A stretch of 64,000 bases of DNA. It comes from a gamma proteobacterium symbiont of Ctena orbiculata. GTDB lineage: Bacteria > Pseudomonadota > Gammaproteobacteria > Chromatiales > Chromatiaceae. A program made the translations under genes and the position numbers. The stretch spans positions 1 through 64,000 of the forward strand of contig NATW01000115.1 of NCBI GenBank assembly GCA_003094555.1, read 5' to 3'. Under the pieces are notes generated by a model. The model was not told where the DNA came from. It saw only the letters and a program-made list of their open reading frames with translations, and searched no databases. This document shows, one piece after another, positions 1 to 64,000 of this stretch (its first letter is position 1; the number at the start of each line of letters is the position of its first letter).

Positions 1-57
1 GTATATATCGGTTCGCAGACCCTTTACCCTTAGGCCATTTACACAGGAGTTGAAGCC

Positions 58-366
58 ATGTTCATTGTCGCCAATCGCGTCCCTGTTGCCGCAGGCTACC
101 AGGAGATGTTCGAGGCGCGTTTTCGCAAGCGCGCGGGCCAGATCGAGAAGCAGCCAGGCTTTGTACGCATGCAGGTTCTGCAGCCGGCAAAGCCGGTGCT
201 GCCGTATGTCGTTCTCACCACTTGGCAGGACAAGGCCTCATTCGAAGGTTGGGTGGGCAGCGAGGACTTTCGTAACGCCCATGCCAATCCGATGCCGAAG
301 GAGGCCTTCGATGGTGAAGGTGCCATCGAGATGCACGAAGTGATCATCAGCGCAGAGGCTGGCTGA
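58..366 (+). CDS. Antibiotic biosynthesis monooxygenase (ABM) domain protein
   Basis: A 102-residue single-domain protein that looks like the dimeric alpha-beta barrel ABM family, which includes IsdG-like haem-degrading enzymes and quinol monooxygenases. The sequence supporting this is the N-terminal FIVANRVPV strand, the ERF-like helix with Q..PGF, and the LTTWQDKASFEGW segment typical of this fold. A good ribosome binding site (AGGAG at 45-49) precedes the ATG. The gene stands alone in front of uvrD. Family membership is fairly sure; the substrate (haem, quinol or other) cannot be told from sequence. Confidence 0.8.
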   Translation: MFIVANRVPVAAGYQEMFEARFRKRAGQIEKQPGFVRMQVLQPAKPVLPYVVLTTWQDKASFEGWVGSEDFRNAHANPMPKEAFDGEGAIEMHEVIISAEAG

Positions 367-514
367 TCAGAGGCCGGGCTGCCCTTGCCATGGATTTCAA
401 TCCCCCCATCGTCGCTGACTTGACAGGCGACCCGGTCCATAGGCTGAACGGAGTGGTTGGAAAACCTCTGCAAATGGTGGCTTTTGTCACCGTCGGATGA
501 GTAAACTAGCCACT

Positions 515-2677
515 ATGGATGTTTCTCCCATACTCGATCCTCTGAACGACGCGCAGCGTGAGGCGGTAACCGCACCCATCGGCAATCTGTTGGTGCTGGC
601 AGGGGCAGGCAGTGGCAAGACCCGGGTCCTGGTGCACCGCATCGCCTGGCTGTTGGCGGCAGAGGCCGTATCACCCTGGTCGATTCTGGCGGTCACCTTC
701 ACCAACAAGGCGGCGAAGGAGATGCGTTACCGCATCGAGGATCTGCTTGGTCAGCCGCTGGGGGGGATGTGGGTCGGTACCTTTCATGGATTGGCCCACC
801 GCCTGTTGCGGGCCCATTGGAAAGAGGCGGGTCTGCCTCAGAGCTTTCAGATACTCGATTCCGACGATCAGTTTCGACTCATCAAGCGGCTGCTGAAAAA
901 CCTGGATCTGGATGAGGCTCGATGGCCGCCACGACAGATCCAATGGTTCATCAATGGGCGCAAGGATGAGGGTCTGCGCGCGCAGCATCTGGATGATGGG
1001 GGTGATCCCTATCAACAGCAGATGATCCGTCTCTACAGTGAGTATCAGGGTGCCTGTGAGCGGGGCGGCCAGGTCGATTTCGCGGAGCTGTTGCTGCGTG
1101 CCCATGAGCTATGGCGGGACAGGCCGGATATCCTGCAGCACTATCAGCAGCGCTTTCAACATGTATTGGTGGATGAGTTTCAGGATACCAACTCGATCCA
1201 GTACGCCTGGCTCAGGATGCTTGCCGGTCCGCGTAACAATCTCTTCGTGGTGGGTGATGACGATCAGTCCATCTATGGCTGGCGCGGCGCCCGGGTGGAG
1301 AATATCCAGAGCTTCCAGTCCCACTATGAATCAGCAACCCTGGTGCGCCTGGAGCAGAATTACCGTTCCAGCGGGAATATCCTGAATGCCGCCAATGCCC
1401 TGATCAACAACAATCCTTCGCGTCTGGGCAAGCAGTTATGGACCCAGGACAGTGAGGGTGAGCCGATCAAGCTCTATGCCGCCTTCAACGAGATCGATGA
1501 GGCGCGTTTTGTGGTGGAGAGAATCAGGCAGTTTGTGGATGAGGGCAACAGCCGCTCGGAGGCGGCCATACTCTACCGCACCACCGCCCAGTCACGTCTC
1601 TTCGAGGAGGCGCTGCTGCAGGCCGCCATCCCCTATCGTGTCTACGGCGGCCTGCGTTTCTTCGAGCGGGCGGAGATCAAGGATGCCCTCGCCTACCTGA
1701 GACTGATCAATACGTCTCAGGATGACGGGGCCTTCGAGCGGGCGGTCAATATGCCCCCGAGAGGGATCGGGCCCAAGACCATGGATGCGGTGCGCGCCCA
1801 TGCCAGGGATTTCGACAGCTCCCTGTGGCAGGCGGCTTGCGATTTATTGCAAGGTGGGGCGATGGCAAAGCGGGCGGCAACGGCATTGCAGGGTTTTCTC
1901 GACCTGATGGATGAGCTTCGCTTGAATTGTGCAAACCTTTCCCTGCCTGAAAAGGTCGAGCAGGCGCTGCAAGCCAGTGGACTACCCGACCACTTCGACA
2001 AGAGCCGTGATGGCAAGGGTATCGACCGTAAGGAGAATCTGGAGGAGCTGGTCAACGCCACCCGTCAGTTCGGCTATGAGGCCAATGCAGAGGAAGAGTT
2101 GGATGAGCTCTCCACCTTTCTCTCCCACGCCGCGCTGGAGGCGGGTGAAGCACAGGGGGATCCCGCGGAGCCCTGTGTCCAGTTAATGACCCTGCACTCC
2201 GCCAAAGGACTTGAGTTTCCCCTGGTTTTCCTGGTCGGTATGGAAGAGGGACTGTTTCCCCACAGCATGTCGGCGGATGATCCGGCGCGTTTGGAGGAGG
2301 AGCGGCGGCTCTGCTATGTGGGGGTAACCCGCGCCATGCGTGAACTCTATCTCTGTCATGCCGAGAGCCGCCGACTGCACGGTAGTGACAGCTATCCTCT
2401 CCCGTCCCGTTTTATTCGGGAAATGCCGGCTGAATTGATGTCGGAGGTGCGGGCCGGTCCCGCCACCAGCCATCCCATATATGGCAGTCCGCCCCACCTG
2501 GAGGTGGCTGAGCTGAGTGGATTCAGCCTTGGCCAGCGGGTGCGTCATAGCAAGTTTGGCGAGGGTGTTGTGTTGAATGCGGAAGGCCAGGGCCGCAGTG
2601 CCCGGGTGCAGGTCAATTTTGAAGAGGTCGGGAGCAAATGGCTGGTGGTGGCATATGCCAATCTTTCTCCCTGTTGA
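515..2677 (+). CDS. uvrD: DNA helicase II UvrD (superfamily 1A)
   Basis: ATP-dependent 3'-5' DNA helicase of nucleotide excision and mismatch repair. From the chosen ATG the protein is 720 residues, the usual UvrD length, and begins MDVS..LD.LND.Q like E. coli UvrD. An in-frame ATG six codons upstream (497) is possible but neither start has a strong ribosome binding site. Visible motifs are Q14 (Q motif), Walker A AGAGSGKT at 29-36, DEFQD near 220, GDDDQSIYGWRGA near 247, TLHSAKGLEFP near 557 and VTRA near 605. The C-terminal GQRVRHSKFGEGVV segment is the tudor-like tail of UvrD/PcrA. No defect is seen. Confidence 0.97.
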   Translation: MDVSPILDPLNDAQREAVTAPIGNLLVLAGAGSGKTRVLVHRIAWLLAAEAVSPWSILAVTFTNKAAKEMRYRIEDLLGQPLGGMWVGTFHGLAHRLLRAHWKEAGLPQSFQILDSDDQFRLIKRLLKNLDLDEARWPPRQIQWFINGRKDEGLRAQHLDDGGDPYQQQMIRLYSEYQGACERGGQVDFAELLLRAHELWRDRPDILQHYQQRFQHVLVDEFQDTNSIQYAWLRMLAGPRNNLFVVGDDDQSIYGWRGARVENIQSFQSHYESATLVRLEQNYRSSGNILNAANALINNNPSRLGKQLWTQDSEGEPIKLYAAFNEIDEARFVVERIRQFVDEGNSRSEAAILYRTTAQSRLFEEALLQAAIPYRVYGGLRFFERAEIKDALAYLRLINTSQDDGAFERAVNMPPRGIGPKTMDAVRAHARDFDSSLWQAACDLLQGGAMAKRAATALQGFLDLMDELRLNCANLSLPEKVEQALQASGLPDHFDKSRDGKGIDRKENLEELVNATRQFGYEANAEEELDELSTFLSHAALEAGEAQGDPAEPCVQLMTLHSAKGLEFPLVFLVGMEEGLFPHSMSADDPARLEEERRLCYVGVTRAMRELYLCHAESRRLHGSDSYPLPSRFIREMPAELMSEVRAGPATSHPIYGSPPHLEVAELSGFSLGQRVRHSKFGEGVVLNAEGQGRSARVQVNFEEVGSKWLVVAYANLSPC

Positions 2678-2878
2678 GGCTTACGCGGCATCCATGCCGC
2701 TACTGCGAAAGACAACCGTCAGGCACCTAGCAGGGTTCATTGAATTTATGATGGATACTAATCGAGGTTTTTGTGTAGTTGATATAGTGTGGATTATTCC
2801 AGTATTTCAGCGGAACATAGGATGTCATTCACTATGTTCGATGTTCGAGTAGCAACAAAAACAGAACAGGAGAGAGGC

Positions 2879-3964
2879 ATGAAACGTCGTGATTTTATGA
2901 AACGTGCTGGTGGTGGGACCCTGGCTGTGGGCGCCGGTATGGCAGGTCTGCGGGTTGCCGAGGCGAAGCCGCAGATCAAGTGGAAGATGGTTACCACCTG
3001 GCCGAAGAACTTTCCGGGACTGGGCACCGGTGCCAACAAGCTGGCCGAGGTGATCAATGAGATGAGTGGCGGGCGGATGCAGGTCAAGGTGTATGGCGCG
3101 AAAGAGCTGGTGCCCGCCTTTGAGGTGTTCGATGCGGTTTCAAGGGGTACCGCCGAACTGGGACATGGTGCCGCCTATTACTGGAAGGGTAAAAGTGAGA
3201 CCGCCCAGTTTTTCTCCACGGTGCCCTTCGGCATGACGGCACAGGAGATGAACGGCTGGCTCTACTTTGGTGGTGGCCAGGAGTTATGGCAGGAACTGTA
3301 TAAACCCTTCGGCCTGATACCCGCGCCGGGGGGTAATACCGGGATGCAGATGGGGGGCTGGTTCAATAAAGAGATCAAAAGCGTCGGTGACCTGAAAGGG
3401 CTGAAGATGCGTATCCCCGGACTCGGCGGTGAGGTACTCAAACGCGCCGGCGGCACACCGGTCAACCTGCCGGGCGGGGAGCTCTTTACCTCGCTGCAGT
3501 CGGGTGCCATCGATGCCACGGAGTGGGTCAATCCCTACAATGATCTGGCCTTTGGTCTGTTCAAGGCGGCAAAATACTACTACTACCCCGGCTTTCATGA
3601 GCCGGGCACCACCCTCGAGGCGATCATCAATCAGAAGGCCTATGATGCATTGCCGAAAGACCTGCAGTCGATCGTCATCAATGCCTGCAAGATAGCCAAT
3701 CAGGAGATGTTGGCCGAGTATACGGCGCGCAATCCGGCGGCCTTGAAGACCCTGGTCGAGAAACACAAGGTGGACATCCGCGTCTATCCCGATGATGTGC
3801 TGGAGACCTTGCGTAAATATTCAAACCAGGTGGTGGAGGAGCTTGCCGCCAAGGATGCCTTTGCAAAGAAGGTGTACGATTCCTATATGGGTTTTCTCAA
3901 AGGCTCACGTGAGTGGGGGGCGATTTCCGATTTTGCCTATCTGCAGTCCCGTGACAAGGCGTAG
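2879..3964 (+). CDS. TRAP transporter substrate-binding protein (DctP/TakP type)
   Basis: Periplasmic solute receptor of a tripartite ATP-independent transporter, 361 residues. The start at 2879 has a strong ribosome binding site (AGGAGAG) and places a twin-arginine-like signal, KRRDFMKR at residues 2-9, followed by a hydrophobic stretch and a probable cleavage after AEA near residue 28. The mature part has W-K-M-V-T-T-W-P at its start, as in the alpha-keto acid/lactate-binding TakP-like branch, and the conserved GLKMRIPGLGG and ATEWVNPYND segments. No DctQ or DctM membrane genes lie beside it, so it is an orphan receptor here. The ligand is probably an organic or keto acid, but this is inferred only. 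Confidence 0.9.
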   Translation: MKRRDFMKRAGGGTLAVGAGMAGLRVAEAKPQIKWKMVTTWPKNFPGLGTGANKLAEVINEMSGGRMQVKVYGAKELVPAFEVFDAVSRGTAELGHGAAYYWKGKSETAQFFSTVPFGMTAQEMNGWLYFGGGQELWQELYKPFGLIPAPGGNTGMQMGGWFNKEIKSVGDLKGLKMRIPGLGGEVLKRAGGTPVNLPGGELFTSLQSGAIDATEWVNPYNDLAFGLFKAAKYYYYPGFHEPGTTLEAIINQKAYDALPKDLQSIVINACKIANQEMLAEYTARNPAALKTLVEKHKVDIRVYPDDVLETLRKYSNQVVEELAAKDAFAKKVYDSYMGFLKGSREWGAISDFAYLQSRDKA

Positions 3965-3999
3965 TGTCATGGCCGGTGTTTGATCAACAACGCATATTG

Positions 4000-4028
4000 A
4001 ACCCGACGGCGGGTCTCGCCGTCGGGTT
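4000..4028 (+). terminator. Intrinsic terminator-like hairpin after the TRAP gene
   Basis: A perfect 12-bp stem (arms 4000-4011 and 4017-4028, AACCCGACGGCG pairing with its complement) closes a 5-nt loop. It is followed by only TTGATG, so the T tract is poor. It lies 36 bases after the TRAP receptor stop and probably ends that transcript. Confidence 0.65.
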
Positions 4029-4100
4029 TGATGGTGACCGGTACACAATGACTTGGTCTGATGCCCTGGCTCAGGCTCCCCGGCGATTGCCGATAACGGT

Positions 4101-5261
4101 GTGTTAAAACCCCCTCCACTCTCGCTCTATATCCATATCCCCTGGTGTGCCCGGAAGTGCCCCTATTGTGATTTCAACTCGCATACCCAACATGGGCCCA
4201 TCCAGGAGATGGTCTATGTGGAGGCCCTGCTGCAGGATCTGGGTACGGAACAGAAACTGGTGGCGGGGCGGCCGTTGCAGACAATCTTCATTGGCGGCGG
4301 AACCCCAAGCCTGTTTTCAGCACAAGCTATAGAGCGGTTGCTCTCCGGGGTGGCAGAAGTGATGGCCTTGGATGGGGCGCTGGAGATAACCCTGGAAGCC
4401 AATCCGGGGGCCTTGGAGTCTGAACGTCTTCCCGGTTACCGGGAAGCGGGAATCAATCGTCTCTCCCTGGGGATACAGAGCCTGAACCCGGAATCCTTGC
4501 AGGCCCTGGGGCGTATCCATGGCCCGGAGGAAGTTTTGTTGGCGGTGGAGCGGGCAAGGCAGGCGGGTTTCGAGCGTATCAATCTTGACCTGATGTTCGG
4601 GTTGCCGGCACAGACCCTGGAAATGGCTCAGGGGGATCTGCAGGCAGCCATTGGATTGGGTCCGAGCCATCTCTCCTACTATCAGCTGACCCTTGAGCCC
4701 AATACCCCTTTCTATCAATCACCCCCGGATCTGCCGGATGAGGAGAGGCTTTGGCAGATACAGCAGCAGGGCCATGAGATGTTGCTGAGGGCGGGATTCC
4801 AACAGTATGAAATTTCCGCATTCTCCCGCCCGCATGAACAATGCAGACACAATCTCAACTATTGGCGCTTCGGTGACTATATCGGCATAGGCGCCGGTGC
4901 ACATGGCAAGCTCTCCACACAGGATGGTGTGATAAGGCGGCGCTGGAAAAGACGTCATCCCAACGATTACCTTGCCGCCGCAAAGGGGGCCGTGCCGTTT
5001 CTGCAGGGTGAGCGTGTATTACAAGCCGAAGACCTGGTAATCGAATTCATGATGAATGCGCTTCGTTTGAGCGATGGCGTGGAGGCGGACCTGTTTAGCG
5101 CGACCACTGGCCTGGATCTGGAGTGTATGGGGGAGCCATTGAATGGGGCGATAAAAAAGGGGCTGTTGTATCCTGTGGACGGAAGTCTCTGCCCCACCCC
5201 TTTGGGATTAAGATTCCTCAATGATCTGATCGCAATATTTGAAGTTAACAGTGCTACTTAA
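4101..5261 (+). CDS. hemW: HemW, haem chaperone-like radical SAM protein
   Basis: Radical SAM protein of the HemN-like family, 386 residues, GTG start. The 4Fe-4S cluster motif CARKCPYC is at residues 16-23 and the SAM-binding GGGTPS segment at about 65-70. HemW binds haem and is thought to deliver it; it is not the true coproporphyrinogen oxidase HemN, which has a longer N-terminus and different flanking residues. HemW usually follows rdgB in gammaproteobacteria, but here it stands alone between the TRAP receptor and a c-di-GMP protein. The upstream hairpin separates it from the receptor transcript. Confidence 0.92.
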   Translation: MLKPPPLSLYIHIPWCARKCPYCDFNSHTQHGPIQEMVYVEALLQDLGTEQKLVAGRPLQTIFIGGGTPSLFSAQAIERLLSGVAEVMALDGALEITLEANPGALESERLPGYREAGINRLSLGIQSLNPESLQALGRIHGPEEVLLAVERARQAGFERINLDLMFGLPAQTLEMAQGDLQAAIGLGPSHLSYYQLTLEPNTPFYQSPPDLPDEERLWQIQQQGHEMLLRAGFQQYEISAFSRPHEQCRHNLNYWRFGDYIGIGAGAHGKLSTQDGVIRRRWKRRHPNDYLAAAKGAVPFLQGERVLQAEDLVIEFMMNALRLSDGVEADLFSATTGLDLECMGEPLNGAIKKGLLYPVDGSLCPTPLGLRFLNDLIAIFEVNSAT

Positions 5262-5509
5262 ATAATTCTTTACATACTGGGTGTAAGGTATTAATTTAAG
5301 TGGACATCATAAAAATAAGATATGCTTTGCTCAGGAGCTTCAACAGCCCATCGTCTAATCTGGATACGCGAGCTGTCACGCAGGGAGCGAACCGGACCCA
5401 TGGTTTCCGATCCTATCGCCAAGGTGATGAACCGGAGTGAGCGGTCTATAGATTCCAGTCCAACTTTAGCCTGTGGGGGATCCGGCACACGTAGTGCCAT
5501 GATGACGAA

Positions 5510-8182
5510 ATGCAACTGAATAGCAAAGTTGCCGCGGTTATGGCGGTGCTATTCCTATGCCTTTTCACAGTGGACGTGTATCTCGATTATCGCCAGATGA
5601 GCGGCAGCAGCAGTGCCGTTCCAGAATCGGTGACGTTCGCTCCTGCCCGTGTTGATGGCCAGACTGTAGGCCAAATCTATCAGCAGTTGGCAGTTAACAT
5701 AAAACAACGTGCCATCTTCTATGCCATAGGCTTTTTGCTCAGCTTGCTCCTGCTCGCTTGGGTATTGAATAAGGCATTGCTGTTTCCGGTATCACGTCTG
5801 AAGCGGGTTGCCCTGGAGCTTGCACGCGGTAATTATCTGGCGGCGATGAATCTACCGGAACATGATGAATTAACCCAGGTCTCTCAAGCCTTCAAGCATA
5901 TGGCCGGGGAGATTGCAAAACGGGAAGAGGTCGTGAACAGGCAGAAGGGGCTCTATTCCGCGCTTTCCCAAACCAGTAAGACGATTCTGCGCAATCGATC
6001 GCCGCAGGTGCTTTTTGAGCGGGTGTGTGACATTGCGGTGACCTTTGGCGGTTTCAACGCGGCATGGGTCGGCGAGGTCAATGAGATGGGTAAAAATATT
6101 CTGCCCATTGCCAGCGCCGGGATCAATCTTGAGAGTCTCAAGGCCTGCACATTCGAGCTCGATCTCACAAACCCACAGGCAGACAGTCCGCTGGCGATAT
6201 CGGTATATGGAAAATGTCCGTCGGTAATTGATGAAGTTGATATGGATCCTGGGAAAACCCCCTGGCATCGTCTGGCGAAGCTCAGCGGGAGTCGCTCGGC
6301 GGCGGTGTTTCCCATCGTCACCCATCAACAGGTGGTTGCGACACTTACTGTGTATGCCCAGGAGCGCAGCTATTTTACCCTCACGATTCATGACCTGTTG
6401 CATGAAATGGTCAGCGATCTCGCCTTTGCCATAGAAAACTACGAACGTACTCAAGCGCACCAGTTGGCACATCACTCCCTTGAAAGATCCTCCGGTGAGC
6501 TAGAGGCGGTAAACAAAAAGATGTCGTTGATACTGGAGTCTACTGGGGAAGGCATATTTGGTATCGATGAGCGTGGTGCCTGTAGCTTCATTAACAAGGC
6601 AGCGGCAGAGATGCTCGGCTATACCCAGGAAGAATTGCTCAATCAACAGATTCACTCCCGGGTGCGCATGTTCGATGAGGCTGGGAAATCCTTCAACAGT
6701 GCAGTGCTCAAGCGAGGGGAATCGGTTCGGGTCAAGGATGAGTCTTTCTTGCGCAAAAACGAAACACTATTTCCGGTTGAGTACTCAACCTATCCGATTA
6801 AAGAGAGTGGCAAGTTCAAGGGGTCGGTTACGGTGTTCAGGGATGTCACATCTACCCGTTCCATGATGCGGGAGATGCGTTTTCTTGCGACTCACGACTC
6901 CCTGACCCACCTGCTGAATCGGCATGCCTTCGATCAACGGCTGCGAGAGGCCTTCGCCAATAGTAAGGATCATGGCGTACAACATGTATTGCTGTACATG
7001 GACCTCGATCAGTTCAAGCTGGTCAACGATACCTGTGGTCATGTTGCTGGGGATATGATGTTACGCCAGCTATCTCATCGGCTACAGCGCACCATCGGGG
7101 GTGACGATGTGCTGGCCCGTCTCGGTGGGGATGAGTTTGGTTTGTTGATGGAGAACTGCCAACTTGAACGGGCGCAACGTCTTGCCAGCAAGATCTGCAG
7201 TGTGATCAAGGATTTTCGATTCTCGTGGGAAGGGAGAGCCTTCTCCACCGGGGTGAGCATTGGCATCGTCGCGATAGGTCCGAATACGGAAAGTCCTCAC
7301 AGCGCGCTCAGTTCCGCCGATGCGGCCTGCTATGTGGCCAAGGACATGGGAAGAAACAGGATCCATGTGTTTCAGCCATACGACGAGGAGATTAAACGGC
7401 AGCAGGGTGAGATGCGCTGGGTCGGAAGGATCGAAAGCGCCATGGATCAACAACGCTTTTCTTTGCTGCAACAGCCGATTATGTCGCTGCGTAGTACGGC
7501 CATCGGTGACGAACATATTGAGGTGCTGTTGCGTATGCAGGATGAGCGAGGCAAACAGATCATGCCTGGGGCCTTTATTCCTGCTGCGGAACGTTACAAC
7601 ATCATGGGCACGCTCGATCGCTGGGTCATCAGTCATGCCTTCAGATGGTTATCGGAAAATCCGCAGCGAATGGAAGAGTTGGGGCTGTGTGCCATAAACC
7701 TCTCCGGTCAATCCCTGGGGGATGGCACACTACACGAACATATTTTGGAACAGCTGCGCAAATTTGACCTTCCCGCAGACAAGATCTCGTTTGAAATTAC
7801 CGAAACCGCGGTCGTCAGCCGGCTGGATCAGGCAGCTCGCTTCATCAGTCTGTTGAAGCGCCGTGGATTTCGTTTTGCATTGGATGATTTCGGTACCGGC
7901 ATGTCATCTTTCTCCTATTTGAAGCGCCTGCCGGTGGACTACTTGAAGATCGATGGCAGCTTTGTTTCAAACATGGTGAATGACCCGGTGGATAAGGCCA
8001 TGGTGGAATCGATCAATGAAATCGGTCATTTGATGGGCCTGCAGACCATTGCCGAGTATGTGGAGGATGATCAGACCCTGGAGCAGCTGATCGACATTGG
8101 CGTGGACTATGCCCAGGGATTTGGGGTTGTGCGGCCAATGCCATTGGATATGGCGGATCCCGGCCCGCTTAACGCGGCCTAG
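5510..8182 (+). CDS. Membrane GAF-PAS-GGDEF-EAL cyclic-di-GMP protein
   Basis: A sensor protein of 890 residues that can make or break c-di-GMP. Two membrane helices (about 7-27 and 65-87) frame a short periplasmic loop. A HAMP-like segment, a GAF domain (about 150-300), a PAS domain (about 340-450), GGDEF and EAL follow. The cyclase motif RLGGDEF is intact near residue 539. The RxxD inhibitory site is missing (Gly and Val at those places). The phosphodiesterase domain has EVLLR near 668 in place of EALLR. It also keeps the NLSGQ, EITETA, DDFGTG and YLKIDGSF motifs, so it is probably active. The ligand of the GAF or PAS domain is unknown. Confidence 0.93.
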   Translation: MQLNSKVAAVMAVLFLCLFTVDVYLDYRQMSGSSSAVPESVTFAPARVDGQTVGQIYQQLAVNIKQRAIFYAIGFLLSLLLLAWVLNKALLFPVSRLKRVALELARGNYLAAMNLPEHDELTQVSQAFKHMAGEIAKREEVVNRQKGLYSALSQTSKTILRNRSPQVLFERVCDIAVTFGGFNAAWVGEVNEMGKNILPIASAGINLESLKACTFELDLTNPQADSPLAISVYGKCPSVIDEVDMDPGKTPWHRLAKLSGSRSAAVFPIVTHQQVVATLTVYAQERSYFTLTIHDLLHEMVSDLAFAIENYERTQAHQLAHHSLERSSGELEAVNKKMSLILESTGEGIFGIDERGACSFINKAAAEMLGYTQEELLNQQIHSRVRMFDEAGKSFNSAVLKRGESVRVKDESFLRKNETLFPVEYSTYPIKESGKFKGSVTVFRDVTSTRSMMREMRFLATHDSLTHLLNRHAFDQRLREAFANSKDHGVQHVLLYMDLDQFKLVNDTCGHVAGDMMLRQLSHRLQRTIGGDDVLARLGGDEFGLLMENCQLERAQRLASKICSVIKDFRFSWEGRAFSTGVSIGIVAIGPNTESPHSALSSADAACYVAKDMGRNRIHVFQPYDEEIKRQQGEMRWVGRIESAMDQQRFSLLQQPIMSLRSTAIGDEHIEVLLRMQDERGKQIMPGAFIPAAERYNIMGTLDRWVISHAFRWLSENPQRMEELGLCAINLSGQSLGDGTLHEHILEQLRKFDLPADKISFEITETAVVSRLDQAARFISLLKRRGFRFALDDFGTGMSSFSYLKRLPVDYLKIDGSFVSNMVNDPVDKAMVESINEIGHLMGLQTIAEYVEDDQTLEQLIDIGVDYAQGFGVVRPMPLDMADPGPLNAA

Positions 8183-8228
8183 ACCGATCAAACAAGCGAC
8201 CCGTTAGATTATTAGAGCTGTACGGACG

Positions 8229-8681
8229 TTAATCGAGACGGCACTGGTGCATGAAGGCTTCCAATCCTACCTCTTCAGCATAACCCTTAAGGAGTTTTGG
8301 TCTAGGGCCTTTCTCCTTGACCTCGAAGACCTGATCTGGGTTGTTGGGTAGGTTGCCATACTTCCCTGCCGGTATCTTTATGCTGGCTACTGTTTTACTG
8401 CTGCGCTGGCCCTTGCGCGCGAGCCTCTTCTTTGTCGAGGGTTTTGTTTTGGCCTTTGTCTTGTCGGCTTGGCCCGCAATCTTTTGGATTATGCGGTTGA
8501 CCCTTTTATAGTTGTGACGGATGTAGGTTTCGAAATTAATTCCATTATCTTTCAGAACCTTATCGATTTGACTGCTGGCGTTACTGAGCGCTTTATTTAC
8601 CACCTCGGCCTTTTTTTGCTCGGCTTCCAGTCGTGCTATCTTTGCTCTAAGGCTCTCGATCTCTTTCTTAATGTTCGACAT
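8229..8681 (-). CDS. Putative H-NS/MvaT-like nucleoid-associated protein
   Basis: A 150-residue basic protein that I do not recognise as a named family. It has an N-terminal coiled coil (residues 1-35, KKEIESLRAKIARLEAEQKK), a Lys/Ser/Thr-rich linker (about 72-105) and a small C-terminal module with NNPDQVFEVKEKGPRPKLLK and GLEAF. This layout, oligomerising coil then flexible basic linker then a short domain with a Pro-Gly-Arg-type loop, is that of H-NS, MvaT and Bv3F proteins. KGPRPKLL resembles the DNA minor-groove loop (QGR or GRxP) of H-NS. The start has an upstream AAGGG. It is divergent from a Rho-binding antiterminator gene. The assignment is a structural analogy, not a sequence match. 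Confidence 0.55.
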   Translation of the reverse strand: MSNIKKEIESLRAKIARLEAEQKKAEVVNKALSNASSQIDKVLKDNGINFETYIRHNYKRVNRIIQKIAGQADKTKAKTKPSTKKRLARKGQRSSKTVASIKIPAGKYGNLPNNPDQVFEVKEKGPRPKLLKGYAEEVGLEAFMHQCRLD

Positions 8682-8794
8682 ACATCCAAGCCCTTTAGTG
8701 TTTATCTTTAAAAACGCGATCCAAGGTCAAGTTAATATGACGATTTTAAGTTGGCTTTGGCACCAATAGCAAATGCTGTAATGGTATCAGAGAC

Positions 8795-9061
8795 ATGACT
8801 GATGACTATCGACCCGTGGCATGTTCCCAGCATGAGGCCTATGAGTATGCTGTCTTGAGACAGTCGATGTTGGATCTTAATTGGCATGACGAAGGGGGAA
8901 ATAGGTGTCGGGCCAGGGTCGTGCCGATTGATGTTGTAACCCGTGATAGGGCCGAGTATCTGGTTGTAAAACAGGAAGATAAAGTGATTCGATCGATAAG
9001 GTTGGACCGTATTATTGAGGCCAGGGAGGTCGCTGGTGGTGAGGGCCAGTTGGATCGATGA
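8795..9061 (+). CDS. rof: Rho-binding antiterminator (Rof/YaeO family)
   Basis: A small acidic protein of 88 residues. E. coli Rof (YaeO) binds the Rho primary RNA site and blocks Rho-dependent termination. The MTDDYRPVAC start, the E.A...... segment, and the AEYLVV.......RLDRI stretch near residues 52-72 align with E. coli Rof by eye. No signal peptide or membrane segment is present. The gene is divergent from the H-NS-like gene, with 113 bases between them. Confidence 0.8.
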   Translation: MTDDYRPVACSQHEAYEYAVLRQSMLDLNWHDEGGNRCRARVVPIDVVTRDRAEYLVVKQEDKVIRSIRLDRIIEAREVAGGEGQLDR

Positions 9062-9232
9062 TTGTAGTCAAAATATTGTCGTTTCCATGGTAATTGGCAT
9101 AACCATCTGTTTTTGTAGACAAAGCAGGTGCTCGTAGGTGCGCCATAATGATATTTCAGGAATTTTCATCGGGGACATATTCGAGTTGCTGTGATAATTT
9201 TCTTTATATAGTGGGAGTACGAGGCTTGATCG

Positions 9233-9583
9233 ATGACGCAGCTAAGCAACCGAAACCTGGATTTCGATCATCTCCTCCAATTGGCGGAGAGGGATCCGAT
9301 GCGTTTCGAGGATATGCGTCAGGCAGCCATCGATGACTTCATCGCAGCACTCCCGCAGGAGAGGCAGCAACGGATGCGACAGCTGCAATGGCGCATCGAT
9401 CAGGAGCGTAGAAATCGTTCGCCGATCAGTGCCTGTGTGAAAATTTCCAGCATGATGTGGGATCACATGGTGGGACCCCAGGGCCTGTTGGGCTACCTGC
9501 AGGGTGATATCAGAAGTCGTTCCGAGGCAGATCACAGGGCCTGTAAGGTGCTGGATTTCCCCATCAGGCCCACTCGACAGTAG
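9233..9583 (+). CDS. DUF3135 family protein
   Basis: A 116-residue soluble protein. Its helical N-terminal half, [19 protein letters not shown] then a long charged helix with [15 protein letters not shown]-type pattern, fits the DUF3135 family found in gammaproteobacteria, whose function is not known. A GAGG ribosome binding site lies just upstream of the ATG. It is followed by rpmE in the same direction after about 100 bases. Confidence 0.7.
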
Positions 9584-9681
9584 CGGGGCTTGCCTTGACG
9601 GACGTCTTGGCATATTATTCCGCTCTTTCCCTGCCCGTGGGGCAGATCGTCAACGATGTCATTCTCATAAGAGAGTCAATC

Positions 9682-9885
9682 ATGAAGCCGGATATTCATC
9701 CTCATTATGAGGAGATCAAAGTCGTATGTAGCTGTGGTAATGAGATCCTCACGCGTTCCACGCTGGGCCAGGAGGAGATACATGTGGAGGTATGCTCTTC
9801 ATGTCATCCCTTCTATACAGGCAAACAAAAGATCGTCGACACCGCTGGACGTGTGGACAAGTTCCGCAGGAAGTACAGCCGTTAA
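9682..9885 (+). CDS. rpmE: 50S ribosomal protein L31 (zinc-binding type)
   Basis: A 67-residue ribosomal protein beginning [12 protein letters not shown]. It carries the four zinc-ligand cysteines of the C+ form, CSC near residues 16-18 and CSSC near 37-40. A zinc-independent paralogue may exist elsewhere, because C+ forms are often replaced under zinc shortage. The start follows a GAGAG ribosome binding site. A strong intrinsic terminator lies 50 bases after the stop and overlaps the next gene. Confidence 0.97.
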
Positions 9886-9911
9886 TCCAGTACTCACCGC
9901 TGTGTAGTTGC

Positions 9912-10697
9912 ATGGCGTCACTGGTCGAGATGTTAAAAAGGGCTCCGCTTTGCGGGGCCTTTTTGCTGTTCTCCCCCCTCCTCCCCTCCCTCTCTCAAGC
10001 CGTAAGCTGCTCGCCCTGCAGTACCGACCTGCTTCCAGTCGCCTCCATCCATGATGGTGATACCTTGCGCCTTAGGGACGGGCGCAGGCTGAGACTGATT
10101 GGCGTGAATACACCGGAACTTGGTCAGGGATCGGCAAACGAGCCGCATGCGCTGCAGGCCAAGCACCAGCTCGAGGGGTTGGTGAAGCGTAGTGGCGGTT
10201 TGGTCAGCATATGTATGGGTAGTGAGGAACAGGACAGGTACGGTCGCTTTTTGGCCCACCTATATGATCGTCATGGGGAAAGCATCAATCGTCAGTTGTT
10301 GATGCAAGGGGCGGGATATCTCATCGCTGTGCCACCCAATCTGAGAAACCATGGCTGCTACGAGGATGCGGAAAGGGAGGCGCGCAAGGAAAACAAAGGG
10401 GTTTGGCGCCTCCCCATGAAAGATGCCTCGGGCTTAAGCGGCGTTGAGACAGGTTTTCATATTCTTACCGGTTACATCGTCCGGGTAGGCCAAAGCCGGA
10501 GCGGCGTATGGCTGAACCTCGATGGTGGCCTGGCACTACGCATTACTTGGGACGATTGGCGAAGGTTCAATATCGATGATTCGGACTCACTCCTGGAGAC
10601 TGAGCTCGAGGTGCGCGGCTGGATCTATCATCGAGACGGTAAGCAGCGGATGCGGGTTCGACATACATCCTCCATTCGCTGGCTAGGGGGCGAATGA
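9912..10697 (+). CDS. Secreted thermonuclease-like (SNase) nuclease
   Basis: Exported staphylococcal nuclease homologue, about 261 residues from the 9912 ATG; other possible starts are ATG 9930 and TTG 9963. The signal peptide runs CGAFLLFSPLLPSLSQA. The nuclease core keeps the catalytic Arg and Glu in RLIGVNTPE and the second catalytic Arg in DRYGRFLAHLY. A C-terminal extension of about 90 residues (LTGYIVRVGQSRSG onward) forms an extra beta-rich domain. The likely role is periplasmic or extracellular nucleic acid hydrolysis. The rpmE terminator hairpin falls inside the signal-peptide codons, so true start and expression are uncertain. Confidence 0.85.
   Translation: MASLVEMLKRAPLCGAFLLFSPLLPSLSQAVSCSPCSTDLLPVASIHDGDTLRLRDGRRLRLIGVNTPELGQGSANEPHALQAKHQLEGLVKRSGGLVSICMGSEEQDRYGRFLAHLYDRHGESINRQLLMQGAGYLIAVPPNLRNHGCYEDAEREARKENKGVWRLPMKDASGLSGVETGFHILTGYIVRVGQSRSGVWLNLDGGLALRITWDDWRRFNIDDSDSLLETELEVRGWIYHRDGKQRMRVRHTSSIRWLGGE
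9935..9964 (+). terminator. rpmE intrinsic terminator inside the next gene
   Basis: The arm AAAAAGGGCTCCGC (9935-9948) pairs with GCGGGGCCTTTTT (9952-9964) with one G-U pair and one bulge, giving a hairpin that ends in a T run. The position, 50 bases after the rpmE stop, is that of a classic intrinsic terminator. It overlaps codons for the nuclease signal peptide. Confidence 0.8.
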
Positions 10698-10845
10698 GCC
10701 AGTGGCTATCATTCAAGGCTGGCCGGCGCCGGAATCTGCCGAGGAGCTCTGCAGCCAATGCATTGTTGTGGTGTATCATTGCCTGACTGGGAGAGGTCGT
10801 CACTCTTTCATGCAGACTTAGTGGGAAATCGATATAGGAGCCTCA

Positions 10846-11970
10846 ATGACCATTCATATCGGAATATTGACCTCCGGCGGCGACAGCCCCGGCCTCAATG
10901 CAGCAATTCGGGGCGTTGGCAAGGCGGCTGCCAATTTCTACGATATGCAGGTAATAGGAATACGTGATGGTTTTCGTGGCCTGGTTGAAAACCGCATCAT
11001 GCAACTGGATGGCGCCACACTTTCGGGGATTCTCACCCGGGGTGGCACCATTCTGGGCACCAGCAGGGAAAAACCCCACCGCATGAACTTCAACGGCAAA
11101 CGCCAGGATATGACCGATGTCATCGTTGAGAATTATCAGGCCCACCACCTGGATGCCCTGGTCTGTATCGGTGGCGGAGGGACGCAGAAAAATGCCTTGC
11201 AGTTGGTGGAAAAGGGGCTCAACGTTATTACCCTGCCCAAGACCATCGATAATGATGTGGCGCACACGGATACAACTTTCGGTTTCGATACGGCATTGGG
11301 TATAGCCACGGACGCCATCGATCGCCTGCACAGCACGGCTCACAGCCATCATCGGATCATCGTGGTTGAAATCATGGGGCATCGTGCCGGTTGGCTGGCA
11401 CTGGGGTCAGGCTTGGCGGGCGGCGCAGATGTCATACTATTGCCCGAGATCGGCTACGACATCGAAAACGTTGCGGAGGCCATCAGGGCTCGCGCTGTAG
11501 GCGGTAAACACTTCAGTATCGTTGCGGTGGCGGAAGGTGCGCTACCAAAAGGCGAATCTGAGCAGTATCAGGTGCTCAGGGAAAGAAAGGATGAGGCCGG
11601 CAACAAGAAGGATCGCAAGCAGGCAAAAGCGGAACTGGCCGCGTTCGAGGCCGCCCATGCAAACCATACGGTTACCCTCTCCCGCCAGCTTGAGGAGTTG
11701 ACCGGGCTCGAATCGAGGGTGACCATCCTCGGTTATCTGCAACGGGGCGGTACACCCTCCGCCGCGGACAGGCTGCTCGCTACCCGCCTGGGAACCGCCT
11801 GTACCGACCTGATATCGAAAGGTGTGTTCGGTGTCATGGTGGCGGCAAAGGGTGAACTCGCCGTACCCGTGCCCCTTACGGAGGTGGCGGGCAACAAAAA
11901 ACTGGTCCCCACCGACCACCCCTGGGTGGTCAGTGCGAAAAGGATTGGAATCAGTTTTGGGGATAGTTAG
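10846..11970 (+). CDS. pfkA: 6-phosphofructokinase, ATP- or PPi-dependent
   Basis: Phosphorylates fructose 6-phosphate in glycolysis, 374 residues, with AGGAG upstream of the ATG. The [18 protein letters not shown] nucleotide-site start and the catalytic TIDND motif are present. Two donor-determining places are mixed. The usual GGDGS (ATP type) or GGDDT (PPi type) is IGGGGT, and the residue before TIDND is Lys (LPKTIDND), as in PPi enzymes and the group III enzymes of actinomycetes. The phosphoryl donor therefore cannot be named. The stop codon lies inside a partial copy of the repeat described at 22192. Confidence 0.92.
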
Positions 11971-11986
11971 TGTTAACAGGCCCTAG
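11967..11986 (+). repeat. Partial copy (one end) of the MITE-like repeat
   Basis: TTAGTGTTAACAGGCCCTAG is identical to the right terminal inverted repeat of the complete element at 22192-22359. Only this end is present. The TAG at 11968-11970 inside it is the stop codon of the phosphofructokinase gene, so the gene's last codon and stop meet the repeat. Confidence 0.85.
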
Positions 11987-12029
11987 CAGGCGCCGAGGGA
12001 TTAAAGATACCCTTTGTCTCTGGATAGGA

Positions 12030-12824
12030 TTAAAAAAGCGGTACGAATTTTCGCATCCCGTTCATCACCGGGCTCACGGTGTGTGACATTGCCCCCACGT
12101 CGTTGGTCATCACACCCACATTCCGGGTGAGGTGGTTCATATTGCCGTTCATGCCCTGTACCTGGGAGGTGATGGCCTTCATGTTCTTGTTTGTCTGCGC
12201 CATATGTTGATTCATCTGGGTTACGCCGCCTGACATGGTGTGGGTATCGCTCCCGATGGATGCGATATGGTGCCTTATCTGATTCATGTCGGCGGACATG
12301 CTGGTCATTGAGCGTTCCATGATGTGTACAACGTAGAACAGATAGATCAGGGCGGCCACCGCGATCAGCGTCCCCGGCAGGGAAAAGAGCTTGATTCGCT
12401 GGATCCGGTACGACTGCTCCTTCTCAATCGCTTCCAATCTATCCAGGAGCAGCTTCTCTTTCTCTTCCGTTTCGGAATGGCTCTGTTCGAAGGCCTGGGT
12501 CAAGCGATCGCTGAACTCCTCGATGATCTTTTCCTGGTGGTCCTCACGCTCACGGCTGTCTTTGTGGATCTTATCGAAGACCGATTGCAGTCCCTGCATC
12601 AGTCCAGGCAGGATGCGGCTCTCATTCGCCGGCTTTGTCGTCTCTGTGGTCTGCTTGGCCTTTGTTTTTGAAGCAGATTTTGGAGACTGTTTTTTTACCG
12701 TCTGTTTCTTGCGGGTTGTCGCAGCCGGCTTTGTTACGCTCGGCTTCTTACGGGTGGTTGTACCACTGGCGGCGCGCTGTTTTTTTGCCGGCGCTGCCTT
12801 CTTTTTGCTGGTTTGACTGGCCAT
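12030..12824 (-). CDS. Membrane protein with histone-H1-like basic tail
   Basis: Unrecognised protein of 264 residues. Residues 1-65 are a Lys/Ala/Thr/Pro-rich tail resembling eukaryotic H1 or bacterial AlgP-like repeats. A charged coiled coil follows (about 75-140), then one membrane helix (LPGTLIAVAALIYLFYVV, about 149-168). The last 95 residues hold about 14 methionines in a roughly heptad pattern (M..M..D.N), likely a second coiled coil. If the positive-inside rule holds, the basic tail is cytoplasmic and the Met-rich coil periplasmic. It converges on the phosphofructokinase gene. No function is proposed beyond a possible envelope-anchored DNA or scaffold role. Confidence 0.7.
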   Translation of the reverse strand: MASQTSKKKAAPAKKQRAASGTTTRKKPSVTKPAATTRKKQTVKKQSPKSASKTKAKQTTETTKPANESRILPGLMQGLQSVFDKIHKDSREREDHQEKIIEEFSDRLTQAFEQSHSETEEKEKLLLDRLEAIEKEQSYRIQRIKLFSLPGTLIAVAALIYLFYVVHIMERSMTSMSADMNQIRHHIASIGSDTHTMSGGVTQMNQHMAQTNKNMKAITSQVQGMNGNMNHLTRNVGVMTNDVGAMSHTVSPVMNGMRKFVPLF

Positions 12825-12916
12825 GAGACTCTTCCATATTGGTTGGGCGAGTCGATTAGTTTATAATAAATATCTAATTTAGTCTCTGATTCAGGTCACG
12901 CTTTTTTGCCCTTCCC

Positions 12917-14161
12917 TCACGGCTCGGCCAGTAACCGGTCGATAACCTCAATCACCTCTTTGCTGTCCCAGTTGAGGGCCCTGTTTGCGCTGTAGCGTAT
13001 CCGGCCCTGCCGATCGACGATGAAAGAGCTGGGGAAGCTGAACACCCGCCAGGCCAGGGAAGTGAGTCCGTCCCTGTCCATCAGGACCGGAAAATCGACG
13101 GGTATCTGCTCGAGAAACGCCTCAATCTCCTTTGGTGACTCGCGATAATCGACCGAGACAATCCTGAGCTGCTGATTCGGGTAGTTCTCCTGCAGGCGGT
13201 TCAGTGAGGGGATCTCCTCTACACAGGGCGGACACCAGGTGGCCCAGAAATTGACCAGTACAACCTGGTCTTTAAGTGATCGAAGATCCATGTGGCGTTG
13301 ATGGCTGTCTCTCAAACTCAACGGTGGGGCTGGGATTGGCCGCTGCAGGGTTGTCAGTGTAGTGAGATTTGTGGCAGGTATAGGTGCTGCAGTTGCTGCA
13401 AGGTTGGTCGTGGGTTTAGGATGATTTTCAAGCAGCTTGGCCAGAATGCGTATCTGCCTGGGCAGTCTGGCAACCGCCTTTTTTTCCTCCTCCTCCGGTT
13501 CATCCTTTGCCATGATGAACCAGTCCCTTACCCCCGGTACCAGGTAGACATAGGTGGGTGAACCAGCCTGCCACAGGGTTGTGACGACCTGGTCCAAGCG
13601 CCAGCGTTGACTGCCGAGTTCAGGTTGATAGATTATCAAGGGTAGGTTGGTGGCATTTAGAATCGGATCGATTGCCGGTGGCTCGCCCGCTATCGGGGCA
13701 GGCCCGAACAGGTTTGGATAGAAGAGGATTGCGCCCAGCAAACGTGACTCTTGCTGGGTAGCCTGCCAGCGGTTAACCCCCCTTAACAGGGGCAAGGGCA
13801 TACGGTCGTAGCTGGCGAGGAGTATCTGTTTGTCACTCCTTTTATGGGCGGCCCTAATGACTGCGGCGACACCTTCACCATCGAGGGTGCGTACGTTTTC
13901 ACTGGAGCGGGGAAGGTAATAGGCTTGCAGCAGATCGACACGCCAAATCTCTATCCCGGATTCAGAGAGCTGCTGCAACAGGGCGTCAAAAAGACGGCGA
14001 GGTTCGGCATGATCCACCAACCAGATCATGACCAGCTCCCCCGCTGCTTGCCTGATATCGATGCTGATATCATTGCCGTCCCTATCAGTTACGGAGTGCT
14101 CGATGGCGGTTAAGGCCGGGCTGCTTGATAGAAGAAGAAAAAATAATATCAGGACTCGCAT
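12917..14161 (-). CDS. Hydrolase-like domain fused to TlpA-type thioredoxin
   Basis: Exported two-domain protein of about 414 residues. A signal peptide (MRVLILFFLLLSSSPALTA) is followed by a domain of about 240 residues with alternating strands and helices that suggests an alpha/beta-hydrolase-like fold. A Pro/Thr-rich linker leads to a ResA/TlpA thioredoxin with W309-C-P-P-C313 and the FWATWCPPC context. The thioredoxin part would reduce disulfides in the periplasm, for example in cytochrome c maturation. Tandem ATG codons at 14164 and 14161 are the plausible starts. It is divergent from a secreted dienelactone hydrolase. The nature of the N-terminal domain is inferred from pattern only. 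Confidence 0.8.
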   Translation of the reverse strand: MRVLILFFLLLSSSPALTAIEHSVTDRDGNDISIDIRQAAGELVMIWLVDHAEPRRLFDALLQQLSESGIEIWRVDLLQAYYLPRSSENVRTLDGEGVAAVIRAAHKRSDKQILLASYDRMPLPLLRGVNRWQATQQESRLLGAILFYPNLFGPAPIAGEPPAIDPILNATNLPLIIYQPELGSQRWRLDQVVTTLWQAGSPTYVYLVPGVRDWFIMAKDEPEEEEKKAVARLPRQIRILAKLLENHPKPTTNLAATAAPIPATNLTTLTTLQRPIPAPPLSLRDSHQRHMDLRSLKDQVVLVNFWATWCPPCVEEIPSLNRLQENYPNQQLRIVSVDYRESPKEIEAFLEQIPVDFPVLMDRDGLTSLAWRVFSFPSSFIVDRQGRIRYSANRALNWDSKEVIEVIDRLLAEP

Positions 14162-14249
14162 CATGGTGATGTTACCCACGGAACTGTGTTATGTGTAGGG
14201 GGAACAAAGAATTGGTGTGTGTGACAAACTCTTGAGGAGGAGTATAGCG

Positions 14250-15038
14250 ATGAACAGGTTTGTATTGACATGGGTGATGTGCTGTTTTCCATTGACTGCC
14301 CTGAGCGCAGTCGTCGGTGAGGAGGTTGTGTATCAGCAGGGTGATACGCAGATGAAGGGCTATCTGGCCTATGATGATGCGATCCAGGAGAAGCGTCCCG
14401 GTATCCTGGTGGTGCACGAGTGGTGGGGACACAATGCCTATGCCCGCAGCCGCAGCAAGCAGCTGGCCGCCATGGGCTACACGGCGTTGGCTGTTGATAT
14501 GTATGGGGATGGCAAGCAGGCGGATCATCCAAAGGATGCTGGGCGGTTCGCCGGCGAAGTAAAAAAGAATATGCAAACGGCAAGTGCCCGCTTCCAGGCC
14601 GCAATGGATCTGTTGCAGGCACACCAAACAGTTGCCGCAAGCGACATTTCCGCGATCGGTTACTGTTTTGGTGGCGGTATGGTATTGGAGATGGCGAGAC
14701 GCGGCCTTGATCTTGATCTGGTGAGTAGTTTTCACGGCAGTCTGCCCACCTCCACGCCGGCGGCAAAAGGGGCGGTAAAGGCGGAGGTTCTGGTATTCAA
14801 CGGCGCAGATGACCCGTTTGTAAAGCCCGAACATATCGAGGCGTTCAAGGCCGAAATGGACCAGGCCGGCGTGAAATACAGCTTTACCAACTACCCAGGT
14901 GCCAAGCACTCATTCACCAATCCTGAAGCCGACAAGTTCGGTAACAAATTCGATCTGCCGCTGCAGTACGACCCGTCAGCGGACAAACAATCCTGGCAGG
15001 CCCTGACGCAGGCGCTGGATGGGATCTATGGGAAGTGA
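14250..15038 (+). CDS. Secreted dienelactone hydrolase family protein
   Basis: Alpha/beta hydrolase of 262 residues of the dienelactone hydrolase family. The Cys nucleophile lies in GYCFGGG near residue 139, an Asp in NGADDPF and the His in GAKHSFTNP complete a Cys-Asp-His triad, and VHEWWG near residue 56 carries the conserved Glu. The first 20 residues (MNRFVLTWVMCCFPLTALSA) form a signal peptide, so unlike the cytoplasmic catabolic enzyme it acts outside the cytoplasm. The start follows GAGGAGGAG. Its substrate is unknown; nothing links it to the phenol genes 45 kb away. Confidence 0.88.
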   Translation: MNRFVLTWVMCCFPLTALSAVVGEEVVYQQGDTQMKGYLAYDDAIQEKRPGILVVHEWWGHNAYARSRSKQLAAMGYTALAVDMYGDGKQADHPKDAGRFAGEVKKNMQTASARFQAAMDLLQAHQTVAASDISAIGYCFGGGMVLEMARRGLDLDLVSSFHGSLPTSTPAAKGAVKAEVLVFNGADDPFVKPEHIEAFKAEMDQAGVKYSFTNYPGAKHSFTNPEADKFGNKFDLPLQYDPSADKQSWQALTQALDGIYGK

Positions 15039-15049
15039 TGCCCGCCGGT

Positions 15050-15829
15050 TCAGTCTCTTAGGCACCCTACCCGGCGGCAGATGCTTTCAGCCCGGTTGCT
15101 GGCATTGCTTTGCATGAACATGGCAAAGTGGATCTTTTGCGTGTCGAGGGGGTCACCACGCTCGAGGGCGGCCAGGGTCTCATCAGGCAGGTGGCGTAGC
15201 CAGGTCTGGATAAATCTGTCGCGCCCACCCTTTATTTCACAGCGTTCAGCGTGGGCTAGCTGGTGCAATAGCTTAAGCGACAGGACGGGTGTCTGGGGGT
15301 TGGTCCAGGCGTCGACCTGATCCTTGTCGGCACAAAAGATCTGGCGACAATCGGTTAAACAACCATTCATGAGAGCCTTACTATGGGCTAATTCGATGCT
15401 GTTGAGATCGATCCCGGAGAAGAACAGCGCCAGCTTATCCCGAGACGCCTTGGGCAGGCGGGATGCGGCACCGGTGCGGTGCTTTTCGACTATGCTGATG
15501 AGCCGGTCGAATTGCTCCACCAGTTGTTGATTCTTGGCGTTGAAAAGGTTGTTGGATGACCTGGCGAGCCTGGCAGGTCGTTCATGCCGCTTGTCGCGGC
15601 AGGCTGAAAAGCTTGGGCCTGTGCTGTCGGAGAATCGTTCAATAACCTCGAATCCCCTGGGACACTCCTTGCGCGAAACAAAACAGGGTAAACGGTTTGT
15701 TTCCCGATAATCGTTGCACACGGTAACGGCCAGCTGGCGGTTACTTCGATGCTCCGGGTTGATCTCCGCCTGGCTGTTGCTTAGGCAGATCAGAGCCAGG
15801 CAGATTGTTGTGATATGCCAGAGGCGCAT
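15050..15829 (-). CDS. Exported Cys-rich protein with HQLAH motif
   Basis: Unrecognised 259-residue protein with signal peptide (residues 1-21) and at least ten cysteines in the mature part, suggesting periplasmic disulfides. Residues 185-200 (KLLHQLAHAERCEIKG) look like the LLAHELTHVxQ-x-x-GG helix of DUF4157-type zincins, but the catalytic Glu of HExxH is Gln (H189-Q-L-A-H193), so any hydrolase activity is doubtful. The gene starts 9 bases after ppk2 ends and so closes the sucC-sucD-ppk2 run. I propose no function. Confidence 0.65.
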   Translation of the reverse strand: MRLWHITTICLALICLSNSQAEINPEHRSNRQLAVTVCNDYRETNRLPCFVSRKECPRGFEVIERFSDSTGPSFSACRDKRHERPARLARSSNNLFNAKNQQLVEQFDRLISIVEKHRTGAASRLPKASRDKLALFFSGIDLNSIELAHSKALMNGCLTDCRQIFCADKDQVDAWTNPQTPVLSLKLLHQLAHAERCEIKGGRDRFIQTWLRHLPDETLAALERGDPLDTQKIHFAMFMQSNASNRAESICRRVGCLRD

Positions 15830-15838
15830 GGTTGGAAT

Positions 15839-16711
15839 TCATGCCTCTTTGTTAAGCGCTTTGCGCATTTCATCGAAACGTTTGGTTTCGTCCTGGTCGG
15901 CCTGGGGATAGTGTGGATCCATGCCTTCCAGGGTTTTACGCACAATGCGGGCAACCTGCCAGCGCATATAGGGTTTATCATCCGCGGGTATGGCATACCA
16001 GGGCGCCCATGGCCGGGAACTCGCCGCCAGGGTCTGGTGATAGGCATGCATATAACTGTCCCAGTGTTGTCTTTCCTCCACATCCTTGATTGAGAATTTC
16101 CAGTTTTTGTGTGTTTCATCCAGGCGTGAGATAAAACGTCTGCGCTGTTCATCCCTGCTCACATTGAGCCAGAACTTGAGGATCACCGTGCCGTTCTCCG
16201 CTAAGTGCTGTTCGTACTGGCGAATGGATTCAAAACGCTGTTGCCATAGTTGTTCCAGGTCATCAGGAATATGGATGCGCTGGGCATCCAGATACTCGGG
16301 ATGGATACGTACCACCAGGGTTTCCTCATAGTAGCTGCGATTGAAGATACCGATGCGCCCGCGCTCCGGGAGTGCGCGGGTAGTACGCCACAGAAAGTCG
16401 TGATCCAGCTCCTCCTTGGAGGGTTGTTTAAAGGAAAAAACCTGACAGCCGGCAGGGTCGATGCCGGTCATTACTGCGCGTATGGTACTGTCCTTGCCGG
16501 CGGCATCCATGGCCTGGAAGATAATCAGAAGGGAACGGCGGTCCTCTGCATAGAGCCTGCGCTGGAGTTCATCCAGCCGGTCGATCTCCTTGGCCAGGGC
16601 CTTCTTGCAGCCTTTCTTTCCCGGCGCCTCCTCCGGGGGTTGGGTAGTCAATGCCCGCTTCTTCAATCGACCATCGAATGTGACGAGATATGGACTTGTG
16701 GGTGGTTTCAT
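15839..16711 (-). CDS. ppk2: Polyphosphate kinase 2, probable class III
   Basis: Cytoplasmic polyphosphate:nucleotide phosphotransferase of 290 residues. The Walker A-like MDAAGKDS is at 68-75 and the NRSYYEE Walker B segment at 124-130, preceded by the lid region LPERGRIGIF. The pattern FKQPSKEELDHDFLWRTTR is that of the PPK2 branch that phosphorylates AMP as well as ADP, but class assignment by eye is tentative. It lies 22 bases after sucD and 9 before the Cys-rich gene on the same strand, so co-transcription with succinyl-CoA synthetase is likely. Confidence 0.92.
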   Translation of the reverse strand: MKPPTSPYLVTFDGRLKKRALTTQPPEEAPGKKGCKKALAKEIDRLDELQRRLYAEDRRSLLIIFQAMDAAGKDSTIRAVMTGIDPAGCQVFSFKQPSKEELDHDFLWRTTRALPERGRIGIFNRSYYEETLVVRIHPEYLDAQRIHIPDDLEQLWQQRFESIRQYEQHLAENGTVILKFWLNVSRDEQRRRFISRLDETHKNWKFSIKDVEERQHWDSYMHAYHQTLAASSRPWAPWYAIPADDKPYMRWQVARIVRKTLEGMDPHYPQADQDETKRFDEMRKALNKEA

Positions 16712-16733
16712 TGTCTCATCTGCCCTCCAGCCA

Positions 16734-17603
16734 TTAAGCGAGCAGTCCGGCCATACGGCTGCCCATTTCCGCGGGTGATCTTACCACCTGCGCCCCGGCG
16801 TTTTCCAAGGCCTCGAATTTGGCTTCGGCAGTGCCCTTGCCGCCGCTGATGATGGCCCCCGCGTGGCCCATTCTTTTCCCCGGTGGTGCAGTAACGCCTG
16901 CTATGTAGGCTACCACTGGCTTGCTGATATGGGATTGAATGTAATCTGCGGCCTCTTCCTCTGCGGAACCACCGATTTCACCTACCATGATTATGCCTTC
17001 AGTCTGTTCATCATCCTGGAACAGCTTCAGGCAATCGATAAAACTTGTGCCGTTTATGGGGTCGCCGCCAAGACCGACACAGGTGCTCTGACCCAGGCCG
17101 GCAAGGGTGGTCTGATGCACGGCTTCATAAGTCAGTGTACCGGAGCGGGACATGACGCCTACCCTGCCAGGTTGGTGGATGGATCCAGGCATGATGCCAA
17201 TCTTGCAGGCACCCGGGGTGATTATTCCAGGGCAGTTAGGGCCGATCAGGCGGGCATTGTAGGATCCGAGGGCCTCCTTGACTTTCAGCATATCCAGGAT
17301 GGGTATGCCTTCGGTGATACAGGCTATGACACGGATACCGGCATCCGCCGCTTCGATGATCGCATCGGCGGCGAAGGGGGGTGGTACGTAGATCATACTG
17401 GCATCTGCGCCGGTGGTGGCGACAGCGTCATGAACCGTGTCAAAAACCGGTCTGTCGAGGTGGGTTTGTCCCCCCTTTCCGGGGGTCACGCCACCCACCA
17501 GCTGGGTACCGTAGGCAATTGCCTGTTCTGAGTGAAAGGTGCCCTGTTTGCCGGTGAAGCCCTGACAGATGACCCGGGTGTTATTGTCGACGAGAATGCT
17601 CAT
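16734..17603 (-). CDS. sucD: Succinyl-CoA synthetase alpha subunit
   Basis: CoA-binding and phosphohistidine subunit of the TCA-cycle enzyme that converts succinyl-CoA to succinate with ATP or GTP formation, 289 residues. The Rossmann start [10 protein letters not shown] and the CoA-site IGPNCPGI segment are present, and His247 in GHAGAI is the residue phosphorylated in the E. coli enzyme. It starts 22 bases after sucC, as in most bacteria. The chain length matches the family. Confidence 0.97.
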
Positions 17604-17625
17604 TGGTTTGTATTACCTATTTTAA

Positions 17626-18786
17626 TCAGGCTGCGGCGGAAACGGCTTTTTTTGCGGCTTCGGTAAAATCATTGGCGGTGAGGAAATCCAGTCCGCTGGA
17701 CTCAAGCATCTCGAGTCCCTGTTGCGCATTGGTCCCTTCGAGCCGCACCACCACCGGCACCGTGACGCCGATGCTTCGAGCGGCGGTGATGATGCCTTCC
17801 GCGATCAGGTCGCAGCGAACGATACCACCGAAGATATTGACCAGTACCGTTTTGACCTTGGCGTCGGAAAGGATGAGCTTGAATGCCTCTGTCACCCGTT
17901 CTGCGGTTGTTCCGCCTCCCACGTCGAGGAAATTGGCGGGTTCGCCGCCATGCAGCTTGACCATGTCCATGGTCGCCATCGCCAGACCGGCGCCGTTCAC
18001 CATGCAACCGATACTACCATCCAGGGTGATGTAGTTGAGATCGTGCTTTGCTGCAGCGGCCTCTTTCGCGTCCTCCTGGGTGATATCCCGTAACGCGGCC
18101 AGGTCCTGATGGCGATAGAGGGCATTGCTGTCCAGGTTGATCTTTGCATCCAAGGCCACAAGATTACCTGCTGCGGTGACAATCAGCGGATTTATCTCGA
18201 TCAGGCTGATGTCCTTGTCCATATAGAGTTGATAGAGGGCCATCATGATCTTGGAAAATTGTTTGATCTGGTCACCTGTCAGGCCGAGCCCAAATGCGAG
18301 TTTGCGGCATTGGTATGGCAGCATCCCGGTCGCCGGGTTGACGATGGTGGTGAGAATTTTCTCCGGAGTCTCCGCGGCGACCTCCTCGATGTTCATGCCA
18401 CCGGCGGCCGAGGCCATGAAGGTGATGCGCGAGCGTGATCGGTCAAGCAGGGCGCCAAGATAGAGTTCCCTGGCAATATCGCTCCCCTCTTCCACCAATA
18501 CAGTATTTACCGGCAGACCCTGTGGGCCGGTCTGCTTGGTGACCAGGGTCATGCCAAGGATCTCCCGGGCCGCCTCTTCCGCCTCATCCAGAGAGTGAAC
18601 CAGTTTGACCCCTCCCGCCTTGCCGCGTCCACCCGTATGGGCTTGTGCTTTTACCACCCAGATGCTGCCGCCTAGTCCCTGCGCCGCGGTTCGGGCCTCG
18701 CTTGGGCTTGAAACGGACTGGCCCTGTGGTACAGGTATGCCATAACTGGCGAAAAGTGATTTTGCTTGGAATTCGTGTAGGTTCAT
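17626..18786 (-). CDS. sucC: Succinyl-CoA synthetase beta subunit
   Basis: Nucleotide-binding subunit of succinyl-CoA synthetase, 386 residues, with an ATP-grasp domain at the N-terminus ([18 protein letters not shown] then [15 protein letters not shown]). The CoA ligase domain ([13 protein letters not shown]) follows. It heads the sucC-sucD-ppk2 run on the minus strand. The start has an AAAGG upstream. The genes are not next to odhA/sucA here, as they would be in E. coli. Confidence 0.97.
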
Positions 18787-19273
18787 GATGTCGCCTTTGG
18801 TGTTTTTATGTGCCTTCTTGTTAATTTATGGGCATATAAAACTTATTATGAAGGGTGAGGCCGATTTTTTATAGTGCTTTGCACAAAAAGTTCTGAAGCA
18901 GCTCTGATTCAGGCTGATATTACTGTTGATCAGGGTATAACTCTTACACAAAATAGAGGTTTGTCAATTAAGGTGAGAAGAAGTATTGCATTTCCAAATG
19001 AATGCTAAATATGCTTCTATATGTACTTATTGTTCATTAATTGTTAATAAATAACTCGAATGTCCTTAAAAAAGTATAATGCTGGCTTAAGCTTTTTTTG
19101 CTGAAACTGCCATTGTTTGTTAGGGTACGCCTCCTTATGCCCGATTCTCTGGTTGTTTGTGAGGTGCCTGATTTGCAATTGAGTCACTGTCGAATGCCGG
19201 TGGTTATGGGCTGCATTTTGCATCCATATAAGGGATCTTGGATTGTGATAGTAGATCCCTTGAGGAGATGACT
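18787..19273. other. AT-rich intergenic region, sucC-kamA promoters
   Basis: About 490 AT-rich bases between the divergent sucC and KamA-like genes. No ORF is supported. It must hold the sucC promoter and that of the radical SAM gene. The only distinct structure I see is the inverted repeat at 19230-19261 next to the ribosome binding site. Confidence 0.6.
19230..19261 (+). promoter_or_regulatory. Inverted repeat abutting the KamA-like RBS
   Basis: AAGGGATC (19230-19237) and its exact complement GATCCCTT (19254-19261) are separated by 16 bases. The repeat ends directly before the GAGGAG ribosome binding site (19262-19267). In RNA it would form an 8-bp stem beside the start site; as DNA it could be an operator. 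Confidence 0.4.
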
Positions 19274-20623
19274 ATGCTGCTTAATTCCCATTCATCCAGA
19301 TCGTTGTTACACGCGGTCGATTTTGAGTATTCACCACAGCGTTTTACTGTCTATACTGCCCGTGACCTGGATCGAATTAGCCAGTTGGAACGGCTTCCCG
19401 ATGAGTTACGCTTCGAGATGAAGGTTGTCTCTGCCATATTGCCTTTCCGAGTCAATGAGTATGTGTTGAATGAGCTTATCGATTGGGAACAGGCACCCGA
19501 AGATCCAATCTTTCAGATGACCTTTCCCCAGCGCCGCATGTTGTCGGATGTGCATTTCAACCACATGGCGATGGCGATTCGTTCTGGTATGGACAAGAAG
19601 GCCCTGCAGGCGGTGGCCAATGAGATTCGGGCAGACCTCAACCCCCATCCGGCAGGGCAGTTGGAACACAATCTACCGCTTGATGAAAACGGTGAGCCTA
19701 TAAATGGCCTGCAGCATAAATATAAGGAAACAGTGCTGTTTTTCCCCAGTCAGGGGCAAACCTGCCACACTTACTGCACCTTTTGTTTTCGATGGGCGCA
19801 GTTCATCGGTGACAAGTCATTGCGCATGGCGACGACTGAAGCGGATAGGCTCTATAGCTATCTGCGTCTCCACCCGGAGGTGACTGACCTGCTTGTGACC
19901 GGTGGCGATCCTATGGTGATGAAGAGCAGGCAGTTAAAGGCCTATCTGGAACCGCTGCTCCATCCTGAGTTCAACCATATTCAAACCATTCGTATTGGCA
20001 CCAAGGCATTGACTTTCTGGCCGCATCGATTTATTTCTGATAAGGACGCTGATGAACTGATTGAATTAATTCATCATCTGGTGTTGGCTGGTAAACATGT
20101 CGCCATCATGGCCCATTACAATCACTGGCGAGAGCTGGATACCGACGTTGCCCGTGCTGCCATTCGCCGGGTGCGTGCGACTGGTGCCGAAATTCGCAGT
20201 CAGGGTCCTTTATTGGCCCATGTCAACGATAAGCCGGAGGTTTGGGCGAAACTATGGAGTGAACAGGTAAAACTGGGCGTAATCCCTTATTACATGTTCG
20301 TGGAGCGAGACACCGGCGCTCATCGATATTTCGAGGTCCCCCTATACAGGGCATGGCAGATCTATCGTGATGCGATGAAGCAGGTTTCCGGGTTGGGTCG
20401 TACGGCACGTGGACCCAGTATGAGCACCGGTCCTGGTAAAGTCGAGATACAAGGTGTCAGCGAGATCAATGGTGAGAGGGTGTTTGTGCTGCGCTTTATT
20501 CAGGCACGGGATAACGATCTCGTGCAGCGGCCCTATTTTGCTCAGTATGATGAACAGGCCACCTGGTTTGATCAGCTGCAGCCGGTTCAGGGGCAGGCTT
20601 TGCCCTTTATGGAAGATAAATAA
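19274..20623 (+). CDS. KamA-family radical SAM protein
   Basis: Radical SAM protein of about 449 residues related to lysine 2,3-aminomutase. The cluster motif C164-x3-C168-x2-C171 (CHTYCTFC) is present and the core has the family's VTGGDPM and IRIGTKAL segments. The canonical PLP-binding PGGGGK motif is replaced by TGPGK with Lys389, so aminomutase activity on lysine is not certain. The start at 19274 is six bases after GAGGAG; the ATG at 19268 abuts it and is unlikely. It is not EpmB, which is shorter. It stands alone between sucC and gltA. Confidence 0.85.
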   Translation: MLLNSHSSRSLLHAVDFEYSPQRFTVYTARDLDRISQLERLPDELRFEMKVVSAILPFRVNEYVLNELIDWEQAPEDPIFQMTFPQRRMLSDVHFNHMAMAIRSGMDKKALQAVANEIRADLNPHPAGQLEHNLPLDENGEPINGLQHKYKETVLFFPSQGQTCHTYCTFCFRWAQFIGDKSLRMATTEADRLYSYLRLHPEVTDLLVTGGDPMVMKSRQLKAYLEPLLHPEFNHIQTIRIGTKALTFWPHRFISDKDADELIELIHHLVLAGKHVAIMAHYNHWRELDTDVARAAIRRVRATGAEIRSQGPLLAHVNDKPEVWAKLWSEQVKLGVIPYYMFVERDTGAHRYFEVPLYRAWQIYRDAMKQVSGLGRTARGPSMSTGPGKVEIQGVSEINGERVFVLRFIQARDNDLVQRPYFAQYDEQATWFDQLQPVQGQALPFMEDK

Positions 20624-20884
20624 GTCAGCATAATCACTTCCCCATGATTGCCGTCATTCACTATCGGAAAGGCTAGTGGGGATGAGTTTGGCAAAAAACA
20701 ATAGTTATCATTTACATAAACTGGTTGATGAACCTGGTCCTCTCCAGGCTATAATTTTGCCTCCTATAAAAAATAGTAATGTTTAATTGATGTCGTTTTT
20801 ACCATACGCGATCTAGGGTATTGTCAGTCGCAGACACAATGCACTGATCGGACGTAAGCCTTGAAGTAACTCACGGAGCTCAAC

Positions 20885-22189
20885 ATGGCGGATAACCAAA
20901 AGACCTATACCTTGACGAATGACGAGACTGGGGTGTCGATAAAATTGCCTGTAAGGGAATCGACGCAAGGTCCCCCCGCAATAGATGTCTCGGCACTCTA
21001 CAAAGAGGCCGGAGTCTTCACTTATGATCCAGGGTTTATGTCCACGGCAAGTTGTAAAAGTAAGATAACCTTCATCCAGGGCGAGGTGGGTATTCTGGAG
21101 TATCGTGGCTATCCCATTGAACAGCTGGCAGAAAATGGCGACTTTTTAGAGACTGCCTATCTGCTCTTGAATGGAGAATTGCCAACAGATGGGCAGCTGC
21201 AGGATTTCAACCAGCTGATCAACCGCCACACAATGTTGAACGAGACCCTGACCCATTTTTTTGATGGCTTTCATTATGATGCGCACCCTATGGCCATCAT
21301 GGTGGGGGTGGTTGGTTCACTCTCCGCTTTTTATCACGACTCACTGGATATCAATGATTCGGAGTTGCGCAGAGTCGCGGCGCACAGGTTGATTGCGAAA
21401 ATGCCGACGATTGCCGCGGCCAGTTACAAACACAGTGTGGGCGAGCCGTTCATGTATCCACATAACGAGCTCTCCTACTGCGCAAACCTGTTGCACATGA
21501 TGTTCGCCACCCCCTGCGAAGAGTATGTAGTGGATCCGGTTGCAGAAAAGGCACTGAATCTGCTTTTTATCCTGCATGCGGATCATGAACAGAATGCCAG
21601 TACCTCCACTGTGCGGCTCGCGGGCAGTTCGCTGGCCAATCCCTTCGCCTGTATCGCTGCAGGTATAGCGTCGTTGTGGGGGCCCGCACATGGTGGCGCC
21701 AACGAGGCGGTCCTGGATATGCTCAGTGAGATTGGTGATGTATCTCAAATTGATAAATATATCGCCAAGGCCAAGGATAAGGACGACGGTTTTCGTTTGA
21801 TGGGATTCGGGCATCGTGTCTACAAGAAGTACGATCCACGTGCTGGTATCATTCGCGAGGTTTGTCATGAGGTATTGGCAAAACAGACGGACACCAAGAA
21901 CAATCCAATGTTTGAGTTGGCTCAGCGGCTGGAAGAGATTGCACTGAATGATGAGTATTTCATCGAACGCAAGCTCTATCCGAATGTGGATTTCTACTCC
22001 GGTATCATCTACCGGGCGCTGGGTATACCCAACAACATGTTCACGGTAATGTTCGCTATTGCCCGGACTGTTGGGTGGGTGGCCCATTGGCTGGAAATGA
22101 TGGATGACCCGAGGCAGAAAATCGGTCGCCCGCGTCAGATCTATAAGGGTTATGCCAGACGCGATTATGTGCCTTCAAGCGAGCGATGA
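20885..22189 (+). CDS. gltA: Citrate synthase (type II, hexameric)
   Basis: Condenses acetyl-CoA and oxaloacetate, the first step of the TCA cycle; 434 residues, the length of Gram-negative NADH-sensitive enzymes. Catalytic segments are HADHEQN near residue 231, GFGHRVYK and VDFYSGI. The N-terminal small domain of type II enzymes is present. GGAG lies a few bases before the ATG. The downstream repeat begins two bases after the stop codon. The mirrored gene arrangement puts it convergent with a hypothetical gene. Confidence 0.97.
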
Positions 22190-22191
22190 TC

Positions 22192-22359
22192 TAGGGCCTG
22201 TTAACACTAATCCAATGCACTCTGCTGGGACTGTTTTTGCGCCCAGCAAGGCAGAATGAGCGTGGTGTAGCCCGGCTACATGAGCGAATGATAACGCCGC
22301 TGGGCGCAAAAACAGCCCCAGCCCTGCGGGGCGCATTGGATTAGTGTTAACAGGCCCTA
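22192..22359. mobile_element. MITE-like inverted-repeat element, complete
   Basis: A 168-base element with perfect 27-base terminal inverted repeats (22192-22218 and 22333-22359, starting TAGGGCCTGTTAACACTAAT). An inner 17-base block CTGTTTTTGCGCCCAGC recurs inverted, and the centre holds TGTAGCC/GGCTACA. It carries no ORF. It begins two bases after the gltA stop, and its right end supplies the TAG stop of the convergent hypothetical gene. TA at each edge would fit an IS630/Tc1-type target, an inference. Partial copies lie at 11967 and 55651. Confidence 0.85.
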
Positions 22360-22968
22360 ACTGCTTTCATCGACTGTTTCGATGAGTTGTTGCAGCTGTT
22401 TGATGGTCGCGCCCTGGATGGGCTGATTGTCCAGCGGATCTAATGGGCGGTTACGCGGGTTATGCGTTGGAAGCACGCTCAGTTCGAAACCGACACCGTC
22501 GGCAGTGAATAGAAAGCATGGTACCGACTCTATGTTGCCATCGCTGAAGTGCATCCGGCGCTGCTTTTCCTGCCAGGGGATCTGCAGATCGGTCAAAGTG
22601 AAGAGTAGATCTTCGGGGGTATCGGCAAACAGGTGCAATCGCACCTTGCTGTTACTATCGGCAGTACCATCCAGGACGGCACCCACAAGTCTGGGTTGAA
22701 ATTGTCTTAAGGCCTGCATGGCATTGAGCGCGCTGAGACGCAGGGCGTGCATGCTATCGGACTGACTTGACCCCCGCAGCAAGCGCTGTTGCTCCCTCAG
22801 TGCGTTTTCCACTTCGTCCCGGGAGGGTAGAAGCTGGCGTTTTGTGACACCATATTTCGCTGCTGCTTTCTGACAGGCATAACTGATGTTGTCACTACGC
22901 AGTTCGGTCAGAATGCGTGCTGCCTCATAGGCGATTAGTCGCTGTAATTCACGTTTTCCTGTCTGCAT
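22357..22968 (-). CDS. Conserved proteobacterial hypothetical protein
   Basis: A 203-residue soluble protein of a family I recall from gammaproteobacteria but cannot name. The N-terminal half is helical (R.LIAYEAARI..ELRSDNISYACQKAA). The C-terminal half has VGAVLDGTADSNSKVRLHLFAD, resembling the GS/D-x-D strand pair of minimal nucleotidyltransferases, which is a guess. It starts 7 bases after mrcA ends and is probably co-transcribed. Its TAG stop lies in the last three bases of the repeat at 22192-22359, so its original C-terminus may have been altered. Confidence 0.75.
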   Translation of the reverse strand: MQTGKRELQRLIAYEAARILTELRSDNISYACQKAAAKYGVTKRQLLPSRDEVENALREQQRLLRGSSQSDSMHALRLSALNAMQALRQFQPRLVGAVLDGTADSNSKVRLHLFADTPEDLLFTLTDLQIPWQEKQRRMHFSDGNIESVPCFLFTADGVGFELSVLPTHNPRNRPLDPLDNQPIQGATIKQLQQLIETVDESS

Positions 22969-22975
22969 GGCCGGT

Positions 22976-25447
22976 TTAAAAGGGATCTTCTATGGGTGTT
23001 ATGTTTGTCTGAGAGCTACTCCCTCCGATTTGCCCGGAACGGCCTTTTTGCGGAAGTTTAGGTGCTTTGTCGACCTCGAATATCTCGAAGATCGCATTCG
23101 TGCTGCCGACACCCACCGGTTGGCCGGAATCGACATCAATCCGCATAGTGACCATTTTGGGTGGCATGTCAGGTATGACCTCTTCGACGCCGTTCAGTGC
23201 CACCTGCATATAGTCTATCCAGGCGGGAAGTGCGGCACGGCCGCCAACTTCCCCCCGACCCAACGGCTCCACATCATCAAAGCCGAGCCAGGTGGTTGTG
23301 ACCAGATAGTGGTTGAAGCCGTTGAACCAGGCATCTCGTTGATCATTTGTGGTACCTGTCTTGCCCGCAATATCCTTTCTGCCAAGAGAGCGGGCCTTGC
23401 GGGCGGTGCCTTGCTGAATGACATCACGCAGCATTGAATGCATCAGGTAGTGGTTCTGCTCGGTAATGGCGCGTTTTGCACAGCGTGGAATCAAGTTTTC
23501 CGTCTCACCCTCTACGTCCTCTGGTTCGGGTGGTGTCGCTTCAAGGGAGGATTGGGCGGCCTCTTCGGCCAGTTGTTGCATGGATTCGTCGCAGACCTGA
23601 ATCGGGTTTGCCTGATAAATGGTATTATCTTGATCGTCACGGATCAATTCTATGATGTGGGGTGGTACATAGAAGCCGCCGTTCGCCAGGGTGCTATAGC
23701 CGCCGGCCATGGCGAGGGGCGTGACCGAGCCACTGCCTAATGCCAGGGAGAGGTCGTGGGGCAGGTCATTTTTATCGAAGCCGAAGCGGGTAGCGTAGTT
23801 GATGGCGTGCCTTATACCCATCTTGCGCAGCAATCTGATGGAAACCAGGTTGCGGGAGTGAGTCAATGCAAAACGCAGTCGTGTGGGACCAAAAAACTTG
23901 CCGCTATAGTTTTCAGGTCGCCAAACTGCCTCAAGGGCGTCATCTTCAAATACCACCGGGGCATCGTTTATCAGGGTGGCGGGGGTAAATCCGGCTTCCA
24001 GGGCGGCAGAGTAGATGAAGGGTTTGAAGCCCGAACCGGGTTGACGCTTGGCTTGTGTCACCCGATTGAACTTGCTGAGATAAAAATCGTAACCACCGAC
24101 CAGCGCCTGAATTGAGCCATTGTCCGGTGATATCGAAATCAGCGCACCAGAGGCGGCAGGGATCTGCGCCAGCCGCCAATAGGGATCACCCTCTTCAGGG
24201 ATCTCCCAGTAGAGGTAGATTTGGTCGCCGACGGAGAGAATCTCTTGAGTCGTCTTGGGCGCCTCTTTTTTGATGTCATGGTTGACGTAGGCGCTTGCCC
24301 ATGACAGGGCCTGCCACTCGAGTTTCAACCTCTCACCCTGGGCTGTAAGGACCTCTGCATGCTGCTCGCCAATGGCTGTGACAATGGCCTTTTTCATGCC
24401 TGTGACATCCTGCTGTTCGTCAAGCAGGGCGATCAGTTCGGACTCATCCGTAATCTCGGTGATATCATGCTGTCCCGCTACACCACGATAACCGTGCCGT
24501 TTGTCATAGGCCTGGATTGCTTGACGTAGCGCATGATTTGCAGCAGATTGCAGGTGGCTGTCGATGGTTGTGGTGATACTATAGCCACTGGTGTATGCGT
24601 CCTGACCAAAGCGATTGACCGCCTCTGCCCGGGCCATTTCGGCAACGTAGGGGGCTTCGACTTCGCTTGGGGCGGTGTGGAGTTTGGCGGTTATCGGTGC
24701 AGCTTTTGCTGTGTCGTACTCTAAATGGCTGATATAGTTGAGCTCCCGCATACGACCCAAAACGTAATTTCGGCGCAGTAATGCCCGTGATGGATCAGAT
24801 ATGGGGTTATAGCGGGATGGGGCTTTGGGGAGCCCTGCAATCATGGCAATTTCAGAAAGCTCAAGTTTTTCTACAGGTCGGCCGTAATAGACTAAGGCAG
24901 CCGCACCGACACCGTATGAGCGGTGGCCGAGGTAGATCTTGTTGAGATAGAGTTCGAGTATCTCCTCTTTGGAGAGCATCCGTTCGATCTTCAACGCGAG
25001 AAATATCTCATTGAGTTTTCGGGTGTAGGTTTTTTTGCGGCTGAGGAAGAAGTTCCTGGCGACCTGCATGGTGATGGTACTGCCGCCCTGTCTTCGCTCA
25101 CCGGTGAGCAGGAGCTGCATGGCGGCACGTAGTATACCTTGATAGTCTACGCCGGGATGTTGGAAGAAGCGGTCGTCCTCAGCGGCGAGGAAGGCGTTGA
25201 TCATGATTGGCGGGATTTGTTCGAAATCGAGTGGTTCTCGACGTTTCTCGCCAAACTCAGCAATGAGCAGGTGATCGTAACTGTAGATTCGAAGGGGGAC
25301 CTGAAGTCGCACATCCTTGAGTGTTTCGATGGATGGCAACTTGGGTTCAAGGTAGAGATAGGCGCCAAAAAGGGTAACGGCACCTATCAATGACAGGCCG
25401 AATAAGAAGTAAACGAGGTATCTTGTGAGTCTGTAAAACGACTTCAT
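22976..25447 (-). CDS. mrcA: Penicillin-binding protein 1A
   Basis: Bifunctional peptidoglycan synthase of about 823 residues, anchored by one N-terminal membrane helix (near 10-30). The glycosyltransferase domain has AAEDDRFFQHPG and QGGSTITMQ. An OB-like insert follows, then the transpeptidase with SGFK (Ser nucleophile and Lys), SRN and KTGT motifs. A second ATG four codons upstream (25459) is also possible. As in many gammaproteobacteria it is divergent from pilM. It is probably followed on the same transcript by the hypothetical gene at 22357. Confidence 0.96.
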   Translation of the reverse strand: MKSFYRLTRYLVYFLFGLSLIGAVTLFGAYLYLEPKLPSIETLKDVRLQVPLRIYSYDHLLIAEFGEKRREPLDFEQIPPIMINAFLAAEDDRFFQHPGVDYQGILRAAMQLLLTGERRQGGSTITMQVARNFFLSRKKTYTRKLNEIFLALKIERMLSKEEILELYLNKIYLGHRSYGVGAAALVYYGRPVEKLELSEIAMIAGLPKAPSRYNPISDPSRALLRRNYVLGRMRELNYISHLEYDTAKAAPITAKLHTAPSEVEAPYVAEMARAEAVNRFGQDAYTSGYSITTTIDSHLQSAANHALRQAIQAYDKRHGYRGVAGQHDITEITDESELIALLDEQQDVTGMKKAIVTAIGEQHAEVLTAQGERLKLEWQALSWASAYVNHDIKKEAPKTTQEILSVGDQIYLYWEIPEEGDPYWRLAQIPAASGALISISPDNGSIQALVGGYDFYLSKFNRVTQAKRQPGSGFKPFIYSAALEAGFTPATLINDAPVVFEDDALEAVWRPENYSGKFFGPTRLRFALTHSRNLVSIRLLRKMGIRHAINYATRFGFDKNDLPHDLSLALGSGSVTPLAMAGGYSTLANGGFYVPPHIIELIRDDQDNTIYQANPIQVCDESMQQLAEEAAQSSLEATPPEPEDVEGETENLIPRCAKRAITEQNHYLMHSMLRDVIQQGTARKARSLGRKDIAGKTGTTNDQRDAWFNGFNHYLVTTTWLGFDDVEPLGRGEVGGRAALPAWIDYMQVALNGVEEVIPDMPPKMVTMRIDVDSGQPVGVGSTNAIFEIFEVDKAPKLPQKGRSGQIGGSSSQTNITPIEDPF

Positions 25448-25541
25448 GCGCTGGTTCACAGAATTAGTTTATCAGGGCAGACCAGAATGGTCCGTATGAA
25501 GGTCGATAGTCTAGCAAATAAAATGTGAGCATTATTAGCTC

Positions 25542-25567
25542 TTTTGTGAAAAAATGTCTTCACAAAA
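25542..25567. promoter_or_regulatory. Inverted repeat in the mrcA-pilM divergent region
   Basis: TTTTGTGAA (25542-25550) and its exact complement TTCACAAAA (25559-25567) with an 8-base spacer. It lies in the 200-base divergent promoter region of mrcA and pilM, about 90 bases from either start. It could be an operator for either gene. No known consensus is claimed. Confidence 0.4.
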
Positions 25568-25621
25568 AAATCATTTGCTGCTATATAGTTACTTACTCTA
25601 TTTAAAGAGAATCCTAGTTAA

Positions 25622-26727
<1,106 letters not shown>

Positions 26728-26728
<1 letters not shown>

Positions 26729-27288
26729 TGGCGCGCATAAATCTACTCCCATGGCGTGAAGCGGAGCGCAAAGAGCGCCAGAAGGAATTCGGGCTGATGG
26801 TGTTGGCAGGTGCGTTGGCAGCTGCATTTATCGTATTTGGCATACACCAGCTGATCCTGAGCCAGATCGGGGCGCAGAATACACGCAACCAATATCTGGA
26901 GAAAGAGATAGCCGCTGTTGAAAAAGAGATCCGTGAAATACAGGATCTTGACAAAACCAAGCAAAATCTCCTGGCCAGAATGAATATTATCCAAGAGCTG
27001 CAGAGTAGCAGGCCGCAAATAGTGCACCTGTTCGACGAGGTGGTGACCTCGCTGCCAGACGGTGTTTTCCTCGATCAGATTGAACAGGTAGGCAACAAGG
27101 TTACATTTACCGGACAGGCCCAGTCGAATGCGCGTGTATCCTCCATGATGCGTAACATCGACGATTCTGAATGGCTGGAAAAGCCCTCCTTGGTGTTTAT
27201 CGAGAGTAAGGAAAAGACCGGTACCGGATACAGCCAGTTTGAGCTTATGGTGAAACAAACCTCCCAGAATGCGGAGGCTGAGCAATGA
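26728..27288 (+). CDS. pilN: Type IV pilus assembly protein PilN
   Basis: Bitopic inner-membrane protein, 186 residues, with the conserved INLLPWREAERK segment at residues 4-15 that docks into PilM. One membrane helix (about 24-45) is followed by a coiled coil and a periplasmic ferredoxin-like domain. It starts within the pilM stop and its own stop overlaps the pilO ATG by four bases (ATGA). Confidence 0.95.
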
Positions 27289-27887
27289 GTATTATCGACG
27301 ATCTCAATGAACTCGATTTCAATAATGTGGGCATCTGGCCGATGCCGATTAAAATCGTTGTGGTTGTACTGGCAGCCGTCGCGGTTTTGGTTGCCGGCTA
27401 TTATCTGGTTGTAGAGGAAGACATAGCCAATCTGGAAAAGGTGCAGAAAGAGGAGCAAACACTGCGTGCTGACTTTGCGAAAAAACAGAGAAAAGCAGCC
27501 AATCTTGACGCCTACAGAAAGCAGTTGGAAGAGATGAAACAGTCTTTCGGAACCATGTTGCGACAGCTACCGGACAAGACGGAGGTGGCTGAGTTACTTG
27601 TTGATGTATCCCAAACAGGCTTGGCAGCCGGACTGGAATTTGAGTTATTCAAGCCGTTGGATGAGGTGCCAAGAGAGTTTTACGCTGAGCTCCCGATACA
27701 GGTTAAAGTGACTGGTCAATATCATGAGTTTGGTCATTTTATCAGCGGGTTGGCTGCATTACCGCGAATCGTGACAATTCACAATATCAAGATAAGCAGA
27801 ACATCGAAAGATGATGCAAACGCTGATCTGCTCCTTGAAGCGACAGCAAAGACTTATCGCTATCTTGATGAAGAGGAAGGTGAATGA
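27285..27887 (+). CDS. pilO: Type IV pilus assembly protein PilO
   Basis: Bitopic partner of PilN, 200 residues. One membrane helix (about 23-45), a coiled coil rich in Lys and Glu, then a periplasmic domain. It forms heterodimers with PilN in the alignment complex between the secretin and the motor platform. The ORF overlaps pilN and pilP by four bases on each side. The chain length fits the family. Confidence 0.95.
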   Translation: MSIIDDLNELDFNNVGIWPMPIKIVVVVLAAVAVLVAGYYLVVEEDIANLEKVQKEEQTLRADFAKKQRKAANLDAYRKQLEEMKQSFGTMLRQLPDKTEVAELLVDVSQTGLAAGLEFELFKPLDEVPREFYAELPIQVKVTGQYHEFGHFISGLAALPRIVTIHNIKISRTSKDDANADLLLEATAKTYRYLDEEEGE

Positions 27888-28423
27888 GTATGCGTATTCT
27901 CAACCACAGGGTCCTGTTGCTTATTTCCCTTGTTTCTCTGGCTCTTCTGTCGGGTTGTGCCAATCCAAACCTGGAAGAGCTGAGTGGTTTTATCGCAGAG
28001 CAAAAATCAAGACCGCCGGAACGTATAGAGCCTCTACCCGAGATCAGACAGATCGAGACCTTCATTTACGCCGATACAGGGCGTAGAAATCCGTTTCTTG
28101 ACATCAATGGTGAACAGACTGAAACGGCAAGTGTTGCGGGGAGTGGTATCAGGCCAGATTTCAACCGGCGTAAAGAGGAGCTTGAAAGCTTTCCATTAGA
28201 CTCTATTCGGATGGTTGGCACACTAGAGCAAATCGGGGCCACATGGGGATTGGTGAAGACCAAGGAAGGGACTGTACACAAAGTTAAAAGCGGTAACTAT
28301 ATGGGCCAAAATCATGGCCGTATCTTACTGATTTCTGAAGACAGAATCGAATTGACTGAGATAGTACAGGATGGTTCTGGTGGATATATTGAGCGCCAGG
28401 CTGCGCTGGCGCTGGCGGAATAG
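27884..28423 (+). CDS. pilP: Type IV pilus lipoprotein PilP
   Basis: Inner-membrane lipoprotein of 179 residues; the lipobox LLSGC ends at about residue 25. The central disordered segment is followed by the beta-rich PilP domain (YADTGRRNPFLDIN, then RMVGTLEQIG..WGLVKTKEGTVH). It bridges PilNO to the secretin PilQ. The start overlaps the end of pilO and pilQ follows 16 bases after the stop. Confidence 0.95.
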   Translation: MSMRILNHRVLLLISLVSLALLSGCANPNLEELSGFIAEQKSRPPERIEPLPEIRQIETFIYADTGRRNPFLDINGEQTETASVAGSGIRPDFNRRKEELESFPLDSIRMVGTLEQIGATWGLVKTKEGTVHKVKSGNYMGQNHGRILLISEDRIELTEIVQDGSGGYIERQAALALAE

Positions 28424-28439
28424 TCAAGAGGAATTCGAG

Positions 28440-30617
28440 ATGAGGGGTTTGCCAATGGCACTCAGACACAATTGGAAAAGTCATTCAGAAATGCGAGCAG
28501 CCAGGAGCATGAGGTTCAACGCCGTGATTCTGCTCTTGATCCTTTGGAGCACACCACTGATTGTGTTTGCTGAGGCATCTCTCAAGTCCATAAAATTCTC
28601 TGCCCTACCTGGAGACAGGGTGCAAATTTCCTTGGGGTTGACCGAGCCGGTGGCAGATCCAGTCAGTTTCACCACTGAAAATCCAGCAAGAATCTCCCTG
28701 GATTTTGCCGGTGTCAGTAACGTCCTTGGATACAAAACCAAGGTCATCGGTGTAGGGCCTGCTCACAGCATCACCGCACTCCAGGCGGGTAACCGGACCA
28801 GGGTCGTTATCAATCTAACGTCGCTGGTAGGTTATAAGACAGAAGTGAAAGGCTCGGATGTGTTGGTCACCCTGGATGTGAGCAACAAAGGTATCGGATC
28901 GAGTACGGTTACCAAGGCCGCGGTCCCATCAGTGATGCCTGCCAGTAGTGATGGATCGGAGATTCGTGCAGAAAGCTATGGTATCGCCAATGTTGATTTT
29001 AGGCGTGGCGAAGCGGGCGAAGGCCGGGTGCTGGTCACGTTGACAAACTCGTCCACACCGGTAGATGTCAGGGAAGAGGGGGGTAAGATCGTCGTTGAGG
29101 CCTTCAAGACCAATATAGACTCCTCCCTGGTGCAATCCCTGGACGTTATGGATTTCGCCACACCTATCACCAAGGTAGATACCAAACCGGTAGGTGAAAA
29201 CGTTAGAATCGAGATTTCACCCTCCGGTGAGTATGACTACCTGGCATACCAGGCCAATGAAATCTTTACTGTGGAAGTCAGATCGCTGACCAGTCAGGAA
29301 AAAGAGGCGCTGCAAAAAGAGCGCCTGATATTCACCGGTGAAAGGCTTTCACTCAATTTCCAGGATATCGAGGTACGGGCCGTCCTGCAGTTGCTGGCTG
29401 ACTTCACAGGTTTGAATCTCGTAACCAGCGACACCGTCGGAGGTCGTATAACCCTGCGCCTGAAGAACGTGCCATGGGATCAGGCACTCGATATCATCCT
29501 GAAGTCTAAGGGTCTGTCCAAGCGTCAGATCGACAATGTGATCATGGTGGCGCCAACCGAAGAGGTGGCAGCGAGGGAACAGCTGGAACTCGAGTCCCAG
29601 CAGAAAATCGAGGAGTTGGCCCCCCTGCGTTCAGACTTCATTCAGGTCAATTACGCCAAGGCAGAAGATCTCGCATTGTTGCTTAAATCAGAGGAAAACC
29701 GCCTGTTGTCTGAGCGAGGCAATGTTACTGTTGACGTCCGTACCAATACCCTGCTGATTCAGGATACCTCAGCCAAGCTCGAAGATATCCGGCGTCTGCT
29801 GAAGCGACTCGATATTCCAGTCAGGCAGGTCCTGATTGAGTCGAGGATAGTGATTGCCAACAACGATTTTGCAAAGGACCTGGGTGTCAGGTTCGGCGCC
29901 AACTTCGATGGCTCGTTCGGTGATAACTTCACTCTCACGGCCGGTGCATTGCCGGGCTATATCGATAACACCTTTGGTATTGCTCCAGGCATTGAAATTA
30001 ATACCGACGAAGGAGATAATCAAGAGGGTTTGATGGTTAATCTGCCGGTTACCGCACCGTCTGGCGGTTTGAACTTCCTGGTCGGGAAGGTTGGTTCATA
30101 CCTGCTGCAACTCGAACTGACCGCGATGCAGACAGAGGGCCGGGGTGAACTGGTTTCGAGCCCAAGGGTTATCACATCGGATCAAACCCAGGCCACCATC
30201 AAACAGGGTGTCGAAATCCCTTATCAGGAAGCGACATCCAGTGGTGCCACCAAGGTCTCTTTCAAAGAGGCGTTACTCAAGCTTGATGTAACTCCCCACA
30301 TCACACCGGATGACAGGGTTCGCATGGACCTGGTCATCAATAAGGACAACCCGGATTTTTCCAGGGCTGTGCTGGGTGTGCCCCCCATCGATACCAGGGA
30401 GATAGAGACAACTGTACTGGTGGATAATGGAGAAACCGTTGTCCTGGGTGGTGTATTTGAAAGAACCAAGCAGAAAAATACAGAGAAGGTGCCGTTTTTC
30501 GGGGATATTCCTTATGCGGGGGTCCTTTTCAGGCGCAATGAAAACTTAGACAATAACAATGAGCTGCTGATCTTCGTGACACCGAAGATTCTCAAGGAGA
30601 CATTGACTGTTCGTTAA
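28440..30617 (+). CDS. pilQ: Type IV pilus secretin PilQ
   Basis: Outer-membrane secretin through which the pilus passes, 725 residues from the ATG at 28440, which has AAGAGGA ahead. A signal peptide ends near AEASL. AMIN domains (peptidoglycan-binding) lie in the N-terminal third, followed by a secretin/TonB short N domain (LNFQDIEVRAVLQLLADF), NolW-type repeats and the secretin domain ending with GGVFERTKQ and LLIFVTPKI. A strong terminator follows, so aroK-aroB probably have a separate promoter. Confidence 0.96.
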   Translation: MRGLPMALRHNWKSHSEMRAARSMRFNAVILLLILWSTPLIVFAEASLKSIKFSALPGDRVQISLGLTEPVADPVSFTTENPARISLDFAGVSNVLGYKTKVIGVGPAHSITALQAGNRTRVVINLTSLVGYKTEVKGSDVLVTLDVSNKGIGSSTVTKAAVPSVMPASSDGSEIRAESYGIANVDFRRGEAGEGRVLVTLTNSSTPVDVREEGGKIVVEAFKTNIDSSLVQSLDVMDFATPITKVDTKPVGENVRIEISPSGEYDYLAYQANEIFTVEVRSLTSQEKEALQKERLIFTGERLSLNFQDIEVRAVLQLLADFTGLNLVTSDTVGGRITLRLKNVPWDQALDIILKSKGLSKRQIDNVIMVAPTEEVAAREQLELESQQKIEELAPLRSDFIQVNYAKAEDLALLLKSEENRLLSERGNVTVDVRTNTLLIQDTSAKLEDIRRLLKRLDIPVRQVLIESRIVIANNDFAKDLGVRFGANFDGSFGDNFTLTAGALPGYIDNTFGIAPGIEINTDEGDNQEGLMVNLPVTAPSGGLNFLVGKVGSYLLQLELTAMQTEGRGELVSSPRVITSDQTQATIKQGVEIPYQEATSSGATKVSFKEALLKLDVTPHITPDDRVRMDLVINKDNPDFSRAVLGVPPIDTREIETTVLVDNGETVVLGGVFERTKQKNTEKVPFFGDIPYAGVLFRRNENLDNNNELLIFVTPKILKETLTVR

Positions 30618-30641
30618 CTGTCTCTGACATCCACTCAATAA

Positions 30642-30667
30642 GGCGCACCACCAGGTGCGCCTTTTTT
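30642..30667 (+). terminator. Intrinsic terminator of the pil operon
   Basis: GGCGCACC (30642-30649) and GGTGCGCC (30654-30661) form a perfect 8-bp stem with a 4-base loop followed by six Ts. It lies 25 bases after the pilQ stop and ends the pilMNOPQ transcript. Confidence 0.92.
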
Positions 30668-30779
30668 GTTTGGCCTGAATCTATCTGTTTGAGATACTCC
30701 GCAATATAATGAAAGATGACAAAATTTTTGAAGGTATAGCCATTTCGGTACTAACAGTGAAGTCTATGCCGAGTAATCA

Positions 30780-31301
30780 ATGCGTACACAGAATCTCTTT
30801 TTGATTGGCCCGATGGGTGCGGGCAAGACGACAGTAGGCAAGCAGCTTGCTGAGTATTTTCATATGGAATTTATCGATTCCGATCATGAGATTCAGCGAA
30901 GAACCGGTGTCGATATCCCGACTATTTTTGAATTTGAAGGGGAGAGTGGTTTTCGTCAACGTGAAGGTACTGTAATCGACGAACTGACTGCCAGGGATGG
31001 GGTCGTGTTAGCTACCGGTGGCGGTGTTATCATGGGCGAAGAGAATCGCAAGCTTCTCTCTGCTCGAGGCGTGGTTATCTATCTGTACTGCTCGGTTAGT
31101 CAGCAATATGAGCGTACCCATAGAGATAAAAACAGGCCCTTGCTGAACACGCCTGATCCTATGGCCAGGTTGAATGAACTGATGCTGGTACGGGATCCCC
31201 TCTACCGACAAACGGCAGATATGGTAGTGAGCACTGAAGGGCGAAATACGCATTCGGTAGTGCAGGATATTCGCAAGTCGCTTGATAAGTTGAGGCAATA
31301 A
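30780..31301 (+). CDS. aroK: Shikimate kinase
   Basis: Phosphorylates shikimate with ATP in aromatic amino acid synthesis, 173 residues. Walker [13 protein letters not shown] is at residues 10-21, the shikimate-binding DSDHEI at about 34-39, GFRQREG near 60 and the GGG loop near 81. aroB follows after four bases. The order pilQ-aroK-aroB is conserved in gammaproteobacteria. Confidence 0.96.
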
Positions 31302-31305
31302 TATC

Positions 31306-32415
31306 TTGAGTAGGATCAAAGAATTGAGTACATGTGAAAATAAATTGGATGTGGATTTGGGGGACAGGAGCTATCCGATTTATATCGGAGCGGGGATCCA
31401 TGCCGATGCAAGTTTTTATAGGGAATTTATTAGTGGCAACCAGGTTATGGTGGTCACCAATGAGACGATTGCGCCACTCTATTTGGATAAGACGACTGAA
31501 GCCCTCTCAGACTACGAAGTGAAGACCTGCATTCTGCCTGATGGAGAGGAGTATAAAACACTCGAGGTTCTCAACCGGGTTTACACGGCTTTGCTGAAAG
31601 GGCGTTTTACCAGAAAAGCTACTTTGATTGCCCTCGGAGGCGGTGTAATTGGCGATATGACCGGCTTCGCGGCGGCGACTTATCAGCGGGGTGTGGATTT
31701 TATCCAGGTTCCCACTACACTGCTATCACAGGTCGACTCATCCGTCGGTGGCAAGACGGGTGTTAACCACCTTCTGGGTAAGAATATGATCGGTGCGTTC
31801 TATCAGCCACGCCTGGTGCTTGCCGACACCTCAACCCTGAACACTTTAGATGACAGGCAGCTATCCTCAGGTCTTGCCGAAGTGATCAAATATGGATTGA
31901 TCGTTGACGCCGGGTTTTTTGCCTGGCTCGAGGAGAATATGGATGCATTGCTTGCCCGGGATCCGATCGCCCTTGCCTATGCAATTCAACGATCTTGCCG
32001 GTGTAAGGCCGATGTGGTTGAGGCCGATGAGAAGGAGGCGGGGCAACGCGCACTTTTGAATTTAGGCCACACGTTTGGCCATGCCATTGAAACGGGTATG
32101 GGATATGGTGAGTGGCTGCATGGAGAGGCAGTCGCTACCGGTATGTGCATGGCAGCAGATATGTCGAGGCGGCAGGGGTGGTTGTCGGAACAATCCTGTG
32201 AACGCATCTATCGGTTGATGGCACGAGCGAAACTGCCAATAGAGCCGCCCGCCGAGCTCTCGAATGAGCGATTTCTTGACCTGATGGCGGTGGATAAAAA
32301 GGTACTGGACGGCCGTCTGCGACTCGTGCTCCTGAGAGATATCGGCAGTTCTTTGGTAACGGATGACTTTAGGATGCATAATCTGAATGAAACCTTGTCG
32401 CATTACAGTCATTGA
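31306..32415 (+). CDS. aroB: 3-Dehydroquinate synthase
   Basis: NAD- and zinc-dependent second enzyme of the shikimate pathway, about 369 residues. The [13 protein letters not shown] start, [13 protein letters not shown] glycine-rich loop and metal ligands in E..K and GH.FGHA ([12 protein letters not shown]) are present. The TTG at 31306 is used as start since GAGG lies about 10 bases upstream; a later TTG or GTG near 31345-31351 would bring the protein closer to the usual N-terminus. It is coupled to aroK. Confidence 0.94.
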
Positions 32416-32441
32416 TAGCCTCTTCAAGGGGGAGTGCATGC

Positions 32442-34127
32442 ATGTCTGACGCCAACGATTTTTTTTCCACATCGGAGGTAAGCGCGCGTCTTGACCTGGT
32501 GCGTCATTTGATAGAGAACAGTGAGCTGGTTCCGCTGGTCAGAGGCCCATCAGGTATTGGCAAGACACTACTTGCGACGAGACTCCAGCAGCTGGCGCCG
32601 GAGAACTGGTCAGTTTGCCATTTTGATGCCGATCCCACCATGCAGCCAGAACGCTTGTTGGCAACCATCGCTCGTTGTTGTGGGTTGCCGGATATCGCCG
32701 GCGAACTGCTGCAGCGTTTAGTGGACAGATTCGAAGTATTACGTAAACGGGGTCGAATACCGGTAATGCTTGTTGATGATGCACAGATGCTACCACCCAC
32801 GAGCCTTATCACACTGCTACGACTTTTCGAAAGGCAACTGGATGGCGTGCGCCTGGTCAGTATTGTGTTATTTGCTGACGAACAGATCGATCTGCTGCTC
32901 TCGACCCCCCAACTCCAGGTAATGTCGCCCCAGGCGATACAGGTTATCGACCTGCCTCTGATGACACGCCAAGAGGCGGCAGCCTATATGCTGTTTCTGC
33001 TTAAGAGTGAAGGATTATCTGAGAATCTGGCCTTGGATGAGGTCAAGCTGAGCCGAATATACCGGGAGACGAAAGGTAATCCTGGCCTGTTGGCATCGGC
33101 AATCCTCAATGCGGTGGGTGAGAACGGCAATGACATGATCCAGAGCTCATTTCTGAGCGGCTATAAAAAGCAGTTGCTTATCGGTGGCCTGCCCCTATTG
33201 GTAGTTGTGTTGCTGTTGATGTGGTTGATCTCCTCACTGTTTGAGCCCGAGCCGGTCACAATGCCTGACAGGCAGGTCGAAAGCACCATCGATCCACTGC
33301 CGGCTCCCGCATCCCATACTCAATCTGAGGCGCCAATCACGGGTACGCCTGAGGTAGGCACGACGCCTCCACTGCTGGCGGAGAGTGGTGTCGAGGCTGG
33401 TTTGGTGGCAAAGCCTGAAATACCCGAAAAACCAGCTGATTCAATTCAGGAATCGACTCAGACCGCCGAGCTTGATGTTGTTACCCATGTGCAAGATGAG
33501 GTCGAGGCCTCACCTGCCTCTGCGCAGGTGCCGGAGGATAGCGTCACATTGGGAAGCAGGGATGGTGGGGATAAGGCGCAACAATCAGTAGAAACCTCCG
33601 CTGTAGCTGAGCTGGCAACCGATGTGGATCAGACTGAAGTTGCTGATGCGGGCCTGGTGAAACAGCCTGAATTGGTGAACAGTCAGCCTGCAGATGAAGC
33701 AGAAACCGGATCGGTTTCCGAGAATTCCATGGCAGACCGCGTCGATGCAGCCCAAGCGGAACAAGAAATTCCGCAACCCGCTTCGGTTGTCGAGACTGCA
33801 GACCGGGCAACTCCGGAGAAACCGGCTATCGAGGATGCTGCAACAGTCTGGGTTATGTCGCGCTCGCCAAGTGGTTATACTCTGCAGTTAATAGCGGTTG
33901 AAAACCTGGATTCATTGAAACGTTATATCGAGAAGAACGGTCTTGCTGCTGAAACCCATACCCTGAAAACGACCAGGAAGGGCAAGCCCTGGTATGCACT
34001 ATTGTGGGGCGATTTCCCTGATCGAGAGAGTGCGCTGCAAGCCGCATCGACCCTCCCGGCAAAGGTGCAGAAGACAGGTGTATGGGCGCGTACCTTCTCC
34101 TCACTTCAGCAGTCAATAGCCCGGTGA
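32442..34127 (+). CDS. damX: DamX-like AAA and SPOR domain cell-division protein
   Basis: Inner-membrane protein of 561 residues. An ExeA-like AAA ATPase domain fills the N-terminus (Walker A GPSGIGKT at 35-42, Walker B MLVDDAQML near 108). One membrane helix is at about 247-267. A long acidic, Pro/Ala/Glu-rich linker then leads to a C-terminal SPOR domain (from about residue 476, YTLQLIAVENLDSLKRYI), which binds denuded septal peptidoglycan. The GGGGGAG ribosome binding site chooses this ATG. Position after aroB is that of DamX in enterics, where an ATPase domain also occurs. Confidence 0.88.
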   Translation: MSDANDFFSTSEVSARLDLVRHLIENSELVPLVRGPSGIGKTLLATRLQQLAPENWSVCHFDADPTMQPERLLATIARCCGLPDIAGELLQRLVDRFEVLRKRGRIPVMLVDDAQMLPPTSLITLLRLFERQLDGVRLVSIVLFADEQIDLLLSTPQLQVMSPQAIQVIDLPLMTRQEAAAYMLFLLKSEGLSENLALDEVKLSRIYRETKGNPGLLASAILNAVGENGNDMIQSSFLSGYKKQLLIGGLPLLVVVLLLMWLISSLFEPEPVTMPDRQVESTIDPLPAPASHTQSEAPITGTPEVGTTPPLLAESGVEAGLVAKPEIPEKPADSIQESTQTAELDVVTHVQDEVEASPASAQVPEDSVTLGSRDGGDKAQQSVETSAVAELATDVDQTEVADAGLVKQPELVNSQPADEAETGSVSENSMADRVDAAQAEQEIPQPASVVETADRATPEKPAIEDAATVWVMSRSPSGYTLQLIAVENLDSLKRYIEKNGLAAETHTLKTTRKGKPWYALLWGDFPDRESALQAASTLPAKVQKTGVWARTFSSLQQSIAR

Positions 34128-34552
34128 TTGTATGAATTTAAGTCATATTTTCGGGATTGAGCTGTTTCAGGCGTATCTAAGGTGACGCCAAGGGATATGC
34201 CAAGCCCGCATGGTTGGGTGATAAGTAATTGATATTACTTGTAATATTCCTCGGGTCTTGGAGGTTGCTTAGGTAGGCGCAAAGTCCCCTGCCGGGATCC
34301 ACTTCCATGTTGCTGTTAACCGTTTCAAAACTAGCTTGAGAGGTGATTCTCAAGTATCCTACGATGTTCTGTGTCTTCGAGCGCTTCTGTCGCGATTACT
34401 CCACGCACATTGTGGTGGGGGTCCATGACCGGCAGGCCGCTTGATGTAAGCCAGTGACCTGACGGGTCGCTGTGTACTCCTTGTATCAGGTTATTGCATA
34501 ACCCTCGGTGCGGTGTTGACCAAACTGGGGCGTGCAAAATGAGGTTTGCGTA
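34128..34552. other. damX-gltB intergenic region with PAS-like remnant
   Basis: A 425-base stretch in front of gltB. It holds the gltB promoter. On the minus strand, positions 34331-34561 can be read as 76 residues ending with GHWLTSSGLPVMD, NVRGVIAT and EDTEHRRILENHL, which recalls the last strands of a PAS domain and the linking helix (W.TSG.PV.D..G...RG...DITE). No upstream PAS part is seen, so this looks like decayed sequence at best. Confidence 0.4.
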
Positions 34553-37500
34553 ATGAGCCAAGGTGCTTTACCACCGAAACAGGGTCTTTATGATCCCGCT
34601 AATGAACATGATGCCTGTGGTGTTGGTTTTGTTGCCAATATCAAAGGTGTGAAGAGCCACGATACAGTATGCCAGGGTCTGGAAATACTGGATCGCCTGA
34701 CTCACCGTGGGGCGGTTGGTGCCGATCCAAAGGCCGGTGACGGGGCGGGTATCTTGCTGCAGATTCCGGATGCCTTTTTTCGGGGTGTGGTCGATTTCGA
34801 ACTGCCGGTGGAGGGTGACTATGCCATTGGCATGGTTTTTCTGCCGCAAAACTCAGCAAGCCGTGCCGAGTGTGAAGAGACGATTGAGTCTCTTATCGCT
34901 GGCGAGGGGCAAAAGCTGATTGGCTGGCGCGATGTCCCGGTGACAAACAGCGGGTTGGGCGAAAGTGTCATTCCCACTGAACCCCAGGTGCGCCAGGTGT
35001 TTGTCGCCCGAGGTGATAACTGCAAGGATCAGGACGCCTTCGAACGCAAACTCTTTGTCATCCGTAAACAGATCGAGAATCGTATCAGCAAGGCTGAACT
35101 GGAGGGGGGGAGTGATTTCTACTTTACCTCATTTTCATCCAGGACCCTGGTCTATAAAGGGATGCTGCTGGCGAATCAGGTAGGTGAGTACTACCTGGAT
35201 CTGCAGGATGAACGCATGCAATCGGCCCTGGCCCTTGTGCATCAGCGTTTTTCCACCAACACCTTTCCGACCTGGGACCTTGCCCACCCATTCCGCATGA
35301 TCGCCCACAATGGGGAGATCAACACCCTGCGCGGCAATGTCAACTGGATGCGCGCGCGCAAGAACTCCATGGCCTCCGAGGTTTTGGGTGAGGATCTGGA
35401 GAAGATCTGGCCGTTGATTCCCGAAGGTCAATCAGACTCGGCCTGTTTTGACAATGCGCTGGAGTTACTGGTTGCCGGTGGTTACTCCCTGGCCCATGCG
35501 ATGATGATGCTGATCCCCGAGGCCTGGGGTGGCAACAAGTTGATGGATGACCAGCGGCGTGCCTTTTATGAGTTCCATGCTGCGCTGATGGAGCCCTGGG
35601 ATGGCCCGGCCGCGGTTGCATTTACCGATGGTCGCCAGATCGGTGCGACCCTGGATCGCAATGGTCTGCGTCCCGCCCGCTACCTGATTACCGATGACGA
35701 CCTGGTGGTAATGGCTTCCGAGATGGGTGTGCTGGACATACCCGAAGAGAAGATCGTAAAAAAATGGCGTCTGCAGCCCGGCAAGATGTTTCTCATCGAC
35801 CTGGATCAGGGGCGTATCATCGATGATGCCGAAATCAAGGCCGAACTCGCTGTCGCAAAGCCCTATCAGGATTGGCTGGATCAGACCCAGATCCATCTCG
35901 ATTCACTGCCTTCGGATGTGGCCCCGATGGCGCCGGATGATGATAATCTGCTGGATGCGCAACAGGCCTTCGGTTACAGTCAGGAGGATATTAAGTTCCT
36001 GCTGACACCGATGGTGCTGACGGGGCAGGAGGCTACCGGTTCCATGGGTGCGGACAATCCACCCTCCGTACTCTCCCTGCGGGCCAAGCACCTGTCCACC
36101 TACTTCAAACAGAACTTTGCCCAGGTGACCAATCCACCTATCGACCCGATTCGGGAAGAGCTGGTTATGTCTCTGGTCAGTCTGATAGGTCCCAGGCCAA
36201 ATCTGCTGAATATGGCGGATGCCGGGGATCATATGCGCCTGGAGGTCTCACAGCCGGTACTGACGAATGAGGATCTGGAGCGTATTCGCCATATTGAAGA
36301 CAATACCGGGGGTGCGTTCAGAACCATGACCCTGGCTATGGTCTATCCCTCCATGAGCGGTGCCGAAGGGATGCAAGCCGCTCTCACCAAGCTGTGTGAG
36401 CAGGCCGAGCAGAGGGTGCGCGAGGGTTTCAATATCCTGATTCTCTCCGATCGTCGGGTGGATGCGGATAATATCGCCATCCCCGCTTTACTCGCCACTT
36501 CGGCGGTACATCATCACTTGATACGCAAGGGTCTGCGTACCGAATCGGGACTGGTGCTTGAGACAGGTTCGGCCTTGGAAGTGCACCACTTCGCTACCCT
36601 TGCAGGTTATGGCGCAGAGGCGGTCAACCCCTATCTGGCCTTCGATACCATTCAGGCGTTGCTGCCCTCTCTGAGCGAGCCGCTGGCATTTGCCGAGGCC
36701 CAGAGACGCTATATCAAGGCGGTGGGTAAGGGCCTGAAAAAGGTCATGTCCAAGATGGGCATTTCCACCTATCAATCCTATTGCGGTGCCCAGATATTCG
36801 ATGCGGTGGGTCTCTCCAGCGGCTTTATCGATGCCTTCTTCACCGGCACCACCACCACCATTGAGGGTGCGGGTCTGAATGAGGTCGCCGCCGAGGCGGT
36901 TAAATGGCATGACAAGGCCTATGGTGATCAGCAGATCTATAAAAAGCATCTCGACGTGGGTGGCGACTATGCCTACAGACTGCGTGGCGAAGATCACAAC
37001 TGGACCCCGGAGACCATCGCCAAGATGCAGCATGCCGTGCGCAGTAACGACTGGGACACCTATCAGTCCTTCGCCGATGCCATCAATACCCAAAACGAGA
37101 TTCTATTGACCTTGCGAGGACTGTTCGAGTTCAAGTGTGCCGAGCAGCCCTTGCCACTGGAGGAGGTAGAGCCGGCCAGTGAGATCGTGAAGCGGTTCGC
37201 CACCGGTGCCATGTCATTCGGTTCAATATCCTACGAGGCCCATTCTACCCTGGCCAAGGCGATGAACGCCATCGGGGGTAAATCCAATACCGGTGAGGGA
37301 GGCGAAGAGCCGGAACGTTTCAATCCCCTCGAAGACGGAAGCAGGAATCCGGAGCGGTCGGCGATCAAACAGGTCGCTTCCGGGCGTTTCGGCGTGACCA
37401 CCGAGTATCTGGTCAACGCGGATGATATCCAGATCAAGATGGCCCAGGGCGCCAAGCCCGGTGAGGGTGGCCAGTTGCCAGGCCACAAGGTCAATCAGCA

Positions 37501-39190
37501 GATTGCCCGGGTGCGCCACTCCACTCCTGGGGTGGGTCTGATCTCACCGCCACCACACCATGATATCTACTCGATTGAGGATCTGGCACAGCTGATCCAC
37601 GATCTGAAAAATGTCAATCCCAATGCCCGCATCTCGGTGAAGCTGGTGTCGGAGGTGGGTGTCGGAACCGTCGCCGCAGGCGTATCCAAGGCGCATGCGG
37701 ATCATGTGACGATTTCGGGTTATGACGGCGGCACCGGTGCCAGCCCCCTGACCTCTATCAAGCATGCCGGTTCACCCTGGGAGATTGGCTTGGCGGAGAC
37801 CCATCAGACCCTGGTGCTGAACAAGTTGCGCGGGCGTATCGCGGTCCAGGCGGATGGGGGTATGAGAACCGGACGGGATGTGGTTGTGGCTGCCCTGCTC
37901 GGGGCCGATGAGATCGGTTTCGCCACCGCGCCATTGATTGCCGAGGGGTGCCTGATGATGCGCAAGTGCCATCTCAATACCTGCCCGGTGGGCATTGCCA
38001 CCCAGGATCCGGAGTTGCGTAAACGCTTCACCGGAGAGCCTGAACACGTCATTAACTACTTCTTCTTCGTCGCCGAAGAGGCACGCAGGTTGATGGCGGA
38101 ACTCGGTTTCAGGACCTGGAATGAAATGGTTGGTCAAAGCGACCGACTCGATATGCGCCAAGCGATCAAACACTGGAAGGCGAAGGGGCTCGACTACAGC
38201 CGTCTGTTGAGCAAGCCGGAGGCAGCGCCGGAAGTGGCCCTCTACAACCGCGAAACCCAGGATCACGGACTCGATAGGGCGATGGATCTGGAGCTGATCA
38301 AGCGTGCCCAACCCGCCCTTGAAAAGGGCGAGGCGGTGAAGATCGCTATCGATATCCACAACTACAATCGCACCTTCGGCACCATGTTGTCTGGGCGAGT
38401 GGCAGAGAAGTATGGCTATGCGGGATTGCCGGACGATACGATCTACATCAAAGCCAGCGGCACCGCTGGACAATCCTTTGGTGCCTGGGTGGCCAAGGGT
38501 GTGACCATTGAGCTGGCCGGTGAAGGCAACGACTATGTAGGCAAGGGCCTCTCGGGTGGGCGCCTGGTGATCTATCCGCCGGAAAATGCCGGCATCGGCA
38601 AGGCGGAAGAGAACATCATTGTCGGTAATACGGTGCTGTATGGTGCGATCAGTGGAGAATGCTACTTCCGAGGTGTCGGCGGGGAGCGTTTCTGTGTGCG
38701 CAACTCGGGTGTCACCGCAGTCATTGAAGGGGTCGGTGATCACGGTTGTGAATATATGACCGGTGGGGTAGTGGTCTGTCTCGGTTCTACCGGGCGTAAC
38801 TTCGCCGCGGGAATGTCCGGCGGTATCGCCTATGTTTTGGACGAGGCCGGTGACTTCAGCGAACGCTGCAACCTGGCACAGGTTGAGTTGGAGCCGATCG
38901 AGGAGGAGGACGATGCCCTCGAAGCCCTGGATCATCAAGGTGGAGATCTCGAGAGCCACGGTCTGGTGGATCTTAGCCGCGATATGACACGTTTCGATGC
39001 CCTGCGTTTGAAACAGCTGATAGAGCGTCATCTACACTACACCAATTCGGAGGTCGCAAAGCGGATTCTCAATAACTGGGAGAGTACGCTGCCAAAGTTT
39101 GTCAAGGTTATGCCGGTTGAGTATCGACGTGCGTTGAAAGAGATGCAGGCGCAACGCGCTGATTCGGCAGCCAGTCAGGGGAGCTACTAA
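34553..39190 (+). CDS. gltB: Glutamate synthase (NADPH) large chain
   Basis: Large subunit of GOGAT, 1545 residues. Start ATG at 34553 has GAGGT upstream; a GTG seven codons earlier is less likely. Cys22 in DACGVGF is the glutaminase nucleophile, exposed after removal of a 21-residue propeptide. The central FMN domain and the 3Fe-4S cluster Cys1133, Cys1139 and Cys1144 (the last two in CHLNTC) have spacings 6 and 5 as in the family. The C-terminal GXGXG beta-helix domain follows. gltD follows after four bases. Together they convert 2-oxoglutarate and glutamine to two glutamates. Confidence 0.98.
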
Positions 39191-39194
39191 AAAG

Positions 39195-40646
39195 ATGGGT
39201 AAGCCAACAGGATTTAAAGAGATTGCTCGGCAGGACAGGACCTATGCGCCTGTGGCGGATCGTATCATCCACTACAACGAATTCGTGATACCCCTGAGCG
39301 AGGAGAATGTCAGTCAGCAGGGCGCACGTTGCATGGACTGTGGCATTCCCTTCTGTCACAACGGATGTCCGGTAAATAATATTATTCCGGATTGGAACGA
39401 CCTGGTTTACCGGGGTGATTGGCGTGCGGCGATCGATGTGCTGCACAGTACCAATAACTTTCCTGAATTCACCGGACGCATCTGTCCTGCGCCCTGCGAG
39501 GCGGCCTGCACCCTGAATCTGGATGATGAGCCGGTTACCATCAAGACCATAGAGTACAGTATTATCGAAAAGGCCTGGAGCGAGGGTTGGGTGAAACCCC
39601 AGATTGCCGATCATAAGAGTGGTAAACGGATCGCGGTTGTCGGTTCAGGACCGGCGGGCATGGCAGCCGCACAACAACTAGCCAGGGCGGGACACGCAGT
39701 GGTGTTGTATGAAAAGCAGAACCGTATCGGCGGTCTGTTGCGCTATGGCATCCCCGACTTCAAACTGGATAAGAAAGTGATCGATCGTCGCATGGCCCAG
39801 ATGCGCACCGAGGGGGTCGAGTTCAAGACAAGTATCCACATCGGTGTCGATATACCCGGTAAACAGTTGATGGATGATTTTGATGCGATCCTGTTGACCG
39901 GTGGCTCGGAAAAACCCCGTGACCTGCCGATCCCCGGGCGTGAGTTGAACGGTGTCCATTTCGCCATGGATTTCCTGCGCAGCAACAGCCACCGGGTTCA
40001 GGGCGACAAGGTGGACAACTTTATCTCTGCTGAAGGCAAGCATGTGGTTGTCATCGGTGGTGGTGACACGGGATCTGACTGTATCGGTACCTCGAATCGA
40101 CATGGGGCGGCCTCCGTCACCCAGTTGGAGATCCTGCCGAAACCCCCTGAAAAGGAGCATAAGGGTACCACCTGGCCGGATTGGCCAAACAAGATGCGTA
40201 CCTCAAGCTCTCAGGAGGAGGGGTGCGAGCGCATGTGGCAGATCGCTACCAAGGCCTTCCTGGATGATGGTGAAGGCAACCTTGCGGGTGTGCGATGTAT
40301 CAAGGTCGAGTGGGAGAAGGATGAGAGCGGCGCCTGGAAAATGAGCGAAGTCGCCGATTCTGAATTCGAGATCAAGGCTGACCTGGTGACCCTCGCAATG
40401 GGCTTTGTCCATCCGGTTCATGAAGGTATGCTCGAAGAGCTGGGTGTAGAACTCGATGGTCGCGGTAACGTCAAGGCAACGACCGACGGAGGAAGCGCCT
40501 ATAAAACCTCCATCGACGGTGTGTATGCCGCTGGCGACATGCGACGTGGTCAATCCCTGGTGGTTTGGGCAATCCGCGAAGGACGCCAGGCCGCGCGCGC
40601 GGTGGATGAATATCTCATGGGAACGACCGATCTGCCTCGCTGGTAA
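39195..40646 (+). CDS. gltD: Glutamate synthase (NADPH) small chain
   Basis: FAD- and 4Fe-4S-containing subunit of GOGAT, 483 residues. N-terminal cysteines (C46, C49, C54 and C58, then CPAPCEAAC near residue 100) bind the clusters. The FAD site [16 protein letters not shown] and the NADPH site [12 protein letters not shown] follow. It passes electrons from NADPH to GltB. The start is close behind gltB and coupled to it. Confidence 0.98.
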
Positions 40647-40709
40647 CTGTCAACCTGAGACCCGGTGGGTATGGATCCCAGCGGCTTATGTGTCAATGTG
40701 GAGAGCACG

Positions 40710-43223
40710 ATGCCAAACAGAGAGACCCCCGTTGCCAAGCCGATGAAGCAGGCATGCAACCCTTTGGCCCCGCTGCCTCCACTGGGCATGGATGCGGAGG
40801 CCATCGGATTCGATTTTCGCCGCTATTTCGCCCATACCCTGGGTCGGGACGATCACTGTACTTCCAGTCACTATCCCTATAAGGCCCTCGCCTTAGCGGT
40901 CCGGGACCGCTTGATCGAGCGCTGGAAAAACACCCGTTCCACCTACGAGCAAGAGGATTGCAAGCGGACATTCTACCTTTCGCTGGAATTTCTCATGGGG
41001 CGTACCCTGAGCAACGCCATCCTCAATCTTGATGTGAGTGAACAGGTCAGCCAGGCCTTTATCGAGTTGGGTATCAATCTGGATGACATTCGTGAAAGCG
41101 AGCCCGATGCCGGGCTTGGCAACGGTGGCCTGGGACGTCTGGCGGCCTGTTTCCTGGATAGTTGCGCTACCCTTGAACTCCCGGTCAGGGGTTATGGACT
41201 GCGTTATGAATATGGCATGTTCCGTCAGCATATCGCCAACGGTTTTCAGATCGAGGATCCCGACCATTGGTTACGGGACGGCAATCCCTGGGAACTTGAG
41301 CGTCCTGAGTATACCCAACGCATCAAGTTCTGCGGTCACACCGAGCATATCAATGGTTCTGTACGCTGGGTCGATACCCAGGACGTACTGGCTGTGCCCT
41401 ACGATCTACCGGTGCCGGGTTACCGCAACGGTACGGTTAACACTCTGCGTTTGTGGAAGTCGGCGGCGACAGACGAATTCAATCTGGAAGAGTTCAACGC
41501 CGGCAGTTATACCGAGTCGGTTGAGGCGAAGAACAATGCAGAGCACATCACCATGGTGCTCTACCCGAACGACGCCAGCGAAAATGGCAAGGAGTTGAGG
41601 CTACGCCAGCAGTACTTTCTTGCCTCCGCAAGTCTCAAGGATGTGATCAGGGAGTGGACTGAGAACCATAGTAGCTTCCATGACTTCGCTGACAAGAACT
41701 GCTTTCAGCTAAACGATACCCATCCCAGCATCTCAGTGGCGGAACTGATGCGTCAATTGATGGATGAGCATGGACTGAGTTGGGACCAGGCCTGGGAGAT
41801 TACCGGCAAGACCATGGCCTATACCAATCATACGTTACTGCCCGAGGCGCTTGAACGCTGGCCGGTAACACTGTTTGAGTGCCTGTTGCCGAGGCTGTTG
41901 GAGATCATCTACGAGATCAATGCGCGCTTCCTCAGTCAGGTTGCATTGCGATGGCCTGGGGATACAGACCGTTTGCGGCGGATGTCGATTATCGAAGAGG
42001 GTGAATCTCCGATGGTGCGAATGGCCTATCTGGCCATCGTTGGCAGTTTCTCAGTCAATGGGGTTGCAGCCCTGCATACCAAGTTACTGAAACAGGGGCT
42101 GTTCCAGGATTTCAACGACTTCTGGCCTCAGCGCTTCAACAATAAAACCAATGGTGTCACGCCGAGGCGCTGGCTCGCCGCATGCAACCCGGGACTGCGC
42201 AGACTGCTTGATGAGACTGTGGGGAATGGCTGGATATCCGATCTCCCGGCGCTGGAGAAGTTACACGCTTATGCTGAGGACGCCTCATTCCAAGGCAAAT
42301 GGCAGCAGGTCAAGCGGGACAACAAACAGCGCCTGGCGGACTTGGTCAAGGTTGATTGCAATGTGGGGTTCGACACCGATGCCATGTTCGATGTGCAGGT
42401 GAAACGGATCCATGAGTATAAACGTCAATTGTTGAATATCCTCCATGTCATCCACCTCTACAATCGCATCAAGGCCGGAGACACAAAGAACTGGACCAAG
42501 CGATGTGTGCTGATTGGTGGCAAGGCAGCACCTGGCTATCAAATGGCCAAGCTCATTATCAAACTGGTTAACAGTGTTGCCAGGGTGGTGAACAATGATA
42601 TCCAAGTGGGAGATCTGCTGAAGGTCGCTTTTATACCCAACTACCGGGTATCGGCGATGGAGGTGATTGCCCCGGGAACCGACTTGTCGGAACAGGTCTC
42701 CACCGCGGGCAAGGAGGCATCCGGCACCGGGAATATGAAATTCATGATGAACGGTGCGGTCACCATCGGTACCCTGGATGGCGCCAATATAGAGATCCTG
42801 GAGGAGGTCGGTGAATCCAACTTCTTTCTGTTCGGTCTTGCCAGCAAAGAGGTGGAGGAGTTGCGCCACCACTATATGCCCAACCGGATTATCGATCAGG
42901 ACAAGGATCTAAAACGGGTCATGCAGCTGCTGGAGAGTGGTTACTTCAACCAGTTCGAACCCGGTATTTTCGATCCCGTTATCGAGTCGATCCGCAATCC
43001 ATACGACGCCTGGATGACGGCCGCCGATTTCCGGAGTTACATCGACGCCCAGGAACAGGCGGCAAAGGCCTATCAGGATCAGAAGCGGTGGGCCCGCATG
43101 AGCATCCTGAACAGTGCCAAGTGCGGTCGCTTCTCCACAGACCGCACAATTCAGGAGTACAACCGGGATATCTGGCGCCTGAAACAGATATCGATTCAGC
43201 CGGTTATCGAAGCTGTAAAGTGA
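40710..43223 (+). CDS. glgP: Glycogen/maltodextrin phosphorylase
   Basis: PLP-dependent alpha-glucan phosphorylase of 837 residues that releases glucose 1-phosphate. The start at 40710 has GGAGAG upstream. Family segments are [18 protein letters not shown] near 130-150, [24 protein letters not shown] and the PLP lysine segment [14 protein letters not shown]. It begins 63 bases after gltD and may share that transcript. Which glucan it prefers cannot be told. The ycgL gene begins inside its stop codon. Confidence 0.95.
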
Positions 43224-43492
43224 GCGTGTCGGAGTTGCCCTGCTGGATCTACCGCAGTCCACGCAAGGATGAGATGTACCTCTACACAGCTAAGGAAGAT
43301 GACTTTTCCAGTGTGCCGGAAACGTTACTGAAGCGCTTCGGCACACCGATACAGGTCATGGGGATAGCCTTGAGTGAGCAGCGAAAACTCGCCCGTGAGG
43401 ATGTTGTCGTGGTGATTGAAAATCTACGTTCCCAAGGCTTCCATCTTCAGATGCCACCGAAAATGGATGTGGATCTCTATCGCGGCGATTGA
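43220..43492 (+). CDS. ycgL: YcgL domain protein
   Basis: A 90-residue protein matching the YcgL family ([15 protein letters not shown] at residues 6-20 and [10 protein letters not shown] near 73-82). The GTG start at 43220 overlaps the TGA of the phosphorylase (GTGA), so translation is coupled; GTG 43226 is a second choice. YcgL proteins usually stand next to rnd in other gammaproteobacteria. The function is unknown. Confidence 0.8.
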
Positions 43493-43606
43493 ATCCAAGC
43501 CACTTGCTGTAGATCAATAGGGATTTGATAATGCTGGCGCTATAGTCTAGGTTGCGCTGAAGCATCGCCATTAGTGGCTATCCGAATCGACAGGGGGTTG
43601 TGAAGG

Positions 43607-44335
43607 ATGAAGATAGAGGATGTGATCGACGACATGCAAAACGCCGCTGGAGTAGGGCGGCTCTTCGATACCTATTCCCGGGCGGTAGAATCATACGGTT
43701 ATGATCGAGTGCTGCTGGCACTGTTATCGGATCACCCGAGACTTCATCAATCAGCCCAGCATGGGGTACTAAGCAGCTATCCTGAAGATTGGGTTGAGTA
43801 CTACCTGTCACAGGGTTATGACGAGGATGACCCGGTAAGAATGGAGGTCAAGAGAGGGCTCTATCCCTTCAGTTGGAAGCAACTGCTGGCCAGGCAGGTG
43901 TTGAGCAAGCGGCAACAGGTGCTATTTGAAGAGGCCGCCGATGCCCATCTCCATGATGGCTTGGGTATACCCCTGCATGGGCCTGGTGGTACTACCGCCG
44001 GGATTGGCGTTGCCAGCTCTTGCAAAGGAGTCCCCCTTGATACCCAGGCCCTTTGGGCTATCCACAACCTTTCCATCCAGTTTTATGCCTGTTATTGGCG
44101 CCTTAACGAAAAACCTTCAAGTCGGACACGCCGTATCAAGCTGACGCCCAGAGAGGCGGAGATTCTAAGATGGCTGGCATCCGGACTGACCAAGTCGGAA
44201 GTGGCCGACAGGCTGATAATCTCCTACCACACAGTCGATTTTCATACCCGCAGTATTTTGCAGAAATTCAAAACCGGAAGTATTACCGCAGCGGTCTATT
44301 TTGCCACCGCCCAGGGATACATCGCATTGGATTAA
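43607..44335 (+). CDS. LuxR-type autoinducer-binding regulator (solo)
   Basis: Transcription factor of 242 residues with an N-terminal acyl-homoserine-lactone-binding domain and a C-terminal GerE/LuxR HTH (LTPREAEILRWLASG, then KSEVADRL.ISYHTV). The ligand-contact set Trp62, Tyr66, Asp75, Pro76, Trp90 and Gly118 has spacings 4, 9, 1, 14 and 28 from Trp90, the same as Trp57, Tyr61, Asp70, Pro71, Trp85 and Gly113 of TraR. No luxI synthase gene lies in this window, so it is a solo at this distance. A clear lux box was not found beside it. Confidence 0.9.
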   Translation: MKIEDVIDDMQNAAGVGRLFDTYSRAVESYGYDRVLLALLSDHPRLHQSAQHGVLSSYPEDWVEYYLSQGYDEDDPVRMEVKRGLYPFSWKQLLARQVLSKRQQVLFEEAADAHLHDGLGIPLHGPGGTTAGIGVASSCKGVPLDTQALWAIHNLSIQFYACYWRLNEKPSSRTRRIKLTPREAEILRWLASGLTKSEVADRLIISYHTVDFHTRSILQKFKTGSITAAVYFATAQGYIALD

Positions 44336-44434
44336 GTTCACGTTAACGGTGAGGGCTACGTATATACGTAGGTTACGAATCCTTATTTGCAAAATATTAT
44401 TCAAACTTGGATTTAATTGAATAGGGGTAGGGAG

Positions 44435-45346
44435 ATGAGACAGGAGAATTATACAGCACGCGGACTTGGAGTAGTGGCCCTGTTATTGATCAACGGTTGC
44501 GGCGGGGGATCGGGCGGCTCATCGGAGGAGGAGGTCTTGACCGGACGGTTTCTCGATAGCGCCTGTGCTGGTTTGACCTACTACACCCAATCGAGAAGCG
44601 GTGTTACCAATGCCAATGGTGAGTTTAGCTACCTGGCGGGTGAGACGGTGGTATTCGGCCTCGGCGACCTGGAGTTTCCCGCGGTTACTGCCGCTCACAT
44701 TCTGACCCCGTTGGAACTTGCAGGCGTGGAAGATATCAACGACACGGGCGTGGTCAACATGGCGAGGCTTCTGCAATCCTTGGACCGGGACTGTGATCCG
44801 GACAACGGTATTACCATCAGTGGTGAAGCACTGCTTGCGGCGACCGGAATGGAGATCGATTTTGAAGATCCAGACTTTGATTCAAAGGTTGCAAACCTGG
44901 TTGCCAATGGGGGTCAGCAAAATTCAACCTGTACAACCCTCATCGATGCGGATCAGGCTGTTGCGCATCTGCAAAGTACGTTGAATGCCCTGAACGACCA
45001 GACCGAACCGCCGATAGGAGACGGTTTGGCGGGCAAGGTCGGGCTCTGGGAAGGCGAGGGACAACAGCCCGGGATTTCATGGACCATAAGCATCGATCTC
45101 CAGCTCGATCAGCAGCTTATTGAGTATCCGTCATTAAACTGTGGCGGATATCTCACTCTGATGGAGGAGAGTGACGCACAATTACAGTTCAGGGAGACGA
45201 TAACTTTCGGCACCAATGTCTGTTGTGACCAGGGCATAGTTGAGTTGACAGACCAATCAGAAAACGAGTTGGTCTACAGGTGGTTTACCGATGAGCTTAG
45301 CGATCCATGTGATATTGCGGTCGGAAGCCTGACAAAGGTCGAATGA
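44435..45346 (+). CDS. Lipoprotein with domain of unknown function
   Basis: Predicted lipoprotein of 303 residues. The lipobox LLINGC puts the lipid-bearing Cys at 22. A Gly/Ser-rich stretch is followed by GRFLDSACAGLTYYT, SGVTNANGEFSYLAGETV and FGLGDLEF, a module seen repeatedly in secreted proteins of Shewanella and similar bacteria, probably beta-sandwich. The C-terminal half (from about residue 200) holds paired cysteines and a beta-rich segment of unknown kind. AGGGG precedes the ATG. No enzyme motif is seen. Confidence 0.75.
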   Translation: MRQENYTARGLGVVALLLINGCGGGSGGSSEEEVLTGRFLDSACAGLTYYTQSRSGVTNANGEFSYLAGETVVFGLGDLEFPAVTAAHILTPLELAGVEDINDTGVVNMARLLQSLDRDCDPDNGITISGEALLAATGMEIDFEDPDFDSKVANLVANGGQQNSTCTTLIDADQAVAHLQSTLNALNDQTEPPIGDGLAGKVGLWEGEGQQPGISWTISIDLQLDQQLIEYPSLNCGGYLTLMEESDAQLQFRETITFGTNVCCDQGIVELTDQSENELVYRWFTDELSDPCDIAVGSLTKVE

Positions 45347-45351
45347 CCTCT

Positions 45352-45395
45352 CCCATTGCAGGAACCTCTGGTTAATTCAGAGGCTCCAGCATGGG
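45352..45395 (+). terminator. Imperfect hairpin after the lipoprotein gene
   Basis: CCCAT with AGGAACCTCTG pairs with CAGAGGCTCC and ATGGG through imperfect stems around a loop of about seven bases. No T tract follows. It lies a few bases after the lipoprotein stop, so it may end or stabilise the transcript. Confidence 0.4.
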
Positions 45396-45514
45396 AATGC
45401 ATATCTCAGTCAAAGCTGTATTTATGGTTATCGGTTTCGATCTTGCCATGTCCCGTCTCCAAGCCTGATAAATTGAATAGGCTGCTTTAGAAAATTGAGG
45501 GAGGAGTACCTGTA

Positions 45515-46507
45515 ATGAGGGACATCACAGCTGTAGTTGCAATAACACTCTTACTATCGATCGCTACACCACTCTATGCACTCACTGAAAGTGAGTACAA
45601 GAGCCAAACCGATGCTATCCCATCTGATGAAATGATTGTTTACGACTCGATCGCTAAGCAGCGTCATATCACCGTGTTTACTGACATCGATTGTGGGTAT
45701 TGTAGAAAGCTGCACGCGGAAGTGCCGGCATTGAATGCCTCTGGCGTGGATGTGCGCTATGTGGCATTTCCCCGTGCCGGAATAGGCTCGGACAGCTATA
45801 AAAAATATGTCTCGGTCTACTGCGCGGACGATCCGAAAAGCGCATTGACAGATGCTAAGATGGGGATGGTGTTAAAGCCGGCAGACTGCTCCAATCCGGT
45901 TAAGAAAAACTTCGATTTAGGTAAGCAGTTGGAGGTTAAGGGCACACCCATGATAGTGGTGGATGACGGCTCGGTCATCAGTGGTTATATGAAGGCGCGC
46001 AAACTGCTGCGTCGTATGAAGCTTGCCTATGTCAAACCGCCCAAAGAAAGCGAGATGTTTCCTAAGGTTGCAGCAAGCCGCATTACGCCGCAGCAGTATT
46101 TAGTCATTAACAAGACTCATCTCTACACCCGCCCGGACATCCGCATGCAATCCATGGGTACAATGGATCCCGATGTCGTGCAGAAGTTCAGCCTGGAAGT
46201 TGAGGTGGAGGGTGAACGCTGGTTGGGCTTCAAGCAGAAAGGAACACAATATTACACACAGGCAAATAACCTGAAGCTGATCCCGGCTGTAAAAACCACA
46301 AAGATAAAATCTTCAAAATATTTGGCGGTCAGAACAACAGCGATCTATATTTCGCCTGATAAATCGGCTAAAAAGATGGCCGATATGCCAGCTCAGAGTT
46401 ATTACAATTTTAATTTTGAAGTTACAAATGAGAATGGGCGTTGGTTGGGTTTCAGGCAGAACGGGATGAAATTTTATGTCCCTGCTGCTGATCTGGAAGA
46501 GATATAA
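45515..46507 (+). CDS. DsbC/DsbG-like thiol oxidoreductase with C-terminal tandem repeat
   Basis: Exported protein of 330 residues. Signal peptide residues 1-22, then a thioredoxin fold with CGYC (C60-C63) and cis-Pro145 (GTPM), as in DsbC disulfide isomerase. The N-terminal dimerisation domain of DsbC is almost absent (only about 30 residues). After the catalytic part two repeats of about 60 residues follow: YLVINKTHLYTRP with WLGFKQKGTQYYTQ, and YLAVRTTAIYISP with WLGFRQNGMKFYVP. They look like SH3-like domains. GGAGG precedes the ATG. It stands alone. Confidence 0.85.
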   Translation: MRDITAVVAITLLLSIATPLYALTESEYKSQTDAIPSDEMIVYDSIAKQRHITVFTDIDCGYCRKLHAEVPALNASGVDVRYVAFPRAGIGSDSYKKYVSVYCADDPKSALTDAKMGMVLKPADCSNPVKKNFDLGKQLEVKGTPMIVVDDGSVISGYMKARKLLRRMKLAYVKPPKESEMFPKVAASRITPQQYLVINKTHLYTRPDIRMQSMGTMDPDVVQKFSLEVEVEGERWLGFKQKGTQYYTQANNLKLIPAVKTTKIKSSKYLAVRTTAIYISPDKSAKKMADMPAQSYYNFNFEVTNENGRWLGFRQNGMKFYVPAADLEEI

Positions 46508-46674
46508 CCGGTTAAGAGCGTTATATTCTGCGCATCCTGGCTAATCATGCTGCAAAGTATGCTTCCGATAACCCATTCTATGACCGTTTATGAGTGTATA
46601 TAGGCTTCAACAAGAGACTGATGGTGTAATATACGCTATAGGAATACTCGTTTTTAAATTATTTCCAGGAGGAA

Positions 46675-46722
46675 ATGGTCGTCGTTAGCTGTGATGTGAA
46701 GAATATTGAGGAAAAGAAGTGA
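46675..46722 (+). CDS. 15-codon leader ORF upstream of the KASIII gene
   Basis: ATG at 46675 lies behind a near-perfect AGGAGG (six bases upstream, spacing 3). It reads MVVVSCDVKNIEEKK and stops with TGA at 46720-46722, which overlaps the GTG start of the synthase (GTGA). A leader of this kind would couple translation of the next gene. It could also mean that the synthase starts elsewhere; nothing in frame supports that. Confidence 0.45.
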   Translation: MVVVSCDVKNIEEKK

Positions 46723-47840
46723 CTGATATCCTAATAAGCGGTAGTGGACTCTACACTCCGCCGCATAGCATAAGTAATGAAGAGTTAGTGCAGACATTCA
46801 ACCAGTATGTGGATCTTTACAACTCCCAGCATAGCGATGAAATAGCCTCCGGAACACTGCCTGCGTTGGAGCATTCAAGCAGCGAGTTCATCGTCAAGGC
46901 CTCCGGTATCAAGAGCCGCTTTGTTGTTGATAAAGAGGGTATTCTCGATCCACAGCGGATGCGTCCGAATATCCCTGAGAGGGCGGATGAGGAGCTCAGC
47001 CTGCTCGGCGAGATCGGTGTGGCGGCGGCGGAACAGGCCCTTGAACGCGCCCGTCGCGAGGCAGAAGAGATCGATCTTGTGATCGTGGCCTGTTCCAATC
47101 TGCAGCGCGCCTACCCGGCGATCGCCATCGAGATCCAGCAGCACCTGGGATGCTCTGGCTATGGTTACGATATGAACGTGGCCTGCTCCTCGGCCACCTT
47201 CGGCATCGGGGCCGCCGCGGATGCGATACGCTCGGGCAACGCCCGTTGCGCCCTGGTGATCAATCCCGAGATCACCTCGGCCCATCTCAATTTTCGCGAC
47301 CGGGACAGCCACTTCATCTTTGGCGATGTGGCCACCGCGGTGGTGGTCGAGGCCGAAGCGGGCAGCCGTTCGGACATCGCCTTTCGTATACTGGGCACAA
47401 AATTCAAAACCGAGTTCTCCAACAACATTCGTAATAATTTTGGTTTTTTGAACAACTGCCATGCGGAGACCCGGGACAGCAACGACAAGCTATTCAGACA
47501 GAATGGCCGCAAGGTATTCAAGGAGTTGCTGCCTCTGGTGAGCAGTGTGATCCACGAACATCTGCAGCAGATGCAACTGGAGGCGTCGGATATAAAGCGC
47601 TACTGGCTGCACCAAGCCAACCTGACGATGAATCTTTTCGCGGCAAAGAAACTACTCGGCCGTGAACCTGATGAGCGGGAGCTGCCTATCGTTCTTGACC
47701 GTTATGCCAACACCAGCTCAGCGGGATCGGTGATTGCGTTTCATCTCTACAGCGATGATTTACAACCTGGCGACAAGGGGTTGATGAGCTCTTTCGGTGC
47801 CGGTTACTCGGTGGGTAGTGTGATACTCGAGAGATGTTGA
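46719..47840 (+). CDS. Beta-ketoacyl-ACP synthase III family (KASIII-like)
   Basis: Thiolase-fold condensing enzyme of 373 residues, GTG start with GAGGAAAAG upstream. The catalytic triad is Cys156 in NVACSSATFG, His in HQANLT near residue 302 and Asn in ANTSSAGS near 331. The longer N-terminus with a Y-N-S-Q insertion and the FGDVATAVVVE segment differ from housekeeping FabH and suit the FabH-like group that includes the Pseudomonas beta-ketodecanoyl-ACP synthase. The acyl substrate is unknown. No acyl carrier or transferase gene is adjacent. Confidence 0.85.
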   Translation: MTDILISGSGLYTPPHSISNEELVQTFNQYVDLYNSQHSDEIASGTLPALEHSSSEFIVKASGIKSRFVVDKEGILDPQRMRPNIPERADEELSLLGEIGVAAAEQALERARREAEEIDLVIVACSNLQRAYPAIAIEIQQHLGCSGYGYDMNVACSSATFGIGAAADAIRSGNARCALVINPEITSAHLNFRDRDSHFIFGDVATAVVVEAEAGSRSDIAFRILGTKFKTEFSNNIRNNFGFLNNCHAETRDSNDKLFRQNGRKVFKELLPLVSSVIHEHLQQMQLEASDIKRYWLHQANLTMNLFAAKKLLGREPDERELPIVLDRYANTSSAGSVIAFHLYSDDLQPGDKGLMSSFGAGYSVGSVILERC

Positions 47841-47880
47841 GCGAATCCGGGAAGGATATCTGTTAAAAACAGGGCGTTCA

Positions 47881-49353
47881 TCAGAGGATGGGCTCAAGGG
47901 GTAGCAAGCCCCAGAGATTCACTTTCAACTTTTTACTCAAGCCCACTTCCTGGTGCTGATCAGAGACACTTGCCTGCCAGCTGTTTTCCGGCGCCATATC
48001 CTGATGAATCGCCTGGGCCACCTGTTGTGCAATCCTCTCATCACGTATCACCAACCCGACTTCCGTGTTGAGGTTCGCGGACCTGGGATCGAAATTGAAC
48101 GTACCGATGTAGGTAACTTGGTCATCGATAACCAATGACTTGGCATGCAGGGCGAATATCGGTACCTCCTTCCCCAACGATTCATGACGATCGATGAGAT
48201 GGCGATAGATGCCTGGCCTGGGTTTGAATTCAAAGATCTTGATGCCGAGATCCAGGAGTCGCTGTTTCTGTTTCTCATAGCCCGAATAGGCCTGCAGATT
48301 ATCGGTGGATGCGAGGGAGTTGGTAACTATGGCGATATCGATGCCTTTTGCCACTAATGCGGAAAAAAATTCAAACCCCCCCTCCGGCATGATCAGGTAG
48401 GGACTTTCAATAAGAATCTGATGTTGCGCCTCCAATAACAGATTAATCAATGAAGTGGTGGTTTGTCCGCCGCCATCAAGCCCATCGGTACTGCTGTTCT
48501 TGCCGGGGATATCACGAAGATATTCCACGCTGGTCCAGCGCATCATGGTAATAATATTGTCGAAACGCCTGCCCATGTCAGTGATGGCGTCACGCACTTC
48601 AGGGGCAAAATTCTCTGGATTTTGGGCATATTGATGGAGCCAGTCGGTGAAGCGGTGGACTTGGTCTTGGGTCAGCCTTTGCTTCTCATCCGCCAACAGG
48701 TTGTCGAGGGGAACCGAGAGCGGGCTTTGCCAAAAGGCATCGAAGCTCTGTTGTATCTCTGGTAACACGGCACCGGCTACCATCACATCCCGGTCGCGAA
48801 AGTTATAGGCATGATCATAGTCGTAATACTCATCCGCCATATTGCGCCCGCCGGTGATGGCGAGGGTTTGGTCATAGATCACCACCTTGTCATGCATGCG
48901 TTGATTTGAACCGCGAAAGTCGGTGATCAGGTGCCAGAGCTGGGAGAGAAACCCCCGACCTACGGAGTGAAGCGGATTGTAGATCTTGATCTGGATATTG
49001 GGATGGGCATTCAGCGAAAGTAAGGTCTCCGGTTCGGCGTCGATCAACAGGTCATCCACGATCACCCGTACCCTGACACCCCGTTCGGCGGCACTGAGCA
49101 GGCTTTCGCTGGCCAAGGTGCCGATATTGTCGGTACTCCAGATAAAATACTGCACATCAATGGCTTGCGCTGCTGTTTGGGTCAACCAGGCCCGTGTCAA
49201 AAGTGACTCTTCCCCTTTCTCCAGGACATAGACTGCGCTTTTTCCGGGGTGCTCACGGCCCGATTCAGCCAATCTATCCATCGTCCCTGCATTGATGTAA
49301 GAGGCGTGCAACAGCAGCAATAACAGGGTATGTAATAGTGCGCTGTGTTTCAT
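47881..49353 (-). CDS. Cardiolipin synthase-like phospholipase D protein (ClsC type)
   Basis: Two-HKD phosphatidyltransferase of 490 residues. The first catalytic motif is H-x-K-x4-D in NQRMHDKVVIYD near residue 168 and the second in LHAKSLVID near 406, each followed by the GG/GTFN segment of the family. An N-terminal signal peptide or anchor (residues 1-22) points to export. ClsC makes cardiolipin from phosphatidylglycerol and phosphatidylethanolamine. ClsC usually partners with YmdB; none is here. Converges on the KASIII gene. Confidence 0.88.
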   Translation of the reverse strand: MKHSALLHTLLLLLLHASYINAGTMDRLAESGREHPGKSAVYVLEKGEESLLTRAWLTQTAAQAIDVQYFIWSTDNIGTLASESLLSAAERGVRVRVIVDDLLIDAEPETLLSLNAHPNIQIKIYNPLHSVGRGFLSQLWHLITDFRGSNQRMHDKVVIYDQTLAITGGRNMADEYYDYDHAYNFRDRDVMVAGAVLPEIQQSFDAFWQSPLSVPLDNLLADEKQRLTQDQVHRFTDWLHQYAQNPENFAPEVRDAITDMGRRFDNIITMMRWTSVEYLRDIPGKNSSTDGLDGGGQTTTSLINLLLEAQHQILIESPYLIMPEGGFEFFSALVAKGIDIAIVTNSLASTDNLQAYSGYEKQKQRLLDLGIKIFEFKPRPGIYRHLIDRHESLGKEVPIFALHAKSLVIDDQVTYIGTFNFDPRSANLNTEVGLVIRDERIAQQVAQAIHQDMAPENSWQASVSDQHQEVGLSKKLKVNLWGLLPLEPIL

Positions 49354-49465
49354 GTGTAATTTATGTGTGATGTATAGGGTCGTCCCTGCTGCAAAAGCCG
49401 TATCGAATCAGCCTTGTAACCAGATCATTAGCAAAGTAGATGAGAGTCCATGGGGCGTCGCGTGT

Positions 49466-49669
49466 TTAGTAATGAGGTGGGGGCGGTTCCGTTTCACCGG
49501 ACTGCAGCGGAGACGGCTCCAATGCCTGCAGTTTCTGACGCAGGGCATCCACGCTCCTGCTCAGTGAGTCGATCGTTTGTTGCTGTTCCACCAGGGTCTC
49601 GCTGAGGGTATGTATGGCCTCTTCCTGAAAAGCCAAGCGGCTCTCAAGATCGATAATACGGTCGTACAT
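49466..49669 (-). CDS. slyX: SlyX family protein
   Basis: A 67-residue coiled-coil protein (DRIIDLESRLAFQEEAIHTLSETL then QQTIDSLSRSVDALRQKL) with the conserved C-terminal PPPPHY tail of SlyX. The role is unknown. It lies 18 bases after the ArsR-type gene and probably shares its transcript. Confidence 0.9.
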   Translation of the reverse strand: MYDRIIDLESRLAFQEEAIHTLSETLVEQQQTIDSLSRSVDALRQKLQALEPSPLQSGETEPPPPHY

Positions 49670-49687
49670 CGTTGTCAGTATCTTTGC

Positions 49688-50023
49688 CTATCTTGGATAA
49701 CGGTCATCGAGATTGGCGGGGCAGAGTACATTCCGCATGATGCCGATCAGATCCAGCAGTTGGTGGTTGCGGATCCGGTAGTAGATGCGGTTTGCCTCTT
49801 TGCGTGATACCACGATGTTTTTATTTCGCAGCTGCTCGAGGTGTTGTGAGATATTGCTCTGGGAGGTACCGGTTCGTTCTACGATTTCGCCAACTGAGAG
49901 TTCACTCTCCCCCAGTGAGCAGAGAATCTTCCAACGCAACGGATGGGCCATGGCCTTGAGGGCATTGGCGGTGAGCGAGGTATCTTCTTCTTCAGTCAGG
50001 CGCGGATCGATTGGCTCGTTCAT
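49688..50023 (-). CDS. ArsR-family regulator with SqrR/BigR-like cysteine pair
   Basis: Winged-helix repressor of 111 residues, start chosen by AAGGAGC nine bases upstream. Recognition region: SVGEIVERTGTSQSNISQHLEQLR. The metal-binding ELCVCDL box of ArsR/SmtB is absent. Cys35 (in ILCSL) and Cys101 (in NVLCP) are 66 residues apart, exactly the spacing of Cys41 and Cys107 in SqrR and of the matching pair in BigR, which form a polysulfide bridge on reaction with persulfide. Persulfide sensing is thus inferred. The gene begins four bases after the response regulator stop. Confidence 0.82.
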   Translation of the reverse strand: MNEPIDPRLTEEEDTSLTANALKAMAHPLRWKILCSLGESELSVGEIVERTGTSQSNISQHLEQLRNKNIVVSRKEANRIYYRIRNHQLLDLIGIMRNVLCPANLDDRYPR

Positions 50024-50027
50024 TGTT

Positions 50028-50894
50028 TCAAGCTCCTTCGGATGCGTTTTGTACCGCATCCATTTCGCGGATATAACCCGTCATATCCTTTGCGATACAT
50101 ATAATATGGCTGATATTTCCTGCGCTGTCTTTAACTGCGGTGCGGGAGAAAAGGATGGGTACGCGACGCCCATCCTTGGCGATAAAGCTGGCCTCGATTC
50201 GGCTCAAGGCCCCGGTGCGTATCAATGCCTCCAGCCAGGTGCCGAAAAAGGCCCCGGCCTGCTCCTCGGCCTCCTCTTCGAAAACATCCCCGATGGACAT
50301 CTTCAGCAGGTCGGCTTCACTGTAGTCGAGCATCTTACAGGCAGCGGGGTTGACCGATTCGATCTCCCCCTCGGGATTGAGCACCAGCAGTGCCTCGCCC
50401 ATATAGGTAATGATGTTCTCCAGGTGCTGGTGCGCGGCGGCCAGCTCGGCGGTTCTTTCCGCCACTTTTTGTTCCAGGATCTTATTGAGTTCACGCTCTT
50501 TTTCGATAAGCCTGAAATAGGTGCTGATCTTGTTCAGCAGCTGGTTGTCATCGATGGGTTTGAGCAGGTAGTCGACGCCGCCGACCTCATAGCCCTTGAG
50601 TTGGAACTCTTCTGTTTTGAACGCTGCAGTGAGGAAGATAATCGGGATATCTTTGGTCTTTTTGCGGATTTTCAGCATCGATGCGGTCTGAAATCCGTCC
50701 ATCTCCGGCATCTGCACATCCAGAATGATAAGATCGATACCTGGCTCCTTGACCGCGGTGTCGAGGGCCTGCTGACCCGAGGTGGCCTCCAGAATCTCCA
50801 CATCCATGTAACGCTCGACCAGTGTGCGCAGGGTAAACAGGTTGTGTGCGTGGTCATCCACGATCAGCAGTTTGAAACCGGCGTATCTCTTCAT
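50028..50894 (-). CDS. Response regulator with C-terminal PAS domain
   Basis: A 288-residue signalling protein. The receiver domain occupies residues 8-125, phospho-acceptor Asp59 in LIILDVQMPEMDG, Lys in LLKPID near 108. A coiled coil with RELNKILEQKVAERTAEL links it to a PAS domain (about 165-280). It has no DNA-binding or enzyme output. Its ATG overlaps the stop of the hybrid kinase (ATGA), so the two are translated together. The partner of the PAS domain is unknown. Confidence 0.9.
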   Translation of the reverse strand: MKRYAGFKLLIVDDHAHNLFTLRTLVERYMDVEILEATSGQQALDTAVKEPGIDLIILDVQMPEMDGFQTASMLKIRKKTKDIPIIFLTAAFKTEEFQLKGYEVGGVDYLLKPIDDNQLLNKISTYFRLIEKERELNKILEQKVAERTAELAAAHQHLENIITYMGEALLVLNPEGEIESVNPAACKMLDYSEADLLKMSIGDVFEEEAEEQAGAFFGTWLEALIRTGALSRIEASFIAKDGRRVPILFSRTAVKDSAGNISHIICIAKDMTGYIREMDAVQNASEGA

Positions 50895-53251
50895 TCTGAC
50901 TCTAAATATACCCTTAAAAGAGCCTGAAGCTTCTCCGGGGTGACCGGTTTGGTCAAGACTTCGTCTGCTCCCGCCTCCAGGCACTGTTTGCGGTCTTCGG
51001 CCGCATTCTTGGCGCTCAGGACTATCACTTTGAGTGTGTCGAGCTGCATTTTGCTGCGTATGTGTCTGATCGTATCATAGCCATCCAGCTCCGGCATCAT
51101 GATGTCCATCAATACTATGTTGAAGTCCGGGTCATCTTTCAGTGTATCAAGCGCTTCCTGGCCGTCACCTGCTGCGGTTACCTCAAACCCCCAGCCCTCC
51201 AGTAAAGGGGTGAGTGCCAGCAGGCTCTGCAGATCATCATCCACCACCAAAATGCGGTTGCCGGCAAAGGGTGTCATCAGGGGCTCTGGCTGCGAGGTGA
51301 GGGTCAAGGTGGGGATCCCTTCCTGTATCAGTAGCGGTTCCTGGTCTGTCTGTAGCTCCACTTGATGGGATGAGAGGGTGCTGTGATCGAGTTCCAGGGG
51401 CAGGCACAGGGTGAATCTGGCGCCGGCCCCCTCCTCACTATCAAGGCTGACCTCGCCGCCTAGCAGGTGGGCCAGTTCGCGGCTGATGCTCAGCCCAAGG
51501 CCGGTGCCGCCGAAACGCCGGCTGGTGGAGCCATCCGCCTGTTTGAATGCCTCGAAGATCAGGTCATGCTTATTCTTGGGAATCCCCACGCCGCTATCCT
51601 CGACAGCGAAACAGAGCGGATGCTCCCCCTCCTCGGGATGCATAAAGATGCGCAGCTTGGCGCCCCCTTGATGGGTGAATTTGAGGGCATTGGAGAGGAA
51701 ATTTTTCAGAATCTGCCGCACCTTGTACTGATCCGACAGAATGGTTTCCGGTAGAGAATCCCCATATTCATGGGTCAGCTGCAGGCCCTTGGCATCGAAC
51801 TGGGGTTTGACCATTTCAATGAGATCCGCAACCAGCGGTTTGACCGGGATCTGCTGCAGACTGATGCTGGCTTTTCCCGCTTCGATGCGCGACAGATCGA
51901 GAATGTTATCGATCAGGGCGCGTAGATCCCGGCCAGCCTCGTGAATCACCTGCAACTGCCCCCGTTGTTCGGTGGTGAGATTCTCAGGTGCCTCATTGAG
52001 CATCTTTGAGAGCAATAGGATGGAGTTGAGAGGGGTCCGCAACTCATGGCTGACATTGGCCAGGAACTGGGATTTGTAGCGATTGGACTCCTCCAGCTGG
52101 CGTGCATGTTGGCGTTGTGCCTCGGCCTGCTTTGCATGATGCCCCGCCAGTTCTGTGAGCTGCTGCCCCAGCTGATGTAGCTCTTGCGACCCACGCCAGT
52201 TGAATGCCACAGGTTCGTCTTCACGCAGCACCCGTCCGACGCCATCCCGCAGCTTTTTTCCGAACTGTTCTGCCCGCAAGGCGATAATGCGGGCAACGAT
52301 GAACAGGATAACCAAGGCGATGATTACAATGGTCATGACCCGGCTGATCAGGACATTGCGAAATTTATGCAGGGGTGAGGGATCGACTGGTCGTCCGACC
52401 CATAAGGGTCCTGAGCCCTCGGTGCTGAAGAGCGGAACCCAGATTACCTGTCTCCCTTGTCCTCCTTCCCAAAGTGCCAGGCTCTTTTTCTCGAAGATTG
52501 CCTGTAGGCCGGTGAACTCTTCGAAGGCGCGTGGCTTCGCACTCCCCTTGAGGCGCTCATCCAGGTATGTCCCATCGTTGGTAACCCAGAGTGTATTGCG
52601 GTAGGCGCGAGCCATACCCCCAACATCGATATTGATCACTACCGCACCCAATGGAGCCACCCGCTCCTGACGATCCGGGCCAATGATAGGGCTAATCATG
52701 CGCAGGGTCATGAAGCGGCGGGGATCGAGTTGGGAAGTATTTGGATTAAGACTGATCTTGCTGACTGCGACCCGGCCATACTCCTGGTGGATGTTATGTT
52801 GAAAAAAATCCCTGGAAGGCATGTCCGGTTTTTTAATCGTCGGTTCCCACTGCTGAGTGCGGCTATTCAACTCCAACCAGAATCGGGGATTGCCTTCAAG
52901 GTCAAGGAATAGGATCTGGAAAATATCCAGATGGTCTCGAAGAATCTGGTTGATCCACTTTGTGTAGCGTACCCTGGATTGGTCAATCTGCTCCCGCCCC
53001 TCTTCCCGTTCACGTTGTCCCAGGATAAGACCCGGTTCAGGGAGTTTTGCAAGCAGCCGCAACATCTCGTGACGACTGGCCAGATGTTCATCAAGATCGC
53101 GGAAATCAGCACGCAGGTTCTGCAGATAGGCCTTGTGATAGAAAAATTCGAGACGTTCCAGAACAAATGGCAGATTCGTCAGTACCATCGCTGTCAAAGG
53201 TGCGAAACCGAAGAGAAACAGCAGAATCAGTATCTGAGTACGAATTTTCAC
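50891..53251 (-). CDS. Hybrid sensor histidine kinase with C-terminal receiver
   Basis: Membrane kinase of 786 residues, GTG start. Helices near 7-25 and 308-328 frame a periplasmic sensor domain that resembles a double Cache fold. HisKA with His402 in VSHELRTPLN, HATPase (NALKFTH, DSGVGIP, GGTGLGLSI) and a receiver domain with LMDIMMPELDGYD near residue 715 follow. The N-terminal sensor has no recognised ligand. It starts 28 bases after bcp and its stop overlaps the response regulator start, giving a bcp-kinase-regulator run. Confidence 0.93.
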   Translation of the reverse strand: MKIRTQILILLFLFGFAPLTAMVLTNLPFVLERLEFFYHKAYLQNLRADFRDLDEHLASRHEMLRLLAKLPEPGLILGQREREEGREQIDQSRVRYTKWINQILRDHLDIFQILFLDLEGNPRFWLELNSRTQQWEPTIKKPDMPSRDFFQHNIHQEYGRVAVSKISLNPNTSQLDPRRFMTLRMISPIIGPDRQERVAPLGAVVINIDVGGMARAYRNTLWVTNDGTYLDERLKGSAKPRAFEEFTGLQAIFEKKSLALWEGGQGRQVIWVPLFSTEGSGPLWVGRPVDPSPLHKFRNVLISRVMTIVIIALVILFIVARIIALRAEQFGKKLRDGVGRVLREDEPVAFNWRGSQELHQLGQQLTELAGHHAKQAEAQRQHARQLEESNRYKSQFLANVSHELRTPLNSILLLSKMLNEAPENLTTEQRGQLQVIHEAGRDLRALIDNILDLSRIEAGKASISLQQIPVKPLVADLIEMVKPQFDAKGLQLTHEYGDSLPETILSDQYKVRQILKNFLSNALKFTHQGGAKLRIFMHPEEGEHPLCFAVEDSGVGIPKNKHDLIFEAFKQADGSTSRRFGGTGLGLSISRELAHLLGGEVSLDSEEGAGARFTLCLPLELDHSTLSSHQVELQTDQEPLLIQEGIPTLTLTSQPEPLMTPFAGNRILVVDDDLQSLLALTPLLEGWGFEVTAAGDGQEALDTLKDDPDFNIVLMDIMMPELDGYDTIRHIRSKMQLDTLKVIVLSAKNAAEDRKQCLEAGADEVLTKPVTPEKLQALLRVYLESE

Positions 53252-53279
53252 GGGTACATCATGGCTGCTTAGTCACTAA

Positions 53280-53747
53280 TCATGTGAGCTTTTTAACCAT
53301 CTCCAGAACCTGGGCAGCATGCCCTTTTGGTTTTACATCATACAACGCCTCTCTTATGATACCTGTTTTGTCGATGATGAACGTCGAGCGAAGAATGCCC
53401 ATTCTTTTTTCGCCGTTTTTCTCCTTTTCCCGCCAAACATCATAATCGTTGCACGCCTCTCCATCGGTGTCTGCCAGCAACTGTACAGTTAAGCCATGTT
53501 TGTCGCGGAATGCGGCGTGGCTGACACAGTTGTCCCGGCTGATACCTATTACCTGGGTCTCCATGGCTGAAAACTCATCCATCAGGTCAGAGAGTTCCAG
53601 TGCCTCGATGGTGCAGCCGGTGGTATCGTCTTTCGGATAGAAATAGATCACCAGGTTCTGGTTACCGAGAAACTGACTGGACTTGATGATGTGCATATCA
53701 GCGTCTGGCAATTCAAAGGATGGTGCTTTATCTCCAGGGTTGAGCAT
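53280..53747 (-). CDS. bcp: Thiol peroxidase Bcp/PrxQ
   Basis: Peroxiredoxin of 155 residues that reduces peroxides using thioredoxin. Peroxidatic Cys45 lies in DDTTGCTIEA. The resolving Cys at position 50 of E. coli BCP is absent (Leu here), so the enzyme is 1-Cys or uses a distant Cys (Cys74 or Cys99 regions). It is followed on the same strand, 28 bases away, by a hybrid kinase. Confidence 0.94.
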   Translation of the reverse strand: MLNPGDKAPSFELPDADMHIIKSSQFLGNQNLVIYFYPKDDTTGCTIEALELSDLMDEFSAMETQVIGISRDNCVSHAAFRDKHGLTVQLLADTDGEACNDYDVWREKEKNGEKRMGILRSTFIIDKTGIIREALYDVKPKGHAAQVLEMVKKLT

Positions 53748-54242
53748 CTATTTTTCCTCGATATTGTTATGTCGGTCGTTTATCTATGTAGTGGCATCTT
53801 AGCCGATCTGGCCAAGGTGAAGGCTGGATGGGCATAGTGGCAAGATAGTAGACTCCCTGGATCTGGGTCAACCGCTGTTTGTGCAATTGTTCGTTCAGCT
53901 GTGAGGGTGTTCCATCTTGCATGTCGGATAGCCACTGTCCATGCAAGGCCGTAATCGCCACAAGCCTGCTGATAGCGCCACTTCAGCATGGCGATGCCGG
54001 TGCAATTTCGCCGGTATCCTGGGCTTGAAATGGTGTGATCCTGCAATTTAATTGTCATATAGCGATTTTGGCCGGTGGTAGGCAAAACAGGTGATTCATA
54101 GCATAATGTCTGGATAAGGGATGGCCCTTGACTCCTTGAGCTATTCAAATGACCACGATTTTTGTGGTCTTTTGTTTCGTAAGTGTTTGCTTGGTTGCCG
54201 GCACATGCAAGGAAGCACAGATATCAGATAAGGCAAATCCAC
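53748..54242. other. Gene-free region upstream of the PEP-CTERM-type ATPase
   Basis: About 490 bases without a supported gene. Two overlapping minus-strand frames (roughly 53767-53961 and 53780-54148) read as ordinary-looking protein but match no family and end in each other's stops. An orphan terminator-like hairpin lies at 54151-54173. Promoters for bcp and for the ATPase must be here. Confidence 0.5.
54151..54173 (+). terminator. Orphan intrinsic terminator-like hairpin
   Basis: GACCAC (54151-54156) pairs with GTGGTC (54164-54169) around a loop of seven bases, followed by TTTT. No plus-strand gene ends upstream within 500 bases. It could end a small RNA or attenuate transcription into the ATPase gene. 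Confidence 0.45.
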
Positions 54243-55331
54243 ATGTATGATGATTTTTACAAGCTTGACGGAAAACCATTCCAGCTGACGCCGGATCATA
54301 AGTTCTTCTTCAATAGTAAAGGCCATAATCGGGCCATGGCCTATTTGCGATATGGTCTTGAGCAGGGAGAGGGTTTTATCGTCATTACTGGTGGTATTGG
54401 TACCGGTAAGACCACCCTGGTGCGCAATCTTTTCGATGAACTGAGTAGTATGAATGTCATGGCGGCTCAGTTGGTTACAACCCAGGTTGATCCGGACGAT
54501 ATGTTGCGTATGGTATGCGCCTCTTTCGGTCTGGCCCACGAGGGGCTAAACAAGGCAACCCTATTGCATAACCTGGAGGCCATAGCGCGTGCCCGGCATG
54601 CGGAGGGAAAACAGATGTTGCTGGTGGTGGATGAGGCGCAGAATCTACCACCCCGGTCGGTCGAAGAGTTGCGCATGTTGTCCAACTTCCAGGTCAACAA
54701 CAAGGCCCTGGTCCAGACCTTTCTCCTCGGTCAGGAGGAGTTCAAACGGACCCTGCAGAGCCCGGGAATGGAGCAGGTGCGGCAACGCATCATCGCCTCC
54801 TACCACCTGGATCCGTTAAGCATTGAGGAGACGGAAAAGTACATCTTGCATCGACTGCAACTGGTAGGCTGGAAAGAGGATCCCACGTTTGCGGATGGGG
54901 TCTTTCCCATGATCTATGAGTTCACTGGTGGTGTGCCACGCCGGATCAATGCGATGTGCGACAGAATGATGCTGTATGGATGTCTGGAAGAGCTGCACAC
55001 CCTGGAGAAGGATGCAGTACTCTCAGTGATGCAGGAACTGGAGCAAGAGGTCAGCTTTGATCCGCCCACCACTGAAGGCGAGGAGCAATCACCTCAGCTC
55101 GCTTCCGTCTCCCCGCTTCACCCAAGTGCGTCGGGTGTCAATGGCAATCAGGCAACGGCAACCCAGCCCTCCCCGCAGACCGTGGCACATGCCGATGAGC
55201 TGGTGTATCGGATACAGGACCTGGAAAAGGAGATCAGCAGTCTGAAAAAGACCCTGAGAAACGAGCAGAAGCTGTTACGCAAGGCCATTCTGCTGCAGAT
55301 GGATCTGGATGAATACGAAGACCTTGACTGA
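54243..55331 (+). CDS. PEP-CTERM/XrtA-type secretion ATPase (ExeA-like)
   Basis: AAA ATPase of 362 residues that matches the putative secretion ATPase of PEP-CTERM/exosortase (XrtA) loci. The start MYDDFYKLDGKPFQLTPD is characteristic. Walker A GGIGTGKTT is at 50-58 and Walker B VVDEAQNL near 125-132. A Pro/Ser/Gln linker precedes a C-terminal coiled coil (IQDLEKEISSLKKTLR). In exosortase loci this gene sits among exopolysaccharide genes; here none is near. The start at 54243 is preceded by AAGG. Confidence 0.85.
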   Translation: MYDDFYKLDGKPFQLTPDHKFFFNSKGHNRAMAYLRYGLEQGEGFIVITGGIGTGKTTLVRNLFDELSSMNVMAAQLVTTQVDPDDMLRMVCASFGLAHEGLNKATLLHNLEAIARARHAEGKQMLLVVDEAQNLPPRSVEELRMLSNFQVNNKALVQTFLLGQEEFKRTLQSPGMEQVRQRIIASYHLDPLSIEETEKYILHRLQLVGWKEDPTFADGVFPMIYEFTGGVPRRINAMCDRMMLYGCLEELHTLEKDAVLSVMQELEQEVSFDPPTTEGEEQSPQLASVSPLHPSASGVNGNQATATQPSPQTVAHADELVYRIQDLEKEISSLKKTLRNEQKLLRKAILLQMDLDEYEDLD

Positions 55332-55343
55332 GTAGTTATTGAG

Positions 55344-55363
55344 AGGCCTGTTTGAACAGGCCT
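55344..55363. terminator. Bidirectional hairpin between convergent genes
   Basis: AGGCCTGTT (55344-55352) pairs with AACAGGCCT (55355-55363). The palindrome lies between the convergent ATPase and 74-residue genes. No T tract follows on either strand, so its strength as a terminator is uncertain. Confidence 0.5.
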
Positions 55364-55367
55364 GGTA

Positions 55368-55592
55368 TCAGTCCAGAGCGGGTCCGATCATTGCCTCAAC
55401 AGGCTCGAAACCACGTGCCTCGAGGGCCTCCGCGATGTCCTCCCAACGGTAGTCACTGTTTGTCTCTTCTGCTTGAGCAATGATTCCGGTTGCGAAACGG
55501 TATGCCTCGTTGGTATCGAGATCCTTGGGGACCTTGACTAGCCGAATGTCATCAAAACGTGAGCTGGGTAGAACCATATACTTTTCTTTCAT
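55368..55592 (-). CDS. Small hypothetical protein
   Basis: A 74-residue soluble protein, start MKEKYMVLPS at 55592; a start 18 codons upstream (55646) has no better site. It has DIRLVKVPKDLDTNEAYRFATGIIAQAE then YRWEDIAEALEARGFEPVE, a mixed helix/strand pattern. I do not recognise it. A collapsed copy of the repeat lies directly upstream. Confidence 0.6.
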   Translation of the reverse strand: MKEKYMVLPSSRFDDIRLVKVPKDLDTNEAYRFATGIIAQAEETNSDYRWEDIAEALEARGFEPVEAMIGPALD

Positions 55593-55650
55593 ATCTGTTC
55601 CATGCCGTATGGTTACAGCGAACAATGTGCCACATAAATCTCTCACATAC

Positions 55651-55684
55651 TAGGGCCTATCGGATTAGTGTTAACAGGCCCTAG
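55651..55684. repeat. Collapsed copy of the MITE-like repeat
   Basis: TAGGGCCT (55651-55658), the first eight bases of the left end, is joined by ATC to GGATTAGTGTTAACAGGCCC and TAG (55662-55684) from the right end of the element at 22192. The 130-base interior is lost. This is what a near-precise internal deletion or excision would leave. Confidence 0.8.
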
Positions 55685-55712
55685 CTGAAAACGCAGTTCA
55701 TATCCGTTTTGT

Positions 55713-56990
55713 CTAGAGTCCGAGTTTGGCATAGAGATTGAGTGCTGCCAGGGAGCACAAAAACATCAATAAGCTGTATTTACCGTGCCATTTCAGGCTT
55801 GCCAGGCCGGGTTGACCGTAGCGACCCTGCATAGAAAGATTGATACCGGAAAACGGACTGCATGCAACGCCAACCGCCCAGGCTGAAAGGAAGGTCATTG
55901 CCAGTAGTGTAGCGTCGGGGTGTAGCGGTGACAGCAGGGTACCGAGTGCGGCGATATTGATGACCGGATGGACACCTGCAATCGACGTGACCAGCATAAA
56001 CACCAGTGTCATGCTGGCCTCCAGACCACCGAAATGGCTAAATGGCAGCCACCCGCCCAGTGCCTGAAAAAGTGTATTCAGGCCAGCTGCCATGACATTG
56101 GCGGCGAGAAACAGGCTGAGTTCATTGTGCATGGTGGGCATGTCCTGGCTGATGTGCCGCTGTAGCCGGCGCCGTGGCTGTTGACGGCGTGCACTGATAA
56201 CGATGAGTGCAAGTGTTGGGCTCAGCAGGCAAATGATACCCAGGATATGCCAATCGGGACGCACTTGATGTAACACCAGCACCGCCAATGCCAACCCAGC
56301 AGGAAGCGCCAGTGCCGAGGGGTGCATGGGGTAACCGACAAACGCCTTGGGATTGCGCGTGCCTTTGCCGGTAATCAAAAGCGCTATTAATGCGAGCGGC
56401 ATCCCCATCAACCAGATACGTTCCAGCCGGGCACCCGGGGCGTAGGTCATGGCGGCTGCCATTGCGGCAAAGAAGGGTGACCAGAATGCGGCGGCGGAGA
56501 AACCGCGGGTCAGTACAATGCTCTGTTCGCGATCCAGTCCTGCCTTGCGACGCAGGCGGTCCCCCATGATGAAGACCGAAGAGAGATTGATCACGGCGCC
56601 GAACAGATGGACCCCAAACAGGGTTGACCAGACCGCCCGCCTGCCTTGTGGCAGCACCCTATCCATGCTGTCGTCAGGGCGGGCGACCAGACGCAGAAAA
56701 CTGACGGCGGCCAACATCGATAACAGTTGGGCGTTACCGGAGAGCATCATCAGCCAATCGGGTGTGAAATGCTGTGACATACCCCAGAGAATACCTAATG
56801 AACCGATACCAATGAGGATTATCACCTGGCGTCGGGTGTGGGTGGGTAATGCTGGCCAGAGGAGAATGCCTGCGCACCAGGTGAAGAGACCGGCCCAGCT
56901 GTTGGAGAGTTGGGGCCAGAGGGTGTTGACGGCGGTGCAGACAACAGCTGCGCAGAGTAGCCAACCTGCGGTTGCGCGCTGCCTGTTCAC
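55713..56990 (-). CDS. Multi-spanning membrane transporter, family unnamed
   Basis: Integral membrane protein of 425 residues with about 10-12 hydrophobic helices and a central cytoplasmic loop rich in Arg (RRQQPRRRLQRH near 262). The last third has a GVHPVINIAALGTLL and a VACSPFSGINLSM segment, as seen in ion-transporter and C4-dicarboxylate-type permeases. I cannot name the family. It starts in the stop codon of the AEC transporter gene (GTGA overlap), so the two are translationally coupled and may handle related organic anions. Confidence 0.7.
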   Translation of the reverse strand: MNRQRATAGWLLCAAVVCTAVNTLWPQLSNSWAGLFTWCAGILLWPALPTHTRRQVIILIGIGSLGILWGMSQHFTPDWLMMLSGNAQLLSMLAAVSFLRLVARPDDSMDRVLPQGRRAVWSTLFGVHLFGAVINLSSVFIMGDRLRRKAGLDREQSIVLTRGFSAAAFWSPFFAAMAAAMTYAPGARLERIWLMGMPLALIALLITGKGTRNPKAFVGYPMHPSALALPAGLALAVLVLHQVRPDWHILGIICLLSPTLALIVISARRQQPRRRLQRHISQDMPTMHNELSLFLAANVMAAGLNTLFQALGGWLPFSHFGGLEASMTLVFMLVTSIAGVHPVINIAALGTLLSPLHPDATLLAMTFLSAWAVGVACSPFSGINLSMQGRYGQPGLASLKWHGKYSLLMFLCSLAALNLYAKLGL

Positions 56991-57871
56991 AAAATAAAGG
57001 CGAGGGCAATGGGTATCACAATCAAACTTGCGAGATTGCCGAAGGCGACCATTGCCGCGACCTCATGGGGTGACTGCTGGTAGCTCTCGGCAAGCAGATA
57101 GTTCATCACCGCGGGGGGGAGAATACTGAACAGCAGCAGGATATCCCGCATCTGCTCATTCGGTTGCAGCCAGCTGATGGCCAGCCACGCACCAATCAAT
57201 CCGCTCAATGGGCAAAGCAGGGCGCCGGCCAGCCCCGCCTTCCAGTAGCGCAGCTCGATATGGATCAGGCGGACACCGAGGGAGACCAGCATCAATGGAA
57301 TCGCCACCTCGGAAAGCATAACCAGGCCTGGCATTAGAATCTTCGGTGTATGCCAGTCGAAAGCGTAGGCGACCACGCCCGCAAGGGTGGCCAGGAAGAC
57401 CGGATTGCGTAGCAGTTCTGTGGGGTGGAGCCTGCCGCTGACTAGCCAGATTCCGAGGCTGAAATGGAGACTTGTGGAGACCACAAAGGCGACGACTGCC
57501 AGGGGCAGCAGCGCATCGCCGAAAGCCAGCGCCGCCAAGGGGAGGCCAAGATTACCGGCGTTGTTGAACATCATGGAGGGCAGCAGCACCCTTGGCCGTA
57601 TCCCCAGGAGGCGGATTGCGGGTAGGGAAACGATACCCGAAATGATGATGATCAGCAGGGCGCCCCAGGCGATGGTCCTCCACTCCTGGCTGTCGGGAAT
57701 CTTCTCTGATAGGACATAAAACAGCAGCGCAGGTACGAACAACTGCATATTGATACGGTTCACCGAGAGGATATCGGAGCCGCAAAGGCGGCCATATAGA
57801 TAGCCAAGCAGCGCGATGCCGAATACCGGCAGAGTCACCTGTAGGATCTGTAGAAATAGCGCTGAATGCAT
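56987..57871 (-). CDS. AEC-family (auxin efflux carrier type) transporter
   Basis: Ten-helix carrier of 294 residues, typical length of bacterial AEC proteins such as YfdV and MleP, which move organic acids. Hydrophobic helices run throughout, with PALLFYVLSEK near 48-58 and NNAGNLGLPLAALAFG near 105-120, both family hallmarks. It lies 66 bases after the sigma54 activator on the same strand, so the activator and both transporters may form one transcript. The substrate, perhaps an aromatic acid or pyruvate-like product, is inferred only from context. Confidence 0.88.
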   Translation of the reverse strand: MHSALFLQILQVTLPVFGIALLGYLYGRLCGSDILSVNRINMQLFVPALLFYVLSEKIPDSQEWRTIAWGALLIIIISGIVSLPAIRLLGIRPRVLLPSMMFNNAGNLGLPLAALAFGDALLPLAVVAFVVSTSLHFSLGIWLVSGRLHPTELLRNPVFLATLAGVVAYAFDWHTPKILMPGLVMLSEVAIPLMLVSLGVRLIHIELRYWKAGLAGALLCPLSGLIGAWLAISWLQPNEQMRDILLLFSILPPAVMNYLLAESYQQSPHEVAAMVAFGNLASLIVIPIALAFIL

Positions 57872-57937
57872 GGGTATCTGTTATTGTCTGGCCTGCGGGC
57901 AGTAATGGACGCTATGCAGAGAGGTGGAATCCTTTGC

Positions 57938-59602
57938 CTATTCCTGTTCGCGCTTTTTCAAGCGATAGGCCAATTGGGGACGGGTGATGCCCAGTAAACG
58001 TGCCGCCTGGCTCAGATTGCCACTGGCCTTTTTTACCGCGGTCTCCAACAACAGTGTCTCCATCTCTTCGAGGCTGGTGGATTGGTCTATCACCTGACTG
58101 GCGAGGGATTCCACGTCGCCGCCTCCCGCTTCGTTTATGCTGCTGAGCAATGGGACTTCCTGGCTCATGCTGAGGCAGGGAAACAGGTCCTTGAGATTGA
58201 TGGCGTCTCCCGAGGTGACAATGATAACGCCTCGCTCGATCATGTTTTCCAACTCCCGGATATTGCCCGGCCAGTTGTGATCCATCAGTGCTTGCAGCGC
58301 CTCCTCCGTGATGCCGTTGACGCGCTTGCCATGCCTGGCTGTGTACTTCTCAAGAAATCGGCTTACCAGCAGTTGGATATCCTCCTTGCGTTCACGCAAG
58401 GGCGGGATGATTACCGGATAGATATTCAATCGATAGTAGAGATCGGAGCGAAATCTTCCTGCAGACACCGCCTCCTGCAGATCGACATTGGTCGCAGCGA
58501 CAACCCGTACATCGACCTTTCGGGTGCGGGTATCACCGACTCGCTCGATCTCTCCCTCCTGCAACACCCGCAGCAGCTTGGCCTGTGCATTCATTGAAAG
58601 TTCACCCACTTCGTCGAGGAAGAGGGTGCCGCCATGGGCCCGCTCGAAACGCCCGGGACGTGACTGCTGTGCGCCGGTGTAGGCGCCCTTTTCCACACCG
58701 AACAGCTCTGCCTCGATCAACTCGTCCGGGATGGTCGCGCAGTTGATGGCAATGAATTGATTATTGGCCAATGGACTGATGCTGTGCAGTGCGCGGGCGA
58801 ACATCTCTTTACCGACACCGGTTTCACCGAGTAATAACACTGTGACATGACTGTCAGCCACCTTGCGTAACATATCGCAGGCCTGAATAAAGGATTGAGA
58901 TGCCCCCACCATGTCACCGATACCGGTATCCTCCTGGAGCGAATCACGCAGGTGATTGACCTCGTCCTGCAGCGCCAGCAGTTGTTCCGCCATGGGATCT
59001 GGACGGTAGTAGCGACGCTCCTCTTCGGCGTTGTCCCACTCCTCGATGGGCCTGCCGACGATACGACAGTGTCGATCCCCTTTGGCACGGCAGTCCACTT
59101 CGCGATAGGCGATGAAGCGGCCCATGACCTCGCTGGTATATCCGGAGGCGTAACCGATCTGGGTCCAGCAGACAGGATCGGGATGGATGCCGAAAAGTTT
59201 CAGGTGCTCTTCCGCTTCATGGGAGTTCTCCCACAGAAATTCACCATAGAAGTGGCGTTGTCGGATATCGATGTCAATCTTGATGGGCTTGACATGGACC
59301 ACCCCCTCCAGGGTGTGCAGGCGTGGTCCCATCATCAATAGTTCCTCATCCGTGGATTCGGGCAGCAGCTTGCGTGCAAGCTCCGCATCCTTGGCGCCGG
59401 AAGCATATCCCAGGCGGGTTAGGACGCCCCTGGCCCGTTCGATGCCCAGGGTATCCATCAGCTCTTTGCGCAATGCCCCCATGGCGTGGGTATGCATCAG
59501 CACCATGCGCTGATCGTTTAGCAGAATTGTGCCTGCATCGAATGTCAGATGCAGATTTCGGTCCTCCGAGGGTAGACCGGCGATGCTGATCTGGGATGAC
59601 AT
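57938..59602 (-). CDS. Sigma54-dependent activator, DmpR/XylR/PoxR family
   Basis: Phenol-type aromatic sensor of 554 residues. Residues 1-120 resemble the XylR_N effector-binding domain, followed by a V4R domain with the FLWENSHEAEEH and YASGYTSEVMGRF segments near 130-175. The AAA domain has Walker A GETGVGKE from residue 259 and GAYTGA (residues 306-311) in place of the common GAFTGA. A Fis-type HTH ends the protein. The start is behind GGGAGGAG. It is divergent from the phenol hydroxylase operon with a -24/-12 promoter, its probable target. Confidence 0.95.
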   Translation of the reverse strand: MSSQISIAGLPSEDRNLHLTFDAGTILLNDQRMVLMHTHAMGALRKELMDTLGIERARGVLTRLGYASGAKDAELARKLLPESTDEELLMMGPRLHTLEGVVHVKPIKIDIDIRQRHFYGEFLWENSHEAEEHLKLFGIHPDPVCWTQIGYASGYTSEVMGRFIAYREVDCRAKGDRHCRIVGRPIEEWDNAEEERRYYRPDPMAEQLLALQDEVNHLRDSLQEDTGIGDMVGASQSFIQACDMLRKVADSHVTVLLLGETGVGKEMFARALHSISPLANNQFIAINCATIPDELIEAELFGVEKGAYTGAQQSRPGRFERAHGGTLFLDEVGELSMNAQAKLLRVLQEGEIERVGDTRTRKVDVRVVAATNVDLQEAVSAGRFRSDLYYRLNIYPVIIPPLRERKEDIQLLVSRFLEKYTARHGKRVNGITEEALQALMDHNWPGNIRELENMIERGVIIVTSGDAINLKDLFPCLSMSQEVPLLSSINEAGGGDVESLASQVIDQSTSLEEMETLLLETAVKKASGNLSQAARLLGITRPQLAYRLKKREQE

Positions 59603-59731
59603 ATCTCCTCCCGCCGGTCGCAAGCTACCTACCGGTTTCTGTTTTTGGTTGAGGCCATCCTCCCTAATGGCTGTGTGTGGCTTGTGCTGAGAAAATGCGT
59701 TCGTGTTCTCTGATTCTTATAGTTTGTAGCG

Positions 59732-59745
59732 TGATTTTTATCAAA
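59732..59745. promoter_or_regulatory. FNR/Anr-like box
   Basis: GTGATTTTTATCAA matches TTGAT-N4-ATCAA in 9 of the 10 fixed positions. It lies about 130 bases before the activator ATG on the minus strand and about 250 bases before the phenol promoter start. It could give oxygen control to the activator. One chance match in a 360-base AT-rich region is possible. Confidence 0.4.
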
Positions 59746-59856
59746 TCATAAAATTAATTGTGGGTAAATAAAATCATCAAACACGAGCAACCGGGTTCTG
59801 GGGAAAAATTGTGCAGGTGCAGCATTTTCCAAGATGCTAATTGTTTATTTGGTTAA

Positions 59857-59873
59857 ATGATCAATTTGATGAA
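59857..59873. promoter_or_regulatory. Candidate activator binding site (UAS)
   Basis: ATGATCAATTTGATGAA resembles the XylR/DmpR upstream site TTGATCAATTGATCAA with one extra T and mismatches near the ends. The centre is about 120 bases upstream of the predicted start of transcription, a usual distance for this family. A second site was not convincing. Confidence 0.5.
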
Positions 59874-59961
59874 CTGTTTTTTATCTGTTGGTGAAACAGT
59901 GAATCTGGAAATGACCTCCATGTAAATTAAAAATACCTTTTATTCAAGGCTTTAGGGTTAT

Positions 59962-59976
59962 TGGCACAGATTCTGC
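59962..59976 (+). promoter_or_regulatory. Sigma54 (-24/-12) promoter of the phenol operon
   Basis: TGGCACAGATTCTGC has the -24 GG (59963-59964) and -12 GC (59975-59976) at the required 10-base spacing and the full TGGCAC half. Transcription should start near 59988. The ribosome binding site for P0 follows at about 60035. A TTG codon at 59961 in frame with P0 lies in this promoter and cannot be the real start. Confidence 0.9.
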
Positions 59977-60047
59977 CCTCTATTCATGACCAGCAGTCAG
60001 GCGAATTACGCATTCAATGTGATTTAGCTGAAATTGAGGAGGAAGTG

Positions 60048-60311
60048 ATGGGAGAGTATGTGGCGGACATCGGCAAGGCCTATATCCGAGTGACCGGTGA
60101 ACGGTTGCGCAGGTTCGTTGAGTTTGAATTTTCCATCAACGACGAAGACCTGACGGTTGAATTGATCCTCCCCTACCAAGAGTTCACGGCATTCTGCGAG
60201 AAGCATCAAGCCACTTTAATCCAACGTCCTGATGAGATCGGCAGTGTGGAGGGGGGTGACAGTCGTCCCGGCCTCTATCGAGATCCATCCCATCCTGATC
60301 TGAATCGATGA
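60048..60311 (+). CDS. dmpK: Phenol hydroxylase P0 assembly component
   Basis: Small subunit of 87 residues that helps assemble the hydroxylase. It reads GEYVADIGKAYIRVTGERLRRFVEFEF, then DEDLTVELILPYQEFTAFCEKH, as in DmpK/PhcK. The ATG at 60048 has GAGGAGGAAG upstream and gives the normal family length. A longer reading to 59961 is excluded because that region holds the sigma54 promoter. The next gene follows after 22 bases. Confidence 0.92.
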   Translation: MGEYVADIGKAYIRVTGERLRRFVEFEFSINDEDLTVELILPYQEFTAFCEKHQATLIQRPDEIGSVEGGDSRPGLYRDPSHPDLNR

Positions 60312-60333
60312 CTTACTGGAGGAGCGTTCGACG

Positions 60334-61332
60334 ATGAGTATCGATATTAAAACCATGAATGTGGAGCCGAGGCGACAGACCTTTGCCCATGTTGCCCGCC
60401 GCTTGGGTTCCGATGTGCCGGCATCCCGTTATGAAGAGGGCATGTATGATGTCCAGGCAACGACGCACTTCCACTATCGCCCCCTGTGGGGTCCGGAGTA
60501 TTGGACCTTCGATGAGGGGCGTACCGCAATCAAGATGCAGGACTGGTATCTGTTCAAGGATCCCCGCCAGTTCTACTACGGCACCTACACTATTGCCCGC
60601 GCCAACATGCACCAGACTACGGAGCGTAACTTCGCCTTCGAAGAGAAGCGCAACATGTTGGCCAATATCGATCCCGCCTGGCGGGAGATGATCGTCAACT
60701 ATCTGATCCCCCTGCGTCACTATGAGTGGGGCGCGAATATGAATGCCTGCTCTATCTCCGATGCCGGCTATGGTACCGCCATCACCTCAGCGGCGATCTT
60801 CACCGCGGGTGACCGTCTGGGTATGGCGCAGATTCTCTCCCGTATTGGCATGGTGCTCGGCAATGGTGATGCTGAACTGCTCGATGAGGCCAAAAGGCAG
60901 TGGATGGAGGCCGATGCCTGGCAGGGTGTCCGCAAGGCGGTAGAGGATAGCCTGGTTTTGAAGGATTGGTTTAAAGCCCTGCTGGCCCAGTTTCTGGTGA
61001 TGGACGGTTTGATCTACCCATTGGTCTACAACCACTTCGATACCGAGGGTCAGAAACACAACGCAGCGCCACTCTCCATGTTATGTGAGTTCATGGTCGA
61101 CTGGAGTAGCGAGCATAACCGCTGGGTGGATGCCGTCATCAAGATCGCTGCCAAGGAGTCGGTGGAGAATCAGGGGTTGCTATCACAGTGGTACAGCGAC
61201 TGGCGAGACACCATGATCGATGCCCTGAAGCCCTTGGCGCAAATGGTCTTGGATAGTGGCGCCGAAGCCGCTATCGACGACATTCGCGAACAACTGGATG
61301 CACGCGCCGGCAAGCTCGGCCTGAGTCTTTAA
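60334..61332 (+). CDS. dmpL: Phenol hydroxylase P1, oxygenase beta subunit
   Basis: Small oxygenase subunit of the (alpha-beta-gamma)2 phenol hydroxylase, 332 residues. Family segments are the FHYRPLWGPEYWTFDEGR near 46-63, EKRNMLANIDPAWRE and YEWGANMNACSISDAGYGT. It lacks iron ligands of its own. It lies between P0 and P2, each with short gaps (22 and 12 bases). Confidence 0.95.
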   Translation: MSIDIKTMNVEPRRQTFAHVARRLGSDVPASRYEEGMYDVQATTHFHYRPLWGPEYWTFDEGRTAIKMQDWYLFKDPRQFYYGTYTIARANMHQTTERNFAFEEKRNMLANIDPAWREMIVNYLIPLRHYEWGANMNACSISDAGYGTAITSAAIFTAGDRLGMAQILSRIGMVLGNGDAELLDEAKRQWMEADAWQGVRKAVEDSLVLKDWFKALLAQFLVMDGLIYPLVYNHFDTEGQKHNAAPLSMLCEFMVDWSSEHNRWVDAVIKIAAKESVENQGLLSQWYSDWRDTMIDALKPLAQMVLDSGAEAAIDDIREQLDARAGKLGLSL

Positions 61333-61344
61333 GAGGAGGTTGAG

Positions 61345-61617
61345 ATGGCTGGAATCGTATCCATTACCCTGCAAAACAATGACGAGGCTCGTCCAGTGAT
61401 CGAGTCAATTCTGCATGACAATCCCAGTGCCAATGCCAACTACATGCCCGGTGCGGTGAAGATCGACTGTCCGGAGCGGTTGGTGGTGAAGGCGGGTTCG
61501 GTTTCCGAACGTATCGGCCGTGACTGGGATCCCCAGGAGATCCATCTCACCATCATCTCCATGGGCGGTAGCCTGGATGAGGATGATGAGGAGTTGGTCC
61601 TCTCCTGGGGCGTGTAA
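61345..61617 (+). CDS. dmpM: Phenol hydroxylase P2, regulatory/effector protein
   Basis: Cofactor-free coupling protein of 90 residues (like MmoB) that binds the oxygenase and speeds turnover. It has VSITLQNNDEARPVIESILHD, CPERLVVKAGSV and ERIGRDWDPQEIHLTIISMGG. GAGG lies just upstream of the ATG. P3 follows after 20 bases. Confidence 0.94.
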   Translation: MAGIVSITLQNNDEARPVIESILHDNPSANANYMPGAVKIDCPERLVVKAGSVSERIGRDWDPQEIHLTIISMGGSLDEDDEELVLSWGV

Positions 61618-61637
61618 CACCGGAGGAGTTAAAAGTT

Positions 61638-63161
61638 ATGACACCGCAACGCAAAAAGAAGCTGAATCTGAAGCAGCGCTACGCGCTGATGACCCGGGGC
61701 CTGGACTGGGAGACCAGTTATCAGAAGATGGATGACGTCTTCCCTTACGATACCTTCGAGGGGATCAAGATCACCGATTGGTCGAAATGGGAGGATCCCT
61801 TTCGCCTGACCATGGATGCCTATTGGAAGTACCAGGGCGAGAAGGAGCGCAAACTCTATGCCGTGCTCGACTCTTTCGCCCAGAACAACGGTCAGCTCGG
61901 TATCTCCGATGCCCGCTATGTGAATGCCATCAAGCTGTTTCTCACCGGTGTCACGCCGCTGGAATACCAGGCGCATCGTCACTTTGCCCACCTTGGTCGG
62001 CACATACGAGGTGTGGGCCCGAGAGTGGCGGCACAGATGCAGTCCCTGGATGAGCTGCGACATGCACAGACCCAGATCCATACCATCAGCCACTACAACA
62101 AGTACTTTGATGGATTTGCCGAGTTTCCCCATATGCATGACCGGGTTTGGTATCTATCGGTGCCCAAGTCGTTCTTCGATGATGCCTGCAGCGCCGGCCC
62201 ATTCGAGTTCTTCACGGCGATCTCCTTCGCCTTCGAGTATGTGTTGACCAACCTGCTGTTTGTCCCCTTCATGTCCGGGGCCGCTTATAACGGCGATCTG
62301 GCCACGGTGACCTTTGGCTTTTCCGCCCAGTCGGACGAGGCGCGTCACATGACCCTGGGTATCGAGGTGATCAAGTTCATGCTGGAGCAGCATCCCGATA
62401 ATCTGCCGATTGTGCAGAAATGGGTCGATAAGTGGTTCTGGCGTGGTCACAAGATGCTGGGGCTGGTGGCGATGATGATGGATTACATGCTGCCCAAGCG
62501 CATCATGTCCTGGAAAGAGGCCTGGGAGATCTACTTCACCGAGGCCGGTGGCGCACTCTTCGAGGATCTCTCCCGCTATGGATTACGGGTGCCGAAGTAT
62601 GCCGATATCGCCACCGAAGAGGCGGAACACATCTCGCACCAGAATTGGTCAATCTTCTATCAATATACCCAGGCGGCCGGTTTCCATACCTGGTTGCCAA
62701 GCGACGAGGAGATGGACTGGCTGTCGGAGAAGTATCCCAACACCTTCGACAAGTACTACCGTCCCCGTTTCGAGATGTGGCGTGAGATGGAGGCTAAAGG
62801 CGAGCGTTTCTATAACAACGCTTTACCGCAACTCTGCCAGACCTGCCAGATACCCATGGGCTACACAGAGCCGGGAGATCCGACCAAGATCGGTTTTCGC
62901 AGCAGCGTCTACAAAGACGAGCGCTACCACTTCTGTTCCGATGGCTGCAAGGACATCTTCGACGATGAGCCAGAGAAGTTCGCCCAGGCATGGCTGCCGG
63001 TGCACCAGATCTTCCAGGGCAACTGCGGCGGCGCCGATCTGAGCGACGTACTCAAGTGGTACAACATGGATAACGGCGTCGACAACATGGACTACACCGG
63101 CTCGCCCGATCAGGAGCAGTGGGATGCCTGGCAGGCGGCGCGTAAGAAGGTGGCGAACTGA
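61638..63161 (+). CDS. dmpN: Phenol hydroxylase P3, diiron oxygenase alpha subunit
   Basis: Catalytic subunit of 507 residues. The six diiron ligands are Glu109, Glu139, His142, Glu200, Glu234 and His237; their spacings match the methane monooxygenase pattern (30 and 3, then 34 and 3). Segments LEYQAHR, DELRHAQ and SDEARHM are as in DmpN. It hydroxylates phenol and methylphenols to catechols with O2 and electrons from the reductase P5. The start ATG follows GGAGG. Confidence 0.96.
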   Translation: MTPQRKKKLNLKQRYALMTRGLDWETSYQKMDDVFPYDTFEGIKITDWSKWEDPFRLTMDAYWKYQGEKERKLYAVLDSFAQNNGQLGISDARYVNAIKLFLTGVTPLEYQAHRHFAHLGRHIRGVGPRVAAQMQSLDELRHAQTQIHTISHYNKYFDGFAEFPHMHDRVWYLSVPKSFFDDACSAGPFEFFTAISFAFEYVLTNLLFVPFMSGAAYNGDLATVTFGFSAQSDEARHMTLGIEVIKFMLEQHPDNLPIVQKWVDKWFWRGHKMLGLVAMMMDYMLPKRIMSWKEAWEIYFTEAGGALFEDLSRYGLRVPKYADIATEEAEHISHQNWSIFYQYTQAAGFHTWLPSDEEMDWLSEKYPNTFDKYYRPRFEMWREMEAKGERFYNNALPQLCQTCQIPMGYTEPGDPTKIGFRSSVYKDERYHFCSDGCKDIFDDEPEKFAQAWLPVHQIFQGNCGGADLSDVLKWYNMDNGVDNMDYTGSPDQEQWDAWQAARKKVAN

Positions 63162-63274
63162 ACTTGGTCGCCAGATATCGTCAATCAATTCGGATCGAGA
63201 TGAATGGTGGGGCTGGGCCCCACCAGACACAGACACACAATTATGAAAACCGAACTTATAACGAGGAGCAGCAA

Positions 63275-63643
63275 ATGGCAGTAGTCTCACTCAAACCAGG
63301 CTATGCGGAGGCTGTGGAGTTCCGCGATCGCAAGGAAAATTTTCACGGCAACCAGGTGGTCTACCTGCATTGGGAAGAGCATCTCAGCTTCTGTTCAGCT
63401 ACTGCGTTTCCGTTGCCGCCTGATATGCCTTTCGGGGCGCTTGTAGAACAACTGATTACCCAATATTACGGCATGCACCCAGACTTCGGACTGATCGATT
63501 GGGATCGGGTGGAGTGGAAGATCAACGGTGAGCCGGCAACGCCGGATATGGCCAAGAGCCTGACGGATAACGGTGTCGATCATAAAACCCTGATCTGCTT
63601 CCGCACACCTGGTCTGAATGGCTACAAGGGGTCCTGTTCGTAA
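63275..63643 (+). CDS. dmpO: Phenol hydroxylase P4
   Basis: Small gamma-like subunit of 122 residues. The MAVVSLKPGYAEAVEFRDRKENFHGNQVVYLHW segment is characteristic in part (residues 1-33; positions only are cited as a match to DmpO). CGAL-like DMPFGALVEQLITQYYG lies near 50-66 and FRTPGLNGYKGSC at the end. The start has GAGGAG upstream and is preferred to a longer reading from 63164. A long gap of 113 bases separates it from P3. Confidence 0.93.
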   Translation: MAVVSLKPGYAEAVEFRDRKENFHGNQVVYLHWEEHLSFCSATAFPLPPDMPFGALVEQLITQYYGMHPDFGLIDWDRVEWKINGEPATPDMAKSLTDNGVDHKTLICFRTPGLNGYKGSCS

Positions 63644-63729
63644 CCAAGCAAAGATCCGCCGAGATTGAAGCGGAGCGTAACTATCTTTTATACCGTTGTA
63701 GAGAACGGTGACCAGAGGAGGCTAGACTA

Positions 63730-64000
63730 ATGGCAATAAACGGTGTTTTACGTCCAGGGCATGTCGCATTGCGTGTGCTGGACCTGGATGAGGCCCTGGT
63801 TCACTACAAGGAGCGATTGGGGTTGATCGAAACCGACCGGGATGACCAGGGGCGGGTCTACTTGAAGGGCTGGGATGAACAGGACTGGTTCTCGGTTGTA
63901 CTGCGTGAAACGGATACCAGCGGCATGGATTTCATGGGTTTCAAGGTTGACAGTGTCGATACCATGAATAGTCTTGAGGAAAAGCTGCGGGCATTCGGCT
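63730..64000 (+). CDS. dmpB: Catechol 2,3-dioxygenase, partial (5' end)
   Basis: The first 90 residues of an extradiol ring-cleavage dioxygenase, cut by the window end. [52 protein letters not shown] and GMDFMGFKV align with DmpB/XylE (only short pieces quoted). The full enzyme would be about 307 residues; the iron ligands (first His near 153) lie beyond the window. AGAGGAGG precedes the ATG. In dmp operons a reductase and a ferredoxin gene lie between P4 and this gene; only 86 bases separate them here. Confidence 0.93.

Follow-up and report, generated by a model that had tools for sequence, protein, structure and literature searches.

Single arms of a palindromic MITE family in Candidatus Thiodiazotropha follow replication and are probably slippage remnants

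A palindromic element was analysed in 64,000 nucleotides of DNA from a gammaproteobacterial symbiont of Ctena orbiculata (this whole stretch is called the window here). The element is a non-coding, non-autonomous hitchhiker transposon, and its structure and its dispersed copies support its membership in a large MITE family. In this family, single arms, here called solos, occur besides intact pairs, in some cases as alleles of the same locus, and their orientation follows replication. With a probability of about 0.8, the element is a non-autonomous IS5-family (IS427-type) MITE with the target YTAR, and the solos are deletions of the hairpin-forming MITE caused by lagging-strand slippage. The MITE itself is a known kind of element, and what is of interest is the polarity of its decay across the genome. 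No description of a replication-polarised conversion of two-armed MITEs to 33-bp solos was found for a MITE family in the open-access papers searched.

Structure and position of the element

The sequence-only reading had described a complete, ORF-less element of 168 bases with perfect inverted ends of 27 bases and a central palindrome. The length, the missing ORF and the palindrome were confirmed in the sequence, and the coordinates of the ends are exact:

22192 to 22359, no strand assigned: MITE copy, 168 bp including the TA borders, module A only
22192 to 22218, plus strand: left terminal inverted repeat, 27 bp, TAGGGCCTGTTAACACTAATCCAATGC
22333 to 22359, minus strand: right terminal inverted repeat, 27 bp, perfect reverse complement of the left one
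22224 to 22322, no strand assigned: module A, an inner 24-nt inverted pair around a palindromic loop

The inner inverted block is present, but it is longer than the 17 bases noted before, as the pair comprises 24 nt (22224-22247 and 22299-22322) with an identity of 96%. The central palindrome is GTAGCCCGGCTAC, and the whole unit is a nested hairpin. Using DNA parameters, the fold energy of the window copy is -65.7 kcal/mol compared to -27.7 +/- 3.1 kcal/mol for dinucleotide shuffles (z -12.2), and the hairpin energies of the MITE copies range from z -12 to -15.

The position between convergent 3' ends was correctly recognized. One flank is a citrate synthase gene whose stop ends at 22189, and the other is a convergent ORF of 203 AA on the minus strand (22357-22968) for which no Pfam match was found. 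The CTA at the end of the element (22357-22359) is the TAG stop of this ORF, and the insertion therefore fixes the C-terminus of that protein.

The description as complete applies to both ends, which are whole, but not to the interior, which is deleted. The common lengths in the family are 269, 296 and 323 bp, a ladder with steps of about 27 bp, and full-length copies carry two hairpin modules, A and B. Since the window copy contains module A alone, it is an internally deleted derivative of the 269/296/323-bp element. Inside the MITE, a hairpin unit of 27 bp (about GCGCACCCCAAGGGCACTTCCTTCGGG) is found in 0 to 5 copies at different GCGC positions, and sister strains differ in its number at one and the same locus. 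Loci with this unit are L091 vs. L389, L081 vs. L378, L086:2090-2310 and L089:1509-1830. It was sighted 86 times within MITEs and about twice outside, the latter in what appears to be a degenerate MITE.

Comparison of the insertion site

The single-contig genome G056, which belongs to the same species, carries a 269-bp copy with the same flanks at the site of the window MITE, and its interior is inverted relative to the window's own genome (G000), a draft of 193 contigs. Compared to L228/L396, the element at 22192-22359 thus has its interior inverted and its length changed by about 100 bp between two strains at one insertion site. This is the sole true inversion, since the 'INVERTED' flags at the other compared loci are deletions. 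Recombination between terminal inverted repeats inverts insertion sequences (PMC3004938), and the flipped interior at a fixed site in G000 and G056 is similar to this. The difference is that a MITE is affected here, with an internal deletion as well, and that this is one case only.

Among the other species, the intergenic region was read in 17, none of which has an element at the window site, and these empty sites are too diverged for a base-exact junction. At L271 compared to L187, the empty site GCTTAG corresponds to GCTTA[GGG..CCC]TAG, in which TA is duplicated. Both comparisons with empty sites agree with the insertion that had been proposed. A conserved structured RNA, which a fixed position in relatives would have favoured, was considered as an alternative and rejected. 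That the 17 other species lack the element speaks against such an RNA at 22192-22359, and Rfam returned no match for the window MITE up to an E-value of 0.1.

Distribution and transposase affiliation of the family

A search with the 27-bp end yielded 54 matches in the own genome at up to three mismatches and none with the reversed control, in line with the further copies that had been expected. The family is present in all 22 Candidatus Thiodiazotropha genomes searched (the own and 21 others), a group of symbionts of lucinid clams according to public contig titles, and its ends number from dozens to hundreds in a genome. It also occurs in a few other genera, with further matches in Sedimenticola and Thiohalobacter. 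Its members are MITEs in being short and non-coding, with terminal inverted repeats and many dispersed copies. Nothing on this MITE family was found in the open-access literature on Thiodiazotropha.

Congeners additionally hold extreme miniatures with lengths from about 22 to 50 bp (L114:1502-1550, L435:1501-1548 and L342:3839), the smallest of which is TAGGGCCTGTTAACAGGCCCTA alone. Other genera of the bacterial family carry a diverged sister family with the ends TAGGGCCTGTTAACACTATGCGGATA (L097, L098 and L121; genera of G030 and G028).

The fetched DNA contained 121 distinct intact copies. At their borders, Y precedes TA in 118 and R follows TA in 120, which gives YTAR as the target and YTA...TAR as the borders. 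DUF4096 transposases were found in only one of the 22 genus genomes, G007, where two of three loci show an IS element, of 837 bp and 836 bp. This IS has the end TAGGGCCTGTTAACA, CTAG borders and a frameshifted ORF pair (DUF4096 and DDE_Tnp_1), and both parts of the transposase exceed the cut-off of the NCBI model NF033580 (transpos_IS5_3). Related IS5 elements in G031, G127 and G024 begin with GGG..TGT inside YTA..TA borders, and the IS elements mostly show the same borders as the MITE. A search for long-spaced pairs of terminal inverted repeats returned many chance or two-MITE spans and, as the sole real IS, L155/L156, and a plasmid search showed that the transposase family is widespread.

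The expectation of an IS with the same termini was borne out in part. The 837-bp IS of the congener G007 has only the outer 14-15 bp in common with the MITE, and no IS with the full 27-bp end was found, either among the IS elements recovered or in the own draft. In the 193 contigs of this draft, the search for a matching transposase gave 0 DUF4096 matches and one unrelated DDE_Tnp_1 (PF01609) ORF, which lacks a matching pair of ends. In its size, frameshifted ORF pair, GGG-type ends and 2-bp TA duplication in YTAR, the G007 IS resembles the IS427 group, of which IS1248 has 832 bp, a 2-bp duplication and two overlapping ORFs (PMC3281130). The MITE differs from this group in that it is non-coding, that its two 27-bp ends are identical, and that only 14-15 bp are common to it and the G007 IS.

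Because of the YTAR target, the TA duplication and the ends matching the IS5-type elements of G007, we conclude from these sequences that the MITE is most probably an IS5-family (IS427-type) derivative and not an IS630 one, and a transposase of this type may have moved the family. The TA borders had been taken to suit an IS630/Tc1-type transposase, and they are the only feature in favour of an IS630/Tc1-mariner MITE. This origin is very improbable, since the target is YTAR and all ISs found with such ends belong to the IS5 family and are of the IS427 type. Given the IS5 match, an IS630-type transposase with the same ends is unlikely, albeit not impossible. The end sequence and the target also point to IS5 instead of a REPIN/RAYT system.

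Solo arms as probable deletion alleles

Two partial copies had been noted in the 64 kb, and both were recovered:

11967 to 11985, minus strand: 19-bp solo arm (19 bp of one end); the G056 locus contains no element; arm and flank share ACACTAA at the junction
55651 to 55683, minus strand: 33-bp solo consisting of one arm and the final bases of the other; 163-bp intact copy in G056

At 55651-55683, the 33 bp of G000 stand against 163 bp in G056 between nearly identical flanks, so that 130 bp were deleted, and AGGC is shared at the junction. The notion of a family that has spread is supported by the many copies and the TA duplication, but this partial copy is a deletion remnant and not a separate insertion. 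At 11967-11985, ACACTAA marks the join between the G000 solo and the flank, and the left junction is not clean. The solo at G056:316751 lacks 318 bp that are present in G000; here, the deletion ends in the flank, and the junction shows the near repeat CACTAA(T/C)C. Solos also face a 134-bp copy in the sister strain at G056:630097, a 115-bp copy at L075 (pair L075/L387) and a 269-bp copy at L112 (pair L112/L348), with 7 extra mismatches at G056:630097 and 10 in L112/L348. Overall, the deletion junctions carry short direct repeats such as AGGC, CACTAA(T/C)C, GCCC and similar, and the exact microhomologies are short, with 1-6 nt by strict count.

Polarity of the solo arms

The fetched DNA contained 240 distinct solos compared to 121 distinct intact pairs, and 134 of the 240 have the look of a 33-bp unit, i.e. 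the arm plus GGCCCTA. Replichores were set by the dif site and GC skew, and the orientation of the solos flips where the GC skew flips. The lagging-strand rule states that the kept arm is the one that lagging-strand synthesis copies first. Counted in regions around the listed matches, which were chosen regardless of orientation and are not whole genomes, solos agree and disagree with this rule 24:5 in G056, 57:8 in G002 and 20:9 in G004. The three species pooled give 101:22 (p = 3e-13), while G004 alone, with 29 solos, is only suggestive (p = 0.06). The polarity is clear for the 33-bp solos (69:8) and weaker for the others (32:14), and 18% of the solos point the other way, some of them near dif. 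Both window solos fit the rule, as they lie on the minus strand and the GC skew of the window is positive. About 0.7 kb past the window end, there is a further 33-bp solo in the same orientation as the window solos (G000:C115:64726-64756).

No solo locus is common to G056, G002 and G004, and the solos therefore count as independent and are not inflated by shared ancestry. Among solos between tandem genes, replication was followed 40:12, whereas 27 point with and 25 against transcription, so that transcription is not the cause of the polarity.

Discussion

The solos are interpreted as slippage products because most of them retain the arm that is copied first in lagging-strand synthesis. The MITE inserts at YTAR, duplicating TA, and would form a hairpin on the lagging-strand template. 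The lagging-strand polymerase would copy the near arm of this hairpin, and its 3' end could slip past the hairpin onto a short direct repeat located in the flank or at the far end. The far arm and most of the MITE interior would thereby be deleted, and a solo arm would be left. Since such slippage would always keep the near arm, solos should point one way relative to the replication fork. A hairpin is presumably the intermediate in this decay, and we infer slippage rather than cut-and-join, which is also possible, as the deletion step.

Elements of the IS200/IS605 type insert into single-stranded lagging-strand DNA. The 33-bp solos could likewise be mobile units that are oriented upon insertion, as the polarity is strong, and strongest in this class, and many 33-bp copies of the same layout occur in several species. 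Their terminal TAGGGCC/GGCCCTA pair permits a small hairpin, and at L271 and L187 a 33-bp solo stands opposite a clean empty site. Nevertheless, this is quite unlikely, since the sister strain has a longer element with two arms at the loci of the solos at window position 55651 and G056:630097, and the solos at L202, L075 and 11967 continue into flank sequence instead of ending in GGCCCTA. Moreover, IS5-type transposases are DDE enzymes. Conserved polar chromosome signals, KOPS- or Chi-like, which the MITE merely contains, would match the dependence of solo orientation on the replichore. They are extremely improbable given that the three congeners have no solo locus in common, that solo sequences often extend into element-specific arm sequence, and that intact MITEs are sister alleles of some solos. 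It is decidedly improbable that the single-arm 33-bp units are independent mobile or functional polar units whose placement with respect to the lagging-strand template is set by a process coupled to replication.

Alternatively, an SbcCD-like nuclease could cut the hairpins of the lagging-strand template, with rejoining at microhomology and no slippage of the polymerase involved. In E. coli, hairpins of this kind are cut by SbcCD (PMC4245961), and microhomology is found at the solo junctions. However, breaks at interrupted palindromes in E. coli are repaired by recombination (PMC4245961), and cutting alone leaves the retention of one particular arm unexplained, which makes this route unlikely.

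For the slippage reading, there are precedents in E. coli. Interrupted palindromes act there like hairpins in the template of the lagging strand (PMC4245961), and for palindrome-stimulated excision with engineered repeats, the proposed model is lagging-strand slippage from one direct repeat to another (PMC5576700). The likeness to this palindrome-stimulated deletion (DIRex, Bzymek-Lovett model; PMC5576700, PMC4245961) lies in the lagging-template hairpin and the deletion between short direct repeats. The system is engineered there, whereas the MITE solos are a natural, genome-wide record with one deletion end within an arm. REPINs are also paired inverted short sequences that form a hairpin, and REP singlets are read as defunct remnants of such pairs (PMC3116915). 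Unlike REPINs, the MITE has ends that match a DDE insertion sequence and the target YTAR, and its solos are replication-polarised and were caught beside intact alleles.

Most work on palindrome slippage has used engineered inserts in E. coli, and the decay of this MITE makes a laboratory phenomenon measurable in nature. The family offers more than 100 independent solo loci in three genomes, some of them with intact sister alleles, so that strand preference, repeat choice and the hairpin deletion rate become measurable in wild bacteria. The orientation of the solos could also serve as an independent mark of replication direction in draft genomes of uncultured symbionts. If the solos arose by slippage, these genomes preserve, in their broken MITE copies, fossils of slipped replication at DNA hairpins.
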